Below are positions 1 to 64,000 of a DNA stretch of 64,000 bases, piece by piece. Source of the DNA: an uncultured Bacteroidales bacterium (GTDB taxonomy: Bacteria > Bacteroidota > Bacteroidia > Bacteroidales > Muribaculaceae); contig CADAZN010000021.1 of assembly GCA_902792435.1 (NCBI GenBank), positions 38,340-102,339 on the forward strand, in the 5' to 3' direction. The stretch's first letter is position 1, and each line of letters opens with the position of its first letter. The notes under the pieces were generated by a model, which ran no database searches, had not been told where the DNA came from, and worked only from the letters and a program-made list of their open reading frames with translations. The translations under genes were made by a program, and so were the position numbers.

Positions 1-1650
1 ACCAGTTAGGCTCACACGCAGACGGTCGCTCAATGCGCTAAATGACCAGCTAGCACTGAGCATGTTACCATAGAAATTACCGTCATTCAGTTTCTTGTCA
101 TAGATGACAGACGGGTCGGCATAGTATTGATGCACGATGTTGTTGAAGTAGATGTAGCTCATATAGGATACTGCCAGTGAGTGATTGCTCCACTGCTTGC
201 TAAGCGATAACGTGTTGCTCAACACCCTTAGGGGCTCAATGTCGGGGTTTCCTTGCGTGGCCTCGAAGAACGAGACGGGCAGCGTCATACTGTTCTTGTT
301 GCCAGGGTCGAAAAGCGTGTGGGTCAGCACGCCGTTTAACGATAGCGACAGGTCCTGCCGTGGAGCGTAGGTGCCGCCATAGTAGGCGATGGGACTGCAA
401 TAGTTGTAGTGCTTGCCTCCCAGCGACACTGCCGAGTTTGACACACCAGCTGTGGCATACCATGACAAACTGCCAGCCGAACGACTGAGCTGCAGCATAG
501 CAGTTGTGACATTGGTGACCAAGTGCTGATAGCCAGTTGAGGTGCCGCTATAGTGGTCCTTGTAGTTGGTAAGCGCGTGTCCTGCCATAAGCATAAACAT
601 CAGTTGATTGGTAAACGTCTTGAAGTAACGTCCCTGCCCAGCCAGTGCGAAGTTGTCTTCCTTAACGTGCGATGTCACTGTGTTCTGACCGGTTTCTTCA
701 TACAAGCTGTGATAGGTGTTGTGACCGTAGCTACCGCTAGCGACAAAATGTATAATCTGGTTGAACGGCAACCACTTGGTATATTCAAGAAAGATATTGG
801 GCGACAGAGCCTTGCTATTCGCGTGACGATGCATAGTTGTGGTGTCGTTGAGATAAATAACAGCTGTTGTCATGTCATGGGTCGGCATGGTTGATGCATC
901 CAAGCCGAGGGTAAGGTTAAAGCGGTGAGCATCGCCTTTGTTGTTCAACTCAAAGCGAACATCCTCACCGTGGTGGCGAGCGAGTGTATGGTCAGGGCTG
1001 TAGTAGCGAGTCAGCTGATAGCCGTTAGCAAAGGTATAAAGTCCTGACTCCTCAACATAACTGTGGTTGCGGTCCCACTTGCTCATGGCAGCCAACCGTA
1101 GTTTGGTCTTGCCGCGGGTGTAATCGACCGCTGCCACATATTCGCCTCGCTGATAAATGAACCCTTCGTCGGCCGAGAGATAGACGTTACCACCCGAGTT
1201 GCGGACTATGTAGTTGAGCACTGCCGCTTTGCCGGCCCATTTTCCTGAAGGGGTTCGCAAATACTCCATTTTGACCACATCTTGTGCCTGTAGCATGGCC
1301 ACATCCTCGGCGCGAGCTACCACGCCATTGATGCACAATACCACCTCAGCGCCAGTGTGTGTGGTAACTGATTTCTCCTGTGGCGACACTACCAGTCCTG
1401 CAATGCCCATCAGTCCCGTTAGATCTAGCGCGTTTGCTGCGTGCTTGCGCAGAATAGGTGCAGGCATGAGAATGACCTTGTCGGCCGTCTCAATCTGCTC
1501 TTTGGCCTTTACAATTATCTCGGGCAACGTATCAGTCATCACGCTGTCACGTTGAGTTGAAGTCACTTGAGTAACAATCTTGTCTTCATTCTGAGCAAAG
1601 GCCGCGAATGTAGAAAGACAAAGGATAGTGAGTAAAAATAATTGGTTCAT
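1..1650 (-). CDS. TonB-dependent-receptor-like outer membrane beta-barrel protein (3' end missing)
   Basis: The reading frame is open from the ATG at 1650 to base 1, giving 550 codons; the C-terminus lies outside the window. A signal peptide (residues 1-20, ending FAAFAQ) is followed by a short plug-like region (about 35-140) with LPEIIVKAKE and VVLCINGV, then long alternating aromatic/polar strands typical of a 22-strand barrel. Unlike the receptor at 2667 it has no N-terminal carboxypeptidase-like domain before the plug. A -7 box (TACTTTTG) sits at 1682-1689. It lies 108 bp downstream of a membrane-bound winged-helix regulator on the same strand, with a repeat-rich operator candidate between them. 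No SusD partner is visible, so a polysaccharide-uptake role is not supported; the substrate is unknown. A self-contained outer membrane protein of the OMP_b-brl_3 type is the likeliest reading. Confidence 0.8.
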   Translation of the reverse strand, partial: MNQLFLLTILCLSTFAAFAQNEDKIVTQVTSTQRDSVMTDTLPEIIVKAKEQIETADKVILMPAPILRKHAANALDLTGLMGIAGLVVSPQEKSVTTHTGAEVVLCINGVVARAEDVAMLQAQDVVKMEYLRTPSGKWAGKAAVLNYIVRNSGGNVYLSADEGFIYQRGEYVAAVDYTRGKTKLRLAAMSKWDRNHSYVEESGLYTFANGYQLTRYYSPDHTLARHHGEDVRFELNNKGDAHRFNLTLGLDASTMPTHDMTTAVIYLNDTTTMHRHANSKALSPNIFLEYTKWLPFNQIIHFVASGSYGHNTYHSLYEETGQNTVTSHVKEDNFALAGQGRYFKTFTNQLMFMLMAGHALTNYKDHYSGTSTGYQHLVTNVTTAMLQLSRSAGSLSWYATAGVSNSAVSLGGKHYNYCSPIAYYGGTYAPRQDLSLSLNGVLTHTLFDPGNKNSMTLPVSFFEATQGNPDIEPLRVLSNTLSLSKQWSNHSLAVSYMSYIYFNNIVHQYYADPSVIYDKKLNDGNFYGNMLSASWSFSALSDRLRVSLTG

Positions 1651-1700
1651 TTGCATCAATATTATTTAGAGATTTTTGATGCAAAAGTATTATGGAATAA

Positions 1701-1741
1701 GACAAATGCCAGATTTATTATCTGACATTTGTCTGACATTT
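1701..1741 (-). promoter_or_regulatory. Candidate operator with inverted and direct repeats
   Basis: GACAAATGCCAGA (1701-1713) and TCTGACATTTGTC (1721-1733) form an inverted repeat with one mismatch around a 7-bp spacer. TCTGACATTT is repeated directly at 1721 and 1732, an 11-bp step. The block ends about 12 bp upstream of the -7 box (1682-1689) of the barrel gene. OmpR-type winged-helix proteins commonly bind direct repeats about one helical turn apart, so the neighbouring regulator at 1759 is the natural candidate ligand. Binding itself is inference. Confidence 0.5.
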
Positions 1742-1758
1742 ATCTAAAACCAGACTAA

Positions 1759-2457
1759 CTATTTGATTTTCAACGTATAGCTCTTGCCTCTATCTGATTC
1801 GATTTTCAGGTTGCTATTGGCCTCCAAGATAGGCTTTACCCGCTTGATAAGTGTGTAAAGTGTGTCGCTGGCATCAGGTTTCTTGGGCCAAAGGCGGTCA
1901 CAAATTTCTTGCTTGGATAGTGAATGAGATTCTGTAGTCATAAACATTTCCATAAGGGAATACTGCATGGGAGTGAAATGAATGGGTTCACCCTTAGCCG
2001 TAAGAAATTTGTCGGTGGCAAACACAATGCTACCATAACTCAGGCCTGCGACAAACAATTCAGGCTTAAACCTGCGCATATACCACAGGCTGCACATAAT
2101 CCACAGAATGCCGACAAATAATAATGCCCCAGATGCTCGCTGGTCAGAAAGCATCAGTATGGTCATAAAGCCGCAATTAGCCTGTGCCACCATCTGCGTA
2201 TCCTGCCGGCCCGCTCTGCTCACCCATGTCATCGCAATGCATGCCGTGTCCTTCAGTTCGGCTATGGTGAGATGACTGCGATAGCAGCTGATGGTATCGG
2301 CATTGACCACGTTGGTAGGCATCTCGGCAAGAGTAAGCTTCAGGGCATTGTTTACATCTCGCGTTATACTGTTTTCGGTACTTTTATAATTACATACGCC
2401 TGAGCAGACCGCACCAAGCATTATGAAAACGAAGATGACTAATGGTAATTTCTTCAT
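1759..2457 (-). CDS. Membrane-anchored winged-helix (OmpR-type DNA-binding) regulator
   Basis: 232 residues. A hydrophobic segment at 4-22 (signal anchor or signal peptide) is followed by a predicted periplasmic region (23-107), a second transmembrane segment at about 108-127 ending in YMRRF, and a C-terminal winged-helix domain (about 140-232; PIHFTPMQYSLMEMF, LSKQEICDRLW, DTLYTLIKRVKPILE, GKSYTLKI). The last part resembles the Trans_reg_C effector domain of response regulators, but no receiver domain or kinase is present. This suggests a one-component sensor spanning the inner membrane, functionally like ToxR but with the DNA-binding domain at the C-terminus. The periplasmic part contains three cysteines (residues 58, 73, 95). 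It is followed by the outer membrane barrel gene, its likely target. A -7 box (TAATTTTG on the minus strand) is at 2607-2614, leaving a leader of about 145 bp. Confidence 0.8.
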   Translation of the reverse strand: MKKLPLVIFVFIMLGAVCSGVCNYKSTENSITRDVNNALKLTLAEMPTNVVNADTISCYRSHLTIAELKDTACIAMTWVSRAGRQDTQMVAQANCGFMTILMLSDQRASGALLFVGILWIMCSLWYMRRFKPELFVAGLSYGSIVFATDKFLTAKGEPIHFTPMQYSLMEMFMTTESHSLSKQEICDRLWPKKPDASDTLYTLIKRVKPILEANSNLKIESDRGKSYTLKIK

Positions 2458-2666
2458 CGTTCTGAATATTTATTGGCATTCAACATTTCAATCTTTTCTT
2501 TAGATCGGGCAATCTTAGACTATGGAAAAAACGCTCTCGTTTTTTGTGTCTCGTTCATCTAAATATGATTAATATGAGATAGAGTAAAAACGACTATCAG
2601 ATGTTACAAAATTAGTCATTTTTTCTCTCTTTCTCTTATCTTTCGGCAAGAATCGTGTTTTTTCCA

Positions 2667-5108
2667 TCATTTTCCGCTTTGCCCAGAGCCACCCTCGAGG
2701 TCATTGTTCTCAATGGTCTTGTTGGTCTGCTTCACGCTAGCCTTGAGGGAACCAAAACGGAAGGTCACAGTGAGCCTGAACTCGCGCAAAAACTGCCAAT
2801 GGCGGTCAAAGCCTGTGTAGTCGCCGTGGGTGGTGTACATGGTAATTTTATTGAACTTACTGGAATTGAAGAGGTTTGCAGTGCTCAAGTTCACGGTTAG
2901 GCGGTCTTCCTTGAGGAATGAGCGCTGCAAGCTAAAGTTATAGTACATAGTGCCTGTGTGGTGGCCATAGAGTCCAACAATGCCACCACTGCGGCCGCTC
3001 AAGGTTGCAGCAAATCGCAATTTCCATGGCAACTGCTGAGTGAGCTGTGCATAGTAGAACGCCACCCATCGATTGTTTTTCAAGTTGAGGTCACTGCTCT
3101 CATAGTTGTAATGCCCCACGCTGCCATTGAGTGTGAAACTTGTGGTTGGACCAATCGCCCACTGCATGAAACCACTCAGGTTAAAATATCGGCTCTTGAG
3201 AGTGTTGGCGTAGGTTGAAACCAGCACATTGCCATCTGTATACTGAACACCTGTTATACGGTTGTTGCAGAACGAGATGCTTGGACTGAGGCTGAAAGTG
3301 AGCTTGCTGCCAATCTTCATGTAGGTCATACTAATCGAATGGTTGAGCGAACTGCCGAGGTGAGGATTACCAAACTTGCGGCTTGTGGGATCTTCCTCAA
3401 CTGCCGGATTCAGATAGCTGATACCTGGGCGACGGATGCTTGTAGAGTAGTTAATCTTGAGACTATGGGCATCGTTGAACTTATATCGCACACTCAAGTC
3501 GGGCACCCAGTCATACAAGTTGCGGTGATAGTTGTCCTGTTTACCATCAGGAAACTCGGCGTTGAGTCTGCTGTATTCGTAGCGTAATCCTGCTCTTGCT
3601 GCCCAGTTTTCCTTACTGAAACGATAACTCAAGTAGGCGGCCGCCACATGGGTGCGGTGGTTGAAGAGCGTGGTATTATCCATCTCAGGCACACCATCAA
3701 ATCCAAAAGTGCCCTCGCTTGTGTTGAAGCGGTTAATATATTTCACGCCTGTCTCAATAGTGTGATACTTAGCGAATGGGCGAGTCCAGTCGAGCTGGAA
3801 TGTGTGCTCGGCAAAGGTCTCCTTGGTGTCGGTAGTTTGTCCAGTGTAGGGGAACGGGCAATTGAGCATATCACTGAAGGTATTTATGCTCTTTAGATTA
3901 TCATGACTGGTAGAGAGCATGTAGCTGAGGGTTAGCATCTCTCCAGGATTGCGCATCGTGTGCTGGTAGTCGACACGTCCATGCAGGTAATAGGTACCAC
4001 TCTTGGGGACACGACCTGTAGTTGTGTACTTATACAAGATGTTTCCATCACGGTCGGTCATGCGAGCGTTGTTGAGACCATCGGAACGATGGTCATAATA
4101 GTAGCCGCCAAACGAGAGAGAAACAAGATTCAATGTGTCGGGCTCCCAGCTGGCACTGAGGCTGCCATAGTGGAAATTGAAAGAGCCACGAGTTTCGTTG
4201 TGACTATATAAAGAGTTGCCCGTAGTGGCATAGGTGTGCTCGCTCTCCATGATATTGTGGTCGTAATGGCGATTCTTATTAGTGTAGCCATAGTTTACCG
4301 AGGCGACTACTTTTCCAATCTGTGTAACGATGTTGGTATTACCATTAGGGCTACCGGTGTTGTCGACCGACAAGCTTACTGTACCCATCACACCCTGCAT
4401 CAGCGAACCACTGCCGCCCACAGTCACGATGTTAAGAATGGCCTCAGTGCCCTCAGCGTCATATTTTGCACCTGGGTCGGTAATAACCTCTATCTTCTTG
4501 ATAGAGCTGGCTGGAATTGCCTTGAGAACGTCTTTCATGTTTTGGCCGCTCAGTGCAGGATCGGGATGGCCGTTGCGATACACCTTGAACGACGATGATC
4601 CTTTAACTAAAATATCGTCTTTACCATCAACCGAGACCATTGGCACCTTCTTTAGCATGTCGAGCACGTTGTTCGTGCGGCTATCGGCATCGGCCTGCAC
4701 GTCGTAGGTGAGGCGATCAATCTCGGAGGTTACGAGTTGGCGTTGGGCTGTAACAGTCACTTCTTTGAGTATCGTTGATTCAGTATTGAGAACTATTGTG
4801 CCAAGTTTTGCAACAGGCGACGATGAACTCACATCAAAGGTTCTGCTTTGTGGTGTCATGCCCACAAAATGCACGCACATCAAGTAGCAACCAGAATTTG
4901 CGAGTTTGTGGTCCACCTTGCCGAAGGCGTTGCTCACTCCGCTACTCACGACAGTGGTTGTGTCACTAGTATTATATATGTAAATCGTGGCAAAGGGAAT
5001 ACCTTCGCCCTTGCTGTCGTTCACTTGGCATTGCACACCATATTGCTGCGCCATCGCACCAAAGGCACACACCATAAGCATTAAGAAGGTAGCAATTTTC
5101 TTTTCCAT
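2667..5108 (-). CDS. TonB-dependent-receptor-like outer membrane protein with carboxypeptidase-like N-domain
   Basis: 813 residues from the ATG at 5108. The frame extends upstream to 5216, but the 5108 start gives a proper signal peptide (MEKKIATFLMLMVCAFGAMA) and lies downstream of a -7 box (TAAATTTG, minus strand, 5136-5143). Order of domains: signal peptide, a carboxypeptidase-regulatory-like beta-sandwich (about 25-105), a TonB plug (about 110-230; SSIKKIEVITDPGAKYDAEG is typical of the family), then an outer membrane beta-barrel of the OMP_b-brl_3 type ending in TVTFRFGSLK plus a short polar tail. The sequence looks intact. It is transcribed divergently from the LuxR-type gene at 5316, with two related 15-bp sites between them. 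No SusD, permease or ABC genes adjoin it, so the ligand cannot be assigned; siderophore, metal or peptide are all possible. Confidence 0.85.
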   Translation of the reverse strand: MEKKIATFLMLMVCAFGAMAQQYGVQCQVNDSKGEGIPFATIYIYNTSDTTTVVSSGVSNAFGKVDHKLANSGCYLMCVHFVGMTPQSRTFDVSSSSPVAKLGTIVLNTESTILKEVTVTAQRQLVTSEIDRLTYDVQADADSRTNNVLDMLKKVPMVSVDGKDDILVKGSSSFKVYRNGHPDPALSGQNMKDVLKAIPASSIKKIEVITDPGAKYDAEGTEAILNIVTVGGSGSLMQGVMGTVSLSVDNTGSPNGNTNIVTQIGKVVASVNYGYTNKNRHYDHNIMESEHTYATTGNSLYSHNETRGSFNFHYGSLSASWEPDTLNLVSLSFGGYYYDHRSDGLNNARMTDRDGNILYKYTTTGRVPKSGTYYLHGRVDYQHTMRNPGEMLTLSYMLSTSHDNLKSINTFSDMLNCPFPYTGQTTDTKETFAEHTFQLDWTRPFAKYHTIETGVKYINRFNTSEGTFGFDGVPEMDNTTLFNHRTHVAAAYLSYRFSKENWAARAGLRYEYSRLNAEFPDGKQDNYHRNLYDWVPDLSVRYKFNDAHSLKINYSTSIRRPGISYLNPAVEEDPTSRKFGNPHLGSSLNHSISMTYMKIGSKLTFSLSPSISFCNNRITGVQYTDGNVLVSTYANTLKSRYFNLSGFMQWAIGPTTSFTLNGSVGHYNYESSDLNLKNNRWVAFYYAQLTQQLPWKLRFAATLSGRSGGIVGLYGHHTGTMYYNFSLQRSFLKEDRLTVNLSTANLFNSSKFNKITMYTTHGDYTGFDRHWQFLREFRLTVTFRFGSLKASVKQTNKTIENNDLEGGSGQSGK

Positions 5109-5165
5109 AGTCTTTGGGTTTATAAATTGTGTGTACAAATTTAGATAAGTCTTTTTAATTAAACG

Positions 5166-5227
5166 CACACTAAAGTGTGAATGTTGCAGCAATTTTGAGA
5201 AAAAGTCAACTTTCACACTTTAGGGTG
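5166..5227. promoter_or_regulatory. Paired inverted 15-bp sites in a divergent promoter region
   Basis: CACACTAAAGTGTGA (5166-5180, plus strand) recurs as CACCCTAAAGTGTGA on the minus strand at 5213-5227, 14 of 15 bases identical. Each copy has internal dyad symmetry (CAC..GTG). Each lies upstream of one of two divergent promoters: the -7 box of the receptor at 5136-5143 (minus) and that of the LuxR-type gene at 5259-5266 (plus, TAAATTTG). A dimeric LuxR-type regulator acting on both genes would explain the layout; this is inferred. Confidence 0.55.
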
Positions 5228-5315
5228 TTAAAATGGCCGAATGATTGGAAATGTTTTGTAAATTTGCAATCACAAAACTATCCATTATGGTGAGAATCGA
5301 TACTCTCACGTTGAG

Positions 5316-5993
5316 ATGCTAAAACGTGCCATTGACGCGATGGCAAACGCCACCTATCAAAGCATATATGTGATAGACTATTTTAAGCGCGAGTTCCTGC
5401 ATGTGGCAAGTAATCCGCTGTTTCTGGGTGGTCACACTGCAGAACAAATGAAAAAGAGGGGCTATCAGTTCTACATTGAGCATGTGCCTGAAAATGAGCA
5501 AGCAATGCTACTTGAAATCAATTCTGCAGGATTCAAGAAGTTCAACAAAATCCCCTTTGAAGAACGTGATGGTTTTTTTATAAGTTATGACTTCCACATT
5601 GAGGACGGCGAAAACCGTTTTCTTATAAATCATAAAATGACCCCATTTGCATATGCCGATGACGGCAGGCTGTGGCTTGCAATGTGCGTGGTGTCGCTCT
5701 CGTCGCATAGTGAAGCAGGGCACATTGAGTTGCGCAAAAAAGGTGCTTCGACCTATTGGGAATATTCGCTTGAGCAGCATTGCTGGCTAACCCGAGAAAC
5801 ACTCACTCTGCGTCCACAAGAGAAACAGGTGCTCATACTCTCGGCACAAGGCCTGACCGTCGCACAGATAGCTGACAAGATGAATCGCTCAGTTGATACC
5901 ATTAAAACCTACAAGCGAGTGATGTTTGAACGCCTAGGCACTCGTTCTATTACCGAAGCCCTCACCCTTGCGACGAATTCGGGGTTGATATAA
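5316..5993 (+). CDS. LuxR-type transcriptional regulator with PAS-like sensor region
   Basis: 225 residues. The N-terminal part (about 10-130; YQSIYVIDYFKREFLHVASN, FYIEHVPENE) resembles the PAS-like sensor of short Bacteroidales LuxR proteins. The C-terminal part (about 163-225) is a GerE/LuxR helix-turn-helix: LRPQEKQVLILSAQGLTVAQ, IADKMNRSVDTIKTYK, ERLGTRSITEAL. No receiver domain is present, so it should sense a ligand or partner directly. A -7 box (TAAATTTG) is at 5259-5266. An ATG at 5287 opens an 11-codon frame that overlaps the start of this gene, so a small upstream reading frame is possible. It is divergent from the receptor gene, its probable target. A strong terminator follows at 6101. 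Confidence 0.85.
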   Translation: MLKRAIDAMANATYQSIYVIDYFKREFLHVASNPLFLGGHTAEQMKKRGYQFYIEHVPENEQAMLLEINSAGFKKFNKIPFEERDGFFISYDFHIEDGENRFLINHKMTPFAYADDGRLWLAMCVVSLSSHSEAGHIELRKKGASTYWEYSLEQHCWLTRETLTLRPQEKQVLILSAQGLTVAQIADKMNRSVDTIKTYKRVMFERLGTRSITEALTLATNSGLI

Positions 5994-6100
5994 TAAGTGC
6001 AATAGTGGCATCAAAATCATAAAGATTATGGAAGAAAACTAGTGTTAACGAAATTGTGCAATTGGAAACTGCACAATTTATTAATATAATGTTTCCGCAA

Positions 6101-6136
6101 AAAACAGGAAGGCTCAATTGAGTCTTCCTGTTTTTT
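6101..6136. terminator. Bidirectional intrinsic terminator
   Basis: AAAACAGGAAG and CTTCCTGTTTT enclose a near-palindrome (GCTCAATTGAGT), giving a continuous hairpin with a T run on the plus side and an A run on the other side. It separates the convergent LuxR-type gene and M13 peptidase gene and can serve both. Confidence 0.85.
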
Positions 6137-6161
6137 TATTTTTGTATGGTTAATATTGTGA

Positions 6162-8186
6162 TTACCAGATGGTCACGCGGTCCTCGGGGGCGCGCCACAT
6201 CTTCTCGCCGGGTTGAATGTTGAAGGCGTTGAAGAATGGCTCGAGGTTGCGGATTGCAACGTTCACGCGGTTAATGCCAAGAGAGTGTGGGTCGGTCTTG
6301 GTGCGACGCAGAATCTCTTCCTTGGTGATGTTGGCAGCCCATACGTTAGCGTAGCTTAGGAAGAAGCGCTGGTCGGGAGTGAAGCCGTCGATTTTCTTGT
6401 CACTAGCACCTTGCTCAGTTTTCTTGAAAGCACTGTAGGCAACGCGCAGACCGCCATGGTCGGCGATGTTCTCACCCATGGTGAATGTGCCGTTGGCATG
6501 CACATCGTCGGCAACAATCTCAGCGCTGTATTGAGCACCCAGTTTGTCGGCGAGTTCTTGGAACTTAGCAGCATCCTCGGCAGTCCACCAGTCAATCATA
6601 TTGCCGTGGTGGTCGAAGTTGCGGCCTTGGTCGTCAAAGCCGTGAGTCATCTCATGACCAATAACAACGCCAATTGCGCCATAGTTGCAGGCATCGTCGG
6701 CATCAGGATCGAAATATGGCTTTTGCAGGATGCCTGCAGGGAAGCAAATCTCGTTGGTTGATGGATCGTAGTAGGCGTTAACAGTTTGTGGAGTCATCTG
6801 CCATTTGTCCTTGTCGACGGGCTTGTTAAGTTGTGAAAGCTGATACTCAGCCTCAAAGCGGCGAGCGTTCATTACGTTCTCCCAGTAGAAGTTGTCTCTA
6901 TCGATGTTGATCCCGCTATAGTCGCGCCAAGTGTCAGGGTAGCCCACCTTAACAGTAAAGCTGTTAAGCTTAACAAGAGCGTTCACTTTGGTCTTGGGAC
7001 TCATCCAAGTCAAGTCCTTGATGTGCTCACCAAGTGCCAAGCGCAGATTGTTGATGAGCTTGATCATCTTTTGTTTCGACTCTTCGGGGAAGTACTTCTT
7101 CACGTAGAGTTCGCCCACAGCCTCTCCAAGAACGCCATTTGGCACGTTGAGGGCACGTTTCCAGCGTGGTTGCATCACTGTCTTTCCACTCATGGCACGA
7201 CTGTACATATCGAAGTTTGCCTGCTCAAAGTCATCGGTAAGGTAGTTTGATGCAGCATCGAGATACTTGAACGCCAGGTAGTTCCTTATGTCCTCAATTT
7301 TGAGAGTGCCCATCATCTCGTTGAACTTTGCCATCGAGTTAAGATGCATCACGCATGCCTTCTCAACCTTGATTGAGGCGGGGAAAAGCAGGTTGAAATA
7401 GCTGTCCCAGTCAAAGTTTGGATAGTCGGCCTTGAGCTGAGCAACAGTGCGGATGTTGTACTGCTTGCTGTAGTCACGGCTCTCCTCGCGGGTCATAGCC
7501 ACCTTGGCAAGCTCAGTTTCAATACCAAGGATGTTTTTTGCAATCTTCTTGGCATCCTTTGCTTTGCGTCCTGAAAGAGTGAAAAGCTTCTCGATGTAAG
7601 ACAGATAAGCGTTGCGAACCTTAACAGTATTGTCGTCATTCTCGAGGTAGTAGTCACGGTCGCCCATTCCCAGACCTCCAGCGGTGAGGTATAGCAAATT
7701 CTGGTCACTGTTCATCAAGTCGGCCATTACACCACTGTCGAAGAATGGAGCAGCGATTCCTGTGTGCAGGTCGGCCATCATTGCTTCGAAGCTATTGCGA
7801 GGCATCTGATAGATCTGTGCTAGCATCATTTCCACGGGGCGTGTGCCTTGCTGGTTGCGCAAGGTGCTGTCCATACCCTGAAGATAAAGGTCGCTAACTT
7901 TCTGAGCCAGACTGCCTTTTGGATTGTTAGTACCTAAGTTCAAGATGAGGTCTTTGAGCTGCTCGCGATTGTTCTCGGCAAGACCGTCGAAGGTGCCAAA
8001 CCTTGCATACTGAGGGTCGAGAGGGTTAGCTTTCATCCAACCACCACAGGCATACTGATAAAAATTCTCGCCTGGCTTGGTGCTCAAGTCAAGGTTGTTG
8101 CGGTCAACAGCCTTGTTGAGATTGCCAGCACTCATTGTCATTGCTGTCATTACTAGTGATAATAGTAAAAGTTTTTTTGTTTTCAT
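6162..8186 (-). CDS. M13-family zinc metallopeptidase (PepO/neprilysin-like)
   Basis: 674 residues from the ATG at 8186, chosen over an in-frame ATG at 8240 because it gives a clean signal peptide (KTKKLLLLSLVMTAMTMSAG). M13 enzymes hydrolyse oligopeptides with a zinc-bound water. The zinc motif HEMTH is at about residues 511-515, the third ligand motif ENIADHGG at about 572, and substrate-binding NAYYDPSTNEICFPAGIL precedes them; the C-terminus ends in the family-typical DRVTIW-like CRVW position without the usual cysteine. The N-terminal M13 domain (about 35-420) is complete, with the FYQYACGGWM motif. Length matches the family. With no lipobox it is probably periplasmic or surface-exposed. 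A -7 box (TATCTTTG) is at 8227-8234, preceded after exactly 6 bp by a 24-bp element shared with pnp and argS. It is a single-gene unit between a terminator and a repeat field. Confidence 0.93.
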   Translation of the reverse strand: MKTKKLLLLSLVMTAMTMSAGNLNKAVDRNNLDLSTKPGENFYQYACGGWMKANPLDPQYARFGTFDGLAENNREQLKDLILNLGTNNPKGSLAQKVSDLYLQGMDSTLRNQQGTRPVEMMLAQIYQMPRNSFEAMMADLHTGIAAPFFDSGVMADLMNSDQNLLYLTAGGLGMGDRDYYLENDDNTVKVRNAYLSYIEKLFTLSGRKAKDAKKIAKNILGIETELAKVAMTREESRDYSKQYNIRTVAQLKADYPNFDWDSYFNLLFPASIKVEKACVMHLNSMAKFNEMMGTLKIEDIRNYLAFKYLDAASNYLTDDFEQANFDMYSRAMSGKTVMQPRWKRALNVPNGVLGEAVGELYVKKYFPEESKQKMIKLINNLRLALGEHIKDLTWMSPKTKVNALVKLNSFTVKVGYPDTWRDYSGINIDRDNFYWENVMNARRFEAEYQLSQLNKPVDKDKWQMTPQTVNAYYDPSTNEICFPAGILQKPYFDPDADDACNYGAIGVVIGHEMTHGFDDQGRNFDHHGNMIDWWTAEDAAKFQELADKLGAQYSAEIVADDVHANGTFTMGENIADHGGLRVAYSAFKKTEQGASDKKIDGFTPDQRFFLSYANVWAANITKEEILRRTKTDPHSLGINRVNVAIRNLEPFFNAFNIQPGEKMWRAPEDRVTIW

Positions 8187-8240
8187 CGTTGTTATAATAT
8201 TTATATATAATGTGTATTTCTTGTTGCAAAGATAATACAT

Positions 8241-8264
8241 AGTTTTCAGTTATGAGTTATTAGT
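8241..8264 (-). promoter_or_regulatory. 24-bp promoter-upstream element (pepO-like copy)
   Basis: On the minus strand this reads ACTAATAACT, then CATAACTGAAAACT, then 6 bp, then the -7 box TATCTTTG (8227-8234). The same element with one mismatch lies at the same spacing before pnp (46683-46706), and a looser copy before argS (57988-58011). Confidence 0.5.
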
Positions 8265-8554
8265 TGGTAGTTTTTTTGAATCAGTTGAGTTAGCTTGATT
8301 GTGCAAAGCACGGAAACGGTGAAATCAAGGATTCACTGGAATCGGTGGAATCACTGACTCGGTTGGGCCGCGCTGCGCGCTAAGATATCGCTGTGCATGG
8401 AATCGGTGGAATCATCGGAATCACTGACTCGGTTGGCTCGGTTAGGCCGCGCTGCGCGCTAAAGATTGTTGCCCTTCGGGCTAAGATTGGGAGTATGGTG
8501 CCTACGGCACTAATATTTATTTTTGCGCTGGCGCGCTAAGATATCGCTGTGCAT

Positions 8555-8740
8555 GGAATCGGTGGAATCAGTTTGCCTTGATGCTGGAGGGGCGCTGCGC
8601 TTAAAATTTATTGAAAATTTAATGGAAAATTGCATTGATGCTGGTTTTTAGACAGTCCAGAAATTAAAAACTCCTCGCTTGCGAGGCTTTGCGACACCAA
8701 TAGGTGCAACTTTGCGAGAGAACATGGAATCGGTGGAATC
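8555..8740. repeat. 187-bp direct repeat, copy 1
   Basis: Begins GGAATCGGTGGAATCAGTTT and runs through a GCGCTGCGC hairpin, a CCTCGC-TT-GCGAGG hairpin (8673-8686) and a CACC-AATA-GGTG hairpin (8695-8706) into the 9-bp array. Copy 2 starts 261 bp later and differs at only a few positions. Confidence 0.85.
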
Positions 8741-8833
8741 GGTGGAATCAGTGGAATCAGTGGAATCAGTGGAATCAGTGGAATCAGTGGAATCAGTGGA
8801 ATCGGTGGAATCAGTGGAATCGGTGGAATCAGT
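8726..8833. repeat. Tandem array of 9-bp GGAATCRGT units
   Basis: Twelve contiguous 9-bp units; only position 7 varies (A or G). A related array with GGAATCACT as the dominant unit lies between dnaJ and grpE (39704-39802). Confidence 0.9.
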
Positions 8834-9001
8834 TTGCCTTGATGCTGGAGGGGCGCTGCGCTTAAAATTTATTGAAAATTTTATGGAAAATTGCATTGAT
8901 GCTGGCTTTTAGACAGTCCAGAAATTAAAAACTCCTCGCTTGCGAGGCTTTGCGACATCAATAGTTGCAACTTTGCGAGAGAACATGGAATCGGTGGAAT
9001 C
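8816..9001. repeat. 187-bp direct repeat, copy 2
   Basis: Second copy of the unit at 8555. The CCTCGC/GCGAGG hairpin is intact (8934-8947), but the CACC/GGTG hairpin has decayed to CATC/GTTG. It is followed by a few more 9-bp units up to about 9030. Confidence 0.85.
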
Positions 9002-9314
9002 ACTGGAATCAGTGGAATCAGTGGAATCAGTCAACTTTTTTCAGGAAAAGGAGTGATTAGGAATAACTAGGGGGGGGTAGCAAAATGTCAAAGAACTCTT
9101 GCAATGATAGCGTGCATGACAAAGATATTGTACTATTAATAATGGGAACAACATTAAAAAAAGGCGCAGATGTTAGTTGTCAGATGCCAAATGTCGTTTC
9201 TAAGATGTCGTTGATGACAAAAAAGTATAGGATGAAAAAATTGTATTTGTTCTTCATTGTTTGAGAAAAACTCGTAAATTTGCAGTAAATATTAATCTAT
9301 TATTATTTAGTTTA

Positions 9315-10721
9315 GTGGGAAAGAAGAAAAACTTGCCTCTGCTTGAGGATTTTGAGATAACAGGCGTAGCTGCCGAAGGTAAGAGCCTGGGACGATGGAA
9401 CGACATGGTAGTGTTCATCCCCTATGGTGCTCCAGGCGATGTAGCACGAGTTAAGATTACTCGCAAGAAGCACAGCTTTGCCGAGGGAGTGATTGATGAA
9501 CTTGTGAAACCTAGTGAGCTGCGTGTTGAGCCTATGTGTCAGCACTTTGGGGTGTGCGGTGGTTGCAAATGGCAGCACCTGCCTTATGAGTACCAACTGC
9601 AGTGCAAGCAGCAGCAGGTGGTCGATGCCCTCGAGCGAATAGCAAAGGTTCCCATACCTGCCATCTCTCCAATTCTTGGTTCAAAGAAAACTACCTTCTA
9701 CCGCAATAAACTAGAATTTACATTCAGCAATAAGTGCTGGTTAACTACCGAACAGATGCAGAGCGGCGAGGAGTTTCCCAATCGCAACGCTGTTGGTTTC
9801 CACATCCCTGGAGGTTTTGACAAAGTTCTCAATATTGAGAAATGCTGGCTTCAAGACGACATCAGCAACCAGATTCGCCTCTTCCTTCGTGACTATACTC
9901 AAGAGCGTGGCTACACGTTCTATGACATTCGCAACAACGTGGGCTTCATGCGCATGATGATGGTGCGCACTGCAAGCACAGGAGAGATAATGCTTGTAGT
10001 AGTGTTCAGTGAGGACAACAAGGATGCCATCGATGACGTGATGGGAGCCTTGAAAGACCGTTTCCCACAGATTACCTCTCTCATGTATGTGGTAAACTTA
10101 AAAGTCAATGACTCGCTAGGCGACCAGGAGTTTGTGCTCTACAGTGGTCGTGACTACATTGAGGAAGAGATGGAAGGCTTGAAGTTCCGAGTAGGACCTA
10201 AATCGTTCTATCAAACCAACAGCGAGCAAGCCTACGAACTATATAAAGTGGCACGCAACTTTGCTGGCTTGACTGGCAACGAACTTGTCTATGACCTATA
10301 CACCGGCACTGGTACAATAGCCAACTTCGTGTCACGCCAAGCACGCGAAGTCATTGGCATCGAATATGTACCTGAAGCCATTGAGGATGCCAAGCTCAAC
10401 TCACGCGTTAATGGTATAAAGAATACCAAGTTCTTTGCCGGCGACATGAAAGACGTGCTAACTGGCGAGTTTGTAGCACATCATGGAATCCCTGACGTGA
10501 TGATTGTAGACCCACCACGTGCCGGCATGCACGAAGACGTGGTAAAAGTGATTCTCGATGCCGAACCCAAGCGCATAGTGTATGTGAGCTGCAACCCAGC
10601 AACGCAAGCCCGCGATATTGCGATGCTCGATGTTAAATATCGTGTTGATGCTATCCAGCCAGTAGATATGTTCCCTCACACCCACCATGTGGAGAATGTG
10701 GTGTTACTAAGTAGGAAGTAA
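9315..10721 (+). CDS. rlmD: 23S rRNA (uracil-C5)-methyltransferase, RlmD/RumA family
   Basis: 468 residues from a GTG at 9315. The frame is open back to a TTG at 9261, but that stretch overlaps a -7 box (TAAATTTG, 9275-9282), so the GTG immediately before GKKKNLPLLEDFEITGVAAE is preferred. Domains in order: TRAM RNA-binding domain (about 5-60), an iron-sulphur site with FGVCGGCKW and an upstream Cys (about 75-85), and a C-terminal SAM-dependent methyltransferase with FYQTNSEQAYELY, DLYTGTGTIANFV, DPPRAGMHEDV and the catalytic-cysteine motif VYVSCNPATQARD. The family adds a methyl group to a uracil C5 in 23S rRNA (U1939 in E. coli). The exact site (RlmD or RlmCD-type) cannot be told from sequence alone. 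Confidence 0.88.
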   Translation: MGKKKNLPLLEDFEITGVAAEGKSLGRWNDMVVFIPYGAPGDVARVKITRKKHSFAEGVIDELVKPSELRVEPMCQHFGVCGGCKWQHLPYEYQLQCKQQQVVDALERIAKVPIPAISPILGSKKTTFYRNKLEFTFSNKCWLTTEQMQSGEEFPNRNAVGFHIPGGFDKVLNIEKCWLQDDISNQIRLFLRDYTQERGYTFYDIRNNVGFMRMMMVRTASTGEIMLVVVFSEDNKDAIDDVMGALKDRFPQITSLMYVVNLKVNDSLGDQEFVLYSGRDYIEEEMEGLKFRVGPKSFYQTNSEQAYELYKVARNFAGLTGNELVYDLYTGTGTIANFVSRQAREVIGIEYVPEAIEDAKLNSRVNGIKNTKFFAGDMKDVLTGEFVAHHGIPDVMIVDPPRAGMHEDVVKVILDAEPKRIVYVSCNPATQARDIAMLDVKYRVDAIQPVDMFPHTHHVENVVLLSRK

Positions 10722-10732
10722 GAGGTTGTAAG

Positions 10733-10802
10733 TAACAAGTAACAAGTAATAAGTAATAAGTATTAAGTAATAAGTAACAAGTAATAAGTAATAAGTGAGA
10801 AG
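10733..10802. repeat. Tandem array of 7-bp TAAYAAG units
   Basis: Ten consecutive 7-bp units (TAACAAG, TAATAAG, TATTAAG, final TGAGAAG) fill the gap between rlmD and the DUF5686-like gene. A detached unit (TAATAAG at 10814-10820) directly precedes the GTG start at 10821. Confidence 0.9.
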
Positions 10803-10820
10803 TTTTTTATAAAGTAATAA

Positions 10821-13373
10821 GTGAGAGGGATTAAGGGATATATTTTGCTACTGCTATTGGTGGTTGTTGCGATGGTTGTTCATGGACAACCACTTGATGG
10901 ATACACCCACATAAAAGGGGTTGTACTAGATTCGGAAACGGGGGAAGGGATTCCCTATGCCCAGATTTACCTGCTTGGTTCTCAAACTGGCGCACTCACT
11001 AATGAGCAAGGTGGCTTCACCATTGTTACAGGAGTTGAGTTCAGCAAGGTAAAGGTTATGGTTGTAGGCTATCAAACACAAGAACTTGATGTGCCCATGG
11101 GCAAACAAACTGAGCTAGTAATCAAGATGGTGCCTACTTCTGTAATGCTCAACGAGATACTTGTACGCAAGACTGAGAAATATGTGAAGAAGGGCAACCC
11201 AGCGGTAGCTTTTGTTGAGAAACTGCGCGCTCGTCGCAACATGTATAATCCCAAGGACCATCAATACTACAACTACCACAAGTATGAGAAAGTATCGTTT
11301 GGCCTCAACAATTTCAACCCTGCCAGCAACAAGAACCTCATTGCTCAAAACTTCAAATTCTTAAAGGAATATGTCGACACAAGCGACATCACAGGCAAGA
11401 TGGTGCTTCCGTTGTCGATTCAAGAAAAAGTTAGTGAAGAACATTACCGCAAGTCGCCATCAGCACACCGTGAGGTAGTGATGGCAACTAACCATGCTGG
11501 AATAGATGATCAGCACGACACCGAGAGCCTCAAGAAATTCATTGACGACGTGTTCCGTGAGATGGATATCTACAGCAACGACATCACGTTCATGCAAAAC
11601 CGCTTTGTGAGTCCATTGTCGAGCATAGGCACCGACTTTTACAAATACTACCTCGACACTGTGATGGTCGACGGACTACAGTGTTATGAGCTCACGTTCA
11701 CACCTTTTACCACCGAGACCTTCGGCTTTTTGGGAAGACTATATGTACCAGCCAATGATACCACCATGTTCATCTCTAAAATAAGAATGAACGTACCTCA
11801 CAAGATTAACCTAAATTATGTGAACCAGGTTTATCTTGAGCAAGACTACATAAAAGCTTCCGACGGATCACGCCTTAAAGTGCGCGATGACTTGATGGTA
11901 GAGTTCAAAATTGCTCCCAAGACGCCCGAGATATATGCGCGCCGACAGACCTTCTATGACGGCCACAACTTCAAGCAGCCCAAGGACATGTCAATCTTCA
12001 ACCAAAGCGCAGAGGTGATAATGAGAAAGAATCTTGAACAAGACGAGAACTACTGGACGGCCCACCGACCAGTGGTTGCCGTCAAGAACGAACACACCGT
12101 CAAGGACATGCTCACGCGGTTAAGGAAATCTAAGCTCTTCTACTGGTGCGAGAAGGTGGTCACAACATTAGTTAATGGCTACATAGCCACCTCAGGGAAT
12201 GCGCGAAACAGCAAATTTGACATTGGTCCCATGAATACCACCATAAGCGGCAATAGTCTTGAGGGATTGAGACTTAGAGTGGGTGGCATGACGACAGCCA
12301 AGCTCAATCAGCGCTGGTTTGGCAAGTTCTATGTTGCCTATGGAACACGCGATGAGCGCTTCAAATATATGGGTCAGCTAGAATACTCATTTGTTGACAA
12401 GAAATTTCACCCTAACGAATTTCCTGTAAACTCGTTACGCCTTATGCACCGCTACGATGTTGACAAGTTAGGCCAGCATTATCTCTACACAAATCCCGAC
12501 AACGTGTTCCTTGCACTCAAGCGGCAGAAAGACGACAAGATGATATATCTGCGCGAGACTATGCTTGAGTACAAGCTCGAGACCCAAGCAGGCTTCTCGC
12601 TAACAGCATCGATTCAACATCAGCGTCACGAGGCATCGAGGTTCCTACCATTCATTGACGGCAACGGCAACGAGTTTGGGCATTATAACACAGCAGGCTT
12701 CAACGTCATGCTGCGCTATGCACCAGGCGAAAAGTTCTACCAAACGCGCTCGTTCAGAATTCCCATCAATCAGGACGCCCCCGTTTTCACACTCTCGCAC
12801 ACCTTCATGCCGCGAGGATTCTTAGGAAGTGACTATACCATCAACAAAACCGAGGCTGGAATCCAAAAACGTTTCTGGTTCTCAGCATTTGGCTACACCG
12901 ACATCATCCTCAAGGCAGGAAAAATATGGAGCACAGTGCCTTATCCAGAACTGCTGCTGCCAAACACCAACTTATCTTACACAATCCAGCCCGAATCGTT
13001 TGCATTGATGAACGCGATGGAGTTTATCAATGATCAGTACTTGTCGTGGGACGTGACCTACTGGATTAACGGTGCAATACTAAATCGCATCCCACTTATC
13101 AAGAAGCTGAAGATGCGCGAGGTCGTGTCGTTCAGGGGGTTGTGGGGCTCACTCAGTGACAAGAATGACCCGATGCTTCACCCTGAATTATTTCAATTCC
13201 CAGCTATCGCCGACTGTCACAAGATGGACAAGAAGCCATATATGGAAATTGGTGTGGGACTTGACAACATACTCACATTCTTGCGTGTTGACTACGTGTG
13301 GCGATTGAGTTACCGTGACAACCCAGGCATTAATCGCAGTGGCGTGAGAGTGCAGCTACATTTTACTTTTTAA
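10821..13373 (+). CDS. DUF5686-like outer membrane protein with carboxypeptidase-like domain
   Basis: 850 residues. The GTG at 10821 gives MRGIKGYILLLLLVVVAMVVHGQ, a good signal peptide. A carboxypeptidase-regulatory-like beta-sandwich follows (about 28-115; GVVLDSETGEGIPYAQIYLL), then a large region with the character of DUF5686 (about 120-850): VAFVEKLRARRNMYNPKDHQ early on, and a beta-rich C-terminus ending in an aromatic residue (RVQLHFTF), as in outer membrane barrels. Members are widespread in Bacteroidetes and lack an assigned biochemical function; a transport or assembly role in the outer membrane is only a guess. The start codon sits at the edge of the 7-bp repeat array and no clear ribosome site precedes it. 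The SanA-like gene follows after 17 bp, probably in the same transcript. Confidence 0.8.
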   Translation: MRGIKGYILLLLLVVVAMVVHGQPLDGYTHIKGVVLDSETGEGIPYAQIYLLGSQTGALTNEQGGFTIVTGVEFSKVKVMVVGYQTQELDVPMGKQTELVIKMVPTSVMLNEILVRKTEKYVKKGNPAVAFVEKLRARRNMYNPKDHQYYNYHKYEKVSFGLNNFNPASNKNLIAQNFKFLKEYVDTSDITGKMVLPLSIQEKVSEEHYRKSPSAHREVVMATNHAGIDDQHDTESLKKFIDDVFREMDIYSNDITFMQNRFVSPLSSIGTDFYKYYLDTVMVDGLQCYELTFTPFTTETFGFLGRLYVPANDTTMFISKIRMNVPHKINLNYVNQVYLEQDYIKASDGSRLKVRDDLMVEFKIAPKTPEIYARRQTFYDGHNFKQPKDMSIFNQSAEVIMRKNLEQDENYWTAHRPVVAVKNEHTVKDMLTRLRKSKLFYWCEKVVTTLVNGYIATSGNARNSKFDIGPMNTTISGNSLEGLRLRVGGMTTAKLNQRWFGKFYVAYGTRDERFKYMGQLEYSFVDKKFHPNEFPVNSLRLMHRYDVDKLGQHYLYTNPDNVFLALKRQKDDKMIYLRETMLEYKLETQAGFSLTASIQHQRHEASRFLPFIDGNGNEFGHYNTAGFNVMLRYAPGEKFYQTRSFRIPINQDAPVFTLSHTFMPRGFLGSDYTINKTEAGIQKRFWFSAFGYTDIILKAGKIWSTVPYPELLLPNTNLSYTIQPESFALMNAMEFINDQYLSWDVTYWINGAILNRIPLIKKLKMREVVSFRGLWGSLSDKNDPMLHPELFQFPAIADCHKMDKKPYMEIGVGLDNILTFLRVDYVWRLSYRDNPGINRSGVRVQLHFTF

Positions 13374-13390
13374 TTATCATGTAAAAGGCT

Positions 13391-14041
13391 ATGACAAAAA
13401 TAAGCAGAAAAAAGTGGATGAGAATAGTGTTGTGGCTTGCCCTTGCCTGCGCAGTTGTGGCACTAGTGTGTGACACTATAGTGAGACATAACACTAACGG
13501 ACGCGCCTATGACGACATCAACAAATTGCCACACAACAAAGTGGGACTGCTACTTGGCACTTCTCCACTCGACAAACAAGGAAACACAAACTATTACTTT
13601 ATTTATAGAATAGATGCTGCCGAGCAACTGATTAAATCGGGCAAGATTGACTATATACTTGTGAGTGGCGACAATAGCTCGGTAGGTTATGACGAACCGA
13701 CATGGATGCGAGATTCACTGGTGGGTCGTGGAGTTCCCGAAGATCGCATAGTGCTTGATTTTGCTGGCCTGCGAACTCTTGACTCGGTGGTAAGAGCAAA
13801 GGAAGTTTTTGGGCAAGACAGTATCACTATAATCTCACAGCTTTTCCACAACGAGCGTGCACTATATCTTGCTGACCACAATGGAATAAACGCTATTGCC
13901 TATAACGCAAAGGATGTAAGCCTGTGGCACAAATGGCTCAAAATACACAGCCGAGAGTACTTAGCCAGAGTAAAAATGATGATTGACCTTGCCATCAACA
14001 AGCAACCTCATTTCCTAGGAGAGAAGGTTGAAATTAAGTAA
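13391..14041 (+). CDS. SanA/YdcF-like DUF218 membrane protein
   Basis: 216 residues. One N-terminal transmembrane helix (about 12-28) is followed by a DUF218 domain (about 48-195) with the markers VGLLLGTSP, YRIDAAEQLIKSGKIDYILV, SGDNSSVGYDEPTWMRDSLV, VPEDRIVLDFAGLRTLDSVV and IISQLFHNERALYLA. This is the SanA/ElyC subfamily, implicated in E. coli in envelope barrier function and vancomycin sensitivity at high temperature; the enzymatic activity is not settled. Length and motifs are normal. It lies 17 bp after the DUF5686-like gene, which fits a shared envelope role. The region after it carries the promoter of the glycogen operon. Confidence 0.85.
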   Translation: MTKISRKKWMRIVLWLALACAVVALVCDTIVRHNTNGRAYDDINKLPHNKVGLLLGTSPLDKQGNTNYYFIYRIDAAEQLIKSGKIDYILVSGDNSSVGYDEPTWMRDSLVGRGVPEDRIVLDFAGLRTLDSVVRAKEVFGQDSITIISQLFHNERALYLADHNGINAIAYNAKDVSLWHKWLKIHSREYLARVKMMIDLAINKQPHFLGEKVEIK

Positions 14042-14106
14042 TAATGCGTTAGAGGCTCCAGCTCAGGCCTCACAAGAAGGATTGTTGAAAAAAAAGTGAA
14101 TTATTA

Positions 14107-14138
14107 TTTGCGTATTTTAGCGAATAGTAGTAAATTTG
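14107..14138 (+). promoter_or_regulatory. Bacteroidetes-type promoter of the glycogen operon
   Basis: TTTG (14107-14110), 20 bp, TAAATTTG (14131-14138), an exact match to the Bacteroidetes primary-sigma consensus. The expected start is near 14144, about 60 bp before the debranching-enzyme ATG at 14206. Confidence 0.8.
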
Positions 14139-14205
14139 TTACGATTACAAGAAAAAGGTGCGTTTTCCTAATTAAAATCGAAAAACCATTAACCATTACA
14201 TATTT

Positions 14206-16161
14206 ATGAGCTATTTAAAATTTGATAAAAACTTGATTATAAATCTTGAGCAGTCCTTGACAAAAGAGATTCTCAGGACCAATCAATCAGGGGCTTATCA
14301 TTGTACTACCCTTGTTGGGTGCAACACCCGCAAGCAACATGGCTTGCTGGTGATCCCAATCCCAGAGATAGACGACAATTTCCATGTGATGCTCTCATCG
14401 ATTGACGAGACAGTTATTCAACATGGTGCGCCATTTAATCTTGGCTTGCACAAATACAAAGGCAATGTTTTTAGTCCCAACGGTCACAAATACATTCGTG
14501 AGTATGACTGCGAGCGAGTACCCAGCCACTTGTTCCGTGTGGGCGGTGTAATATTAAAACGCGAAAAGATATTCATAACCAATGAGAACCGCATTCTCAT
14601 CAGGTACACCTTAGTGGACGCTCATTCTAAAACAACGTTGCAGTTCCGTCCGTTCTTGGCTTTCCGCAACGCCAACGACCTGTGTGTTGAGAACTCGGTT
14701 GCCAGCAGAGATTATTATGAAGTTCACAACGGAATAGCGACTTGTATGTATGAGGGCTATCCCACTCTCTTCATGCAATTCAACCACAAGCCCAAATTTG
14801 TGTATGATCCTCACTGGTACAAAGGCATAGAATATATTAAGGACATGGAACGCGGCATCCCTTACACCGAGGACCTTTATGTTCCAGGTTATTTTGAAAT
14901 AGAAATCAAGAAAGGTGAGCCTCTTATCTTCTCGGCAGGTATTGATGAGGTTAACACCCGAAACCTGAGCCGCATGCATGAAGACGAGGTTAATTCTCGC
15001 ACCCCACGCACAAGCTTCTACAACTGCCTAAAGAATAGTGCTAAGCAATTCTACTTGACCAATGCCGACGGCAACTACATGCTTGCCGGATATCCTTGGT
15101 TCAAGATTCGTGCACGCGATGAATTCCTAGCACTACCAGGCTGCACAATATCCAACCACCATCGTCCCGACTTTGAGAAGATAATGGATACCGCCAAGGA
15201 AGCGATGCTACGATTTATCGAAGATGGCACTCTCGACAAGCACCTCAAGGGCATAGACCTTCCCGACGTGCCGTTGTGGGCTATGTGGTCACTTCAAGAA
15301 TATGCCAAGGATGCCGGCATGGACGAGGCCCGCAAGCGCTATGGTGACCTTGTGAAGGCGATGCTGAAGCACATCATTGACGGCAAGCATCCCAACCTTC
15401 ACTTGGAACCTAATAGCCTAGTTAGCACCGATGGAACCAAGAAACCCATGTCGTGGATGGATTCTACCCACCCCGACGGCTCCCCTATGGTACCTCGCAC
15501 GGGCTATCTAGTGGAATTCAATGCCTTGTGGTATAATTCGCTAATGTTTGCCCAGGATATGTTTGCCGAAGTCAAAGAAGAGAAAACGTTTGTGGCATCG
15601 TTGAAAAAACTCAGCGACAAGGCAAAGCCAGCGTTCGTTGAAATGTTCATGAACGACTACGGATATTTGTTTGACTACGTTGACGGCAAATATGCCGACC
15701 CAAGCGTTCGCCCCAATATGATTATAGCTGCAGGCATCGATTACTCGCCACTTGACCGCCGTCAGCGCAAGAGCGTTATTGATGTGGTAACACGTGAGTT
15801 GCTCACACCAAAAGGCCTGCGCACCTTGAGTCCCAAGAGCTGGGGCTATAAACCATGGTATCTCGGCAATCCCGAGGAGCGAGAAGTTGCCTACTATGCT
15901 GGCTCGGCCCGTCCTTGGCTAATGGGCTTCTATACCGATGCCTATATTAAAGTGTTTGGACTTAATGGCGCATCGTTTATTGAGCGCATGATGATAGGCT
16001 TTGAGGACGAGATGTCGCAAGGCGGCATTGGCACACTGTCGGAGCTCTATGATGGTAACCCGCCATTCATTGGTCGTGGTGCCGTGAGCTATGCGCCCAA
16101 CGTGGGCGGTGTGCTTCGCGTGTTGAGACTTTTCAAGAACATAGGATTTATAAATGCTTAA
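14206..16161 (+). CDS. Glycogen debranching enzyme (amylo-alpha-1,6-glucosidase)
   Basis: 651 residues. An N-terminal GDE_N-type domain (about 10-240; NQSGAYHCTTLVGCNTRKQH, GLLVIPIPE) is followed by an (alpha/alpha)6 barrel (about 290-640) with YPWFKIRARDEFLALPG, MSWMDSTHPDGSPMVPRTGY and YYAGSARPWLMGFYTDAYIK. The family hydrolyses alpha-1,6 branch points of glycogen in the cytoplasm; there is no signal peptide. This bacterial type lacks a GH13 transferase domain. It is first in an operon with a GT4 (18 bp gap) and a GH57 protein, a combination usual in Bacteroidales glycogen metabolism. The promoter is at 14107. Confidence 0.9.
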   Translation: MSYLKFDKNLIINLEQSLTKEILRTNQSGAYHCTTLVGCNTRKQHGLLVIPIPEIDDNFHVMLSSIDETVIQHGAPFNLGLHKYKGNVFSPNGHKYIREYDCERVPSHLFRVGGVILKREKIFITNENRILIRYTLVDAHSKTTLQFRPFLAFRNANDLCVENSVASRDYYEVHNGIATCMYEGYPTLFMQFNHKPKFVYDPHWYKGIEYIKDMERGIPYTEDLYVPGYFEIEIKKGEPLIFSAGIDEVNTRNLSRMHEDEVNSRTPRTSFYNCLKNSAKQFYLTNADGNYMLAGYPWFKIRARDEFLALPGCTISNHHRPDFEKIMDTAKEAMLRFIEDGTLDKHLKGIDLPDVPLWAMWSLQEYAKDAGMDEARKRYGDLVKAMLKHIIDGKHPNLHLEPNSLVSTDGTKKPMSWMDSTHPDGSPMVPRTGYLVEFNALWYNSLMFAQDMFAEVKEEKTFVASLKKLSDKAKPAFVEMFMNDYGYLFDYVDGKYADPSVRPNMIIAAGIDYSPLDRRQRKSVIDVVTRELLTPKGLRTLSPKSWGYKPWYLGNPEEREVAYYAGSARPWLMGFYTDAYIKVFGLNGASFIERMMIGFEDEMSQGGIGTLSELYDGNPPFIGRGAVSYAPNVGGVLRVLRLFKNIGFINA

Positions 16162-16179
16162 AAAACTACGATATATACT

Positions 16180-17439
16180 ATGAAGGCTCTAATGTTTGGC
16201 TGGGAATTTCCTCCTCACATTTTGGGAGGATTGGGAACAGCAAGTTTTGGTCTCACCAAGGGCATGGCACAGTGTGGCGATATGGACATCACTTTTGTCA
16301 TTCCCAAACCTTGGGGCGATGAGCCCAAGGAATTTGCCCGTATCATAGGCGCCAACAGCACACCTGTTGCATGGCGTGATGTGAACTGGGATTATGTAGA
16401 AGGCCGAATTGGCAAGGTAATGGACCCACAGACCTATTTTGACCTTCGCGACCACATCTATAGTGATTTCAACTACATGAACACCAACGACCTGGGATGC
16501 ATTGAGTTCTCAGGACGTTATCCCGACAACCTGCTCGAGGAGATTAACAACTACTCGATTGTTGCTGGAGTGATAGCTCGCACTGTGGACTGCGACGTGA
16601 TACACTCCCACGACTGGCTAACCTATCCAGCTGGCATCCATGCCAAGCAAGTGACTGGCAAGCCACTTGTGATTCATGTTCATGCAACCGACTTCGACCG
16701 TAGCCGTGGCAAGGTTAACCCAACAGTGTTCGGCATCGAGAAAGACGGAATGAACAATGCCGACCACATCATCACGGTTAGTAACCTCACCCGCAAGACG
16801 GTTATAGAGAAGTATGGCATCAGCCCCGACAAGGTGACTACCGTCCACAATGCTGTGGAGCCACTTAGTCAAGAGCTTCTTGACCTGGAGGTACCGCCCA
16901 AACACGAGAAAGTGGTAACCTTCCTTGGTCGCATCACGATGCAAAAAGGACCCGAATACTTCGTTGATGCTGCATGGCAAGTGCTTCAAAAGGTTAGAAA
17001 TGTGCAGTTTGTGATGGCAGGAAGCGGCGACATGATGGAGAAGATGATTCGCTTGGCCGCACGCCGACACATTGCTGGTCGTTTCCACTTCACCGGTTTC
17101 TTGAAAGGCAAGCAAGTGTATGAAATGCTCAAGGCAAGCGATGTATACATAATGCCATCGGTTAGTGAGCCATTTGGCATCTCTCCACTGGAGGCGATGC
17201 AAATGGGCGTTCCGTCGATTATCTCAAAGCAGAGTGGATGTGCCGAAATCCTTAACAATGTGATAAAGGTTGACTACTGGGACACCAATGCTATAGCCGA
17301 CGCGATTTATTCTATCATCAAGTATCCCGGCATGTACAAGCAGTTGCGTGAGCAGGGACTTGAAGAGGTGAACCAAATCACCTGGGATAAAGCCGGCGCC
17401 AAGGTAATCGACATTTACAAGCGATTAATAAATAGATAA
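16180..17439 (+). CDS. Glycosyltransferase family 4, probable glycogen-synthase-like enzyme
   Basis: 419 residues with two Rossmann domains. The N-terminal acceptor motif is FGWEFPPHILGGLGTASFGL (about 7-26), with DVIHSHDWLTYPAG near 140. The C-terminal nucleotide-sugar site has FLGRITMQKGPEYFVDA, MAGSGDMMEKM and the E-x7-E retaining motif in SEPFGISPLEAMQMGVPSI. In this operon context it most likely elongates alpha-1,4-glucan from a nucleotide-activated glucose; the donor (ADP- or UDP-glucose) cannot be read from sequence. It is cytosolic, without signal peptide. It lies between the debranching enzyme (18 bp upstream) and GH57 (29 bp downstream). A function in another glycan pathway is possible but less likely. 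Confidence 0.88.
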   Translation: MKALMFGWEFPPHILGGLGTASFGLTKGMAQCGDMDITFVIPKPWGDEPKEFARIIGANSTPVAWRDVNWDYVEGRIGKVMDPQTYFDLRDHIYSDFNYMNTNDLGCIEFSGRYPDNLLEEINNYSIVAGVIARTVDCDVIHSHDWLTYPAGIHAKQVTGKPLVIHVHATDFDRSRGKVNPTVFGIEKDGMNNADHIITVSNLTRKTVIEKYGISPDKVTTVHNAVEPLSQELLDLEVPPKHEKVVTFLGRITMQKGPEYFVDAAWQVLQKVRNVQFVMAGSGDMMEKMIRLAARRHIAGRFHFTGFLKGKQVYEMLKASDVYIMPSVSEPFGISPLEAMQMGVPSIISKQSGCAEILNNVIKVDYWDTNAIADAIYSIIKYPGMYKQLREQGLEEVNQITWDKAGAKVIDIYKRLINR

Positions 17440-17468
17440 TTAACAACCACAATAATACATCAATAATC

Positions 17469-19016
17469 ATGAAATCAATCTGCTTCTATTTCCAGATACA
17501 TCAGCCGTTCCGCCTGAAGACCTACCGCTTCTTTGATATTGGTAACGACCATTACTACTATGATGACTTTGCCAATGATGACATCATTACCCGCATAGCT
17601 CAACGCTCCTACATGCCAGCCAACCAAATGCTCCTGGACATGATTAAGGAGAACGGGAAAAAATTCAAGGTAGCATTCTCAATTAGTGGAACAGCACTCG
17701 AGCAGCTCGAACAATATGTTCCCGAGTTTATCGACTCGATGAAAGAGCTTGCCGATACTGGCTGCGTAGAATTCCTGAGCGAGACCTATGCTCACTCGCT
17801 GTCGTCACTTGTAGACCCCGAGGAGTTTATCGCACAGGTCAAAGCTCACGACGAAAAGATTTACCAACTCTTTGGCCAAAAGCCAAAAGTGTTCAGAAAC
17901 ACCGAGCTTATATATGACGACGATATCGCTGCGATGGTTGCATCAATGGGCTTCAAGGGAGCCATTACCGATGGAGCCAAGCACATCCTTGGATGGAAGT
18001 CGCCCAACTATCTGTATAAATCGGCAGCTGCACCAAAACTGAGACTGCTCCTCAAGAACTCGAAACTGAGTGATGACATCTCGTTCCGCTTCAGCAATCC
18101 CGAATGGGACGCCTATCCATTGAAGGCCGACAAATATATCGACTGGATTGCCAGCCTTCCCGAAGAGGAAATGCTTGTGAACCTGTTTATGAACTATGAG
18201 ACCTTTGGCGAGCTTCAGCCACGCGAGAGCGGAATCTTTGAGTTCATGAAGGCTCTTCCCCGTTTTGCTGCACAACACGACATTGAGTTTATGACTCCTA
18301 GCGAGGTTGTGTCAAAGATGAAACCTGTGGCTGAGTTGTCGGTTATGCACCCAATCTCTTGGGCCGACGAAGCACGCGACACCAGCGCATGGATGGGCAA
18401 TATTCTCCAGGATGAGGCTGTAAACAAACTCTACTGCTTGAGCGAACGCATTCGCCTTGTTCAAGACAAGCGCATACGTCAAGACTGGAACTACCTGCAA
18501 GCAAGCGACCACTTCTACTACATGAGCACAAAGCACAGTAGCGATGGCTCGGTTCACTCGCACTACAGCCCCTATGACTCACCCTACTCGGCATTTACCA
18601 ACTATATGAACGTGCTGAGTGACTTCTTGATCAGGGTGCGCGAGCAATTCCCCGAGGAGATTGAGAACGAGGAACTAAACGCGTTACTTCTCACAATCCG
18701 TAACCAAGAGAAAGAGATTGAGGAGCTAAACCGCGAGGTAGAGTTGATGCGAAACAACATTGTAAAGGACACTACTGGTGATTTCAAGCCCACAATTGAG
18801 GAAGAAGAGCCCGAGGTGAAGGAAGAAAAGAAAGAGGTTCCTGCAAAGAAAGCTGAAGTTAAGAAGGCTCCAGCTAAGAAAGTTCCTGCTAAAAAAGCAG
18901 AAGCAAAGAAAGCTCCTGCTAAAAAAGCAGAAACAAAGAAAACTCCGGCAAAAAAGACTGAAGCTAAGAAGGCTCCAGCAAAAAAGGCACCAGCCAAAAA
19001 AACTACTAAGAAATAA
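17469..19016 (+). CDS. GH57 family alpha-glucan enzyme with lysine-rich C-terminal tail
   Basis: 515 residues. The five conserved GH57 regions are visible: HQPFR (11-15), GCVEFLSETYAH (98-109), FRNTELIY with the likely nucleophile Glu146, AITDGA with the likely acid Asp168, and NYETFGE (242-248). GH57 enzymes include alpha-amylases, amylopullulanases and branching enzymes; here, between glycogen enzymes, an alpha-amylase-like or glucan-transferring role is inferred. After the catalytic part come a helical bundle (about 305-395), a probable coiled coil (400-430) and a low-complexity tail (451-515) made of AEAKKAPAKK-type repeats, resembling histone H1 or bacterial DNA-binding tails. There is no signal peptide. 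The stop codon overlaps the next start (TAATG), which implies translational coupling with the esterase. Confidence 0.9.
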   Translation: MKSICFYFQIHQPFRLKTYRFFDIGNDHYYYDDFANDDIITRIAQRSYMPANQMLLDMIKENGKKFKVAFSISGTALEQLEQYVPEFIDSMKELADTGCVEFLSETYAHSLSSLVDPEEFIAQVKAHDEKIYQLFGQKPKVFRNTELIYDDDIAAMVASMGFKGAITDGAKHILGWKSPNYLYKSAAAPKLRLLLKNSKLSDDISFRFSNPEWDAYPLKADKYIDWIASLPEEEMLVNLFMNYETFGELQPRESGIFEFMKALPRFAAQHDIEFMTPSEVVSKMKPVAELSVMHPISWADEARDTSAWMGNILQDEAVNKLYCLSERIRLVQDKRIRQDWNYLQASDHFYYMSTKHSSDGSVHSHYSPYDSPYSAFTNYMNVLSDFLIRVREQFPEEIENEELNALLLTIRNQEKEIEELNREVELMRNNIVKDTTGDFKPTIEEEEPEVKEEKKEVPAKKAEVKKAPAKKVPAKKAEAKKAPAKKAETKKTPAKKTEAKKAPAKKAPAKKTTKK

Positions 19017-19597
19017 TGTCTAAGAAGAAACTATTATATATTCACGGATTTAGGAGCTCGGCACAAAGCAGCACTATCCTGAACATCAAGGCCAACTACC
19101 TTGGTGTGGAAGTGCATGCCATTGATGTAACACATCATCCTGTAGAGTCGATAAAGATGATTGAGAAGTATATTGCTGATCATGGTATCGACATTCTTGC
19201 CGGGACATCGCTAGGAGGCTTTTACACCTTGTGCGCCAATGTCGACATTCCAAAGATTGCTGTTAATCCTGCAATAAATCCTGAAACCAGCTTGCGGCAT
19301 TTGCCCGAGATAGGTCAGGAAGTGGAATACTTCAATCCACGAGCTGATGGTGTTCAAACCTTCACATGTAGCGTTGAAGACTTGGAGGAGTTTGTTGGTA
19401 TCGAGAAGCATATCACGCCCGACACCCACATCGTTGGCAGCTCTCATGACGAGATGCTCGGGGACTTACGTCCCCAGTATCGCCAATTGGCAGGTGACCA
19501 TTTCCATGAATCCAATCAGCTTGGCCACCGCATAACCCCTGAATTTATAGCAATTCCCACGGGCGACTTCTATAAGGTGCTGTCGCAGTTCTTATAG
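19016..19597 (+). CDS. YqiA/YcfP-family alpha/beta-hydrolase (UPF0227)
   Basis: 193 residues. The oxyanion region LLYIHGFRSSAQSST (6-20), the nucleophile elbow GTSLGGFYT (about 63-71) and the C-terminal His region (HITPEF) match the small YqiA esterase family; VGSSHDEML is the probable Asp region. E. coli YqiA hydrolyses short-chain esters in vitro, but the natural substrate is unknown. The start overlaps the GH57 stop codon by one base, so the two are translationally coupled. There is no signal peptide, so it is cytosolic. A perfect hairpin terminator follows at 19622. Confidence 0.82.
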   Translation: MSKKKLLYIHGFRSSAQSSTILNIKANYLGVEVHAIDVTHHPVESIKMIEKYIADHGIDILAGTSLGGFYTLCANVDIPKIAVNPAINPETSLRHLPEIGQEVEYFNPRADGVQTFTCSVEDLEEFVGIEKHITPDTHIVGSSHDEMLGDLRPQYRQLAGDHFHESNQLGHRITPEFIAIPTGDFYKVLSQFL

Positions 19598-19621
19598 TTC
19601 TCCTCTATTTGTTAATGAACT

Positions 19622-19655
19622 AAAGAAGGGTATCAGAATTCTGATACCCTTCTTT
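19622..19655. terminator. Bidirectional intrinsic terminator
   Basis: A perfect 17-bp inverted repeat (AAAGAAGGGTATCAGAA and its complement) without spacer, T-rich on both flanks, between the convergent esterase and DHHW genes. Confidence 0.9.
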
Positions 19656-19695
19656 AATTTATTGGTATTAAAACGTCAACTATTTCCTTAACGCG

Positions 19696-21096
19696 TTATT
19701 TTCTTCTTTTCTTTGCCTGTTTCTTATTATCGGCGGCATCATTTTTTCCTCCACCTTTGGCGGTATATGTGCCGTCGGGTTGAGTCAAGAAGTTAATAAG
19801 CTCCTGTCCTGAAGCATAGGCTCGGAATATCTCGGAGAACATGAGGATATCGGTAATGTTATTGTCGGTAACATACTTCTTCATATTCTTAGAGAAATAA
19901 CGGAAGTCAACAACATGAATGTCCTCAAATGAGTAAAACAAGTATCCAGGTATTGCGTTACCGAAACTGTCCTTGATGATAAGCAGACGTCGACCGTTCT
20001 TGGTTGAAGTGTTGACGTGAGTGATCTTAGCGTCACCTCCCATGAAGGTGCTATAGGCAGCACCACTACCATCGGGATAAGAATAGAAGTATTCTCCAGC
20101 CACCTTAGGACCTTCTCCAACTGTCTGGAAATTGCCGTTAGTCTTGAAGTGGATATAGTCGGTAGTGTAAGTCACACCACGAGGAACGTAGTAAACGAAA
20201 TCCTCAGGAGCATTTTTAACTGAGATATCACGGCTAAATCCGTACATTGTACCCACGAAGTTATGAATTACCTTCTTGTCATAGCTGTTAAGTTCCTTGA
20301 AGGGCACATTGGCAACTCTTGCGAAGGCCTGAGCAGCATAGAACGCTCCAAGTGGTGCCCAGTGGTGGTCGGTGCGCAGATAAATAGGCTCCTTGACATG
20401 AGCAGCAAGAGCTGAATAGGCGTTAACCACCTTCACAGAGTCGCTAAGTCGGTTGTGGATAGCCTGAATTGTAGGCAACTCAGGCTTAGTAGCCTCTTTA
20501 GCAGCATCGGGACAATAGAACTCTCCGGCTGTTGGAACAAGCATACAATAAACCTTGACGTTGGGGAATGTCCTTTGATACTCGTTACAAGCCTTAGCAT
20601 AGTTGACACCGCCTTCCTCGGCACCGCCATAAGCCATAAGAGCTCTCACATTAGCCCCCTCACCAGCAATAATGATGCCATGGTGTGCAACCTTAGCGTT
20701 GGCATTGGCGTTAACCTGGTTGTCATATTCATCAATATTGCGGTTGCCTGCAGCAGCGATCACATCGGCGCCCTCGGTCAAATTCTTACTGTCGGCAGCA
20801 TGGAACTTGACTTTGCTCTGGTTGTTATGGAACATTCTGAGTTTAGTATTATCACTAAACCACATGCTCATTGTCATGAAATTGTCGCGGTAAGGCTCGC
20901 TGTCGCTGAACCACTGCGAAACACTGTTGGTGAAGGTTCCCTTAGCGAGGCTTTCAAGAGTCAGAGGAGGGAAAGTCGCCAGTTCTCGCTTTTCGAGTGC
21001 AGAAAAAGTACTCCTTGGCAGCATAGTGAAAAGCACAGTAAAAGCTGCATATATAGTGAGAACTATAATTAGATAAGAATAAGTTCTTTTCTTCAT
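19696..21096 (-). CDS. DHHW-family (AlgJ/AlgX-like) O-acetylation protein, long form
   Basis: 466 residues. An N-terminal transmembrane helix (about 8-28) is followed by the region typical of full-length DHHW proteins (LEKRELATFPPLTLESLAKG, QWFSDSEPYRDNF at 61-73) and then an SGNH-hydrolase-like catalytic fold: GEGANVRALMAYGG, the signature TDHHWAPLGA (242-251) and IIKDSFGNAIPGYLFYSFED. In alginate O-acetylation, AlgJ/AlgX-type proteins receive acetyl groups from an MBOAT partner and pass them to the polysaccharide in the periplasm; that role is inferred here from the MBOAT gene two places upstream. The C-terminus is a Gly/Lys-rich tail (KGGGKNDAADNKKQAKKRRK). It overlaps functionally with the shorter paralogue at 21116. 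It is last in the three-gene unit. Confidence 0.85.
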   Translation of the reverse strand: MKKRTYSYLIIVLTIYAAFTVLFTMLPRSTFSALEKRELATFPPLTLESLAKGTFTNSVSQWFSDSEPYRDNFMTMSMWFSDNTKLRMFHNNQSKVKFHAADSKNLTEGADVIAAAGNRNIDEYDNQVNANANAKVAHHGIIIAGEGANVRALMAYGGAEEGGVNYAKACNEYQRTFPNVKVYCMLVPTAGEFYCPDAAKEATKPELPTIQAIHNRLSDSVKVVNAYSALAAHVKEPIYLRTDHHWAPLGAFYAAQAFARVANVPFKELNSYDKKVIHNFVGTMYGFSRDISVKNAPEDFVYYVPRGVTYTTDYIHFKTNGNFQTVGEGPKVAGEYFYSYPDGSGAAYSTFMGGDAKITHVNTSTKNGRRLLIIKDSFGNAIPGYLFYSFEDIHVVDFRYFSKNMKKYVTDNNITDILMFSEIFRAYASGQELINFLTQPDGTYTAKGGGKNDAADNKKQAKKRRK

Positions 21097-21115
21097 TGCT
21101 TCTTAGAACTAAGAG

Positions 21116-22186
21116 TTACTGATTGAGATATTTTCGCAGATTATTAGAAGTTCTTTCAGGAATGAGGTGTGTGATATTGTTTGCAAAGACAATGTCGGTA
21201 ATGTTGTTGTCCTTGACATATTTTTTCATGTTCTTATTGAAGTATCGGCAGTCGATTACATGAATTTCCTCAAACGAATAGAACAAATATCCTGGCAGTG
21301 CATTACCGAAGCTGTCCTTAAGAATCATCAAGTGACGGCCATTGCGTGTTGAAGTTTGAACTTTCACAATCTTGGCATCACCACCCATGAAAGTGCAATA
21401 AGCACCTGTACCCTTGAAGTTATAAAAAAACTTGTCTTGTTTTGGTGCAGCTTCGCCTGTTACTTTGAGTCCGCTAGTCTTGTAGTTGATGTAGGTGGTA
21501 GTGTATTCCACATCGCGAGGCTTGTAGTAAATGAAGTCTTCGGGCGCGTTCTTCACCGAAGCGTCTTTGGTGTACTGATACATAGTACCAACATATGGCG
21601 AAACGGTATCGGTGTCGTAGCTAGAGATATCTTTAAAAGGTACGCCAGCCACTTGCGCCAGCTTTTGTGCGGCATAGTATCCGCCAAGAGGTGCCCAGTG
21701 GTGATCGGTTCTAGAATAAATGGGCTCACTGGCGTGCTGTGCTAGTGGAGTGTAAACATCCACCACATAAACCGAATCACTGAGGTGTTCAAACAAGCCA
21801 TTGAAAGTAACAGTCTCGTCCTTTGACCAAGTCTTTGCTACATCGGGAGTGTAGAAAGCAGCTGCGGTTGGTATAGGCATCATGTAGACATTAACCTTGT
21901 CGCCAAAGATTCGCTTATATTCGTTGGCAACCTCGGCATAAGCATAACCACTTGTCTTAGAGCCACCAAAAGCGCTGAAAGCTCTCACATTTTTTCCTTT
22001 ACCAACAACGATAAGTCCTCCCTTACCAGCTTTGTGAGCAGGCCAGTCGGCATTAACAGTGTTAGTGTATTGATAAGAGATGCGTCGGTCTTCCTTCTTT
22101 TGGTCAACGCCTTTAGCCAAAGCAATAGAGCTCAAGAGTGAAATCAAAGTTACAGCAGATATTGTTATGAGAGTATGTCGTTTCAT
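21116..22186 (-). CDS. DHHW-family O-acetylation protein, short form
   Basis: 356 residues, paralogous to the C-terminal three quarters of the neighbour at 19696 (shared KGKNVRAFSAFGGSKTSG-type, TDHHWAPLGGYYAAQ and ILKDSFGNALPGYLFYSFEE segments). It has its own signal anchor (about 5-24), but lacks the first ~70 residues after it, including the SEPYRDNF motif. It is located in the periplasm by inference. The gaps are 22 bp to the MBOAT gene and 18 bp to the long paralogue, so all three are cotranscribed. Two DHHW proteins per MBOAT suggests one may acetylate and the other bind or hand over the glycan, as AlgX and AlgJ differ; which is which cannot be told. Confidence 0.83.
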   Translation of the reverse strand: MKRHTLITISAVTLISLLSSIALAKGVDQKKEDRRISYQYTNTVNADWPAHKAGKGGLIVVGKGKNVRAFSAFGGSKTSGYAYAEVANEYKRIFGDKVNVYMMPIPTAAAFYTPDVAKTWSKDETVTFNGLFEHLSDSVYVVDVYTPLAQHASEPIYSRTDHHWAPLGGYYAAQKLAQVAGVPFKDISSYDTDTVSPYVGTMYQYTKDASVKNAPEDFIYYKPRDVEYTTTYINYKTSGLKVTGEAAPKQDKFFYNFKGTGAYCTFMGGDAKIVKVQTSTRNGRHLMILKDSFGNALPGYLFYSFEEIHVIDCRYFNKNMKKYVKDNNITDIVFANNITHLIPERTSNNLRKYLNQ

Positions 22187-22208
22187 TATGTGTATATATT
22201 ATTAAGTT

Positions 22209-23663
22209 TTAGAATCTAGTATATAGGAATGGATTGTTGGTCGCACCCACGAGCAGGGCTACGCTAAGTACGAGAATTACAACTGCTGTAACAATGCGTG
22301 CTACAGTGAAGATATTCTGCTCAAGAGCCACATTGCCCTTGCAGAATCGCGTTGTGAGGTTGCATGCCTTCTCTCTAATTGGCATACAGAACAGAATGGC
22401 GACTACCCACAGCCAGAAGTGGTCGAAGATTGCTGCCTGTGAAACGAAGTCGAATTTCACGTCGGCGAAGCCAAACAGAGAAGAGAGGAAAATCTTCAAC
22501 TCTCCAAAGTCGACGAAATAGAATGTACCCTTAGCAACAAAGAGCACCATGAGGCTGTAGATGTGAAGCAGGAATTTTGGAGTTTTTGGCTTGATGTAAG
22601 GCAAGAGAACATATTTCTCAAAGAGAACGATAACACCAAAGTAAAGACCCCAGATCACAAAGTTCCAGCTAGCTCCATGCCACAGACCGGTGAGCGCCCA
22701 AACCACACCAATGTTAAGAGCTTGGTGCCTGCGATTACCACCCATAGGGATATAGACATAATCGCGGAAGAAGCTACCAAGCGAAATGTGCCAACGGCGC
22801 CAATAGTCGGTGATAGTTTCGCAGCAATAGGGGTGATTGAAGTTTTCCTTGAAGTGGAATCCCATGCATCGTCCCATACCGATTGCCATATCACTATATC
22901 CCGAGAAGTCGAAGTAGATTTGAAGCATGAACGCCGCACATCCAATCCAAGCTCCACTAGTAGACATGTCGTTGATGCCATCACTCAAGAACTGAGTCGA
23001 GATAATAGAGAGTTGGTTTGCCATAATGACTTTCTTACCAAGACCAACAAGGAACCTGAATGAGCCATCGGCGAAGTCCTGAGCGGTGACGTGGCGATTG
23101 TTGATTTCGCTCGCGATAGTCTCATAACGCACGATAGGACCTGCAATGAGTTGTGGGAACATAGAGATGTAGAGCAGCAAGTCACGATATCGCTTCTGAG
23201 CAGGTGAAACCCTGCGATACACATCCATGATGTAAGAAATAGCCTGGAATGTGTAGAAGCTGATACCGATTGGCAACGCAATGTTTGGCCTTGAGATAGG
23301 GATACCCAAATCAATCAGGATTTGCGACAAGAAGCCCAAATACTTAAAGATAGCAATGATACTAATATTGGCAACAAGTCCAATTACCAGAGCTGTCTTT
23401 CGTTTCTTCTCGTCTTGTTGTGAGTCGATAAACCTACCCACAAGGAAATTGACGAATACACTGAAGAGCATGAGGAACACATAAACCGGTTCGCCCCATG
23501 CATAAAAAATAAGCGAGTAAATCACCAGCGTCCAGTTCTTGCAGGTGTTAACTTGCTTTACAGAGTTTGAAAGATACTTTTTGTCAATGAATGTCGCCAG
23601 CAAATAGCAAAGCGCGAAAGCAGGAATAAAGACAAAAAGAAAAAATAAGTCAGAAAAAACCAT
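22209..23663 (-). CDS. MBOAT-family membrane O-acyltransferase (AlgI/DltB-like)
   Basis: 484 residues with about 11 transmembrane segments, including LFFLFVFIPAFALCYLLATF at the N-terminus. Family motifs: LPIGISFYTFQAISYIMDVY, YISMFPQLIAGPIVRY, FFRDYVYIPMGGNR and WALTGLWHGASWNFVIWGLY, the last containing the catalytic histidine. AlgI-type MBOATs carry acetyl groups from the cytoplasm across the inner membrane for O-acetylation of an exported polysaccharide. It is first in an operon with two DHHW proteins. The glycan is not identified: no polysaccharide biosynthesis genes adjoin. A promoter candidate lies at 23740-23769. Confidence 0.92.
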   Translation of the reverse strand: MVFSDLFFLFVFIPAFALCYLLATFIDKKYLSNSVKQVNTCKNWTLVIYSLIFYAWGEPVYVFLMLFSVFVNFLVGRFIDSQQDEKKRKTALVIGLVANISIIAIFKYLGFLSQILIDLGIPISRPNIALPIGISFYTFQAISYIMDVYRRVSPAQKRYRDLLLYISMFPQLIAGPIVRYETIASEINNRHVTAQDFADGSFRFLVGLGKKVIMANQLSIISTQFLSDGINDMSTSGAWIGCAAFMLQIYFDFSGYSDMAIGMGRCMGFHFKENFNHPYCCETITDYWRRWHISLGSFFRDYVYIPMGGNRRHQALNIGVVWALTGLWHGASWNFVIWGLYFGVIVLFEKYVLLPYIKPKTPKFLLHIYSLMVLFVAKGTFYFVDFGELKIFLSSLFGFADVKFDFVSQAAIFDHFWLWVVAILFCMPIREKACNLTTRFCKGNVALEQNIFTVARIVTAVVILVLSVALLVGATNNPFLYTRF

Positions 23664-23739
23664 ATTGTTTATAGTAAATTAAAATCTCAGTAAAAAAATA
23701 TGTATCTTCTTATTTGCTAGTTTGGTATAAAAAAACGTG

Positions 23740-23769
23740 CAAATTTAGTGGTTTTAAGCTACTCACAAA
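23740..23769 (-). promoter_or_regulatory. Promoter of the MBOAT/DHHW operon
   Basis: On the minus strand, TTTG (23766-23769), 18 bp, TAAATTTG (23740-23747). The spacing is 1 bp shorter than the usual 19-21. It leaves a leader of about 70 bp before the ATG at 23663. Confidence 0.6.
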
Positions 23770-24983
23770 AAACTATAGTGTTAATAATGATAAAAAAGAA
23801 AATAATCATATTTGATTTAATAATATATATATTAAAGAAATCGGCAGATAAAATGTGGCGAAGATTAGCAAGAAATGACTAGGAGTAGCAAGGAGTGCCT
23901 AGAAGCTAAAAGGGTTGATCGAATAACAAAGAACAAGGTACCGGTCCAACCACCATTCAACATCTAAAGATGTCGCTCGATGACAAATAATAATTCTCAA
24001 ACAATCAAAATTGGGTAAAATTAAAATGGTCCAAATATCGCCAAACTGTCAAAAAACGATTTTAAATAACCGCGTGAGAATCGAAAAATAAACAGCAACT
24101 CAAATTACTGATCGGTATATAGTGTAGTGGGGGAGGGTGGATATTGGAGGTTCAACAGAACGAGTCTCACGCATTAGATGAAAGCAAAAAATATGGTCAC
24201 AATGCAACCATAAATTATTTGACAGAGCCAGGGATGCAAAAGCAGAAAACACCCAAAAAGGAGTCAATTGACCTATTTAAGACTTCAAATTAGCCAAAAA
24301 CAGGTAATGGTAATGGTAAAACCAAGCATTCTAGGCCCAAAAGAGGTGTTATTAAAACTTTTCTGACCCATTTTCAAGTCATATATTATCAAAGTATATC
24401 GGTTATATAAAATCACTGATAATTAGTTAATTCCATATGAATAACTGAGATTATTTAATCATTTTAAGCCTCTTAGAATCGAAAATCCATGCTTATACCC
24501 ACCAATTTCCAGAAAAACGCCCGAGAAAACAAAAACAGCCCGCAAATGGTAACTTTACCATCGCAAGTTTACCAAAGTGAACACTACCATATAGACACCA
24601 TTTTGCAAATGCGAACCTGAAATTTGATTCTTCAAAATCCAAATTACGACAGATTGGACCAATGTGTTTTTCGCAATTTGCATTCTCAAAGTTTACAAAT
24701 TCAAATAAATTGCGATTTAAGTTTTGTTTACATTTACCATATTGCGGTGAAAATCAGCATTTTGACTATGCCTATGTTTAGTGTTAGCTCACATTTTTAG
24801 CACATTTTGGCCCAGCACCCACACATCCACCACATTGTAACATTGTATCTTATTGATTTTAAATATATTTACCATTCACACCTAAACCTTTTATTTAATA
24901 TTACACAAAGAGCGTCAATAATGCAAATCTAAATGACGTTTTTGTGAATTTAAAATGTAAATTCAAAGATTTTCGTTTAAAAA
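23770..24983. other. 1.2-kb AT-rich gap without genes
   Basis: No frame of credible length or composition is present on either strand. Seen in it: a 10-bp-period repeat at 23862-23905, four TTTACCAW sites (24554, 24568, 24733, 24868) plus three TGGTAAW sites in inverse orientation (24308-24320, 24547), and TTTGCAAATGCGAA / TTCGCAATTTGCAT motifs (24602, 24670) that recur at the promoter and start of the next gene. I found no RNA gene that I recognise. Confidence 0.7.
23862..23905. repeat. 10-bp-period intergenic repeat (GAGTRRCWAG type)
   Basis: Units GATTAGCAAG, AAATGACTAG, GAGTAGCAAG and GAGTGCCTAG follow each other without spacers. Related strings occur at 9051-9080, 28148-28189 and 38419-38445, all between genes. 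Confidence 0.7.
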
Positions 24984-25015
24984 TTTGTTTTTTTCAACAG
25001 CTTGTTCTAAATTTG
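24984..25015 (+). promoter_or_regulatory. Bacteroidetes-type promoter of the XRE regulator with overlapping operator candidate
   Basis: TTTG (24984-24987), 20 bp, TAAATTTG (25008-25015). The motif TTTGCAAACGCAAA (25012-25025) starts inside the -7 box; its relatives at 24602-24615 and 24670-24683 suggest autoregulation. Confidence 0.75.
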
Positions 25016-25047
25016 CAAACGCAAAATTTATAATTGTTAACCGCATT

Positions 25048-25581
25048 ATGGACATTATTTCGCGCTTAAAACTGTTCTTAGAGCAGAATGGAATATCCAA
25101 TTCGCAATTTGCCGACACTTGCGAAATACCTCGCCCTACTCTCTCGCAACTCCTGAATGGACGAAACAAAAAAGTGAGCGATGAGGTTATTTCCAAGATC
25201 CATATAGCCTATCCTGCTCTTAATATTATGTGGCTGATGTTTGGCGATGGTGAAATGTTCGTTTCTCAGGACGCTAACTCGTCGGGAAATCCAGCTTCAC
25301 AAAACTTGTCCAAAACTCCACAAGCGCATGAAGGATTCATGGGAGGCGCCAAAGGCCATATTCAAGGCAATGGTTCTCAGCGCAATCAACGCACCATCAG
25401 TTTTGGCGACGGAGATTCGGCATCAAATGGAGGTGCGGCTGCACTTAACGATGCACTTAAGAGCATTGCCAAAAACGTTAGCCGAGGAAGCAATCCCTCC
25501 CCTACTGGCCAGCGCCAAATTGTAAATATCATGATTTTCTATGATGACAATTCATTTGAGTCGATTACTCCAATGCGATAA
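25048..25581 (+). CDS. XRE-family helix-turn-helix regulator
   Basis: 177 residues from the ATG at 25048; an upstream in-frame TTG at 24985 falls inside the promoter and is rejected. The helix-turn-helix (residues 1-60) reads DIISRLKLFLEQNGISNSQF, ADTCEIPRPTLSQLLNGR, with a second conserved part LNIMWLMFGDGEMF, as in many Bacteroidales XRE regulators. The middle (about 70-150) is Gly/Asn/Ser-rich and probably disordered; the C-terminus ends IVNIMIFYDDNSFESITPMR, a conserved-looking strand-rich tag that may mediate multimerisation. The gene stands alone between a large gap and a terminator. Its target is unknown; repeated GCAAA/TTTGC sites at its promoter suggest it controls itself. The 12-mer TTCGCAATTTGC occurs both at 24670 and inside the coding start at 25101. 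Confidence 0.85.
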   Translation: MDIISRLKLFLEQNGISNSQFADTCEIPRPTLSQLLNGRNKKVSDEVISKIHIAYPALNIMWLMFGDGEMFVSQDANSSGNPASQNLSKTPQAHEGFMGGAKGHIQGNGSQRNQRTISFGDGDSASNGGAAALNDALKSIAKNVSRGSNPSPTGQRQIVNIMIFYDDNSFESITPMR

Positions 25582-25631
25582 AAAAACGACAACTTCAGCA
25601 ACAAAAAACTACTATACGCAACATTTCTTCA

Positions 25632-25663
25632 AGCCGTCAGTTTTTTCACAACTGGCGGCTTTC
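25632..25663. terminator. Intrinsic terminator between convergent genes
   Basis: AGCCGTCAGTT and AACTGGCGGCT form an 11-bp stem with one G-U pair, loop TTTTCAC, followed by TTTC. It ends the XRE transcript and lies 58 bp beyond the rlmB stop on the other strand. Confidence 0.8.
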
Positions 25664-25720
25664 TATATTCTATAAAATGAAATTTCTTATTTGCCGGGGT
25701 AGCAAATTGGATTATTGTGA

Positions 25721-26467
25721 TTACTCTACCCCTTGCCCATCGGCTAGTCGCTGACGTACTACTTCATACATCATGATACCACCAGCAACCGAAACGTTGA
25801 GAGAATTAATATTGCCAAACTCAGGAATTGCAACCAAAGCATCACACAAATTCATCACTTCACGAGACATTCCTTTTCCTTCGGAACCCAAGACCAGAGC
25901 TACGGGGCCAGTGTAATTCTCCTGCGTGTAGTTAACTGAATTCTTGTCGCTGGTGCCAATTATTCGGCATCCACTATCATGAAGCAGCTTTATGGCTTCC
26001 TGTAAACTCTTCTCACGACAAACCGGCAAATAGTTGAGAGCACCAGCCGAAGTTTTGACTGCATCACCATTAACGCTCACACTACCCTTCTCGGGAATAA
26101 CTATTGCACTCACACCCGCACAATCACACGTGCGAGCTATCGCCCCGAAGTTGCGCACATCGGTAACTCCATCAAGAATCACAAAAAACGGATTCATTCC
26201 TTCATCGTAGATAGCTGGCAGCACTTGCTCCACCTTGTAGTAGGTTACCGCAGCGAGCATCGCCACAGCTCCTTGATGGTTCTTGCGCGTGAGTCGGTTT
26301 AGCTTTTCGACGGGCACTCGCTGAATGGCAATATCTCGCTCTCGAGCCAGATTAATCAGTTGTCGTGCTAGGTCACCGCTCAGGTCTTTCTTGAGCAGTA
26401 GTTTGTCGATTGTTTTACCAGCCTCGATGGCCTCGATAATAGCATGAAGTCCGAATATTGTGTCCAT
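25721..26467 (-). CDS. rlmB: 23S rRNA 2'-O-methyltransferase, TrmH/SpoU family (RlmB)
   Basis: 248 residues. An N-terminal L30e-like substrate-binding domain (2-78; FGLHAIIEAIEAGKTIDKLL, RKNHQGAVAML) is followed by a trefoil-knot SPOUT domain (about 95-245) with the motifs ILDGVTDVRNFGAIARTCDC, ALVLGSEGKGMSREVMNLCD and IPEFGNINSLNVSVAGGIMM. RlmB methylates the ribose of G2251 in the 23S rRNA peptidyl-transferase region; the exact target here is by homology. Length is normal. It lies 16 bp downstream of recN and ends the recN unit. Confidence 0.88.
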   Translation of the reverse strand: MDTIFGLHAIIEAIEAGKTIDKLLLKKDLSGDLARQLINLARERDIAIQRVPVEKLNRLTRKNHQGAVAMLAAVTYYKVEQVLPAIYDEGMNPFFVILDGVTDVRNFGAIARTCDCAGVSAIVIPEKGSVSVNGDAVKTSAGALNYLPVCREKSLQEAIKLLHDSGCRIIGTSDKNSVNYTQENYTGPVALVLGSEGKGMSREVMNLCDALVAIPEFGNINSLNVSVAGGIMMYEVVRQRLADGQGVE

Positions 26468-26483
26468 ATGTGTCGTTATTCGT

Positions 26484-28145
26484 TTATGGTTTGTCGTTGA
26501 TTAGTGCACGTGCGTTGTCAAGTGCAGCCTGGTTGACCTCGCTCCCACTTAGCATGCGAGCAATCTCGGTAACGTGCTCCTCATCATTTAAGCGCTCAAC
26601 ACTAGTAACCGTTTGCGTGGCAGTATCGGTTTTGAACACACGCAAGTGGCTATTGCTGTGTGCAGCGACCTGTGGCAGATGAGTGATGGCAACAACTTGG
26701 ATGTGGTGAGCAATATCGCCCATCATGTCGCCAATCTTGTGTGCAATCTCGCCCGAAACTCCAGTGTCCACCTCATCGAAGATAATTGTGGGCAGACTCA
26801 TCGACTGTGCAATTACCGACTTGATGCAAAGCATCAACCTTGAAATCTCGCCTCCCGACGCAGTCTCCTTAACGGGCATTAGAGCCTGATTCTTGTTGAA
26901 AGCAAAGAGAAAGTCCACATTATCACAACCACTTGCATTAATCTCAACATTCTTGAAATCAACATGGAACTGCAAGTTCTTCATACCCAAATTCTGCGCC
27001 AACGGAATTAGCTTAGTAGAAAACTCCGTTGCCGCCTTCTTGCGCCTTTCGCTGATTACTTGTGCTAGTTTCAGCGCCTCGTTACGTTGATCATCAAGTT
27101 GCTGTTGCATCGCATTAATGCGCTCCTCACTGCAATCAATGGCTTCAAGTCGTTCTTGATATTGAGCCTGTAGTTCCATGAGCTCGTTAACAGTTTTGAC
27201 ATTGTGTTTTCGCTCAAGCGAATAAATCGCGTTGAGCCTGTCCTCCACCTGCTGCAAAACCGCCGGGTCGTTATTTAGATTCTCCTCAATAGACGAAATG
27301 CTCTGTGCAATGTCCTTGAGGTCGATTAGAGAGTTTGCCACCCTCTCACTCATACCTGCCACCTCCTCGAGATTTTCCTCGGCAGCGGCAAGAGAATGAT
27401 GCACGTCTTGCAACTGGTCGAGCAATGACTGTTCCTCACCATTGAGAATATTAATCACTTTCCAAAGGTCTTCCTTGAGACTCGTTGCATTGGCAAGTCG
27501 ACGTTGCTGCTGCTCAAGTTCCTCATCCTCACCAAACTTGAGATTAGTTTCCTGCAACTGGTTAAGCTGGAATCGCAGGTAATCCTCTTCACTGCGATTG
27601 CGATCATAATTGTCGCGGAGCTCGTTAAGCTTTCGCTCCGTATCTCGATAATTATTATAGATGTCGCTGTAAGAATTCAAGTCATCATAGTGACCTGCAA
27701 TGTTATCGAGAATGGAGAGTTGGAACGAAGGTCTTGAAAGCAGCATGTTGCTGTGCTGCGAATGTATGTCAACAAGCCGAGTCATTAGCTCCTTGAGAGT
27801 TGCAAGCCCCACTACCCCATCGTTGACAAATGCCCTTGACCTTCCATTAGGATTTATCTCACGTCGTGCAATTAGCTCGTCCTCATAATAGTCGATGTCG
27901 TTCTCCTGAAAGAAAGACTTGAGGTTATAATCCTTAATATCGAAAACTGCCTCAACCACCGTCTTTCGCTCCTTGTTTCGAATTGATGACGAGTCGGCTC
28001 GCTCACCAAGAATAAGCGACAAAGCTCCGAGAATAATAGATTTTCCTGCACCTGTCTCACCAGTGATAATAGTGAGTCCTTGGTCAAAAAGAATCTCAAT
28101 CTGGTCGATGAGAGCATAGTTGGAAATAGATAATCGCTTTAACAT
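26484..28145 (-). CDS. recN: DNA repair protein RecN
   Basis: 553 residues, the usual length. SMC-like architecture: N-terminal ATPase half with Walker A GETGAGKS (about 29-36), a long coiled-coil middle (about 150-370), and the C-terminal half with the ABC signature TASGGEISRLMLCIKSVIA, Walker B PTIIFDEVDTGVSG and AITHLPQVAAHSNSHL. RecN helps hold and align DNA ends in recombinational double-strand-break repair. The start gives MLKRLSISNYALIDQIEILF, typical of the family. It sits between the PorD-like gene (45 bp upstream, with a short repeat in the gap) and rlmB. The PorD-recN-rlmB order is a common Bacteroidales arrangement. Confidence 0.96.
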   Translation of the reverse strand: MLKRLSISNYALIDQIEILFDQGLTIITGETGAGKSIILGALSLILGERADSSSIRNKERKTVVEAVFDIKDYNLKSFFQENDIDYYEDELIARREINPNGRSRAFVNDGVVGLATLKELMTRLVDIHSQHSNMLLSRPSFQLSILDNIAGHYDDLNSYSDIYNNYRDTERKLNELRDNYDRNRSEEDYLRFQLNQLQETNLKFGEDEELEQQQRRLANATSLKEDLWKVINILNGEEQSLLDQLQDVHHSLAAAEENLEEVAGMSERVANSLIDLKDIAQSISSIEENLNNDPAVLQQVEDRLNAIYSLERKHNVKTVNELMELQAQYQERLEAIDCSEERINAMQQQLDDQRNEALKLAQVISERRKKAATEFSTKLIPLAQNLGMKNLQFHVDFKNVEINASGCDNVDFLFAFNKNQALMPVKETASGGEISRLMLCIKSVIAQSMSLPTIIFDEVDTGVSGEIAHKIGDMMGDIAHHIQVVAITHLPQVAAHSNSHLRVFKTDTATQTVTSVERLNDEEHVTEIARMLSGSEVNQAALDNARALINDKP

Positions 28146-28147
28146 TA

Positions 28148-28189
28148 TTCTAGGAGTAGATAGGAGTGACTAGGAATAGATATTATAGG
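28148..28189. repeat. 10-bp-period intergenic repeat (GARTRRMTAG type)
   Basis: GAGTAGATAG, GAGTGACTAG and GAATAGATAT follow each other in the short gap between the PorD-like gene and recN, with a preceding partial unit. Confidence 0.7.
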
Positions 28190-28190
28190 T

Positions 28191-29108
28191 TTATCTTGAT
28201 TCAGTGTTCTTGATTCGCTTGAGTCGTTCGGTTTCAGTTGGATAGAGAGGATAGAGAGTTTCATATACCTTCTCTTTCTCGGTACTATTAGCCTTGGAGT
28301 AAATATTGACTAGTTCGTCCATCTTTGCATCTTTGAACATCGACAGACAAACCGACATGGGAGCCACATCATAGATACTCTTCAAAACATCAAGTTGCTG
28401 AGTGATTGTTGCTCTACCTTTGTCAACACTTGTAACCATTTGATCCAGCCCCAAGCGATGGTAATTGTAGAACACCTCACGTATGCCCGCAGTTTGCTTA
28501 TCGGTGAAAGCACTTAAAATAGCGCTTCGGTTCTTACTATCCTCAAAAGCTTTCCAACCGCTCTCACCACTACCTTGAGCCATGCGCACAATGTTACCAA
28601 GTTTCTCATAATAGGGGTCACCACCGTTAAGCGAGAAAGAGTCAAAATCTAAAGCGATAACAAACAGGGCATAGAAATTCAATATTGCAGTCAAGTTACT
28701 TTGCATTTCCTGCTCGTTGTATACCAATTGCTCATTATTGTCGTAGTTAAACTCAATTTTAGTGTCCTTGAAGTTTAGCAATGTGGTGGTGTAAGTGCTG
28801 TTATAAACTGGCCTCGAGCTTTGAATTTGAAGGTCACCTTTCATTCGTCCCGACGACTCGTCATACTCAGCAACAGTCAAGAACATCTTGCACTCAATTT
28901 TCTCATTAACGGCAAACTGAGCATCGGTCCACACCGTGGTGTTGAGATACTCGTTGACTGCCTCCTTGAGAGTGTTGAAAATATCCTTGTTGGCATTCTT
29001 CACCTTCTTGGAATCAACCTCAAATGTGCAGTTCAATTCTTGAGCGGTTGCCACAAAAGAACATATCATCGCTAATGTGACCAATATTATCTTAGTAAAA
29101 GTTTTCAT
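28191..29108 (-). CDS. porD: DUF4835 protein, PorD-like (type IX secretion associated)
   Basis: 305 residues with a signal peptide (1-22, ending FVATAQ) and ELNCTFEVDSKKVKNANKDI at the mature N-terminus, typical of DUF4835. Other conserved segments are YDESSGRMKGDLQIQSSRPV, LLNFKDTKIEFNY and LNFYALFVIALDFDSFSLNG, GDPYYEKLGNIVRMAQ. In Porphyromonas gingivalis the homologue is PorD, needed for type IX secretion, but its mechanism is not established. It should be periplasmic or on the inner face of the outer membrane. It precedes recN (45 bp). A real T9SS link is supported by PorV and sorting-domain proteins elsewhere in the window. Confidence 0.85.
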   Translation of the reverse strand: MKTFTKIILVTLAMICSFVATAQELNCTFEVDSKKVKNANKDIFNTLKEAVNEYLNTTVWTDAQFAVNEKIECKMFLTVAEYDESSGRMKGDLQIQSSRPVYNSTYTTTLLNFKDTKIEFNYDNNEQLVYNEQEMQSNLTAILNFYALFVIALDFDSFSLNGGDPYYEKLGNIVRMAQGSGESGWKAFEDSKNRSAILSAFTDKQTAGIREVFYNYHRLGLDQMVTSVDKGRATITQQLDVLKSIYDVAPMSVCLSMFKDAKMDELVNIYSKANSTEKEKVYETLYPLYPTETERLKRIKNTESR

Positions 29109-29203
29109 TTCAAGCTTTTTTCGTTATTCACCTAAATAAACTTATTATTATATAATAACGTATTCAGTAATAAAAAATTGTCTATTGTAGTTGAGCAATC
29201 TCT

Positions 29204-32035
29204 CTAGCCAAGTTCACGCTTTAAGTAAGCTGCTGTGAGCGATTTTTTCGACTCGGCGACCTGTTCGGGTGTACCCGCCGCAACCACTTCTCCTCCACCT
29301 CTACCACCTTCGGGGCCAAGGTCGATGATATAGTCGGCACATTTAATGACATCCATGTTGTGCTCAATTACAATTACAGTGTTACCCTTGGCAACAAGGC
29401 GGTTGAGCACAGCCAGCAGAATCTTAATGTCCTCGAAGTGAAGGCCAGTAGTAGGCTCATCGAGGATATAAAGAGTTTTTCCCGTATCCTTCTTCGACAA
29501 CTCGGCAGCAAGTTTCACTCGCTGGCTTTCACCTCCCGATAGCGTGCTCGAAGGCTGCCCTAACTTGATATATCCTAAACCAACGTCTTGTAAGACCTTT
29601 ATCTTGTGCAGTATGTTAGGCACCGCCTCAAAGAATTCAACCGCTTGGTTGATAGTCATGTCGAGCACATCGGCGATAGACTTGCCCTTGAATCGAACCT
29701 CGAGCGTCTCGCGGTTGTAGCGCTTGCCACCACAAGCCTCGCATGGCACGAGCACATCGGGAAGGAAGTTCATCTCCACAGTCTTATAGCCATTTCCCTT
29801 ACACACCTCACAGCGGCCTCCACTAGTATTAAACGAGAATCTTCCAGGCTTGTATCCACGAATTTTAGCTTCAGGCAGATTAACAAAAAGATTGCGAATA
29901 TCGGTAAAAATATTGGTGTAGGTTGCAGCATTAGAGCGTGGTGTGCGTCCTAACGGCGACTGGTCGACAGTAACAACCTTGTCGATGTTCTCCAATCCCT
30001 CGACCGAGTCATAAGGTAATGGCTCGGTTAGTGAGCGATAAAACCGCTGGCTCAAAATGGGTTGAAGAGTGGCATTGATAAGCGATGACTTGCCGCTTCC
30101 ACTCACACCAGTAACACACAGCAGCGTGCCAAGAGGAATTGTCACATCCACACTTTTGAGATTGTTGCCGCGACAACCACGCAAGGTGATGAACTTACCG
30201 TTACCACTACGTCTCTGTTCGGGCAGCTCGATTTTCTCGCTACCGTTAAGATAACGAGCCGTCAAGGTATCGGCTTTCATCAGCTGCTTGGGAGTGCCAG
30301 CAAACACCACGTTACCGCCTCGTCGTCCTGCCTTAGGCCCAATATCGACTACATAATCGGCCTCGAGCATCATGTCACGATCATGCTCAACCACTAGAAT
30401 GGTGTTGCCATCGTCGCGCAGATGCTTGAGAGAATCGATGAGTCGCTGATTATCTCGCTGGTGCAAACCAATGCTCGGTTCATCGAGGATGTAGAGCACA
30501 TTCACTAGTTGTGACCCAATTTGTGTGGCAAGCCTAATGCGCTGGCTCTCACCTCCTGAAAGAGAAGCACTGCTACGATTGAGTGACACATAGTCGAGTC
30601 CAACATCCAGCAAGAACGATAGCCGACTATTTATTTCTTTCACCACTTCCTCAGCAATAGCCCATTGTCGCTCGGGCAAATGGTTGTGCAAATCGAGCAT
30701 CCAGTCACGCAGCTGAGCAATGTCCATCCTTGCAAGCTCGGCAATGTTCTTTCCACCCAAACGGAAGTGCAGTGCAACCTTATTCAGACGGTCGCCATGA
30801 CACTCAGGACAAACCGAGCGCGAGAAGAATTGTCCAGCCCACTTTTGGGCTTTAGAAGTGGCATTCTCGCTCTGCTGCATCTCGATATACTTCACCAGTC
30901 CATCATAAGACAGAAAGTAGTTGCTAACACTCATAGTCTCGTTCTTGATGTTGAGCCTTTCCTCGGTGCCATTCATAATGTCATCGATGGCTTCCTCGGG
31001 GATGTCGCTGAGCGGCATGTCGATTGATGCGCCATATTTTTCGCAAATTGCTTCAATCTGCCAGAAAATGAGTGAATTCTTATATTTTCCCAACGTTGTT
31101 ATGCCACCATTGCGAATTGACAGCGACATGTCGGGCATAATTTTGTCTCGGTCAATAATGTTGACAAAACCCAATCCCTTGCACTTGTGGCAGGCTCCCT
31201 GAGGAGAGTTGAACGAGAAGCTGTGCGGAGCTGGCTCGGCATAGGACAGCCCAGTAACTGGATCCATTAGCGAACGACTATAGTGCTCTATCTTATCGGT
31301 TTCGGAATCCATTACTATAAGTTGACCATCGCCCTGCTTAAAGCAGGTGTTGATAGTATCGCGCAGCCTCACCTCATCTTTTTGCGCCACCTTCAAACGG
31401 TCGACCACAAGCTCCACATCGTGATTGCGATAACGGTCGAGCTTCATTCCGAAAGTTATTTCGCGCAGCTCACCATCGACACGCACATGCAGATAACCCT
31501 TCTTGCGCAGTTGCTCAAAAAGGTCTTTGTAATGTCCCTTGCGGTTCTTAACCAATGGCGCAAGTAGATAGATTTTCTTGCCATCGTAGCGTTGGAGAAT
31601 GAGGCTCAAAATTTTGTCGAGTGAATATTTCACCATCTTCTCACCCGAGAGGTAGCTATAAGCGTCACTTGCCCGTGCGAAAAGCAGACGAAGATAGTCG
31701 TAGACTTCGGTAACGGTTCCCACTGTGGAGCGAGGGTTCTTGTTGGTTGTCTTCTGCCCTATCGAAATTACTGGACTAAGACCTGAAATCTTGTCAACAT
31801 CGGGGCGCTCGAGCACGCCAAGCATGTTGCGAGCATAGGAAGAGAACGTCTCAAGATAACGTCGTTGTCCCTCGGCAAAGATAGTGTCGAAAGCCAACGA
31901 CGACTTTCCGCTACCACTGAGCCCAGTAATCACACTGAGCTTATAGTGCGGCAAGTCGACGTCTATATTCTTTAGATTGTGGACCCTGGCGCCTTGCACC
32001 TTCACACAATCCTCTTCTTTGCCATTATATTCCAT
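29204..32035 (-). CDS. uvrA: Excinuclease ABC subunit A
   Basis: 943 residues, normal length. UvrA is the damage-recognising ATPase of nucleotide excision repair. Two ABC modules: Walker A TGLSGSGKSSLAFD (37-50) and TGVSGSGKSSLINA in the C-terminal half; signatures SLSGGESQRIRLATQIGS and TLSGGESQRVKLAAELSK; Walker B VLYILDEPSIGLH and LYILDEPTTGLH. Zinc module 2 (CHKCKGLG at 282-289 with CPECHG) and module 3 (CEVCKGNG with CEACGG) are intact, but both halves of module 1 are missing: residues 119-136 read FARASDAYSYLSGEKMVKYS-like sequence and 255-270 lack the CPxC pair. It lies 22 bp downstream of a lytic transglycosylase gene and so may be cotranscribed with the radical SAM unit. Confidence 0.96.
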   Translation of the reverse strand: MEYNGKEEDCVKVQGARVHNLKNIDVDLPHYKLSVITGLSGSGKSSLAFDTIFAEGQRRYLETFSSYARNMLGVLERPDVDKISGLSPVISIGQKTTNKNPRSTVGTVTEVYDYLRLLFARASDAYSYLSGEKMVKYSLDKILSLILQRYDGKKIYLLAPLVKNRKGHYKDLFEQLRKKGYLHVRVDGELREITFGMKLDRYRNHDVELVVDRLKVAQKDEVRLRDTINTCFKQGDGQLIVMDSETDKIEHYSRSLMDPVTGLSYAEPAPHSFSFNSPQGACHKCKGLGFVNIIDRDKIMPDMSLSIRNGGITTLGKYKNSLIFWQIEAICEKYGASIDMPLSDIPEEAIDDIMNGTEERLNIKNETMSVSNYFLSYDGLVKYIEMQQSENATSKAQKWAGQFFSRSVCPECHGDRLNKVALHFRLGGKNIAELARMDIAQLRDWMLDLHNHLPERQWAIAEEVVKEINSRLSFLLDVGLDYVSLNRSSASLSGGESQRIRLATQIGSQLVNVLYILDEPSIGLHQRDNQRLIDSLKHLRDDGNTILVVEHDRDMMLEADYVVDIGPKAGRRGGNVVFAGTPKQLMKADTLTARYLNGSEKIELPEQRRSGNGKFITLRGCRGNNLKSVDVTIPLGTLLCVTGVSGSGKSSLINATLQPILSQRFYRSLTEPLPYDSVEGLENIDKVVTVDQSPLGRTPRSNAATYTNIFTDIRNLFVNLPEAKIRGYKPGRFSFNTSGGRCEVCKGNGYKTVEMNFLPDVLVPCEACGGKRYNRETLEVRFKGKSIADVLDMTINQAVEFFEAVPNILHKIKVLQDVGLGYIKLGQPSSTLSGGESQRVKLAAELSKKDTGKTLYILDEPTTGLHFEDIKILLAVLNRLVAKGNTVIVIEHNMDVIKCADYIIDLGPEGGRGGGEVVAAGTPEQVAESKKSLTAAYLKRELG

Positions 32036-32057
32036 TAGTGAAAAACATTACATAGTT

Positions 32058-33263
32058 TTAATCAACAACCCAGTTGCGATTGAACACTTCGTTTCCAGCC
32101 GTGCTGCGATAAAGCGAGTCATGTTTTGGTATCTTAACTTTATAGACCTTGCCGGAGTCGTTGGGAAGACGAGTGCTTCTTATCCAAGGATTGGCTTCAC
32201 GCAGCTGTGCGTAGGTGATGTCATGCCCTTGGGCCCATGTCACCCAACTATCGACTGGAGTGTCGACCGTCTCAATATCGTACTCAATGGGTTGATATAG
32301 CTGATTTTCTTTTATTTGATATCCAAAACGCTTGGGGTCGCTGAGGAAAATCTTGTAGGCAATAATTCGGAAATAGTATCTCGAAGTTTCTTCGTTGAGC
32401 CTGAGGTCGAAGACACTGTTTGCCTTCTGCCTTACCAACGAGGAGTCGATTCCTGCCATTCCCACATTGTAACCTGAACACACTGTAGCCCAATTACCAA
32501 ATTTAGAATAATACTTTTTCAAAAATTTGCAAGCAGCCACAGTCGACTTTTCGATATCATACCTCTCGTCAACAAATTCATTGACCTCCAATTCATAATC
32601 TCGGCCTGTTGATGGCATGAACTGCCAAATTCCGGCAGCCCCTGCAGGTGACAATGCTTTGATGTTGAGCGAGCTCTCGGCCACTGCGAGATAAACCAAA
32701 TCTTCAGGCACGTTATTATCCTTGAGAATCTTAGTCAGTATTGGGAAATAGCGATTTGCACGTTTTATAATGAAGGTTGAGTTTGTCTGCCCATAGATAG
32801 TGCCAGTTAGTTCACGGTCGAGACGCTCGGCCATGTCGATGCGGTCAAAAGCCACGTTTTCGCCACAGAACTTCATACTATCAGGAATCTCGGGTGCTAG
32901 CACTGATGCTAATTTTCCATCGAAATTACTAGAGGCCCGCTCGTTAGTTGTTTCTACTTTCTGGGGCGTAGAATAGGCAATATCATCGGTGGTATCATGA
33001 GAACTTGCACAGCTCTTAGGTGCCATGAGGATGAGTATAATAAGTTGAGCTATAGCAAAAAATGCAAGCACTGCAATCAAAATGTTGCGAAAGGTAGCCC
33101 CTCCCTTGGGTTTGGGCGGGTTATTTTCATCTCCTGTGATGTTATTTTCAGCTACGGGTGGCTGGTTTTCTTGAGCGACAGTATTGCTAGATGCGGCAGG
33201 GGGCTGAAATGGAGGCGGCTGACTTCCCGCTACGGGGGGCTTGTTCTTGTCGTTGGGATTCAT
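32058..33263 (-). CDS. Membrane-anchored GH23 lytic transglycosylase-like protein
   Basis: 401 residues. A Pro/Asn-rich cytoplasmic N-terminus (1-55) is followed by a transmembrane helix (60-81) and a periplasmic SLT (GH23) domain (about 145-330) with the catalytic Glu196 in AVAESSLNIKALSPAGAAGI and WQFMPSTGR. The C-terminal part (340-401; YAQLREANPWIRSTRLP, YKVKIPKHDSLY) is LysM-like. GH23 enzymes cleave peptidoglycan between MurNAc and GlcNAc. Compared with its neighbour at 33304, two conserved spots are altered: SGYNVGMAGI replaces the family YNAG motif and GRDYELEVN replaces GKNYGLEVN, so activity may be reduced or changed. It lies 40 bp after the paralogue and 22 bp before uvrA. Confidence 0.85.
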   Translation of the reverse strand: MNPNDKNKPPVAGSQPPPFQPPAASSNTVAQENQPPVAENNITGDENNPPKPKGGATFRNILIAVLAFFAIAQLIILILMAPKSCASSHDTTDDIAYSTPQKVETTNERASSNFDGKLASVLAPEIPDSMKFCGENVAFDRIDMAERLDRELTGTIYGQTNSTFIIKRANRYFPILTKILKDNNVPEDLVYLAVAESSLNIKALSPAGAAGIWQFMPSTGRDYELEVNEFVDERYDIEKSTVAACKFLKKYYSKFGNWATVCSGYNVGMAGIDSSLVRQKANSVFDLRLNEETSRYYFRIIAYKIFLSDPKRFGYQIKENQLYQPIEYDIETVDTPVDSWVTWAQGHDITYAQLREANPWIRSTRLPNDSGKVYKVKIPKHDSLYRSTAGNEVFNRNWVVD

Positions 33264-33303
33264 TACTTATAAAAGAAAGAATGATAAAAACAAAAACTTA
33301 AAA

Positions 33304-34245
33304 TTAGTCGACCACCCAATTGCGATTATAAACTCGGTTGCCAGCGCTAGAGCGGTAGAGTGAATCATGCTTTGGAATCTTCACTTTGTAAACCTTTCCC
33401 GAAGCATTAGGAAGCTTTGTGCTACGAATCCAAGGATTGGCATCGCGCAACTGAGCATAGGTTATTCCTTGCTCCTTGGCCCAAGTTATCCAATTGGAAA
33501 CAGGAGTATTCACTTTGATAACATCATATTCTATTGGCTGGTATAGCTGGTTGGCATGTAGCCTGTAACCATAGGCTTTGGGATTCTCGAGGAAAATCTT
33601 GTAGGCGATGATGCGGAACACATACCTTGAAGTCTCGGTAACAAGCCTGAGATCAAACGAATTTCTCACCTGCTGTTTCTCGAGCTCACTGGTAATTCTT
33701 CCAGTTCCAGCATTATAGCTAGCACAGACTGTAGGCCAATTTCCATATTTAGAATAAGCGTTTCTCAAATATTTACATGCAGCAACAGTCTCCTTTTCGG
33801 GGTCGTATCTCTCGTCGACATCATCATTGACCTCCAAGCCATAATTCTTACCTGTTGATGGCATGAACTGCCAAATTCCAGCAGCTCCTGCAGGTGATAA
33901 TGCATTGATATCGAGCGAACTCTCGGCCACAGCAAGATAGATGAGATCTTCGGGCATGTTATTCTCCTTGAGAATCTTAATCAGCTCTGGGAAAAAGCGG
34001 TTTGCGCGCTTTATGATGGTGGTTGTAAGAGTTTGTCCATATATAGTGCCAGTGAGTTCACGGTCGAGACGCTCGGCCATATCGATGCGGTCGAAGCTAA
34101 CTTTCTCGCCACAAAACTTAACTGACATGGGAAGTTCGGGGCTAGTGACCATCAAGTGTTCAATATCTCCTCGCTGAGCATAGGCCGACATTGCCGACAG
34201 ACACACAACAGCTATTATAATAAAAAGATGTTTTAGGTGTTTCAT
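33304..34245 (-). CDS. Secreted GH23 lytic transglycosylase
   Basis: 313 residues with a signal peptide (1-23, ending MSAYAQ). The GH23 domain carries the catalytic Glu108 in AVAESSLDINALSPAGAAGI, WQFMPSTGKNYGLEVNDDVD and an intact CASYNAGTGRI motif. The C-terminal 60 residues (YAQLRDANPWIRSTKLP, YKVKIPKHDSLYRSSAG) are nearly the same as in the membrane-anchored paralogue at 32058, so the two are products of a tandem duplication that kept the enzyme but changed the targeting signal. It probably acts on periplasmic peptidoglycan. It lies 66 bp after the type-B T9SS protein gene. Confidence 0.9.
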   Translation of the reverse strand: MKHLKHLFIIIAVVCLSAMSAYAQRGDIEHLMVTSPELPMSVKFCGEKVSFDRIDMAERLDRELTGTIYGQTLTTTIIKRANRFFPELIKILKENNMPEDLIYLAVAESSLDINALSPAGAAGIWQFMPSTGKNYGLEVNDDVDERYDPEKETVAACKYLRNAYSKYGNWPTVCASYNAGTGRITSELEKQQVRNSFDLRLVTETSRYVFRIIAYKIFLENPKAYGYRLHANQLYQPIEYDVIKVNTPVSNWITWAKEQGITYAQLRDANPWIRSTKLPNASGKVYKVKIPKHDSLYRSSAGNRVYNRNWVVD

Positions 34246-34311
34246 ATGATAGTTGTGAAATTTTATATTATTAAAAAGAGTGCAATGGAATTAAGAGGTG
34301 GGCTACAATTT

Positions 34312-35655
34312 CTATAGTCCGGGATCGTCGAGTGGGCTATTAATATCTCTCCTCTCGTAACGCAAGATGTTGATGTCGCCACTGAGCTTGTAGTCCTTAC
34401 CATCGCTGCCTTTGGCCTTAATAACATAGAAATAGACTCCAGTGTTCACTAACTTGCCTCGGTAAGTACCATCCCATCCGTCGGAGGGGTCAGTAAACTC
34501 CTTAATTAGATTACCCCATCGGTTATAAATCCAACAATGGAACTCAACTATCGATTTATAGGAAACTTTCCAGATATCGTTATCGCCTTCGGTGGTTCCT
34601 GGCGAGAAGAAATTTGGGCACATCAATATACTTTCGCCGATGTTTACTGCAATGGGGTCACTGTAATATTCGCATGAGCCATCGCTATTGGCGGCATAGA
34701 ATCTCCAATAGGTAGTTCCCGCATCGGTAAAAGTGTATTCCACTTCATCTTGCGAGAAGTTCATCAGCAAGTCATTAAACTCGGGGAAGCTGCTCACCTG
34801 CCACTCCTTGTAGGAAACAGCGTCGGTACAATAAGCTTTAAAAGTGATTGTTACTGGTGCTGAGCCTCCGAGCCCAGCGCCTTGGATATTCTGCTCATTG
34901 TCATTTTCTCGCTCTTCTTGAGTTGTTACTATTTCTACGTTAATAGCCTTAGTCTGGAAAGTTCCTGTTGTTTTGCTTTTCTTCTCGTTCCAGAACTCAA
35001 GAAACTTGTCTCCACTGATAGTGAATTGAGTGTCGCAATAAGGAGCAGGAACAGCAATAGTGTTCTTTAAGAACCTCTCTTCCTCAGTCACCTGTTGCTC
35101 TTTCCAAGTGGAGTTTTCACTATCCCACTCAAGAGTATTATAGGTTATTTTTATTTCACGGTCAAGAGTCTTATTGCCATCATACTTAATCTCGGGGCCA
35201 CTGCCGTCGATGTGCAGGATTGCTGTACCGCAGTCGCTTGCATCTTGGTCGGCTTCAGCACTGTTGAGATGAAGTCGGCATTTGCTGTAGTCGATGACCC
35301 ACAAATAGGTAGTTTGAGATTCACCTTCCTTGATGATGTAGCCCCTATCAGCCCTCACCGGATTCAAAGAAGTAACATTGCCATTGTGGTCGACATCTAT
35401 ATCGTTGTAAACCCTCTCGCCCAAATCGTTGATGACTATTTCTTGCCAGCTCACATTGTCGGGGTCGGTGCTGGCTGTATAGTTCATCGACACACCTTGT
35501 GCCGAGTATAACACATAAACAGCCATGCTGCCTGTGTTGGAAGATTTTCCTTCAACATAGACTGGCTTACTGTTGCCTTCAAAGCTAACTTGTGCCACAG
35601 CTGATGACACGCACATAGCCAAAATGGCCATTAAAAGATATTTAGCATTTTTCAT
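34312..35655 (-). CDS. Secreted protein with gliding-motility-type (T9SS type B) C-terminal domain
   Basis: 447 residues from the ATG at 35655; an upstream in-frame start at 35715 gives no signal peptide. Signal peptide 1-21 (AKYLLMAILAMCVSSAVAQ). The middle is beta-rich and of unknown function, with a PKD/Ig-like stretch near the end (TFKAYCTDAVSYKEWQVSSF, FTDAGTTYWRFYAANSDG). The last ~90 residues match the type-B sorting domain: CPNFFSPGTTEGDNDIWKVS, CWIYNRWGNLIKEF, DGWDGTYRGKLVNTGVYFYV. Such proteins are exported by T9SS and held at, or released from, the surface. It sits between the acyl-carrier-protein gene (77 bp) and the lytic transglycosylases (66 bp), the likely order of one transcript. 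Its partner or ligand is unknown. Confidence 0.85.
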   Translation of the reverse strand: MKNAKYLLMAILAMCVSSAVAQVSFEGNSKPVYVEGKSSNTGSMAVYVLYSAQGVSMNYTASTDPDNVSWQEIVINDLGERVYNDIDVDHNGNVTSLNPVRADRGYIIKEGESQTTYLWVIDYSKCRLHLNSAEADQDASDCGTAILHIDGSGPEIKYDGNKTLDREIKITYNTLEWDSENSTWKEQQVTEEERFLKNTIAVPAPYCDTQFTISGDKFLEFWNEKKSKTTGTFQTKAINVEIVTTQEERENDNEQNIQGAGLGGSAPVTITFKAYCTDAVSYKEWQVSSFPEFNDLLMNFSQDEVEYTFTDAGTTYWRFYAANSDGSCEYYSDPIAVNIGESILMCPNFFSPGTTEGDNDIWKVSYKSIVEFHCWIYNRWGNLIKEFTDPSDGWDGTYRGKLVNTGVYFYVIKAKGSDGKDYKLSGDINILRYERRDINSPLDDPGL

Positions 35656-35732
35656 ATACTTAATAAACGTAATAGCAATGCTAAAAATTGTACCTAAAGC
35701 ATCATGGCACACCATTGCTTAAATCACAAACA

Positions 35733-36308
35733 TTATTCGAGTTCAAGAGAGCCTTCAGGCTGGTCCTTGGGATTCTCCTTTGAGTTCCTAACAAAATCAA
35801 CGATGTCCTTCACCGTTTGTATTGAATTAACAGTCTCCTCGGGAATCACAACGTTAAACTGCTTTTCTACATCAATCAGTAATTCAACCACACCGAGAGA
35901 GTCAAGTCCCAGGTCGGTTGTCAGTTTGGACATAGGCTTAACCATCCATGGTTTGAGATTTGCTTTCTTGGCAGCGAGGTCGATAACATTGTTATAGATG
36001 GTATCGGAAGCTTGCGAAGGTTTCTTGGGATAACGTGGGGGACCTCCATAGACCTTAGGCCTTCGCACTCCATACATGAGCTTTACTTGATTGTCTCTCA
36101 CGCGTGGAGGAATTTGAGCGATGAGATCGTCGAAGTCCACACTTTGCCCATCGATTCTTACTTCATCGGCAGCTGTAAGCTCCACCTCGGGATTACTGCT
36201 CGGTTTTGGAGCATCGGGTGAAGGCGTTGCCGCCATAGCGCCAGTAGTGACACCAGCGGCTACCACTGCTCCGAGCGCAAGTTTGCGTTTTTTATTATCC
36301 TTGTTCAT
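35733..36308 (-). CDS. Signal-peptide-bearing acyl carrier protein fusion
   Basis: 191 residues, without a single cysteine. Residues 1-26 look like a signal peptide: basic KKRK, hydrophobic LALGAVVAAGVTTGAMA and an AMA cleavage site. A low-complexity Pro/Ala/Ser linker (27-45) leads to a segment 45-100 containing the aromatic motif MYGVRRPKVYGGPP (78-91). Residues 103-175 form a complete acyl carrier domain with the phosphopantetheine serine Ser137 in DLGLDSLGVVELL, and helix IV FNVVIPEETVNSIQTVKDIV. Carrier domains are normally cytoplasmic, so fusion to an export signal is unusual. It lies 11 bp downstream of a radical SAM/SPASM gene whose relatives (as I recall TIGR04133) are paired with a small lipoprotein; here there is no lipobox. 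It could be a modified substrate, a carrier for an exported modification, or a cytoplasmic ACP with a membrane anchor. Confidence 0.8.
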   Translation of the reverse strand: MNKDNKKRKLALGAVVAAGVTTGAMAATPSPDAPKPSSNPEVELTAADEVRIDGQSVDFDDLIAQIPPRVRDNQVKLMYGVRRPKVYGGPPRYPKKPSQASDTIYNNVIDLAAKKANLKPWMVKPMSKLTTDLGLDSLGVVELLIDVEKQFNVVIPEETVNSIQTVKDIVDFVRNSKENPKDQPEGSLELE

Positions 36309-36319
36309 AGTGTTCTATA

Positions 36320-37390
36320 TTATAGTTTTACATTCTTCAATCGGTTGTAGTGGCAAAGCATCACGTCGCCATTGCTGTCGCGCAAGTGGAAGCCGTTGCC
36401 CTGACAAAAACGGAACATGTCGCAATCGGCGCAAATGCCGCGCTTCATCCACTGGCGGTTGCGGTAGATGTCAAAACGGTTGTTCCACACATCCCAGAAG
36501 CTATCGCGGTAGATATTGCCCTGCTGATAGTCGCTTCGAATACTAAGGCATCCTGAGATGCTTCCATCGGCACGAATGCTCGCAACTGTCAAGCCTGCTT
36601 CGCAGGTATAGAAATAGTCACGCACCATTCCCTCGTAAGGTCCCAGAAATCCCTCGCAAGCATAATTGAGGTCAATTTTCCCTTCCAATCGCGTCTTTAC
36701 GATAAAGTTCAGCAAGTCGCGGAACTGATAGTCGGTAAGTTGTAGCTCATCAAGTCCTGCCGCCCTTCCCATGGGAATGATAGTGAAGCATCGCCACTGC
36801 TTCACACCCGCATCGATGAGCAATTGTTTTATCTCGTCAAGGCTATTGATGTTGCGTGAGTGAACGCAAGTAATCACGTCCCATTCGAGGTCTTCAATGC
36901 GTTGCATTTGCTCAATGGCTCTCATGGCTCGGTCGAAACTTTGGTCATTATTACGAAGCCAGTTGTGCTGGTCACGTGTGCCGTCAATGTCGACTGCCAT
37001 ACTGTCGATACCTGCTTCGGCAAGACTATCCATCATTTTCTCGTCGAGCAAGTGACCGTTAGTCACCATGCCCCACTGGAATCCACGTCGCTTTATTTCA
37101 CGACCGCACTCCACAATGTCGCTCCTTACGAGCGGTTCCCCTCCCACAGTTTGAACTAGAACATTAGTGGGATCGATGTGAGCGGCAATCTCATCCAGAA
37201 CTGGCAAGAAGTCATTGAGAGGCATCTCAGTTCCCTTCAAATCCTTAGCACAGTCACTGCCACAGTGCCGGCATGACATATTGCAACGCAGTGTACACTC
37301 CCAAAAGAGTTGATCTAATGGATGCTCGCGGCACAGCTGCTCATTTTGCTGTCGCACCGCTTCGAGTGCTATTTCTTGTGACGTAGTCAT
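36320..37390 (-). CDS. Radical SAM/SPASM enzyme (TIGR04133-like, rSAM/lipoprotein family)
   Basis: 356 residues. The radical SAM cluster motif is CNMSCRHC (C36, C40, C43), in the family context LFWECTLRCNMSCRHCGSDC. GGEP-like VQTVGGEPLVRSDIVECGRE follows. The C-terminal SPASM-like region has CEAGLTVASIRADGSISGC, GNIYRDSFWDVWNNRF, RGICADCDMFRFCQGNGFHL and a final LCHYNRL cysteine, enough for one or two auxiliary clusters. These enzymes modify peptide or protein side chains. The gene starts the operon and precedes the ACP-fusion gene by 11 bp, so that protein is the likely substrate or partner. The -7 box ends only 9 bp before the ATG, which predicts an almost leaderless mRNA. The next in-frame Met lies inside the cluster motif, so this start is firm unless a non-ATG start exists. 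Confidence 0.88.
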   Translation of the reverse strand: MTTSQEIALEAVRQQNEQLCREHPLDQLFWECTLRCNMSCRHCGSDCAKDLKGTEMPLNDFLPVLDEIAAHIDPTNVLVQTVGGEPLVRSDIVECGREIKRRGFQWGMVTNGHLLDEKMMDSLAEAGIDSMAVDIDGTRDQHNWLRNNDQSFDRAMRAIEQMQRIEDLEWDVITCVHSRNINSLDEIKQLLIDAGVKQWRCFTIIPMGRAAGLDELQLTDYQFRDLLNFIVKTRLEGKIDLNYACEGFLGPYEGMVRDYFYTCEAGLTVASIRADGSISGCLSIRSDYQQGNIYRDSFWDVWNNRFDIYRNRQWMKRGICADCDMFRFCQGNGFHLRDSNGDVMLCHYNRLKNVKL

Positions 37391-37399
37391 TTAAGAAAA

Positions 37400-37431
37400 C
37401 AAAGATACAAAAACCACTTATCACATACAAA
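37400..37431 (-). promoter_or_regulatory. Bacteroidetes-type promoter of the radical SAM operon
   Basis: On the minus strand TTTG (37428-37431), 20 bp, TATCTTTG (37400-37407), a consensus match. With the usual start 5-7 bp downstream, the 5' leader would be 2-5 nt before the ATG at 37390. It abuts the terminator of the upstream gene. Confidence 0.8.
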
Positions 37432-37433
37432 AA

Positions 37434-37471
37434 AAACACCAATTTTTTGTTTTTTTAAAAAATTGGTGTTT
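37434..37471 (-). terminator. Intrinsic terminator of the pseudouridine synthase gene
   Basis: AAACACCAATTTTTT (37434-37448) and its exact complement (37457-37471) form a 15-bp stem, followed by a T run on the minus strand. It separates the rluA-type gene from the radical SAM operon. Confidence 0.85.
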
Positions 37472-37478
37472 AGTGTTT

Positions 37479-38414
37479 TTAAACCATTTGTTCGGGGAAA
37501 AGGTCAAGGAAACAAGCCGGGAAAGGAGTCTCGAATTCCAGTTCCTCGTGAGTGATTGGATGCAAGAAAGCAAGTCGGAAAGCATGTAGCCCTAGCCGGT
37601 TGAGCGAATCATCGATGCTTCCATACTTATAGTCACCCACTATGGGATGCCCCAGCACCTCCATGTGGACTCTAATCTGATTCTTGCGGCCCGTATTGAG
37701 ATGTAGTTCCAATAGCGAGAAATCGTCGTTGCGGTCGAGAAGCCACCAGTCGGTGCTCGCCCACTGTCCACCGTTGTTGAACGGGCTGCTCACCACCTTG
37801 CGTGAAGGAGTGTCGCGCAGCCAGCTCTCGATGTGCCCATGGTCGGTTTCCATAGCACCCTCGACAACAGCGACATATCGCCTGTCGCGCACGTGAGCGT
37901 GCCAGTTTTTCACAAGAATCTGCTGAACTTCAACGCTTTTAGCATAGACCATTACTCCCGAAGTGCGTGTGTCGAGACGATGTACCACATGTGCTGTGCA
38001 TCTCTGCTTGGTGTAGGCAAAGTACTGGTCGAGAAGAATTTTCATATTCAAACTACCTCGACCAACACCCATTGAGAGCACACCATCGGCTTTGTCAACC
38101 ACAATGAGATATTCGTCCTCATAAAGGATGGCGAAGAAACGGTCGAAGTTCTTCATGGGCATAAATCGAGGATTTTTGGTTACCTCAACCACCATATCGG
38201 GCTTGACAACAAAGTTGTAAAGTTTCTCAACTTTACCGTCAACTTTAACCATTTCGTGACTTAGCAACCCCTTTGCCTTGTTACGACTTATTCCGTCCAT
38301 CTTCTTGAGAATAAAGTCAAGCAACCCCATCTCCTCGTTAGCGAGGAATGTGGTCACTTTCATCTCAGAACGTGGCACCTTAGGGCCGTTAAACCTAAAC
38401 CGTCTATTTTTCAT
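37479..38414 (-). CDS. RluA-family pseudouridine synthase
   Basis: 311 residues. An N-terminal S4-like RNA-binding domain (about 18-75; LLDFILKKMDGISRNKAKGL, VKVDGKVE) is followed by the RluA catalytic domain (about 90-300) with YEDEYLIVVDKADGVLSMG, the catalytic Asp in HVVHRLDTRTSGVMVYAKS, and the KNQIRVHMEVLGHPIVGDYK motif. It converts uridine to pseudouridine in rRNA or tRNA; the RluA, RluC or RluD target cannot be told apart here. It lies 41 bp downstream of dnaJ, separated by a short 10-bp-period repeat, and has its own terminator. Confidence 0.9.
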   Translation of the reverse strand: MKNRRFRFNGPKVPRSEMKVTTFLANEEMGLLDFILKKMDGISRNKAKGLLSHEMVKVDGKVEKLYNFVVKPDMVVEVTKNPRFMPMKNFDRFFAILYEDEYLIVVDKADGVLSMGVGRGSLNMKILLDQYFAYTKQRCTAHVVHRLDTRTSGVMVYAKSVEVQQILVKNWHAHVRDRRYVAVVEGAMETDHGHIESWLRDTPSRKVVSSPFNNGGQWASTDWWLLDRNDDFSLLELHLNTGRKNQIRVHMEVLGHPIVGDYKYGSIDDSLNRLGLHAFRLAFLHPITHEELEFETPFPACFLDLFPEQMV

Positions 38415-38418
38415 GTCT

Positions 38419-38445
38419 CAATAGGAATAGCTAGGAGTGGCACTC
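38419..38445. repeat. 10-bp-period intergenic repeat (GAATAGCTAG type)
   Basis: TCAATAG, GAATAGCTAG and GAGTGGCACT fill the gap between dnaJ and the RluA-type gene; related to the repeats at 9051, 23862 and 28148. Confidence 0.6.
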
Positions 38446-38455
38446 ACCACTTAAT

Positions 38456-39622
38456 CTAATCAAACATGTGGCGAAGGCGGCTGAAGATGCGTTCTTTGGT
38501 CGAAGAACTTGGAGTGAACGCCTGCGAATCTCTCAGAGCCTCGACGGCACGTTTATCGGATGCGTTCAAATTTTCAGGTATATAGACCATAATGTTTACT
38601 AGCAAGTCGCCATTGCCATATCCATTGATAGAAGGAAGTCCTTTACCTCTGAGTCTCAGAATCTTGCCAGGCTGGGTTCCAGGCTCAATTGTTACCCTGG
38701 CACGTCCATTAATAGTTGGTATTTCGACCTTACCACCCAATGCTGCAGTAGGGAAGTCAATCATCAGGTTGTAGATAAGATCCTGGTCATTGCGAATGAG
38801 ATGCTTGTCCTGCTGTTCTTCAATAACGATTTGAAGATCACCAGGCACGCCTCCACCAGGAGCATCATTGCCCTTGCCACGCATAGTTAGCATCATCCCT
38901 TCCTTCACACCGGCAGGGATAGAGATATTAACAACCTCTTCTTTCTTAACAAGACCCTTGCCGCCACAATTAGGACAACGCTCAACAATTTTCTTGCCCG
39001 AGCCACCACATGCACTACAAGCGCTTTGAGTCTGCATTTGTCCAAGAATCGTTCGACGAATTCGGATTTCAACACCCGAGCCCCGGCAGTTAGAACAAGT
39101 TTCGAGAGCAGTTCCATTTTTAGCTCCAGTTCCGTTACACGAAGAACACGACACCTGACGTGGAATCTTAATCTTCTTTTCGGTTCCTTTAGCCACATCC
39201 TGCAATGTCACTTTGACACGCACACGCAGGTTAGTACCATAATTCACCGACTGTCCATGGGCACTGTCGCCAAAGCCGCTGAATCCACCAAAACCGCCAA
39301 AGCCACCAAACAGGTCGCCAAACTGACGGAAGATGTCCTCCATCGACATGCCACCACCTGAGAAGCCACCTCCTCCCATCTGGTCATATCCTTCAGGACC
39401 GAGTTGGTCGTAACGAGCACGTTTATTGGGGTCGCTGAGCACATCATAAGCCTCGGCAGCCTCTTTAAACTTCTCTTCGGCCTCCTTTTTCTCGGCCTCA
39501 GACTTTCCTTGCTGACGGTCGGGATGATACTGGATGGCGAGTTTGCGATATGCTTTTTTGAGTGCATCGGCATCGGCATTGCGGTCAACGCCAAGCACCT
39601 CATAAAAATCTCTCTTTGCCAT
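38456..39622 (-). CDS. dnaJ: Chaperone protein DnaJ
   Basis: 388 residues. J domain (4-75) with the HPD motif in [15 protein letters not shown], a Gly/Phe-rich linker (about 78-125), a zinc-binding region with four CxxCxGxG motifs ([32 protein letters not shown]) and C-terminal substrate-binding domains ending in SRLRHMFD. It delivers unfolded proteins to DnaK and stimulates its ATPase. Length is normal. It follows grpE, from which it is separated by 178 bp holding a 9-bp tandem array. dnaK is not in the window. Confidence 0.97.
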
Positions 39623-39703
39623 TATTTCGTTATTCGTTTATCTTTGTTAGTTTTTTTCTCAATTTCCAGACATTCTAGAAATACTAGATTGTTTAGATTC
39701 ATT

Positions 39704-39802
39704 TGAATCGGTGGAATCACTGGAATCACTGGAATCACTGGAATCACTGGAATCACTGGAATCAGCGGAATCACCGGAATCAGTGGAATCACTGGAATCA
39801 CT
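39704..39802. repeat. Tandem array of 9-bp GGAATCACT units abutting the grpE stop
   Basis: Eleven contiguous 9-bp units from TGAATCGGT to GGAATCACT; the last two bases (CT, 39801-39802) are part of the grpE stop codon (CTA on this strand). It is the same family as the array at 8726, but with ACT as the main ending. It lies in the grpE-dnaJ intercistronic gap. Confidence 0.9.
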
Positions 39803-40403
39803 ACTGCCCTACTACCACCTTAGCGTGACGCAACACTTTGTCGTTGATAGTGTAGCCCTTTAGAACAGTGTCGATGACCTTTCCCTTTTGTTCCTCACTA
39901 GGTGCTGGGAAAGTAGTCACAGCCTCATGGAAGTCGGTGTCGAAAAGCTCACCGGTAGACTCAATGGGCATCACATTGTTGCTCTTGAGGAACCCTAGAA
40001 GCTTGTTGTGAATAAGGTCAACCCCCTCTTTCAAGCTATCGATATCTCCGCCTTGAGCGATAGCGTCGATAGCTCGCTCAATGTCGTCGACCACAGGAAG
40101 GATGCCCTCAAGCACCTTCTGCCCTCCGTTTTTCACCAAATCTTGCTTTTCCTGCAAAGTGCGCTTACGGAAGTTGTCAAAATCGGCCATCAGGAAAAGA
40201 TATTTCTTTTTCTCTTCCTCAATCTCGGCCTTCAATCCTTCGATTATTTCCTCGGAAGTAGGCTCCTTCTCGGTCTCTTCCTCGGGTTGTTCCTCGGACT
40301 GTTCTTGTGGTTGCTCTTCTTGAGCAACGTTTTGCTGCTGCTCGTCAACTACAGGCTCTTCGACCTGAGCATCGTTATTATTCTCTTGTTTCTTCTTTGA
40401 CAT
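39801..40403 (-). CDS. grpE: Nucleotide exchange factor GrpE
   Basis: 200 residues. The first ~55 residues are Gln/Glu-rich and probably disordered ([20 protein letters not shown]). A long coiled coil (about 55-130; [36 protein letters not shown]) and the C-terminal beta-domain ([20 protein letters not shown]-type region, [20 protein letters not shown]) match the family. GrpE releases ADP from DnaK. Its TAG stop overlaps a 9-bp repeat array by two bases. It leads the grpE-dnaJ unit. Confidence 0.95.
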
Positions 40404-40460
40404 ATTATATTGTTTATTGTTTGTCGTTAATCAGGTGTCACACATTATCGTGCAGAAACG

Positions 40461-40495
40461 TCCCCCTCAAATGTTAAAGGGGGAGTTATTTTTTT
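40461..40495 (+). other. Hairpin with T tail on the plus strand, not assigned to a gene
   Basis: TCCCCCT (40461-40467) and AGGGGGA (40478-40484) enclose a 10-nt loop and are followed by GTTATTTTTTTATTTT. It reads as an intrinsic terminator only on the plus strand, whereas both flanking genes (grpE, ispE) are on the minus strand. It may be the end of a small antisense RNA or simply a chance structure. Confidence 0.4.
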
Positions 40496-40534
40496 ATTTT
40501 ATTGGGTATGCAAAAAGTTTGCCAAACACATTAT

Positions 40535-41356
40535 TTATAATGGTATGACAAAATCGGTGCTATCAGGAAAGACGCCCTTCAATTTTTCTGCCATAATGAC
40601 ATCATTGAAAATTCCAAAAATTGACGATCCCGAACCCGACATTGAGGCATAAAGAGCACCTGCCGCTTCAATCTCGGCCTTTATTTGTGCCAACTCGTGG
40701 TAGGTGGCGAAAACGCTGGGCTCAAAATCATTCTTCACTAGTCCGCTCCACTTATCAACTCTCATAGCAACATCTTCTTCCAGAACAGAGCTGCTAGGAG
40801 CAGGAGTTACTCGAGAATAGGCGACCTTGGTTGGCACACTCACATTTGGCTTGACGAGATATAGAAACAGTCCCTTGAGACTCATGTCAATGGGCTTTAA
40901 AATATCGCCAATACCCATCGCCATCATTGGCCTGTTGTAGATAAAGAATGGGCAATCGGCACCAAGAGTTGCAGCGAGTCGCGCTAGTTCATCCTTAGGC
41001 GCACCAATGTTGAACATATCATTCAGCATTAGCATGGTGCTAGAAGCATCGCTCGACCCCCCTCCTAATCCGGCCCCATCTGGAATGTGCTTGTAGAGGT
41101 AGATGTCGACCTCGGGCACGTTGTAATGCTGCTGCATGAGTCTCAACGCTTTCATAACCAAGTTTTTCTCCACTGGGCAATCTACAGGATTGCCGTAAGT
41201 GGTCAGAGTAGACTCACCTCCTTGCGCCGGCACAATCTCGAGGACATCGTTAAGTGCTATTGGGTAGAACACCGTCTCGATGTTGTGGTAGCCATCGCTA
41301 CGTAGCTCCACGATGTTGAGACCAAGATTTATTTTTGCGTTAGGGAAAGTTATCAT
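40535..41356 (-). CDS. ispE: 4-diphosphocytidyl-2-C-methyl-D-erythritol kinase
   Basis: 273 residues from the ATG at 41356; upstream in-frame sequence overlaps the previous gene and is basic and unlike the family. It is a GHMP kinase of the MEP isoprenoid pathway, phosphorylating CDP-methylerythritol. Motifs: PNAKINLGLNIVELRSDGYH at the N-terminus, the ATP-binding PDGAGLGGGSSDAS (about 90-103), LGADCPFFIYNRPMMAMG, and MSGSGSSIFGIF near the C-terminus. Dxr and IspF of the same pathway are at 49554 and 62132. It lies 17 bp downstream of a symporter gene. Confidence 0.95.
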   Translation of the reverse strand: MITFPNAKINLGLNIVELRSDGYHNIETVFYPIALNDVLEIVPAQGGESTLTTYGNPVDCPVEKNLVMKALRLMQQHYNVPEVDIYLYKHIPDGAGLGGGSSDASSTMLMLNDMFNIGAPKDELARLAATLGADCPFFIYNRPMMAMGIGDILKPIDMSLKGLFLYLVKPNVSVPTKVAYSRVTPAPSSSVLEEDVAMRVDKWSGLVKNDFEPSVFATYHELAQIKAEIEAAGALYASMSGSGSSIFGIFNDVIMAEKLKGVFPDSTDFVIPL

Positions 41357-41373
41357 AGTTCTAAAATGGAGAG

Positions 41374-42558
41374 TTAGGAGTTTATTTCTTTCTTGTTGTT
41401 GATTTTGTTGATTTTGTCGATGATGAGGGCGATAGCGCCATCGCCAGTGACGTTGCAAGCAGTGCCAAAGCTATCCATAGTAATGTAGAGTGCAATCATA
41501 AGAGCCTGCTGCTGAGCATCGAAGCCCAAAATAGACTGAATTACTCCCAGAGCCGCCATGATGGCACCACCTGGCACGCCAGGAGCTGCCACCATCATCA
41601 CACCAAGCATAAAGATGAAACCAGTGAACATTCCCAGGTCAAAAGGCATACCAGTCATGAGCATCAACGCTACCGAACATGCAACAATCTTGAGGCAACT
41701 GCCCGAAAGGTGAATAGTAGCACACAGTGGCACCACAAAGCTAGCGATGCCTTCGCTCACGCCGTTCTTGAGTGTACGCTTCAATGTCACCGGAATTGTT
41801 ACTGCGCTCGACGAGGTTCCAAGTGCTGTGAAATAGGCTGGGAACATGTTCCACAATAGCTTGAACGGATTGCGACGCGTAACGAGTCCAGCAATGCAAT
41901 ATTGCAACACAAGCAAGAAGATGTGCATGGCAAAAATCACACCTATAATGGCTATGAAAACGTTGAGCACGTGCCAAGCCTGACCAGTGTGGCTCATCTC
42001 CAAGAAAATGCCAAAGATGTAGATGGGGAGCAGCGGAATGAGTGCCACCTCGATAGTCTTTGCAACGATGTCCTTAAACTCATCAAAGCCAGCTTTAAGC
42101 GTGTTAGAACCAAAGAATGCTATTCCAAGTCCCACAGTAAAGGCCGTAACCAGGGCTGACATCACATCGACCAATGCCGGTATGTTGATGGTGAAAAACG
42201 GCTCTAGGGCCTTAACCTCAGCAATCTTCTCCACTGCTTGGCCATGGTTGATAAGCAAGGGGAAAATGTTGGAGCTAGTAAAATAGGACAAATAACCCGA
42301 CAACACTGTGTCACCATAAGCTATTATGGTGGTCAATAGAAGCAGCTTCCCGGCACTCTTGCCAATGTCGCTGATGGCTGGGGTGATAAGTCCAATGATG
42401 ATGAGGGGGATGAGGAACTGAATGAATTGGCTGAAGATGCTGTTGAATGTAACAAACACCCTTACAATAGGTAGGGGCAGCACCAGTCCAAGTCCTATAC
42501 CCAGCGCGATGGCAATGATGATGCGTGCCAGCAATGGCAACTTCTTTAGTTTCTTCAT
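41374..42558 (-). CDS. Dicarboxylate/amino acid:cation symporter (DAACS family)
   Basis: 394 residues with about 8 transmembrane helices plus re-entrant loops. The first helix is ARIIIAIALGIGLGLVLPLP, then FIQFLIPLIIIGLITPAISD. The serine-rich hairpin is AYFTALGTSSSAVTIPVTLK, and the conserved C-terminal region reads APGVPGGAIMAALGVIQSIL with YITMDSFGTACNVTGDGAIA, close to the NMDGT-type substrate/sodium site. The family imports glutamate, aspartate, serine or C4-dicarboxylates with sodium or protons. The deviation DSFGT from NMDGT could change specificity; the substrate is not assigned. It ends in a Lys/Asn-rich tail. It lies 17 bp upstream of ispE. Confidence 0.88.
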   Translation of the reverse strand: MKKLKKLPLLARIIIAIALGIGLGLVLPLPIVRVFVTFNSIFSQFIQFLIPLIIIGLITPAISDIGKSAGKLLLLTTIIAYGDTVLSGYLSYFTSSNIFPLLINHGQAVEKIAEVKALEPFFTINIPALVDVMSALVTAFTVGLGIAFFGSNTLKAGFDEFKDIVAKTIEVALIPLLPIYIFGIFLEMSHTGQAWHVLNVFIAIIGVIFAMHIFLLVLQYCIAGLVTRRNPFKLLWNMFPAYFTALGTSSSAVTIPVTLKRTLKNGVSEGIASFVVPLCATIHLSGSCLKIVACSVALMLMTGMPFDLGMFTGFIFMLGVMMVAAPGVPGGAIMAALGVIQSILGFDAQQQALMIALYITMDSFGTACNVTGDGAIALIIDKINKINNKKEINS

Positions 42559-42572
42559 ATTACTCTAATTAT

Positions 42573-43778
42573 TTATTTTTTTCGGGTCTTACGGCTTTTC
42601 TTTATTGTTTTCTTTGCTGTATTTTTTGTTGTATTCTTTGCTGTATTCTTAGTTGCAGGAGCACCATTGAGAATGGTGTTTATCAAGCTCTTATTCAACT
42701 TCTCAATGTCGGTGGGTGCCTTGCGAGCGTTCAAGTATTTAAGCATTTCCTGCATAGTGGCCTTGTCGCAATATGCCAGCATGCCGCGTGTGACTGGACG
42801 CATCGAGAGCACCGCCCAGCGGTCTTTCATGCCTTTATATGGACTACGTACCCATTTAAGAGTGAATTTCTCGTCACGGAAGTTGGAGTAGAACGCGTCA
42901 AGACTCTCGTCAAAGGGAGCTGCAAGCTCCACGGCGAGGTCATTGCCTTGTGGCTTCACAATCCACCATAGCGGTCCATGCAGCGAACCATGACCACCGT
43001 AGCCAGTAGGGCGAGACCTCAGAAACTCATATTCATCGCGCGAAATCTCTTTGCCATCAGCATAATAGTGTGTGACTCCACTCTCATCCACTTTCTTAGA
43101 AGGCTCTGGCATGTGTACACGCTTCATGCGCTCAGGGAAATATGCCACTAGCAGATGGTCACTCAATTTTGGACGCTCATCGCTATAATCCATATAATCC
43201 AACTGATAGTCGGCTCCAGGCAGCTGATAGCGGTCCGCGCCATACACAGCGCCAAACACCACCGTGTCGCTGGTGTTCTTGCCAGTGCCGGCATACACGC
43301 CATTGATGATGTCGCGCATATCGGCGGCAATCTTTTCGTCTTTGTCTTCACCAGTTCTCAATGCCACGTCGAGCACTGCGCCGTTGGCACTGCGGAACAC
43401 CACCATGTCCCAACGCCCTGCCACTTCGTGTTTAACGGTGACACCTTTTTTGTTGATGACACTAGGCTTGCCATTCACCAGTTTTACCTCATAGTAATGC
43501 TCACTGTTTTCCCAGTCGTCGTACTCCTCGAGCAAGAAGCCCACATGGTCGAGCTCGTCTTTCTCATTATAGCAATTCGTCACACGGCAATGACGCTGAA
43601 CGCCATTGCGCCATTTAATATTTTGATTGGGTTGAAACACGCTATTGTCGCCTTGTATAAACTTGAGCTTAGCATCGGCCATAACAGCCTCAATTTCTGC
43701 ATCTCTATCATTGCGATTTGCAGCATTAACTGCCACAAAGGCGAAAACTAAAATCACTATTAAAAAAAGATTTTTCAT
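42573..43778 (-). CDS. Secreted protein of unknown function, two-part, Lys/Thr-rich tail
   Basis: 401 residues. Signal peptide 1-19 (FLIVILVFAFVAVNAA). An N-terminal domain (20-125) has FIQGDNSVFQPNQNIKWRNG, CRVTNCYNEKDELDHVGFLL and YYEVKLVNGKPSVINKKGVT; it is paralogous to the whole small protein at 43818. A second domain (about 130-365) contains DMVVFRSANGAVLDVALRTG, HYYADGKEISRDEYEFLRSR and an aromatic region ending DRWAVLSMRPVTRGMLAYCD. The C-terminus (375-401) is a repeat of KNT/KNTA followed by KKTIKKSRKTRKK. I recognise no family. It is probably exported to the periplasm or outer membrane. It lies 39 bp after its shorter paralogue and 14 bp before the symporter gene. Confidence 0.75.
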   Translation of the reverse strand: MKNLFLIVILVFAFVAVNAANRNDRDAEIEAVMADAKLKFIQGDNSVFQPNQNIKWRNGVQRHCRVTNCYNEKDELDHVGFLLEEYDDWENSEHYYEVKLVNGKPSVINKKGVTVKHEVAGRWDMVVFRSANGAVLDVALRTGEDKDEKIAADMRDIINGVYAGTGKNTSDTVVFGAVYGADRYQLPGADYQLDYMDYSDERPKLSDHLLVAYFPERMKRVHMPEPSKKVDESGVTHYYADGKEISRDEYEFLRSRPTGYGGHGSLHGPLWWIVKPQGNDLAVELAAPFDESLDAFYSNFRDEKFTLKWVRSPYKGMKDRWAVLSMRPVTRGMLAYCDKATMQEMLKYLNARKAPTDIEKLNKSLINTILNGAPATKNTAKNTTKNTAKKTIKKSRKTRKK

Positions 43779-43817
43779 AATATATAGTTTTTAATTCTAT
43801 TATTAGTCATTTTTTAC

Positions 43818-44165
43818 TCACATCGCGGTGAAACCTGGATGGTTTAACACGACTGCTTTGCCGTCAACCAATTTAACCTTATAGATGTGATTGGTGTTTT
43901 TCTCTTTTTCTTCGAGCAAGAACTCAACGTGGTCGGGCTTGCCCTGCTCGTTGTTGATCTTGTGGATATTGCAATGCCTATATCCGTAGCGCCACACTGC
44001 TTCATTACTTGGTTCAAACACATCATTAGATGCATGCTCCAGTGGCAGTAGCGCATCGGCCATTATGGATTCCTGCTCTTTTTCACATTCATAATCTGTT
44101 TTCCTGCGTGCATCAACAGAGAGTACGCAGCAAACCAGCAACACAAGAGTCAACACCTTATTCAT
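43818..44165 (-). CDS. Small secreted protein of unknown function, paralogue of the 42573 N-domain
   Basis: 115 residues from the ATG at 44165 (an upstream in-frame ATG at 44195 gives no signal peptide). Signal peptide 1-19 (MNKVLTLVLLVCCVLSVDA). The mature part (IMADALLPLEHASNDVFEPS, NEAVWRYGYRHCNIHKINNE, DHVEFLLEEKEKN, YKVKLVDGKAVVLNHPGF) aligns with residues 28-115 of the 42573 product, including the pattern DHV-FLLEE, Y-VKLV-GK, and the pair RHC/N. It stops where the larger protein enters its second domain, so it is a free-standing single-domain copy or a truncated duplicate. No function is assigned. Confidence 0.7.
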   Translation of the reverse strand: MNKVLTLVLLVCCVLSVDARRKTDYECEKEQESIMADALLPLEHASNDVFEPSNEAVWRYGYRHCNIHKINNEQGKPDHVEFLLEEKEKNTNHIYKVKLVDGKAVVLNHPGFTAM

Positions 44166-44237
44166 AATGGAGCAAGTTTTATAGTTTGATTGCAAAGATA
44201 GTAAATAGTTTACTCTTTTCCTCCATAAGAATTAAAA

Positions 44238-44276
44238 AAACCGCCATTCAAGCTTTTTATCGCTGAATGGCGGTTT
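44238..44276 (-). terminator. Intrinsic terminator of pnp
   Basis: AAACCGCCATTCA and its exact complement form a 13-bp stem around a 13-nt loop, followed on the minus strand by seven T. It lies 59 bp beyond the pnp stop codon. Confidence 0.9.
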
Positions 44277-44334
44277 GTTATCGATTGTAAGTTTCCAGGT
44301 CTCAGTTGTCAGAAAGAAAACTGTGAACCAAAAA

Positions 44335-46635
44335 CTAGTTCCTGTCCTCGTAGCTCTGGTCGTTGCGGTCGTCACGGCGACGATCGCTGTTACGGTTGTC
44401 GCGACGTGGGCCACGGTTGTCGTTGCGACGAGGGGCATTGCCACCATTGCGGCGAGGGCCATTGCCACCGTTTCCGTTGCGTGGACCACCGTTGCCACGT
44501 GGGCGGTTGCCACCGTTGCCATTGCGGCGCTCCTCAAAGCCCTCGGGCTTCTCCTGAAGAGCACGCATCGAGAGGCGGAACTTGCCGGTCTTCTTGTCAA
44601 TCTCAATAAGCTTGACAGTAACCTCGTCACCCTCGTGCAAGCCACTAGCCTCCATGTCGGCCAAACGCTCCCAGCTAATCTCGCTGATGTGCAAGAGGCC
44701 TTCCTTACCAGGCATGAACTCAACAAATGCACCAAACTCAAGGATGCTCTTGATTGGGCCTGTGTAGATAGTTCCCTCCTCGGGCACAGCGATGATAGCC
44801 TTGATGCGCTCAACTGCAGCCTCGATGCTGTCTTTGTTGGCAGCCGAGATTTCAATCTCGCCCTTGCCGTCGATCTCATCGATAGTGATTACAGCACCAG
44901 TCTCCTCCTGGATGCCTTGGATAACCTCACCACCCTTGCCAATGATAGCACCAATGAACTCCTTGTCGACAGTCATTGCCACGATGCGTGGAACGTGTGG
45001 CTTGTAATCCTCACGAGGCTCAGGAATTGTCTCGTTAATAATATTGAGGATGTGCAAGCGTCCGTTGCGAGCCTGGCTCAAAGCCTGCTCGAGAATCTCG
45101 TAGGGAAGTCCGTCACACTTGATATCCATTTGAGTGGCGGTGATACCGTTAACAGTACCAGTCACCTTGAAATCCATGTCACCAAGGTGGTCCTCGTCAC
45201 CGAGGATATCGCTCAATACGGCATGCTTCACGTTGCCCTCGTCGGTGATGAGACCCATAGCAATACCAGCCACAGGGCGTTTCATCTTAACACCGGCATC
45301 AAGCAGAGCCAGAGTGCCACCGCAAACTGTAGCCATCGACGAAGAGCCGTTGCTCTCGAGGATGTCGCTCACGATGCGGCAGGTGTAGGGGAAGTCATCG
45401 GGGAACATGCGCTTGAGAGCGCGATGTGCCAAGTTGCCGTGACCAATCTCGCGACGGCTCACGCCACGTGGTGCACGAGCCTCGCCAGTAGAGAATGCTG
45501 GGAAGTTGTAGTGGAGCAAGAAGCGCTCGTTGCGGCGTGTGAGCACGTCGTCGATAAGCTTCTCATCAAGCTTGGTTCCCAAAGTAACAGTTGCGAGCGA
45601 CTGAGTCTCGCCACGGGTGAAGACAGCGCTTCCGTGAGGGCCGGGAACATAGTCGGTCTCGCACCAGATGGGACGAATCTCGGTGGTCTTGCGGCCATCC
45701 ATGCGGATGCCCTCATCAAGGATCACGCGGCGCACTGCATCGCGCTGCACGTCGTGGAAGTAGCGGTTAATCATTGGAGTCTTCTCCTCGCGCTCCTCCT
45801 CGGGAATGGTCTCGATGAAGTCCTCGAGAATCTTATCGAAGCTGTCGTTGCGCCAGTGCTTGTCGGGGTTACCAGCCTTAGCGATGTCGTAGCATGGCTG
45901 ATAGCACTCTTTGCGTACGCGCTCCTTAATTTCCTCGTCGTCAACCTCGTGACAATATTCACGCTTGGTCACGCCGAGCTGAGCAGCAAGCTCCTTCTGA
46001 GCCACGCACATGGGCTTGATAGCGTCGTGCGCAAACTTGAGAGCTGCGATGAGGTCTTCTTCTTGAACTTCGTCCATCTCACCCTCCACCATCATAATAT
46101 TGTCGTAAGTAGCACCTACCATCAATTCCATGTCAGCGTTTTCGAGTTGTTCGAAGGTGGGGTTGATAACGAAGTTGCCGTCGATGCGTGCTTCCTCGAA
46201 AGGCACGTCGCTCACGGCGATAGCTGCACTAGCAGCGAGTCCAGCGAGAGCGTCGGGGCAATCGGCGCCGTCGCTCGAGAACATAAGGATGTGGACGATA
46301 GTGTTGGCGTGATAGTTCGATGGGAACAAAGGCCTGAGCACGCGGTCCACGAGGCGTGCTGTCAAGATTTCGTAGTCGCTGGCACGACCTTCACGCTTGG
46401 TGAAGCCGCCAGGGAAACGTCCGAAGGAGGAATATTTCTCCTTGTATTCAACTGTGAGGGGCATAAAGTCGGCACCCTCTTCGGCATCCTTAGCCGAAAC
46501 AACGGTCGCTAACAACATGGTGTTGTTGAAGCGCAATTCAACTGCTCCATCGGCTTGCTTAGCAAGCTTTCCTGTTTCGAGGGTGATCTCGCGTCCGTCA
46601 CCCAATACGATGGTTTTCTTAGTAGGTGTTAACAT
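44335..46635 (-). CDS. pnp: Polyribonucleotide nucleotidyltransferase (PNPase) with Arg/Gly/Asn-rich tail
   Basis: 766 residues. Two RNase PH domains (about 10-140 and 310-545; [60 protein letters not shown]), an all-helical linker, a KH domain ([20 protein letters not shown]) and an S1 domain ([20 protein letters not shown]) are all present. It degrades RNA 3' to 5' with phosphate. The last ~70 residues form a low-complexity tail of [14 protein letters not shown]-type repeats ending in Arg/Asp-rich sequence, likely disordered and RNA-binding. A -7 box (TACCTTTG, minus) is at 46669-46676, preceded after 6 bp by the 24-bp element shared with pepO-like and argS promoters. The opposite strand shows a long open frame that is only a codon-bias shadow. 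Confidence 0.96.
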
Positions 46636-46682
46636 CTAGAATAATATTATATAATATAAAAAATCGTGCAAAGGTACAAAAA

Positions 46683-46706
46683 AGTTTTCAGTTATCAGTT
46701 ATTAGT
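46683..46706 (-). promoter_or_regulatory. 24-bp promoter-upstream element (pnp copy)
   Basis: On the minus strand ACTAATAACT then GATAACTGAAAACT, ending 6 bp before the -7 box at 46669-46676. It differs by one base from the copy at 8241-8264, at the same spacing. Confidence 0.5.
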
Positions 46707-46830
46707 AATGAGTTTTTTTCAACAAGCCTTAAACCTAAATCGGTCATTATGCCGACGACAGGTTATTTTTTAGGGTCTTTTATGTCATAACAGTTTTATT
46801 TTGGATAAAATGCTCATGCTCGGAAGGTAG

Positions 46831-46886
46831 AGCTAGCACAACATCTCCGTAACGTTTAAAAACGCGACAGAGATGTTGTGCTAGCT
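46831..46886. other. Long perfect inverted repeat between rlmI and pnp
   Basis: AGCTAGCACAACATCTC (46831-46847) and its exact complement (46870-46886) flank 22 nt that contain a further small stem (CGTTT/AAACG). No T run follows on either strand, so it is not a classical terminator. It lies 26 bp beyond the rlmI stop and about 150 bp upstream of the pnp -7 box. Confidence 0.7.
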
Positions 46887-46912
46887 ATATGTTCTTGCTG
46901 AAAAAAACGAAA

Positions 46913-48097
46913 TCACTCGACCCAGAGGACGAGCCCCTTGAGGTACTCACCTTCGGGATGGTAGATGTTGATGGGGTGATCGGCAGGCTGGGTGAGCTGA
47001 TGCAGGATGCGCACTTTGCGGCGGCACTGCGCTGCCGCACTGAAGACGGCAAGCCTAAACTGCTCTTTAGATACCGCCTGTGAGCACGAGAAGGTGAATA
47101 GCACTCCCCCACTCTGGATTTTGCTGAGCGCCTTGGCGTTGAGTCGGCGATAGCCCACTAAGGCATTCTTGAGCGCGCTCTTGTGCTTGGCGAATGCTGG
47201 TGGGTCGAGGATGATAAGGTCGTAGGCGTCGCGCTCCATACGGTCGAGATAGTCGAAAGCATCCTCGGCAAACGCTTTGTGACGTTCGTCACCTGGATAG
47301 TTGAGCTCGACGTTGCGCTCGGTGAGCATAACAGCCTTGCCCGAACTGTCGACCGAATGAACAAGTTTCGCTCCTCCACGCATGGCGTAGAACGAGAATC
47401 CACCAGTGTAGCAAAACATGTTGAGCACACGACGGTCTTTAGAGAAACGTTCAAGCAGGGAGCGATTCTCGCGCTGGTCAACAAAGAAGCCAGTCTTCTG
47501 CCCACGAAGCCAGTCAACGTGGAATTGGAGACCGTTCTCCATTGCCACATCGGTGTCGAACTCGCCAATAAGGTATTGGTTCTCAGGATCGAGATGTGCC
47601 TTGTAGGGCAACGTGGTCTCGCTCTTGTAATATACATTTTTAATAACACCTGCGGGCAGCTCTACGAGAGCTTGAGCAATCATTTTGCGTGCAAAATGCA
47701 TGCCTGGCGAATGAGCCTGAATAACTGCGGTTGAACCATAGACGTCAACCACCAATCCCGGCAAGAAGTCGCCCTCGCCGTGGATGAGGCGGAAGGAGTT
47801 GTTGTCGGGGCGAATTAGATTCAGGGCTCGGCGCACGTTCCACGCCTGCTCGAGGCGGTCGCGATAGAAAGCTTCATCGATAGCTGTGTCGCCCCAAGCA
47901 AGGATGCGCACCATGATGCTACCCACCTGGAAATGGCCGTTGCCAATGTGAGTGCCATCGTTAGAGAACACCGACACAAGGTCGCCTTCTTCGATGGTGT
48001 CGTCGGCAGCTGCTATCGCACCCGAAAACACCCATGGATGGAATCGCTTTAGCGACTCTTCCTTACCACGTCGCAGGGTTATCTTTTTGTAGTTCAT
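46913..48097 (-). CDS. rlmI: 23S rRNA (cytosine-C5)-methyltransferase, RlmI-like
   Basis: 394 residues. An N-terminal PUA domain (about 3-85; KITLRRGKEESLKRFHPWVF, SGAIAA), a central EEHEE-like domain with FRLIHGEGDFLPGLVVDVYG, and a C-terminal SAM-dependent methyltransferase (about 190-394) with GQKTGFFVDQRENRSLLERF, VLNMFCYTGGFSFYAMRGGA and LIILDPPAFAKHKSALKNAL; the catalytic cysteine motif is LFTFSCSQAVSKEQF. RlmI methylates C1962 of E. coli 23S rRNA; the site here is by homology. Length is normal. A 10-bp-type AGTTATGAGTT repeat lies directly upstream (48098-48138), in place of a visible promoter. Confidence 0.9.
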   Translation of the reverse strand: MNYKKITLRRGKEESLKRFHPWVFSGAIAAADDTIEEGDLVSVFSNDGTHIGNGHFQVGSIMVRILAWGDTAIDEAFYRDRLEQAWNVRRALNLIRPDNNSFRLIHGEGDFLPGLVVDVYGSTAVIQAHSPGMHFARKMIAQALVELPAGVIKNVYYKSETTLPYKAHLDPENQYLIGEFDTDVAMENGLQFHVDWLRGQKTGFFVDQRENRSLLERFSKDRRVLNMFCYTGGFSFYAMRGGAKLVHSVDSSGKAVMLTERNVELNYPGDERHKAFAEDAFDYLDRMERDAYDLIILDPPAFAKHKSALKNALVGYRRLNAKALSKIQSGGVLFTFSCSQAVSKEQFRLAVFSAAAQCRRKVRILHQLTQPADHPINIYHPEGEYLKGLVLWVE

Positions 48098-48138
48098 AGT
48101 TATGAGTTCACAGTTATGAGTTGTTGGTTCTTAGTTTT
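48098..48138. repeat. AGTTATGAGTT-type short tandem repeat
   Basis: AGTTATGAGTTCACAGTTATGAGTTGTTGG-like units (stated here in parts: AGTTATGAGTT, CACAGTTATGAGTT, GTTGGTTCTTAGTT) run from the rlmI start codon upstream. They resemble the 24-bp promoter elements at 8241 and 46683, but no -7 box accompanies them. Confidence 0.6.
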
Positions 48139-48159
48139 CTTGACGCAGTCAATTGTGCA

Positions 48160-49536
48160 TTATAGTAGTGGCTTGATAATCCATCGGTAGATGTCGTTAC
48201 CGTTGGCCCACAAGAGTAGCGCTATCAGGATTATCATACCCACCATCTGCGCCCTCTCCATAAACTTGTCGCTAGGCTTGCGGCGGAAAATAATCTCATA
48301 CAACAGGAACATAACATGACCTCCATCGAGAGCAGGAATGGGAAGTATGTTCATGAATGCAAGTATTACCGACAAGAAAGCTGTAAGGTCCCAGAAGCTA
48401 ACCCAGTTCCAAGTGTCGGGGAAGATACTGCCAATTGTACCAAATCCACCCAAGCTCTGTGCACCTTCCTTGGAAAACAGCAACTTAAGGCTGCTTACAT
48501 AGTTAACCATCTTGGTCCATCCCATCTCGATGCCTCGAGGTACCGACTCAAAAAAACCATAAGCTTTAGACTCCACCTTGTAGATTAGTGGCGCTGGGCG
48601 CAATCCAATTCCTATCTTGCCGGCATCGCTCACGGCCACATTGGCACTGTCGAGCTTGCCGTCACGCATGAGCGTCATCTTCACAGTCTTGCCCTTATGC
48701 TCTATAAGCTGTGCAGTGAAAATACCGAAATCAGCAACATCAACTGTATCAACCGTCAAAATCCTGTCTCCCTTCTTAAGCCCAGCTTTATCGGCTCCGT
48801 CGCCAGGCAACGTCGACTCAACAACTACCGGAACGCGATAGTCAATAAAAGGCTCACCACGCTTAGCATCGGCCTCAGCATCAAAGATGAATTTTTCAGG
48901 AATGTCAATAGTCACGGTGTCGCGACCATTGCGCAACACTTTCACCTGCTTTGCCGTAGTCATTGCCTGCACCTCGTCGCTATTGAGGTAGTAAAGTTGT
49001 CTTTCATCGGCGCTAAGAGGGATGTCTCCATCTTTGAAGCCAATCTTCTCGGCGCTCTGACAGAAGTTCATGCCCATCTCGGCATTCTTGTAAGGAATAT
49101 ACTGCTCTCCCCAGTAGTAAACCATTCCGGCATAGATGATGATGGCGAGTAAAAAGTTATTCACAACACCACCAATCATTATGAGCAATCGTTGCCATGC
49201 CGGCTTTGAGCGGAACTCCCATGGTTGCTCAGGTTGCTTCATCTGCTCAGTGTCCATCGACTCGTCAATCATGCCTGCAATCTTGCAGTAGCCACCAAGG
49301 GGCATCCAACCCACGCCATACTCGGTATCGCTTTTCTTGGGTTTATACTTTAAAAGGCTACCATCCCAGTTAATTCCGAGTTTTTTGAGCCCGATATCGA
49401 AAAATAGATAAAACTTCTCAACTTTTACTCCAAAGATCCTTGCCCACATAAAATGGCCCAACTCGTGAATGAACACGAGCAGTCCTAATGAGGCAATCAT
49501 CTGTAAAGCTTTAATCCAAAATGTAGTTGTCATCAT
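48160..49536 (-). CDS. rseP: RseP-type site-2 membrane metalloprotease
   Basis: 458 residues from an ATG at 49536 (a second in-frame ATG at 49533 is equivalent); the longer upstream frame overlaps dxr and is not conserved. First transmembrane helix with the zinc motif HELGH in GLLVFIHELGHFMWARIFGV (about 21-25), PDZ domains in the middle (about 150-320; AGLKKGDRILTVDTVDVADF), and the C-terminal NILPIPALDGGHVMFLL motif carrying the third zinc ligand. It cleaves transmembrane segments, classically anti-sigma factors or signal-peptide remnants. It lies 17 bp downstream of dxr. The dxr-rseP pair is usual in Bacteroidales. Confidence 0.95.
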   Translation of the reverse strand: MMTTTFWIKALQMIASLGLLVFIHELGHFMWARIFGVKVEKFYLFFDIGLKKLGINWDGSLLKYKPKKSDTEYGVGWMPLGGYCKIAGMIDESMDTEQMKQPEQPWEFRSKPAWQRLLIMIGGVVNNFLLAIIIYAGMVYYWGEQYIPYKNAEMGMNFCQSAEKIGFKDGDIPLSADERQLYYLNSDEVQAMTTAKQVKVLRNGRDTVTIDIPEKFIFDAEADAKRGEPFIDYRVPVVVESTLPGDGADKAGLKKGDRILTVDTVDVADFGIFTAQLIEHKGKTVKMTLMRDGKLDSANVAVSDAGKIGIGLRPAPLIYKVESKAYGFFESVPRGIEMGWTKMVNYVSSLKLLFSKEGAQSLGGFGTIGSIFPDTWNWVSFWDLTAFLSVILAFMNILPIPALDGGHVMFLLYEIIFRRKPSDKFMERAQMVGMIILIALLLWANGNDIYRWIIKPLL

Positions 49537-49553
49537 ATAAATTGAATCATGTA

Positions 49554-50717
49554 TTAAAAAGAGGGAATCAAACTCTTGGCATAGCTGCGCGACTCGGCAT
49601 TGCTTTGCACATAATCGTCGTAGCCTGGACTGTCGATGAAGGGTGCCCATGCCATGGTTTTCTCTATTGTATTGTAGATGTCATTAAAGCCAATCTTGTC
49701 GGCGAGGAAGGCCGCTACTGCTATTTCGTTGGCAGCGTTCATCACGCAAGGCACGTTGCCCCCACGACGTGCAGCCTCATAGGCAGTGCCCAGTAATGGG
49801 AACTTCTCGAAGTCGGGTTTCTCAAAGGTTAGCGATGCATAGTCGGCAATCGTCATGCGTGGCTCGTTGGTCGCCAGTCGTCCTGGCAGTCCCAGTGCAT
49901 AACGGATGGGAAGATGCATATCGGGAAGACCAAGCTGAGCCTTGACCGAGCCGTCGACAAACTCCACCATGGAATGCACGATTGACTGTGGATGCACTAC
50001 AATGTCGATATTGTCTTGCGAGACACCATAGAGCCACTTAGCCTCAATCATCTCGAAGCCCTTGTTCATCATTGTGGCACTATCGATGGTAATTTTTGCA
50101 CCCATAGCCCAGTTGGGATGCCGCAGAGCGTCGTCCTTAGTCACGGTTGCAAGCCTTTCGCGCGGGAAGGTGCGGAAAGGTCCACCCGAAGCAGTGAGGA
50201 TGAGTTTCGACACATTCTTCATGTCCTCACCCACAAGGCACTGATAGAATGCGCCATGCTCACTGTCAACTGGGTAGAGCACCGATTCAGAATCCTTGAG
50301 CAGCTCATTGATAAGCTCGCCCGCCACAACAAGAGTTTCCTTGTTGGCAAGCGCAATCTTCTTACCTGCCTTGATGGCTGCAATGGTTGAAGCCAAGCCG
50401 CTATATCCCACCATAGCGGTGACCACGGTGTCAACTTCGGGCAGAGCCACCAGTTCCGACACCACGCTGTCGCCAGTGTGCACTGCGATTCCTGTGCCGT
50501 CGAGAACTTGAGCCACTTTCTCAAAGAGATCCTCGCTAGCAATCACCACATTGCGAGGTTTGAACTGCATAGCTTGCTCTATGAGCAAGTCGGCACTTCG
50601 ATTAGCCACCAGCAAGTCCACCTCAAAAAGATGTGGATACTCGGCCACGATATCAAGCGTCTGCCTCCCAATCGAGCCAGTGCTTCCCAAAACTGCTATT
50701 TTACGCTTTTGTTCCAC
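49554..50717 (-). CDS. dxr: 1-deoxy-D-xylulose-5-phosphate reductoisomerase
   Basis: 387 residues. It makes 2-C-methyl-D-erythritol 4-phosphate, the committed step of the MEP pathway, with NADPH and a divalent metal. Motifs: KIAVLGSTGSIGRQTLDIVA (6-25) for NADPH, ALANKETLVVAG, the metal/substrate site VDSEHGAFYQCL (about 150-161), LTASGGPFRTFPRERL, and KITIDSATMMNKGFEMIEAK. A -7 box (TAACTTTG, minus) is at 50739-50746, about 22 bp before the ATG. It is followed by rseP after 17 bp. Confidence 0.97.
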   Translation of the reverse strand: MEQKRKIAVLGSTGSIGRQTLDIVAEYPHLFEVDLLVANRSADLLIEQAMQFKPRNVVIASEDLFEKVAQVLDGTGIAVHTGDSVVSELVALPEVDTVVTAMVGYSGLASTIAAIKAGKKIALANKETLVVAGELINELLKDSESVLYPVDSEHGAFYQCLVGEDMKNVSKLILTASGGPFRTFPRERLATVTKDDALRHPNWAMGAKITIDSATMMNKGFEMIEAKWLYGVSQDNIDIVVHPQSIVHSMVEFVDGSVKAQLGLPDMHLPIRYALGLPGRLATNEPRMTIADYASLTFEKPDFEKFPLLGTAYEAARRGGNVPCVMNAANEIAVAAFLADKIGFNDIYNTIEKTMAWAPFIDSPGYDDYVQSNAESRSYAKSLIPSF

Positions 50718-50827
50718 AAAAATTGCTTTAAAAACTTACAAAGTTAAGCATTTTAGTTGTCTCAACGAAATGTATAGTTATTTTTAACGATTTCAAACAA
50801 TTTTTGAAGTCTAAGCCAATAAAGAAA

Positions 50828-50867
50828 GTCCGACAAGGTCTGACAGCGTCGGACCAAGTCGGACTAT
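50828..50867. repeat. 10-bp-period GTCNGAC repeat
   Basis: Four units GTCCGACAAG, GTCTGACAGC, GTCGGACCAA and GTCGGACTAT in a row; the first and the last two are inverse to each other (GTCCGAC versus GTCGGAC). It lies in the 180-bp gap between dxr and the broken dockerin/SUMF1 gene. Confidence 0.75.
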
Positions 50868-50897
50868 ACCCTACTTATGTGTTATAAATAATATTTC

Positions 50898-51807
50898 TTA
50901 GAGAGCGAGACGCAAACCTATGTCGTCATCACCAAAGAGGGTTGGTGATTTGAAACGCTTAGAAATACGGCATTTAATGGCTTTGCTGTACCAGCTTCCA
51001 CCACGCAAAACTTTCTCACCACCTGTTGCTGGGCCTGTTGGGTTGACCTGTGCCTCGGCACTGTAATCAGCATACCAGTCGCTACACCACTCCCATACAT
51101 TACCGCTCATGTCGTAGATGCCAAGCTCGTTGGGAGCCTTTGTTGCAACAACATGAGTTTCTTCTGAATCGCTCTTATACCAAGCCACATCGTCAATATT
51201 GTTGCTGCCAGCATAGAGATAGCCTTGACTCTCGTTGCCACCGCGTGCGGCAAACTCCCATTCGGCCTCGGTTGGGAAGCGGAAATTCAAGCCAGTCATT
51301 TCGTTAAGTTTAGCTATGAAATTCTGACACATCTCATAATTGACATACTCAACAGGGTATTGCCATAACAGCATACCAAAGCTCTTGAGTAACCTCAGTT
51401 TGACCGATTGAGAACGAGCTAACCGTCACTTGATGTACTGGTCCCTCATTATAGTAATCTTCACCACTTTGGTAATCAGGATTACCCATCATAAATGTTC
51501 CTCCATCAACATTTACCATCACGAAAGTCACACCATTGACAGTGTACTCAGTAGTTTCAAATGGAAATCCATTGAGCATCACATCATAGATTGCTGTAAT
51601 GTCGGCAGCGGTAACGTTTCCGTCGCCATTCACATCGTAGGCGGTTTCAGGATAAGTAGTGTCGTTGATGAGCATTTTGTTATAAACCGCAGTGATGTCG
51701 GCAGCAGTGACTTGACCATCTCCCGTCACGTCCCAGCCTTTAGCCAACATAGGCATCGAGAGCATTAAAATAGCCCCCATTGCGAGTAAAAATCTTTTTG
51801 TGTTCAT
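50898..51807 (-). pseudogene. Dockerin-SUMF1 (formylglycine-generating-enzyme-like) surface protein, frameshifted
   Basis: Two overlapping frames encode one protein. The 5' part (ATG 51807) has a signal peptide (to MPMLAKG), two dockerin-like calcium loops (DVTGDGQVTAADITAVY, DVNGDGNVTAADITAIY) and the start of a SUMF1/FGE domain (GGTFMMGNPDYQSGEDYYNE, FSIGQTEVTQELWYAVM), then ends at a stop at 51349. The 3' part, in another frame, continues with YPVEYVNYEMCQNFIAKLNE, FRFPTEAEWEFAARGGNESQ, YDMSGNVWEWCSDWYADYS, RGGSWYSKA and GLRLAL. At the junction (near 51362) the family's usual stretch after LWxAVMG (a GxNPSxF-type loop) is missing, so a small deletion shifted the frame. SUMF1 proteins outside true FGEs often bind or modify surface partners. 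A consensus promoter at 51858 remains. Confidence 0.8.
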
Positions 51808-51857
51808 AGTTGATATAATTAATTTGATTTCTTCCAAGCAATAATATTTTGAATTCA

Positions 51858-51888
51858 CAAAGTTATTACAAATCGTGTAAACCACAAA
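51858..51888 (-). promoter_or_regulatory. Bacteroidetes-type promoter of the dockerin-SUMF1 gene
   Basis: On the minus strand TTTG (51885-51888), 19 bp, TAACTTTG (51858-51865), ending about 50 bp before the ATG at 51807. The promoter is intact although the gene is broken. Confidence 0.75.
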
Positions 51889-51897
51889 ATATTTACA

Positions 51898-52812
51898 TTA
51901 TTTCTTGCTCAAGCATGTAGCAGTCCGTGCTGCGAGGCGAGCGTTGTTGAGCACGAGTTGAATGTTGGCATCCAAGCTGTTACCTCCAGTGATATCTTTG
52001 ATTTCAGCAAGCAAAAATGGGGTTGTAGCTTTGCCTTTGATGCCCAATTCCACACTCTTTTTTACCGCTTTGTCGATAGCCTCGTTAATGTAGTCGGGAT
52101 CGAGCGAATATTCCTCGGGAATGGGATTGGTGACGAGCATACCGCCAGCGAGCCCCATATCGAGTTTTGCACGGAAGGCAGCGGCTAGTTCCTCGGGAGT
52201 ATCGATGCGGTAGTCCACCTTAAAACCACTAGTGCGGGTGTAGAAAGCAGGCAACTCCTCGGTACCATAACCAATCACAGGCACGCCTTTTGTTTCCAAG
52301 TACTCAAGAGTGAGCCCCAGATCAAGAATCGACTTTGCGCCAGCGCAAATCACCATCACTGGAGTTTGAGCCAGCTCTTCGAGGTCGGCACTGATGTCCA
52401 TGGTAGTCTCAGCACCACGATGCACACCGCCAATGCCGCCTGTGGCAAACACCTTAATGCCCGCCATAGCAGCGATTATCATTGTTGTAGTAACAGTTGT
52501 AGCACCATCCTCACCACGTGCAATGAGCACTGGAAGGTCGCGGCGCGACGCCTTGGTCACAGCCTGACCTTTCTTTCCAAGGTATTCAATCTCCTCGGGT
52601 GTGCAACCCGCCTTCAACTTGCCGCCAATTATGGCGATTGTTGCAGGCACAGCGCCGTTGTCGCGGATTGTTTGTTCCACCTTGAGAGCAGTTTCCACAT
52701 TCTGCGGATAGGGCATCCCATGAGAAATTATTGTAGACTCAAGCGCTACGACAGGTATTCCTGCCTCAAGCGCCTCTTTTACTTCCTGAGAAATAGACAA
52801 GTATTTATTCAT
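51898..52812 (-). CDS. psuG: Pseudouridine-5'-phosphate glycosidase
   Basis: 304 residues. PsuG splits pseudouridine 5'-phosphate into uracil and ribose 5-phosphate in the cytoplasm. Conserved segments: GIPVVALESTIISHGMPYPQ (17-36), PATIAIIGGKLKAGCTPEEI, KASRRDLPVLIARGEDGATT, FATGGIGGVHRGAETTMDIS, VICAGAKSILDLGLTLEYLE and LVTNPIPEEYSLDPDYINEA. Length is normal. It is downstream of the kinase gene psuK (48 bp), together forming a pseudouridine salvage unit. Confidence 0.96.
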   Translation of the reverse strand: MNKYLSISQEVKEALEAGIPVVALESTIISHGMPYPQNVETALKVEQTIRDNGAVPATIAIIGGKLKAGCTPEEIEYLGKKGQAVTKASRRDLPVLIARGEDGATTVTTTMIIAAMAGIKVFATGGIGGVHRGAETTMDISADLEELAQTPVMVICAGAKSILDLGLTLEYLETKGVPVIGYGTEELPAFYTRTSGFKVDYRIDTPEELAAAFRAKLDMGLAGGMLVTNPIPEEYSLDPDYINEAIDKAVKKSVELGIKGKATTPFLLAEIKDITGGNSLDANIQLVLNNARLAARTATCLSKK

Positions 52813-52860
52813 ATTGCTGTTAGTTTTTAGTCGCGATGCAATCGCAACACGCTAGACTTA

Positions 52861-53751
52861 TTATTTGGCTGTTAATTGAGAGATTTCAGGATTTACTGCA
52901 GTTGTAGATTGGAGAGCGAGTGCTGCTGCCAAGATGCCTTGAGCGCATGCATCATTGATAGTGGCACCCCCACACTCGGCATGAACAACAGCTGCCATGA
53001 AAGCATCGCCTGCACCCGTAGCGTTCACCACTGTCACAGCCCGTGATGGCTGCAAAATGCCGTGGCCACCATCGCTGCAATACACGCCCCTTGCACCCAT
53101 CGTAATGAAGATGCGGGTCACTCCTTGGCTAATGAACCATCGCGCCATAGCCTCTACATCGCCTTTGATGCCCGAGAGAGCCACAGCCTCGGCATGGTTG
53201 ACCTTGACGATGAGCGGTTCATGACGATTGACACCTAACACTCGGTTAATCTTAACGGCTTTGGCAGCCGAAGTAGCATCAACATATAAAGGTGTCTTGC
53301 AAGATGTGGCAAGGTATTGCAGCACATCGCCACTAATGTTACAGTCAGCCACGACGGCTTCGCTGGCATTGATACTTGCGATGTGGGCTGCCACCATTTC
53401 AGGGGTGAGATGCGACATGAGTTCCATATCGGCCGCTCCAGCCTGCATTTCTCCGTTGTGATCGTTGACGCAGATGAAATAGTTGCTCCTTGCTCCCGCA
53501 ACCTCAAGAATAGGGTCAACGGTCATGCCAACACGGCGGCAGTCGTCACGCAAGGAAAGGGCTATGCTATCGTCACCAAAGACGGTGAACAACCTGACCT
53601 CGTCACCCATGAGACACAAGTTGTGGGCTATATTGCGTCCAACCCCACCAAAGGAAATTTCAACCCTGCTGGGATTAGAGTCACATGGCACATAGCGTCC
53701 TATAGGACTGGCTGTAATATCGATATTGGCAGCACCTATTACTGTAATCAT
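52861..53751 (-). CDS. psuK: PfkB-family kinase, probable pseudouridine kinase
   Basis: 296 residues of the ribokinase fold. N-terminal substrate motif VIGAANIDITASPIGRYVPC with SFGGVGRNIAHNLCLMGDEV; C-terminal PfkB signature VNATGAGDAFMAAVVHA with the catalytic Asp. It phosphorylates pseudouridine at the 5' position by inference from its neighbour psuG, 48 bp downstream; sequence alone would also allow another nucleoside or sugar kinase. No signal peptide. Pseudouridine could come from RNA turnover or from the gut. The unit has no visible dedicated transporter. Confidence 0.88.
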   Translation of the reverse strand: MITVIGAANIDITASPIGRYVPCDSNPSRVEISFGGVGRNIAHNLCLMGDEVRLFTVFGDDSIALSLRDDCRRVGMTVDPILEVAGARSNYFICVNDHNGEMQAGAADMELMSHLTPEMVAAHIASINASEAVVADCNISGDVLQYLATSCKTPLYVDATSAAKAVKINRVLGVNRHEPLIVKVNHAEAVALSGIKGDVEAMARWFISQGVTRIFITMGARGVYCSDGGHGILQPSRAVTVVNATGAGDAFMAAVVHAECGGATINDACAQGILAAALALQSTTAVNPEISQLTAK

Positions 53752-53774
53752 TTTCCTTTATAAAAAAATGTAAA

Positions 53775-55349
53775 TTAAGAATTATGCATTATGAATTGAC
53801 AAAGGGCTTCGGCGCAGCGCTCACCGTCGATAGCACTCGAAACTATTCCACCGGCATAGCCCGCTCCCTCGCCACAAGGATATAGGCCTTTCACTTCGAT
53901 GTGATGCAGCTGTTCGCTGTCGCGTGTGATGCGCAAAGGCGAAGATGTGCGGGTCTCTACACCAATAACTATTGCCTCGTTGGTCAAGAAACCTTTAGCC
54001 TGACGGCCAAAGAGTTTAAAGGCCTTAGTCAAGCGATGACTAATGAACTGCGGCAACCACTGGTCAAGACGCGAGGGTTGCAAACCTGCTGCATAAGACG
54101 AAGGTGGAATGAGTTTCGATGGCTTTCCCTGAACGAAGTCGAGCATGCGTTGGGCTCCGGCACACTGGCTGTTGCCAGCCATTTGATAGCATCGCTCCTC
54201 GAGAGCTTCCTGGAAACGCATCACACGCAAAACTCCATATTGGTGAAAACGTTTTGGAACATCGTCGGGACGCACTTCAACCACCATTCCACTATTGGCC
54301 CAATAGGTTCCTCTGGTGCTTGGCGACATGCCATTCACCACGAGTTGTCCTGGTTGACTGGCCGCTGGCACCACAACTCCACCGGGGCACATACAGAAAG
54401 AATAAACCCCTCGGTCATTAATCTGCGTAACAAAGCTATATTCGGCAGCGGGGAGATAGTCGCCCCGACCACCTGACTTGTGATACTGTATTTGATCAAT
54501 AATGTGCTGAGGATGCTCCAAGCGCACCCCCACAGCAATGCCTTTCTCCTCCATTGAGATATTGGCCTCGTGAAGCATCTCATAGACATCGCGTGCCGAG
54601 TGCCCTGTGGCCAGAATCACAGGCCCGTGAAATTCTTCACCTGTAGAACTTTTAACACCAGTAACCTCACGCGCATCACTGATAATCAGCTCAGTCACTC
54701 TTGTGCCAAAATGCACCTCACCACCACAGTCAAGAATAGTGTTTCGCATATTCTCGATGATTCCAGGCAACTTGTCGCTACCAATGTGGGGATGAGCGTC
54801 GATAAGAATGTCCTCGCTAGCTCCATGCTGATGGAAGATTCCCAAGATACGTTCCACCGAGCCGCGCTTCTTACTACGGGTGTAGAGTTTTCCATCGCTA
54901 TAGGCACCTGCACCACCCTCGCCAAAGCAGTAGTTGCTATCAGGGTCAACAATGCCCTGACGGGAGATTGCCGCCACATCGATGCGCCGGTCGCGCACAT
55001 TCTTTCCACGTTCGAGCACGATGGGCTTCACGCCTAGTTCAATGAGTCGCAGCGCTGCAAAGAGTCCACCAGGTCCAGCTCCCACTACTATGGCTTGACG
55101 GTCGCCTTTCACACGGCGGTAAACTATAGGCGGTACCAAGTAGTCGGCCTTCATAGGCTCATCGATGTAGGCACGCACCTTGAGATTTACCATCACCTTT
55201 TCCTTGCGAGCGTCGATTGAGCGCTTGATGATGCGCACTCCACTCAGTCGTCGGCGCATGATGCCTTCTTGCTTAGCCACAACTTCCTCGACAGCGTCAA
55301 GAAAATGTGCAGTGCGTGGATCCACACGCAGTTGTATTTCTTTTATCAT
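53775..55349 (-). CDS. COG2509-type FAD-dependent oxidoreductase
   Basis: 524 residues from the ATG at 55349 (an in-frame ATG at 55394 is less likely). An N-terminal region (1-95; KEIQLRVDPRTAHFLDAVEE, GVRIIKRSIDARKEKVMVNL) precedes a Rossmann dinucleotide site AIVVGAGPGGLFAALRLIEL (about 103-122) and YCFGEGGAGAYSDGKLYTRS. Late motifs are YSFCMCPGGVVVPAASQPGQ and LYPCGEGAGYAGGIVSSAID, the FAD-contacting end. The family is widespread, soluble and uncharacterised; the CMCPGG cysteines are conserved-looking and could be redox-active. It lies 24 bp upstream of psuK, so may be cotranscribed. Confidence 0.88.
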   Translation of the reverse strand: MIKEIQLRVDPRTAHFLDAVEEVVAKQEGIMRRRLSGVRIIKRSIDARKEKVMVNLKVRAYIDEPMKADYLVPPIVYRRVKGDRQAIVVGAGPGGLFAALRLIELGVKPIVLERGKNVRDRRIDVAAISRQGIVDPDSNYCFGEGGAGAYSDGKLYTRSKKRGSVERILGIFHQHGASEDILIDAHPHIGSDKLPGIIENMRNTILDCGGEVHFGTRVTELIISDAREVTGVKSSTGEEFHGPVILATGHSARDVYEMLHEANISMEEKGIAVGVRLEHPQHIIDQIQYHKSGGRGDYLPAAEYSFVTQINDRGVYSFCMCPGGVVVPAASQPGQLVVNGMSPSTRGTYWANSGMVVEVRPDDVPKRFHQYGVLRVMRFQEALEERCYQMAGNSQCAGAQRMLDFVQGKPSKLIPPSSYAAGLQPSRLDQWLPQFISHRLTKAFKLFGRQAKGFLTNEAIVIGVETRTSSPLRITRDSEQLHHIEVKGLYPCGEGAGYAGGIVSSAIDGERCAEALCQFIMHNS

Positions 55350-55428
55350 ATAATATTGAGTATTACTGAACAAGAAAAAAGGGAAGGAAGGCATTAACTC
55401 TCCACTCTCACTCTTTCCTCTCCACTAT

Positions 55429-55998
55429 CTAAAACAGTTTAGCGAGATTCTCGCTCATCATTTTCACCGACATAGCTAGCAGGATGATGCCAAAGAACTT
55501 GCGCAAGAAGAAAATGCCTCCCTCGCCCAGAAATTTCTGTATTTTATCGGTAGCCTTTATCACAATAAACACCCAAACCATATTTATTGCCAAGCCAATA
55601 AGAATATTGATATCGGCATACATCGCCTTGAGTGAGATGAGAGTGGTGAGCACACCAGCGCCCGCAATCAAGGGGAACACCATGGGCACAATAGTGGCTC
55701 CACCGCTGGGAGCATTGTTCTTGAAGATTTCAACGTCTAGAATCATCTCGAGAGCCATGAGGAACATCAAGAAACCACCTGCAGCGGCAAACGACTGGAT
55801 GTTGCAGTTAAAAATCTCGAGAATCCAATAGCCACCATAGTAGAATCCCACCATCACAATTGCCGAATACAATGTTGCTTTCCAGGCGCTTATCTCACGC
55901 CCTTTAGAGCGCAAATCCATGATAATGGGCACCGAGCCCACTATGTCAATGATACTGAGCAACACAAGCGCCGAACTTAATATTTGTGTGAAATTCAT
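55429..55998 (-). CDS. MarC-family integral membrane protein
   Basis: 189 residues with six predicted transmembrane helices, typical of MarC/UPF0056. Conserved segments: FTQILSSALVLLSIIDIVGS, VPIIMDLRSKGREISAWKAT at the start, LMALEMILDVEIFKNN, and FPLIAGAGVLTTLISLKAMY (helix with the PxxxGPG-like motif changed to PLIAGAG). The role is unknown; despite the name it is not established as a drug-resistance determinant. It lies 79 bp upstream of the COG2509 gene. Confidence 0.88.
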   Translation of the reverse strand: MNFTQILSSALVLLSIIDIVGSVPIIMDLRSKGREISAWKATLYSAIVMVGFYYGGYWILEIFNCNIQSFAAAGGFLMFLMALEMILDVEIFKNNAPSGGATIVPMVFPLIAGAGVLTTLISLKAMYADINILIGLAINMVWVFIVIKATDKIQKFLGEGGIFFLRKFFGIILLAMSVKMMSENLAKLF

Positions 55999-56084
55999 TT
56001 TTATTCTAATGCATCATGCTTAATGCACCATGCACAATTAATTAGTTTAAAGTTTTTATATCATAATGAGTCATTATCTCACCT

Positions 56085-57776
56085 CTATGCCAAGGCCAGG
56101 ATGATGAGTTGCGCCGTTATTACACGCAGGAACATCGTGAGTGGGTACACGGTGCTATAGGCTACCGCGGGAGCGTCGTTACCTGCCGTTTTGTTGGCAT
56201 AGGCAAGGGCTGGTGGATCGGTTGTTGCACCAGCCACCATACCCATAATGGTGCAATAATTCAGCTTGAACTTTCCACGTGCCACGAGAGTGACAATGAG
56301 TAGTGGAATAAATGTTATCAAGAAGCCATAGAGCACCCAGCGAGCTCCCTGAGCGTTGAATACCGTCTCGGCAAAGTTGCCACCGGCTGCAATGCCCACA
56401 CTGGCAAGGAAGAGGCATATTCCCAGCTCTCGCAAAAGCAAGTTAGAGCTACTGCTTGTATAAGTGATGAGTTTGAGTTTATAGCCATATCTACCGAGCA
56501 AAATCGCTACAATTAATGGTCCGCCAGCAAGACCAAGCTTCATGGGCACGCTCATTCCTGGCAACATCAGTGGGATGCTACCCAAGATAATACCCATTAC
56601 TATGCCAATAAACATTGTGAAAATATTAGGATGGTCAAGGGCCTTTACCGAGTTACCCAAATAATTAGCAAGGCGATCAATGTCTTTAATGTTGCCTACC
56701 ACGGTGAGACGGTCACCTACCTGCAACGCAAGGTTAGGGCTAGCGAGCAAGTCAAGGCCAGCACGATGCACGCGTGTAACGTTAACTTTGAAGCCCATAC
56801 GAAGTCGCAACGAACCGAGTTTGCGACCTGAGAATTCGCTTTTGGTCACTACTATGCGACGTGCTGTAACGGGGTCGGGGTCGGCCTTCCAGTCCATCTT
56901 CTCATGAGGACCAAGCACGGCGTCAAACATCTCCTCATCCTGCTGGCTCATAACAACGAGTAGCAGGTCGCCTTCCTCAACAATAGTCTCACTAACAGGA
57001 ATGTGGACGTGACCATCACCCTTGCGGATGCGCGAAATGATGAAATTATGGTCAATAATCTGGTGCAAATGATGAATGGTAGAACCAATTATCAGCTTGT
57101 TTGTAACCTTATAAGTTACAAGATGAGGTTGAAGCTGGGAATTGGTCTTATCATCTTCTATCTCTTTCGACTCCTTGTCAACGCCAATCTTGAAAATCAC
57201 CTTCAGCACAATAAACGATAGGATGATTCCTACCACACCAAGGGGATAGGCAGCGGCATATCCCATTGACATCGACTCATTCAATGCACTGGCGGCATCT
57301 CCTTGAGTCTCAATAAGCGTCTGCTGAGCTGCACCAAGGCCAGGGGTGTTAGTAATAGCACCCGAGAGAATTCCCACCATGTCGGTGATACTCGTATCGC
57401 CAACGCCAAAGTAAATGCCAAGTGCAACAACGATGTTAAGCACAATGATAGAAATGGCCAAGCAATTAAGTAGCAAGCCGCCATGCTTGAATGAAGAGAA
57501 GAACGATGGACCCACTTGTAGACCTATCGAGAAAATGAACAGTATGAGTCCAAACTCTTGAATAAACTTAAGAGTATTCATGTCGACTTGGAGCCCCAGG
57601 TGCCCGGCAAGGATTCCTACAAAAAGGACAAAAGTGGCACCAAGTGAGATTCCTTTGATTCTCACCTTACCTAAAATTACTCCCAAGGCAATAACAATGG
57701 CGTAGATAAAAATGGAATGAGCCACGCCAGTACCAGTCAAAAGTTCTGCAAACCAGTTCATTGAGTTAAGCTTCAT
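56085..57776 (-). CDS. AspT/YidE-family transporter with central RCK domains
   Basis: 563 residues. Two homologous membrane halves (about 10-200 and 385-563), each with the family's AspT repeat: GLILFIFSIGLQVGPSFFSS with GILSGAITNTPGLGAAQQTL, and GICLFLASVGIAAGGNFAET with GMVAGATTDPPALAYANKTA. Between them are two TrkA_C/RCK-type ligand-binding domains (about 215-375; VEEGDLLLVVMSQQDEEMFD, LQVGDRLTVVGNIKDIDRLA). The best-known member exchanges aspartate for alanine; the substrate here is not determined, and the RCK domains suggest control by a cytosolic ligand. A -7 box (TACCTTTG, minus) is at 57834-57841. Confidence 0.9.
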   Translation of the reverse strand: MKLNSMNWFAELLTGTGVAHSIFIYAIVIALGVILGKVRIKGISLGATFVLFVGILAGHLGLQVDMNTLKFIQEFGLILFIFSIGLQVGPSFFSSFKHGGLLLNCLAISIIVLNIVVALGIYFGVGDTSITDMVGILSGAITNTPGLGAAQQTLIETQGDAASALNESMSMGYAAAYPLGVVGIILSFIVLKVIFKIGVDKESKEIEDDKTNSQLQPHLVTYKVTNKLIIGSTIHHLHQIIDHNFIISRIRKGDGHVHIPVSETIVEEGDLLLVVMSQQDEEMFDAVLGPHEKMDWKADPDPVTARRIVVTKSEFSGRKLGSLRLRMGFKVNVTRVHRAGLDLLASPNLALQVGDRLTVVGNIKDIDRLANYLGNSVKALDHPNIFTMFIGIVMGIILGSIPLMLPGMSVPMKLGLAGGPLIVAILLGRYGYKLKLITYTSSSSNLLLRELGICLFLASVGIAAGGNFAETVFNAQGARWVLYGFLITFIPLLIVTLVARGKFKLNYCTIMGMVAGATTDPPALAYANKTAGNDAPAVAYSTVYPLTMFLRVITAQLIILALA

Positions 57777-57987
57777 TTATTCTTTTGTGCTACTGTTTTT
57801 AATAGCAAACAATTAATCTGTCTTTTCAAGTTGCAAAGGTACAAATAAAATAATTATTATTTGTTAGTTTTGACTTATTTGTTTTCACTCATAAGTCAAA
57901 TCACTGAATAACAGAATGCCAGCAAATATTATGTTTTACTATTTTAATTAATTCAGTAATCTATCAACAAAAAACTGATTTCTGATA

Positions 57988-58025
57988 TCTAATTAATGAT
58001 AACTAAAAACTTTTTTGTAATTTTG
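57988..58025 (+). promoter_or_regulatory. argS promoter with upstream element
   Basis: CTAATTAATG then ATAACTAAAAACT (to 58011), 6 bp, and the -7 box TAATTTTG (58018-58025). The upstream part matches the 24-bp element of the pepO-like and pnp promoters at about 20 of 24 positions and at the same spacing. No TTTG at -33. Confidence 0.5.
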
Positions 58026-58057
58026 CAGTTTGGAAATCTATAAACACATATAAAATT

Positions 58058-59839
58058 ATGTCGATTGAAAATATACTTTCACAAGCTACCGCACAGGCGG
58101 TAAATGAATTATATGGCTTAACAGTTGAGCCACAAACTATTGTACCTCAAGCAACACGCAAGGAGTTTGAGGGAAACCTCACCATCGTGGTCTTCCCCTT
58201 CCTGAGGGCATCCCACAAGGCTCCCGACGCCACAGCACAGGAGATTGGTGAATATCTCGCTACTCATTGCGAGGCTGTTGAGAAATTCAACGTCATCAAG
58301 GGCTTCCTCAATATCACAATCAAGCCCTCGTTCTGGGCACAACTGCTTGACAACATCTGCCGTGACGAAAATTACGGCTTCAAGCAAGAGACTCCCGATA
58401 GCAAGCTTGTGATGATTGAATACAGCTCGCCAAACACCAACAAGCCACTTCACCTGGGCCACATGCGCAACAACCTGCTGGGTTTCAGCTTGTCACAAAT
58501 TCTGAAAGCCAATGGCAACAAGGTAGTGAAAACCAACATCGTTAACGACCGAGGCATCCACATTTGCAAGTCGATGCTCGCTTGGCTCAAGTGGGGTAAC
58601 GGAGCGACCCCCGAAAGCACCGGCAAAAAAGGCGACCACTTGATTGGCGACTTCTATGTGCTCTTCGACAAGCACTACAAGGCCGAAATCAAGGAGATTG
58701 CCGAAACTCAAGGCATCAGTGAGGAAGAGGCCGAGAAGCAATCAACCCTCATGAAGGAGGCTCGCGAAATGCTCAAGAAGTGGGAGGATAATGATCCCGA
58801 AGTGCGCAGTCTGTGGGAGAAGATGAACTCATGGGTTTATGCCGGATTCGACGAGACCTATAAGCGCATGGGCGTGGATTTCGACAAGATTTACTACGAA
58901 AGCCAAACCTATCTTGAAGGCAAGGAGAAAGTAGAGGAAGGACTGGAGAAAGGCGTGTTCTACCGCAAGGAAGACAACAGCGTGTGGGCCGACCTCACCC
59001 CCGATGGCCTTGACCACAAACTCTTGCTGCGCAGCGACGGCACCAGCGTTTATATGACTCAAGACATCGGTACCGCAAAACTCCGCTATCAGGACTACCC
59101 TATCGACAAGATGATATATGTAGTGGGCAACGAGCAGAACTATCACTTCCAAGTGCTGTCGCTCTTGCTCGACAAGCTCGGCTTCAAGTGGGGCAAAGAC
59201 CTCATCCACTTCTCTTATGGAATGGTAGAGCTGCCTCATGGCAAGATGAAGTCGCGCGAGGGAACAGTGGTAGATGCCGACGACCTGATGGACAAGATGG
59301 TAGAAGACGCTCTGGCAATGTCGAGCGACCGTCTCGAGGGCATGACCGATGAGGAGAAGCGCGAGGTGGCACGCATCATTGGCATGGGTGCGCTCAAGTA
59401 TTTCATTCTCAAGGTAGACCCACGCAAGAACATGCTGTTCAACCCTGCCGAGAGTATCGACTTCAATGGTAATACCGGCCCATTCATCCAGTATACCTAT
59501 GCCCGCATCCAGTCGCTACAGCGCAAGGCCGGTGACAATCTGCCCGCCCTCAACGTAGAGGCCGTAACTCCTAATGAGAAGGAGATTGCCATCATCCAAC
59601 GCGTTGCCGACTTCGCAAGCGTTGTTGAGGAGGCTGGCAAGACCTATAGTCCTGCTCTTATTGCCAACTACACTTATGAGCTTGCCAAGGAGTTCAACCA
59701 ATTCTACCACGACTACAGCATCCTCAAGGAGGAAGACGAGAATGTGAAGGTGTTCCGCCTGGAGCTCTCGCGCACCGTGGCAACAGTCATCAAACGAGCG
59801 TTCTCACTCCTCGGCATCGAAGTTCCCGAAAGAATGTAA
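58058..59839 (+). CDS. argS: Arginyl-tRNA synthetase
   Basis: 593 residues, class I. N-terminal additional domain (1-110) for tRNA D-loop recognition, then the HIGH-type motif in YSSPNTNKPLHLGHMRNNLL (about 128-147), NDRGIHICKSMLAWLKWGNG, YMTQDIGTAKLRYQDYPIDK, the KMSK-equivalent KMKSREGTVVDADDLMDKMV, and the DALR anticodon-binding domain at the C-terminus (ending SLLGIEVPERM). Length is normal. It is monocistronic or shares a transcript with the downstream Bax-inhibitor-like gene (78 bp). Confidence 0.97.
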   Translation: MSIENILSQATAQAVNELYGLTVEPQTIVPQATRKEFEGNLTIVVFPFLRASHKAPDATAQEIGEYLATHCEAVEKFNVIKGFLNITIKPSFWAQLLDNICRDENYGFKQETPDSKLVMIEYSSPNTNKPLHLGHMRNNLLGFSLSQILKANGNKVVKTNIVNDRGIHICKSMLAWLKWGNGATPESTGKKGDHLIGDFYVLFDKHYKAEIKEIAETQGISEEEAEKQSTLMKEAREMLKKWEDNDPEVRSLWEKMNSWVYAGFDETYKRMGVDFDKIYYESQTYLEGKEKVEEGLEKGVFYRKEDNSVWADLTPDGLDHKLLLRSDGTSVYMTQDIGTAKLRYQDYPIDKMIYVVGNEQNYHFQVLSLLLDKLGFKWGKDLIHFSYGMVELPHGKMKSREGTVVDADDLMDKMVEDALAMSSDRLEGMTDEEKREVARIIGMGALKYFILKVDPRKNMLFNPAESIDFNGNTGPFIQYTYARIQSLQRKAGDNLPALNVEAVTPNEKEIAIIQRVADFASVVEEAGKTYSPALIANYTYELAKEFNQFYHDYSILKEEDENVKVFRLELSRTVATVIKRAFSLLGIEVPERM

Positions 59840-59917
59840 TTCAGGTCAGGAATGGCAAGAATTTATTGGCACGCTTTTTGCTGCAATTTTAGGAAAACAA
59901 ACTAACAACTATAGATT

Positions 59918-60652
59918 ATGAACTACAACAACATTCCACCGCTGCCTCAAGCCAGCGCAACACAGGCAGCCCCACAGCAGAGTGAGTGGAATCTCACCGC
60001 CTACATGTCGCAAGTGATGCGCAAAGTGTATGTGAAAATGTTCCTTGGTCTGCTCGTTACAGCACTCACATCATGGTTTGTGCTTAGCAACGAGACCATT
60101 CTCATGACCCTGGTTCAGAGTCGTGGACTACTCATTGGATTGTGCGTCGCCGAGCTTGCTTTGGTTTTCATCCTCTCGATGGCAATAAACAAACTCAGCT
60201 CGCCATTAGCGACACTGCTATTCTACGTCTATGCTGTGATTAACGGTGTGACGCTAACGCCCATTTTCTTGGTTTATACCATGTCGTCGATTGCCCTCAC
60301 ATTCTTTGTGACAGCAGGCGTGTTCCTGGCGATGTCAATCTACGGCTACACCACCAAGAGTGACCTCACGAAGTTTGGCACCTACTTAATTATGGGTCTT
60401 ATTGGACTGATTATTTGCTCCATTATCAACATCTTCTGGGCCAACAGCGTGATGGACTGGATTGTGAGCTTTGCTGGTGTGTTAATCTTCATTGGACTCA
60501 CTGCATGGGACACTTGGAAAATCAAGCAGATGGCTATGGAAACCGACGAGGTCAACGCAGGCAAACTCGCCACACTTGGAGCCCTGTCGCTCTATCTCGA
60601 CTTTATCAACCTCTTCCTCTATCTGCTGCGTTTCTTGGGAAGCCGCGATTAA
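59918..60652 (+). CDS. Bax inhibitor-1/YccA-family membrane protein
   Basis: 244 residues with seven predicted transmembrane helices. A short Gln/Ala-rich N-terminus (1-25) precedes YMSQVMRKVYVKMFLGLLVT; other typical segments are YAVINGVTLTPIFLVYTMSS, IALTFFVTAGVFLAMSIYGY, TTKSDLTKFGTYLIMGLIGL and the C-terminal TAWDTWKIKQMAMETDE with LGALSLYLDFINLFLYLLRF. Bacterial members (for example YetJ) act as pH-dependent calcium leaks; the role here is unproven. A terminator follows at 60691. Confidence 0.92.
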   Translation: MNYNNIPPLPQASATQAAPQQSEWNLTAYMSQVMRKVYVKMFLGLLVTALTSWFVLSNETILMTLVQSRGLLIGLCVAELALVFILSMAINKLSSPLATLLFYVYAVINGVTLTPIFLVYTMSSIALTFFVTAGVFLAMSIYGYTTKSDLTKFGTYLIMGLIGLIICSIINIFWANSVMDWIVSFAGVLIFIGLTAWDTWKIKQMAMETDEVNAGKLATLGALSLYLDFINLFLYLLRFLGSRD

Positions 60653-60690
60653 GCACCTTGCTTGACAAGAGATTAAGAGTATAGTTTAAA

Positions 60691-60732
60691 ACAAGGCACC
60701 GCTGCATGATTGTTGCGGTGCCTTGTTGCTTT
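60691..60732 (+). terminator. Intrinsic terminator after the Bax-inhibitor-like gene
   Basis: ACAAGGCACCGC (60691-60702) and its exact complement (60715-60726) enclose a 12-nt loop, followed by TGCTTTATT. Confidence 0.8.
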
Positions 60733-60869
60733 ATTCTAAGCCATGAAAATGAGCGCAAAAACATAATCATAAACAGTTCAATAATTAATAAAAAGCACAA
60801 TTATACAATAAAACCGCGCAAATGTAGTTTATATTTTAGATAACAATATATTTTGGCTGTTACAAGATT

Positions 60870-62060
60870 ATGAAGAAAACAACAAGAATACTCGTGGCAA
60901 TTGCGATGTTGCTCAGCAGCACCGCAGCATTTGCCGACGATGACATCAAGAATGAAGAGTTCAACCCCATCACCACCGGTGTGACATCGCTCAGCATCAC
61001 TCCCGATGCCCGCGGTGCTTCTATGGGTGACCAGGGTGCAGCAACCGACCCCGACGTCAACTCTCAATTCTGGAACCCGTCGAAGTATGCCTTCGCCTAC
61101 AGCAAGGCCGGCGTTTCTATATCTTACACCCCATGGCTGCGCAAGCTCGTTAACGACATCTTCCTCGCCAACCTATCGGGATACTGGAAGATAGGTAGTG
61201 GCGACAATCAGGCAGTGAGTGCCTCGATGCGTTATTTCTCACTTGGTGAAATCAACAGCACCGACGACGGTGGCAATGCCATGTCGAGCATCAACCCCTT
61301 TGAAATGGCATTCGACGTGGGCTACTCTCGCAAGCTGAGCGAGAAGTTCTCGATGGGTGTGGTGCTGCGTTACATCTATAGCGACTTGGGCTTCTCTAAC
61401 TATAGCGGAACCGACCAAACAACTGGCGCATCGGCTTTCTCGGCCGATATCTCGGGATACTTCAACACCTACCCCATGATTGGCCGCAACGAGTGCCAGT
61501 GGAACTTTGGTTTCAACATCTCAAACATTGGTTCTAAAGTGAGCTACAATGGTGGCGACGACCCTGCTTTCTTGCCAACAAACTTGAAATTAGGTACCGC
61601 GTTCACCTTCCCACTTGCCGACTACCACAACCTAACCATTGCAGCTGAGGCCAACAAGCTACTCGTTCCTGCACGTCCTCGTCTAACAAACTATGACAAC
61701 CAGGAAGATTACGAGCAGGCACTGCAAAACTGGAAGGACATGTCGTCAATCACTGGTATCTTCAAGTCGTTTAACGATGCTCCAGGCGGATTTAAAGAGG
61801 AGTTGCGCGAGATCACCTTCTCAATTGGTGCCGAGTACAGCTACAACCAGCAGTTCTTCTTGCGTGGCGGTTTCTTCAACGAGAACAAGTACAAAGGTAA
61901 CCGCAAGTACTTCGGCCTAGGTGCCGGCTTTGCGCTCAACGTCATCAAGCTCGATGCAGCCTACATGATTGCCACAGCGCAGAACAGCCCACTCGACCAA
62001 ACACTGCGATTTACCCTCTCGTTCGACATGGACGGCATTCGCAACCTGTTTAACAAGTAG
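60870..62060 (+). CDS. porV: Type IX secretion outer membrane protein PorV (LptO-like)
   Basis: 396 residues. Signal peptide 1-22 (ending SSTAAFA). The mature N-terminus has the family's NPITTGVTSLSITPDARGAS, MGDQGAATDPDVNSQFWNPS, then a FadL-like 14-strand barrel ending in FTLSFDMDGIRNLFNK. PorV binds the C-terminal sorting domain of T9SS cargo at the translocon and hands it to the attachment complex. Sorting-domain proteins in the window (34312, remains at 62742) fit that role. It has its own terminator and no porU neighbour here. Confidence 0.93.
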   Translation: MKKTTRILVAIAMLLSSTAAFADDDIKNEEFNPITTGVTSLSITPDARGASMGDQGAATDPDVNSQFWNPSKYAFAYSKAGVSISYTPWLRKLVNDIFLANLSGYWKIGSGDNQAVSASMRYFSLGEINSTDDGGNAMSSINPFEMAFDVGYSRKLSEKFSMGVVLRYIYSDLGFSNYSGTDQTTGASAFSADISGYFNTYPMIGRNECQWNFGFNISNIGSKVSYNGGDDPAFLPTNLKLGTAFTFPLADYHNLTIAAEANKLLVPARPRLTNYDNQEDYEQALQNWKDMSSITGIFKSFNDAPGGFKEELREITFSIGAEYSYNQQFFLRGGFFNENKYKGNRKYFGLGAGFALNVIKLDAAYMIATAQNSPLDQTLRFTLSFDMDGIRNLFNK

Positions 62061-62087
62061 AGCAACTAATACATTCTATTATATCAT

Positions 62088-62115
62088 AAGGGACGAGGCG
62101 CACCTTGTCCCTTTT
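62088..62115 (+). terminator. Intrinsic terminator of porV
   Basis: AAGGGACGAGG and CCTTGTCCCTT form an 11-bp stem with one G-U pair around a CGCA tetraloop, followed by TTTT. Confidence 0.85.
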
Positions 62116-62131
62116 ATTAAATAATCAACCA

Positions 62132-62620
62132 ATGAACAACCAAACAATGCGCATAGGATATGGATTTGACGTTCACCGCCTGGTAGAAGGCAGGGAGTTA
62201 TGGATTGGCGGAGTGAAAATAGAGCACGACAAGGGGTTGCTAGGTCACAGCGACGCCGACGTGGCAATTCATGCCCTGTGCGACGCACTGCTTGGTGCTG
62301 CTGCCTTGCGTGACATTGGCTTTCACTTCCCCGACAGAGATCCGCAATACAAAGGCATTGACAGCCGCAAACTGTTGCGCGAGGTAATTCAACTGCTCGA
62401 TGAGAAAGGCTATCGACTGGGCAACTGCGACATCACCATCTGCGCCGAGCAGCCCAAGATGAATCCGCACATCCCAGCAATGCAGCAGCAACTCGCCGAA
62501 TGCATGCAGTGCCATCCCGACCAGGTGTCAATCAAAGCCACCACCACCGAGCACCTAGGCTACACTGGCCGAGGCGAAGGCATCGCTGCCCACGCAGTAG
62601 CTTTAATAGTTAATAGTTAA
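62132..62620 (+). CDS. ispF: 2-C-methyl-D-erythritol 2,4-cyclodiphosphate synthase
   Basis: 162 residues from the ATG at 62132; a second in-frame ATG at 62147 ([12 protein letters not shown]) is equally possible, and a TTG at 62105 inside the porV terminator is rejected. Zinc ligands lie in GFDVHRL (Asp, His) and the later [20 protein letters not shown]-type segment ([20 protein letters not shown]); other markers are [20 protein letters not shown] and [20 protein letters not shown]. It cyclises CDP-methylerythritol phosphate in the MEP pathway, together with IspE and Dxr elsewhere in the window. The last codons (ATAGTTAATAGTTAA) are themselves a short repeat. Confidence 0.95.
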
Positions 62621-62688
62621 AAGTTTGGCAGTGCCTTATTAAACAAACTGGCAATTAGCACTTATAATAAATACAACAGATTTGAGTA

Positions 62689-62733
62689 AAAAAACATCGC
62701 AAGCGGTTGGGCCTGCGATGTTTCATTTTATTG
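62689..62733. terminator. Bidirectional intrinsic terminator
   Basis: AAACATCGCA (62692-62701) and TGCGATGTTT (62714-62723) form a 10-bp stem that can extend inward; an A run on the left and a T-rich stretch on the right allow termination in both directions, between ispF and the remains at 62742. Confidence 0.8.
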
Positions 62734-62741
62734 CGGTTATG

Positions 62742-62849
62742 CTATTTTATAAGTTTCTCGGTAGTGCGTGTGCCGTCGGTGTAGCTAGTGACCTTGAGGT
62801 TCACGCCATTGAATGGCTCGGCACTCTCAATGCCAGCGAGGTTGTAGTA
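62742..62849 (-). pseudogene. Orphan C-terminal sorting-domain tail (remnant)
   Basis: On the minus strand an open stretch of 35 codons reads YYNLAGIESAEPFNGVNLKV, then TSYTDGTRTTEKLIK and a stop. This resembles the ends of many Bacteroidales secreted proteins (YYNLxGxxxxxPxxGxNxxV...DGTxxTxKxxK), probably a T9SS-type tail. It is not in frame with the dockerin sequence upstream and has no start, so it appears to be the surviving end of a deleted gene. Confidence 0.6.
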
Positions 62850-62883
62850 GCAATAACACCTCCTTCTGCTTTTTGAATTCTTA

Positions 62884-64000
62884 TCACTGCCCTAAAATTT
62901 TATTGTATACCGCAGTGATGTCGGCGGCAGTAACTTTGCAGTCTCCATCCACGTCATATGACATCGGCCGATGTCACATGACCATCACCGTCCACGTCCT
63001 CTTTTTTATGCCTCAACCGTTGGGCGACATCATACATGCAACCTTTATAAACCAGTTCTCCGTTCTCATAAACAGCCGAGAGACCAGACATTTTCTCTCC
63101 GTCACTTGCGTTGGCATCAGCGGAGAATGGCCTATATGGCATCAGCAAGTCGCCGAATGCACAGTCAACTCCAATGCCCTCTATGGTCTTGAATTCTTCA
63201 ATAAATGGGTTTGCCGTTTCGCTGTTTCCGTCACATGCGATGTGATATGCTTTCCTGAATGTTCCTGCAACTTCAAGATCTATCATCGTGGCATTATCCA
63301 TATTATATGGATATGGGTATTCAGGAGAAGTTGAGATTATGAACATCGGAGCATAGAAGTTGTAAACTCTATCGGGCACCTCGAAGCCTGGCCAGTAGTT
63401 CACGCCTATAGCCTCGACTTGCCTATATTCTTCTTTTGCGTAGGCGGCAAGGTACGGCTCCTGAGCATTTCCTTGCTCGTCATAGTTGGTGCGATAAAGA
63501 TTATGATACACATTGGTGTTTCCAAAAATATCGGTTAACTCTGTCGCTCCATTAAACTCAAGAGTATACAACTCAACTTCCTCACCTAATTCAAGACCAA
63601 GGGAGCTTTCGTAACCTATATACTCCCAAACCACTCCCTCACGAACTAGTGGGACGTAGTCATCATTCTTTGTGAAATCGTCTTTTGTGAAGATTATCTC
63701 CCCGTTTTCGCTGCACGAGAGCATGACGCATGGACCGATGTTGCCAGTATGCCCTCTTAGCAAAAAATTATTGTTGACACCAACTCCTTCAACTACGTAG
63801 TAATCATAATCGACATCATCATAGTCAACTGATATATTTAGTCGCTTTCTACTCACACCATTCACTCTGACGAAGTCCTCAGCAAGAACATAACCGTCGA
63901 TAAAACTTTCGTATGGATGAAGCCCGATATCAAACAGCAGTTCCATCTCTCCATCTTCTCTCACGTTCCACACTTTACCGTTTTCCTCATAGGCAACAGC
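62884..64000 (-). pseudogene. Dockerin-containing surface protein, frameshifted and 5'-truncated by the window edge
   Basis: The frame is open from base 64000 (YEENGKVWNVREDGEM...) to a stop at 62954. The body contains related segments ending in EGVG/EGIG motifs (YYVVEGVGVNNNFLLRGHTG; FKTIEGIGVDCAFGDLLMPY and LSAVYENGELVYKG), a pattern I associate with uncharacterised Bacteroidales surface proteins. It then enters a dockerin loop (DVDGDGHVTSADV) and stops. A second loop (YDVDGDCKVTAADITAVYNK, ILGQ, stop at 62884) follows in another frame, so the ~20 residues usually between two loops have been deleted with a frameshift. The second loop also has Cys in place of a conserved Gly. Confidence 0.7.

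Follow-up and report, generated by a model that had tools for sequence, protein, structure and literature searches.

In the window, by which we mean the whole analysed stretch of 64,000 nucleotides from an uncultured bacterium of the Muribaculaceae, a radical SAM gene is followed after 11 bp by the gene of an acyl carrier protein (ACP) with a signal-like N-terminus. Why should such a protein be encoded next to an enzyme of a peptide-modifying kind, and which part of it, if any, is the enzyme's substrate? The original prediction had offered two answers, a modification borne by the carrier or a modification of an aromatic segment with two tyrosines.

The enzyme and its partner in the window

Both genes lie on the minus strand and both reading frames are intact. 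The enzyme gene (36320..37390) encodes 356 residues, and the protein matches TIGR04133 over its full length (residues 5-352 on positions 3-350 of the 350 of the model) with 522.6 bits against a cut-off of 425. The predicted assignment to this family was therefore correct, and the predicted motifs are in place as well. The [4Fe-4S] radical SAM motif CNMSCRHC is found at residues 36-43 (37262..37285, minus strand), and its cysteines Cys36, Cys40, and Cys43 are invariant across nine enzymes (alignment A3). The SPASM domain comprises residues 263-324 (36419..36604, minus strand; PF13186, 33.3 bits), and Radical_SAM (PF04055) scores 75.2 bits. The enzyme belongs to TIGR04133 both by its score and by having the CxxxCxxC motif together with a SPASM domain. 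In NCBIfam, TIGR04133 and the lipoprotein family TIGR04134 have the status of hypothetical equivalogs only. The window's genome comprises 2.96 Mb in 56 contigs. It encodes a second TIGR04133 enzyme (contig C4, 490.1 bits), whose gene adjoins that of a lipoprotein-like protein carrying VYGPP twice.

The partner gene (35733..36308, minus strand) encodes 191 residues, none of which is a cysteine. From the N- to the C-terminus the protein has a basic beginning, a hydrophobic stretch rich in A, G, and V with AMA at its end, LTAADEVRIDGQ, MYGVRRPKVYGGPP, and a PF00550 domain. According to sequence, profiles, alignment, and model these parts form an N-terminal module, a linker with X-Tyr-Gly sites (XYG), and an ACP fold. 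The basic and hydrophobic N-terminus with its AxA site (residues 1-32, 36213..36308, minus strand) is a putative signal peptide or membrane anchor, judged by hydropathy and charge over the 67 family members described below. The conserved block LTAADEVRIDGQSVDFDD (residues 43-60, 36129..36182, minus strand), of which A46 and A47 are invariant in 50 of 50 ACP-type relatives, might be recognised by the enzyme. The segment of residues 78-91 (36036..36077, minus strand) contains the two X-Tyr-Gly sites MYG and VYG and is the proposed site of modification.

The ACP-fold domain comprises residues 101-177 (35778..36008, minus strand). PF00550 matches residues 122-173 with 36.5 bits (cut-off 20.8), and Ser137, the potential phosphopantetheine site (codon 35898..35900, minus strand), is part of GLDSLG. 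In the predicted structure the ACP fold at about residues 100-178 is confident (pLDDT about 82-92) and the rest is of low confidence. The best structural matches of the model in the PDB, as determined with Foldseek, are ACPs (E 1.3e-5; TM 0.89 by target). The partner thus has the PF00550 domain, the fold, and the serine in DSL that characterise an ACP, and it stays below the cut-off of the equivalog ACP model TIGR00517 (63.1 bits against 70.45). A separate ACP-like frame of 87 codons is present elsewhere in the window's genome (G000:C27:40513-40728). A profile search of the partner with TIGR04134 (cut-off 39.8 bits) yielded no match down to an E-value of 1. The family has no match in the window's whole genome either, nor did the control genomes give any, so that the genome-wide negative carries little information.

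The predicted fusion of an exported-type N-terminus to an ACP is genuine. No frameshift was seen, and the same two-part protein recurs beside the same kind of enzyme in other genomes. The basic start, the hydrophobic stretch, the AxA site, and the relatives ending in TonB_C, which is a periplasmic domain, suggest at the level of sequence that the window partner is exported.

Conserved and exchangeable parts of the partner in the genus

Partners of the window type were collected by their N-terminal module and not by Tyr-Gly (YG), and number 67 at 46 loci of one genus. Weak or spurious matches to the N-terminal HMM (L128_29, L072_76, and L074_0) and two short frames of L152 were left out before counting. 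Searching 397 genomes of the family for the module (E 1e-5) resulted in 38 positive genomes, all from the window's genus, which is one of 30 genera. In 40 of the 46 loci the first module gene starts within 70 bp of the enzyme gene. The partners are modular: an anchor-like N-terminus with a TAADxVxIDG block is followed by a Pro-rich linker, which according to the model is probably disordered, and by an exchangeable globular end, an ACP-like fold in 50 and TonB_C in 17 members. PF03544 (TonB_C) was detected in 17/17 of the latter. PF00550 was found at E 0.01 in 29 of the 50 ACP-type proteins, and the remainder are called ACP-like from the alignment. The hydropathy maximum over 18 residues is at least 1.4 in 66 of the 67 members, the net charge in front of it is at least +3, and an AxA-like site is present in 65 and a lipobox-like cysteine in 13. 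In the first seven proteins, loss of the ACP serine had seemed to go along with a lipobox cysteine. This correlation failed in the larger set, where such a cysteine is found in 2 of 10 proteins with DS[LI] and in 11 of 40 others.

The conservation within the family is concentrated in few places. The alignment of the 50 ACP-type proteins has just five columns without any variation (M1, A46, A47, Y79, and G80), and Y87 and G88 are conserved to at least 90%. The linker contains YG in all 67 members, whereas 200 shuffles gave 17.1 on average and 31 at most. Each protein has one to three copies of X-Tyr-Gly, and 47 of the 67 have two. Ser137 could be scored in 49 of the ACP-type members, L146_65 being cut by a contig end, and 10 of these 49 have the phosphopantetheine motif DS[LI]. 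Four further proteins have a serine in this column but in another context. For L285, a member that lacks the serine, the predicted model shows a helical layout resembling that of the window partner, and nearly all of the 50 PDB matches listed for it are ACPs or carrier-protein domains, although these matches are weak (best E 3.1e-3, none at or below 0.001).

These numbers bear on the idea that the carrier is the essence of the system. The ACP would then hold a phosphopantetheine-bound group, which the enzyme acts on or which is moved to the linker, and the X-Tyr-Gly sites would be secondary. Such a role is compatible with the normal GLDSLG context of Ser137 in the window and with four loci (L068, L114, L120, and L129), at each of which two tandem genes encode a partner with DSL and a partner lacking the motif, which suggests that certain lineages have retained the serine. 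However, DS[LI] is found in just a fifth of the scorable proteins, TonB_C replaces the ACP in 17 members, and seven scanned partners of other kinds, described below, match no ACP family. The ACP domain and its Ser137 are thus present in the window as had been predicted, but the emphasis on a carrier is not supported by the family. Since neither is a conserved feature, a carrier-borne modification was abandoned as the main reading and we regard it as very improbable. The second of the two original alternatives, in which the segment with the two tyrosines is the modified substrate, is favoured by the pattern of conservation, with Y79 and G80 invariant and YG in every member. The sequences suggest that the ACP fold is one of several exchangeable tails.

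In a tree of the 193 enzymes analysed, 47 form one group (SH-aLRT 89), which consists of the 46 enzymes with module partners and L128, whose neighbour is a partner of another type. Next to this group are four enzymes from the family and order levels including L082-L084, whose partners have an A/G-rich N-terminus and motifs of the EYGGP/MYGGP type, with no ACP domain visible by eye. The ACP end was therefore probably gained in the window's genus. The carrier motif has probably been lost more than once, and the ACP end exchanged with TonB_C. The weaker forks of the tree leave the order of gain, loss, and exchange unfixed.

Modules are found in two genomes that have no TIGR04133 gene above the cut-off. 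In G234 a contig end lies at the start of the modules. G192 is a real exception, encoding a TonB_C-like and an ACP-like module with no TIGR04133 gene adjacent. Occurrence of the partner apart from the enzyme had been named in the original prediction as counter-evidence, and this one genome provides it. Persistence of the pair in G192 would fit with the X-Tyr-Gly proteins being unmodified binding or structural partners, whose motif serves as docking site while the enzyme has its substrate elsewhere. Against docking, the motif occurs up to three times per protein, and mostly twice, and the partner is frequently duplicated in tandem, 15 of the 46 loci having more than one partner gene. Such a pattern is common among the substrates of radical SAM enzymes that modify peptides. 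We consider docking unlikely, and the tyrosine segment as substrate remains the preferred reading.

Concerning the surroundings of the pair, a PF13585 (CHU_C) protein is encoded downstream of it in the window. Just 16 of the 46 module loci have a CHU_C-like motif in the 4.5 kb downstream, the 1.5 kb upstream contain an RluA-like motif likewise in 16 of the 46, and both neighbours are therefore regarded as local synteny. A functional link to the CHU_C protein was dropped for the same reason.

Tyr-Gly proteins beside TIGR04133 enzymes across the Bacteroidales

TIGR04133 enzymes are present in many gut and rumen Bacteroidales and scored above the cut-off in 63 of 101 genomes of the genus, 18 of 149 of the family, and 87 of 393 of the order. 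The neighbourhoods of 193 enzymes were examined, 79 from the genus, 9 further ones from the family, and 105 from the order including four below the family cut-off that were kept (L274-L277). For 68/79, 9/9, and 91/105 of these, respectively, a YG.?P ORF is encoded on the same strand no more than 400 bp from the enzyme, and several of the loci missing the pattern have YG without a close proline. The window pair exemplifies a large system: most TIGR04133 enzymes have as neighbours one or more envelope-type X-Tyr-Gly proteins, and these are of several architectures. To the question of the original prediction, whether the pairing recurs, the answer is therefore positive, both for the module partners in the genus and for YG.?P proteins throughout the order. 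Many of the partners outside the module family look like lipoproteins by their sequences. Seven partners from outside the module family (L337, L313, L323, L301, L065, L291, and L358) were scanned for ACP families without a match, and all seven bear the Tyr-Gly motif.

To determine the enrichment of the motif, ORFs no farther than 150 bp from the enzyme were compared with ORFs on the same strand at a distance of over 700 bp. For four of the 193 enzymes no ORF of 45-350 residues lies within 150 bp on the same strand, which leaves 189 near sets. YG.?P occurs in 159 of these and is missing in 30, whereas it occurs in only 30 of the 190 far sets, despite the larger number of ORFs in the latter. The corresponding patterns with other aromatic residues are not enriched: FG.?P, WG.?P, and HG.?P are found in 5, 3, and 0 of the 189 near sets and in 18, 10, and 21 of the 190 far sets. 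When the three-residue patterns of the longest ORF next to each enzyme were counted without selecting any beforehand, YG.P came first (112 of 189, 39-fold); ranked by fold alone it is exceeded by CY.T, YGP, and CYG. The residue in front of the tyrosine is variable (V, C, E, M, K, L, and others). Many of the partners are related, and the motif counts are therefore not independent. Single-linkage BLAST clustering (E 1e-3) placed 136 of the 161 adjacent YG.?P ORFs in one group and the rest in 11 more, so that the partners cannot be said to share little besides the motif. Because most of them link by BLAST, we have slightly lowered our confidence that the tyrosine of X-Tyr-Gly is the enzyme's target, but still regard this as probable from the sequences.

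The same association was found in two further analyses. In a scan of named genomes, 69 of the best 80 of 478 loci have a YG ORF within 250 bp on the enzyme's strand, and 63 of the same 80 fit a looser YG pattern with a nearby proline. A few of the YG ORFs among these 80 are long unrelated genes. In the 112 family and order loci, the largest family of non-overlapping same-strand neighbours comprises 102 ORFs from 85 loci, 90 of which have YG and a nearby proline. The second family occurs at 9 loci, with the motif in 9/9, and the remaining families of at least nine loci overlap the enzyme, apart from 10 opposite-strand frames. Homologues of the enzyme with 52-61% identity, recognised by identity and not by a TIGR04133 score, are encoded in cultured Bacteroides, Phocaeicola, Xylanibacter, and Alistipes.

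A conserved tyrosine does not by itself tell the reaction. The enzyme could perform another tyrosine-specific reaction at the same Tyr-Gly-x-Pro sites than the splicing considered below, for example a C-C or C-O cross-link to a neighbouring residue, or a cleavage of side chain or backbone without religation. The Tyr-only motif with its following glycine suggests that tyrosine matters and is silent on the reaction, the frequent proline near the site could be the partner of a cross-link, and the window enzyme is not close by score to the characterised splicease. Cyclophane-forming SPASM enzymes, in contrast, generally take several aromatic residues, and the versions with phenylalanine, tryptophan, and histidine are not enriched here. 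In addition, X-Tyr-Gly has already been published as a splicease motif (passages in PMC10533398 and PMC11002830). Altogether another reaction at the tyrosine seems rather unlikely, though less so than the two alternatives discussed above.

A possible splicing reaction and its relation to known systems

PlpXY, the splicease producing spliceotides, is reportedly the subject of work by Morinaka in 2018 and Scott in 2022. We take PlpX to be a member of TIGR04103. According to passages in PMC10533398, PMC11002830, and PMC10373908, X-Tyr-Gly is the motif of PlpXY, by which tyramine is removed from the backbone. MYG and LYG are given as natural sites (Richter 2023, PMC10533398), and the splice tag PIRPLYGLPI described in the same paper has the form YGxP. 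By analogy, the TIGR04133 enzymes might splice tyramine from X-Tyr-Gly of envelope proteins, which in our view has about an even chance of being right. Tyrosine as target and splicing as reaction are favoured because only the tyrosine version is enriched, because Y79 and G80 are invariant and Ser137 is not, and because X-Tyr-Gly is a published splicease motif.

The enzyme would excise tyramine at the X-Tyr-Gly sites of the linker and leave a reactive ketoamide, and the modified partner would then be exported and displayed in the envelope. There, serine or cysteine proteases would be the most plausible targets to be trapped by the ketoamide, as spliceotides are reported to inhibit proteases (PMC11117315), and we propose envelope-displayed covalent protease inhibitors as the possible products. 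The ACP end would chiefly be a folded tail, and phosphopantetheine may still be attached to it in the minority keeping DS[LI]. As a tentative overall picture, which we rate somewhat short of even chances, the TIGR04133/TIGR04134 pairs of gut Bacteroidales would perform backbone splicing with no PlpY encoded adjacently, and would generate alpha-keto-beta-amino residues at X-Tyr-Gly-x-Pro sites of envelope-anchored proteins rather than of small released peptides. Modular substrates with exchangeable ACP-like or TonB_C ends would have arisen in one genus, probably a rumen inhabitant, and in a minority of these proteins the phosphopantetheine thiol may lie within reach of the ketoamide. The Tyr-specific, Pro-rich motif with glycine in the next position, which is shared by several kinds of partners, offers a concrete substrate site, at which splicing would give a mass change of -135.08 Da per motif. 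If splicing is true, backbone-edited, protease-reactive proteins would be common in the envelopes of gut bacteria, and such enzymes, having no PlpY encoded next to them, might find use in protein editing. The genus family, in which most members have lost the ACP serine and ACP and TonB_C are exchanged, would also clearly exemplify the reuse of a carrier fold as scaffold.

As in PlpXY, a radical SAM enzyme with a SPASM domain is accompanied by proteins in which X-Tyr-Gly is repeated, and the motif characterising splicease partners is present in the window and in 67/67 members of the module family. The systems differ in three respects. First, the window enzyme is outside TIGR04103, scoring 129 bits against a cut-off of 725, and its scores with AhbD (heme b synthase, 139.9 bits) and NirJ2 (130.9 bits) are slightly above that with TIGR04103 (129.0 bits), so that NCBIfam scores alone are insufficient to place TIGR04133 next to PlpX. 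Second, PlpXY requires PlpY, whereas TIGR04133 loci have no recurring PlpY-like neighbour: among ORFs of at least 55 residues within 1.5 kb on the enzyme's strand, the 112 family and order loci showed none besides the X-Tyr-Gly partners and frames overlapping the enzyme. Third, TIGR04133 partners resemble anchored proteins or lipoproteins, whereas plp precursors have leaders that are Nif11- or nitrile-hydratase-like according to a passage in PMC11002830, where the PlpX family is given as IPR026482. A tree of 60 sequences separates TIGR04133, together with six enzymes found with TIGR04103, from nine ACGX and four other SPASM enzymes (support 99/96), but this tree carries little weight, as it was built without the AhbD, NirJ, and PqqE families and without L365 and was partly fed by sequences with high TIGR04103 scores.

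Searching 395 genomes of the phylum with TIGR04103 yielded seven loci, all under the cut-off, and four of these (L359, L360, L362, and L364) have X-Tyr-Gly in an adjacent ORF. The protein next to L362 carries LYGTP at its end, and the ORF adjacent to L364 contains KYGYP six times as a repeat; L361, L363, and L365 have no adjacent X-Tyr-Gly ORF in the stretch examined. L359 and L360 adjoin short peptides with PYGVA and LYGVG, and are close to each other. They lead to another known system, the GDL-motif maturases (TIGR03913) with DUF1843. The L360 enzyme (417.4 bits with TIGR04103) stands beside two DUF1843 peptides with these motifs near the N-terminus, and L359 scores 533.7 bits with TIGR03913 (cut-off 591.75) and has TIGR04133 as third-best NCBIfam model (163.7 bits). 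The putative substrates there are short peptides, in contrast to the anchored proteins of TIGR04133 loci. TIGR04069, the peptide maturation system acyl carrier-related protein, is by its name also ACP-related and set in peptide maturation, but the window partner matches it only weakly (26.5 bits against a cut-off of 70, limited to residues 123-169).

A literature search for TIGR04133, TIGR04134, TIGR04103, and tyramine splicing found no paper on this system by title or abstract; it was incomplete and does not prove the system to be unpublished. Scott 2022 is said to report 939 predicted splicease systems (cited in a passage of PMC10533398), and these may already include TIGR04133 enzymes. The closest catalogued system is TIGR04133/TIGR04134 (rSAM_w_lipo and putative lipoprotein), to which the window contributes a TIGR04133 enzyme with a different partner that ends in an ACP fold and does not match TIGR04134. 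TIGR04134 partners from Bacteroides clarus, Phocaeicola massiliensis, P. coprocola, and Xylanibacter ruminicola (123-164 bits) have EYGTP, or MYGSP and MYGVP, soon after a lipobox-like cysteine. The pair of TIGR04133 enzyme and lipoprotein partner has thus been catalogued before. The present analysis adds the motif shared by the partners, their modular architecture with ACP or TonB_C, the dispensable ACP serine, and the mechanistic proposal.

Genes beside the ACP-type loci

Immediately 3' of the ACP fusion, the window encodes a CHU_C (type IX secretion signal) protein (34312-35715, minus strand), and a CHU_C-like motif is also found downstream in 16 of the 46 module loci of the genus. In two other ACP-type loci a PepSY_like (PF11396) lipoprotein-like gene is located immediately upstream of the enzyme (L068:3499-3981, plus strand; L069:6642-7208, minus strand), and frames that resemble these genes by eye also adjoin L114 and L129. 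Elsewhere in the window, two adjoining SLT lytic transglycosylase genes (32058-34245, minus strand) have closely similar C-terminal parts. The 745-codon open frame at 44275-46512 (plus strand) runs antisense to a 766-residue frame (44335-46635, minus strand) and is probably spurious.

Apparently fused or broken modules, and a pair without an adjacent TIGR04133 gene

The single frame L284:4152-5189 (plus strand) appears to hold two TonB_C/XYG modules in series, a tandem module pair within one frame. In genome G197, modules looking like the TonB_C type are divided among separate short frames (L152:4635 onwards), which are apparently broken copies. Genome G192 encodes one TonB_C-like and one ACP-like XYG module (L366:5254-6540, plus strand); the 10 kb examined there lacks a TIGR04133 gene, and no gene of that genome exceeds the TIGR04133 cut-off.

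XYG proteins beside other radical SAM enzymes

TIGR03913-like enzymes with adjoining short XYG peptides are present in L359 and L360 (genomes G967 and G869). The L359 enzyme, which is followed by a DOT1-like methyltransferase frame, scores 533.7 bits against TIGR03913 (cut-off 591.75), and the L360 peptides belong to DUF1843. A TIGR04103-like enzyme in genome G851 adjoins a 165-residue protein with the C-terminal end LLYGTPPVP (L362:2619-3116, minus strand); its L361 homologue has no YG ending. Six KYGYP repeats occur in a protein of genome G402 (L364:2955-3599, plus strand), possibly a multi-site XYG substrate, whose gene lies immediately 3' of that for a radical SAM enzyme scoring 233 bits against TIGR03913, 218 against TIGR04103, and 178 against TIGR04133.
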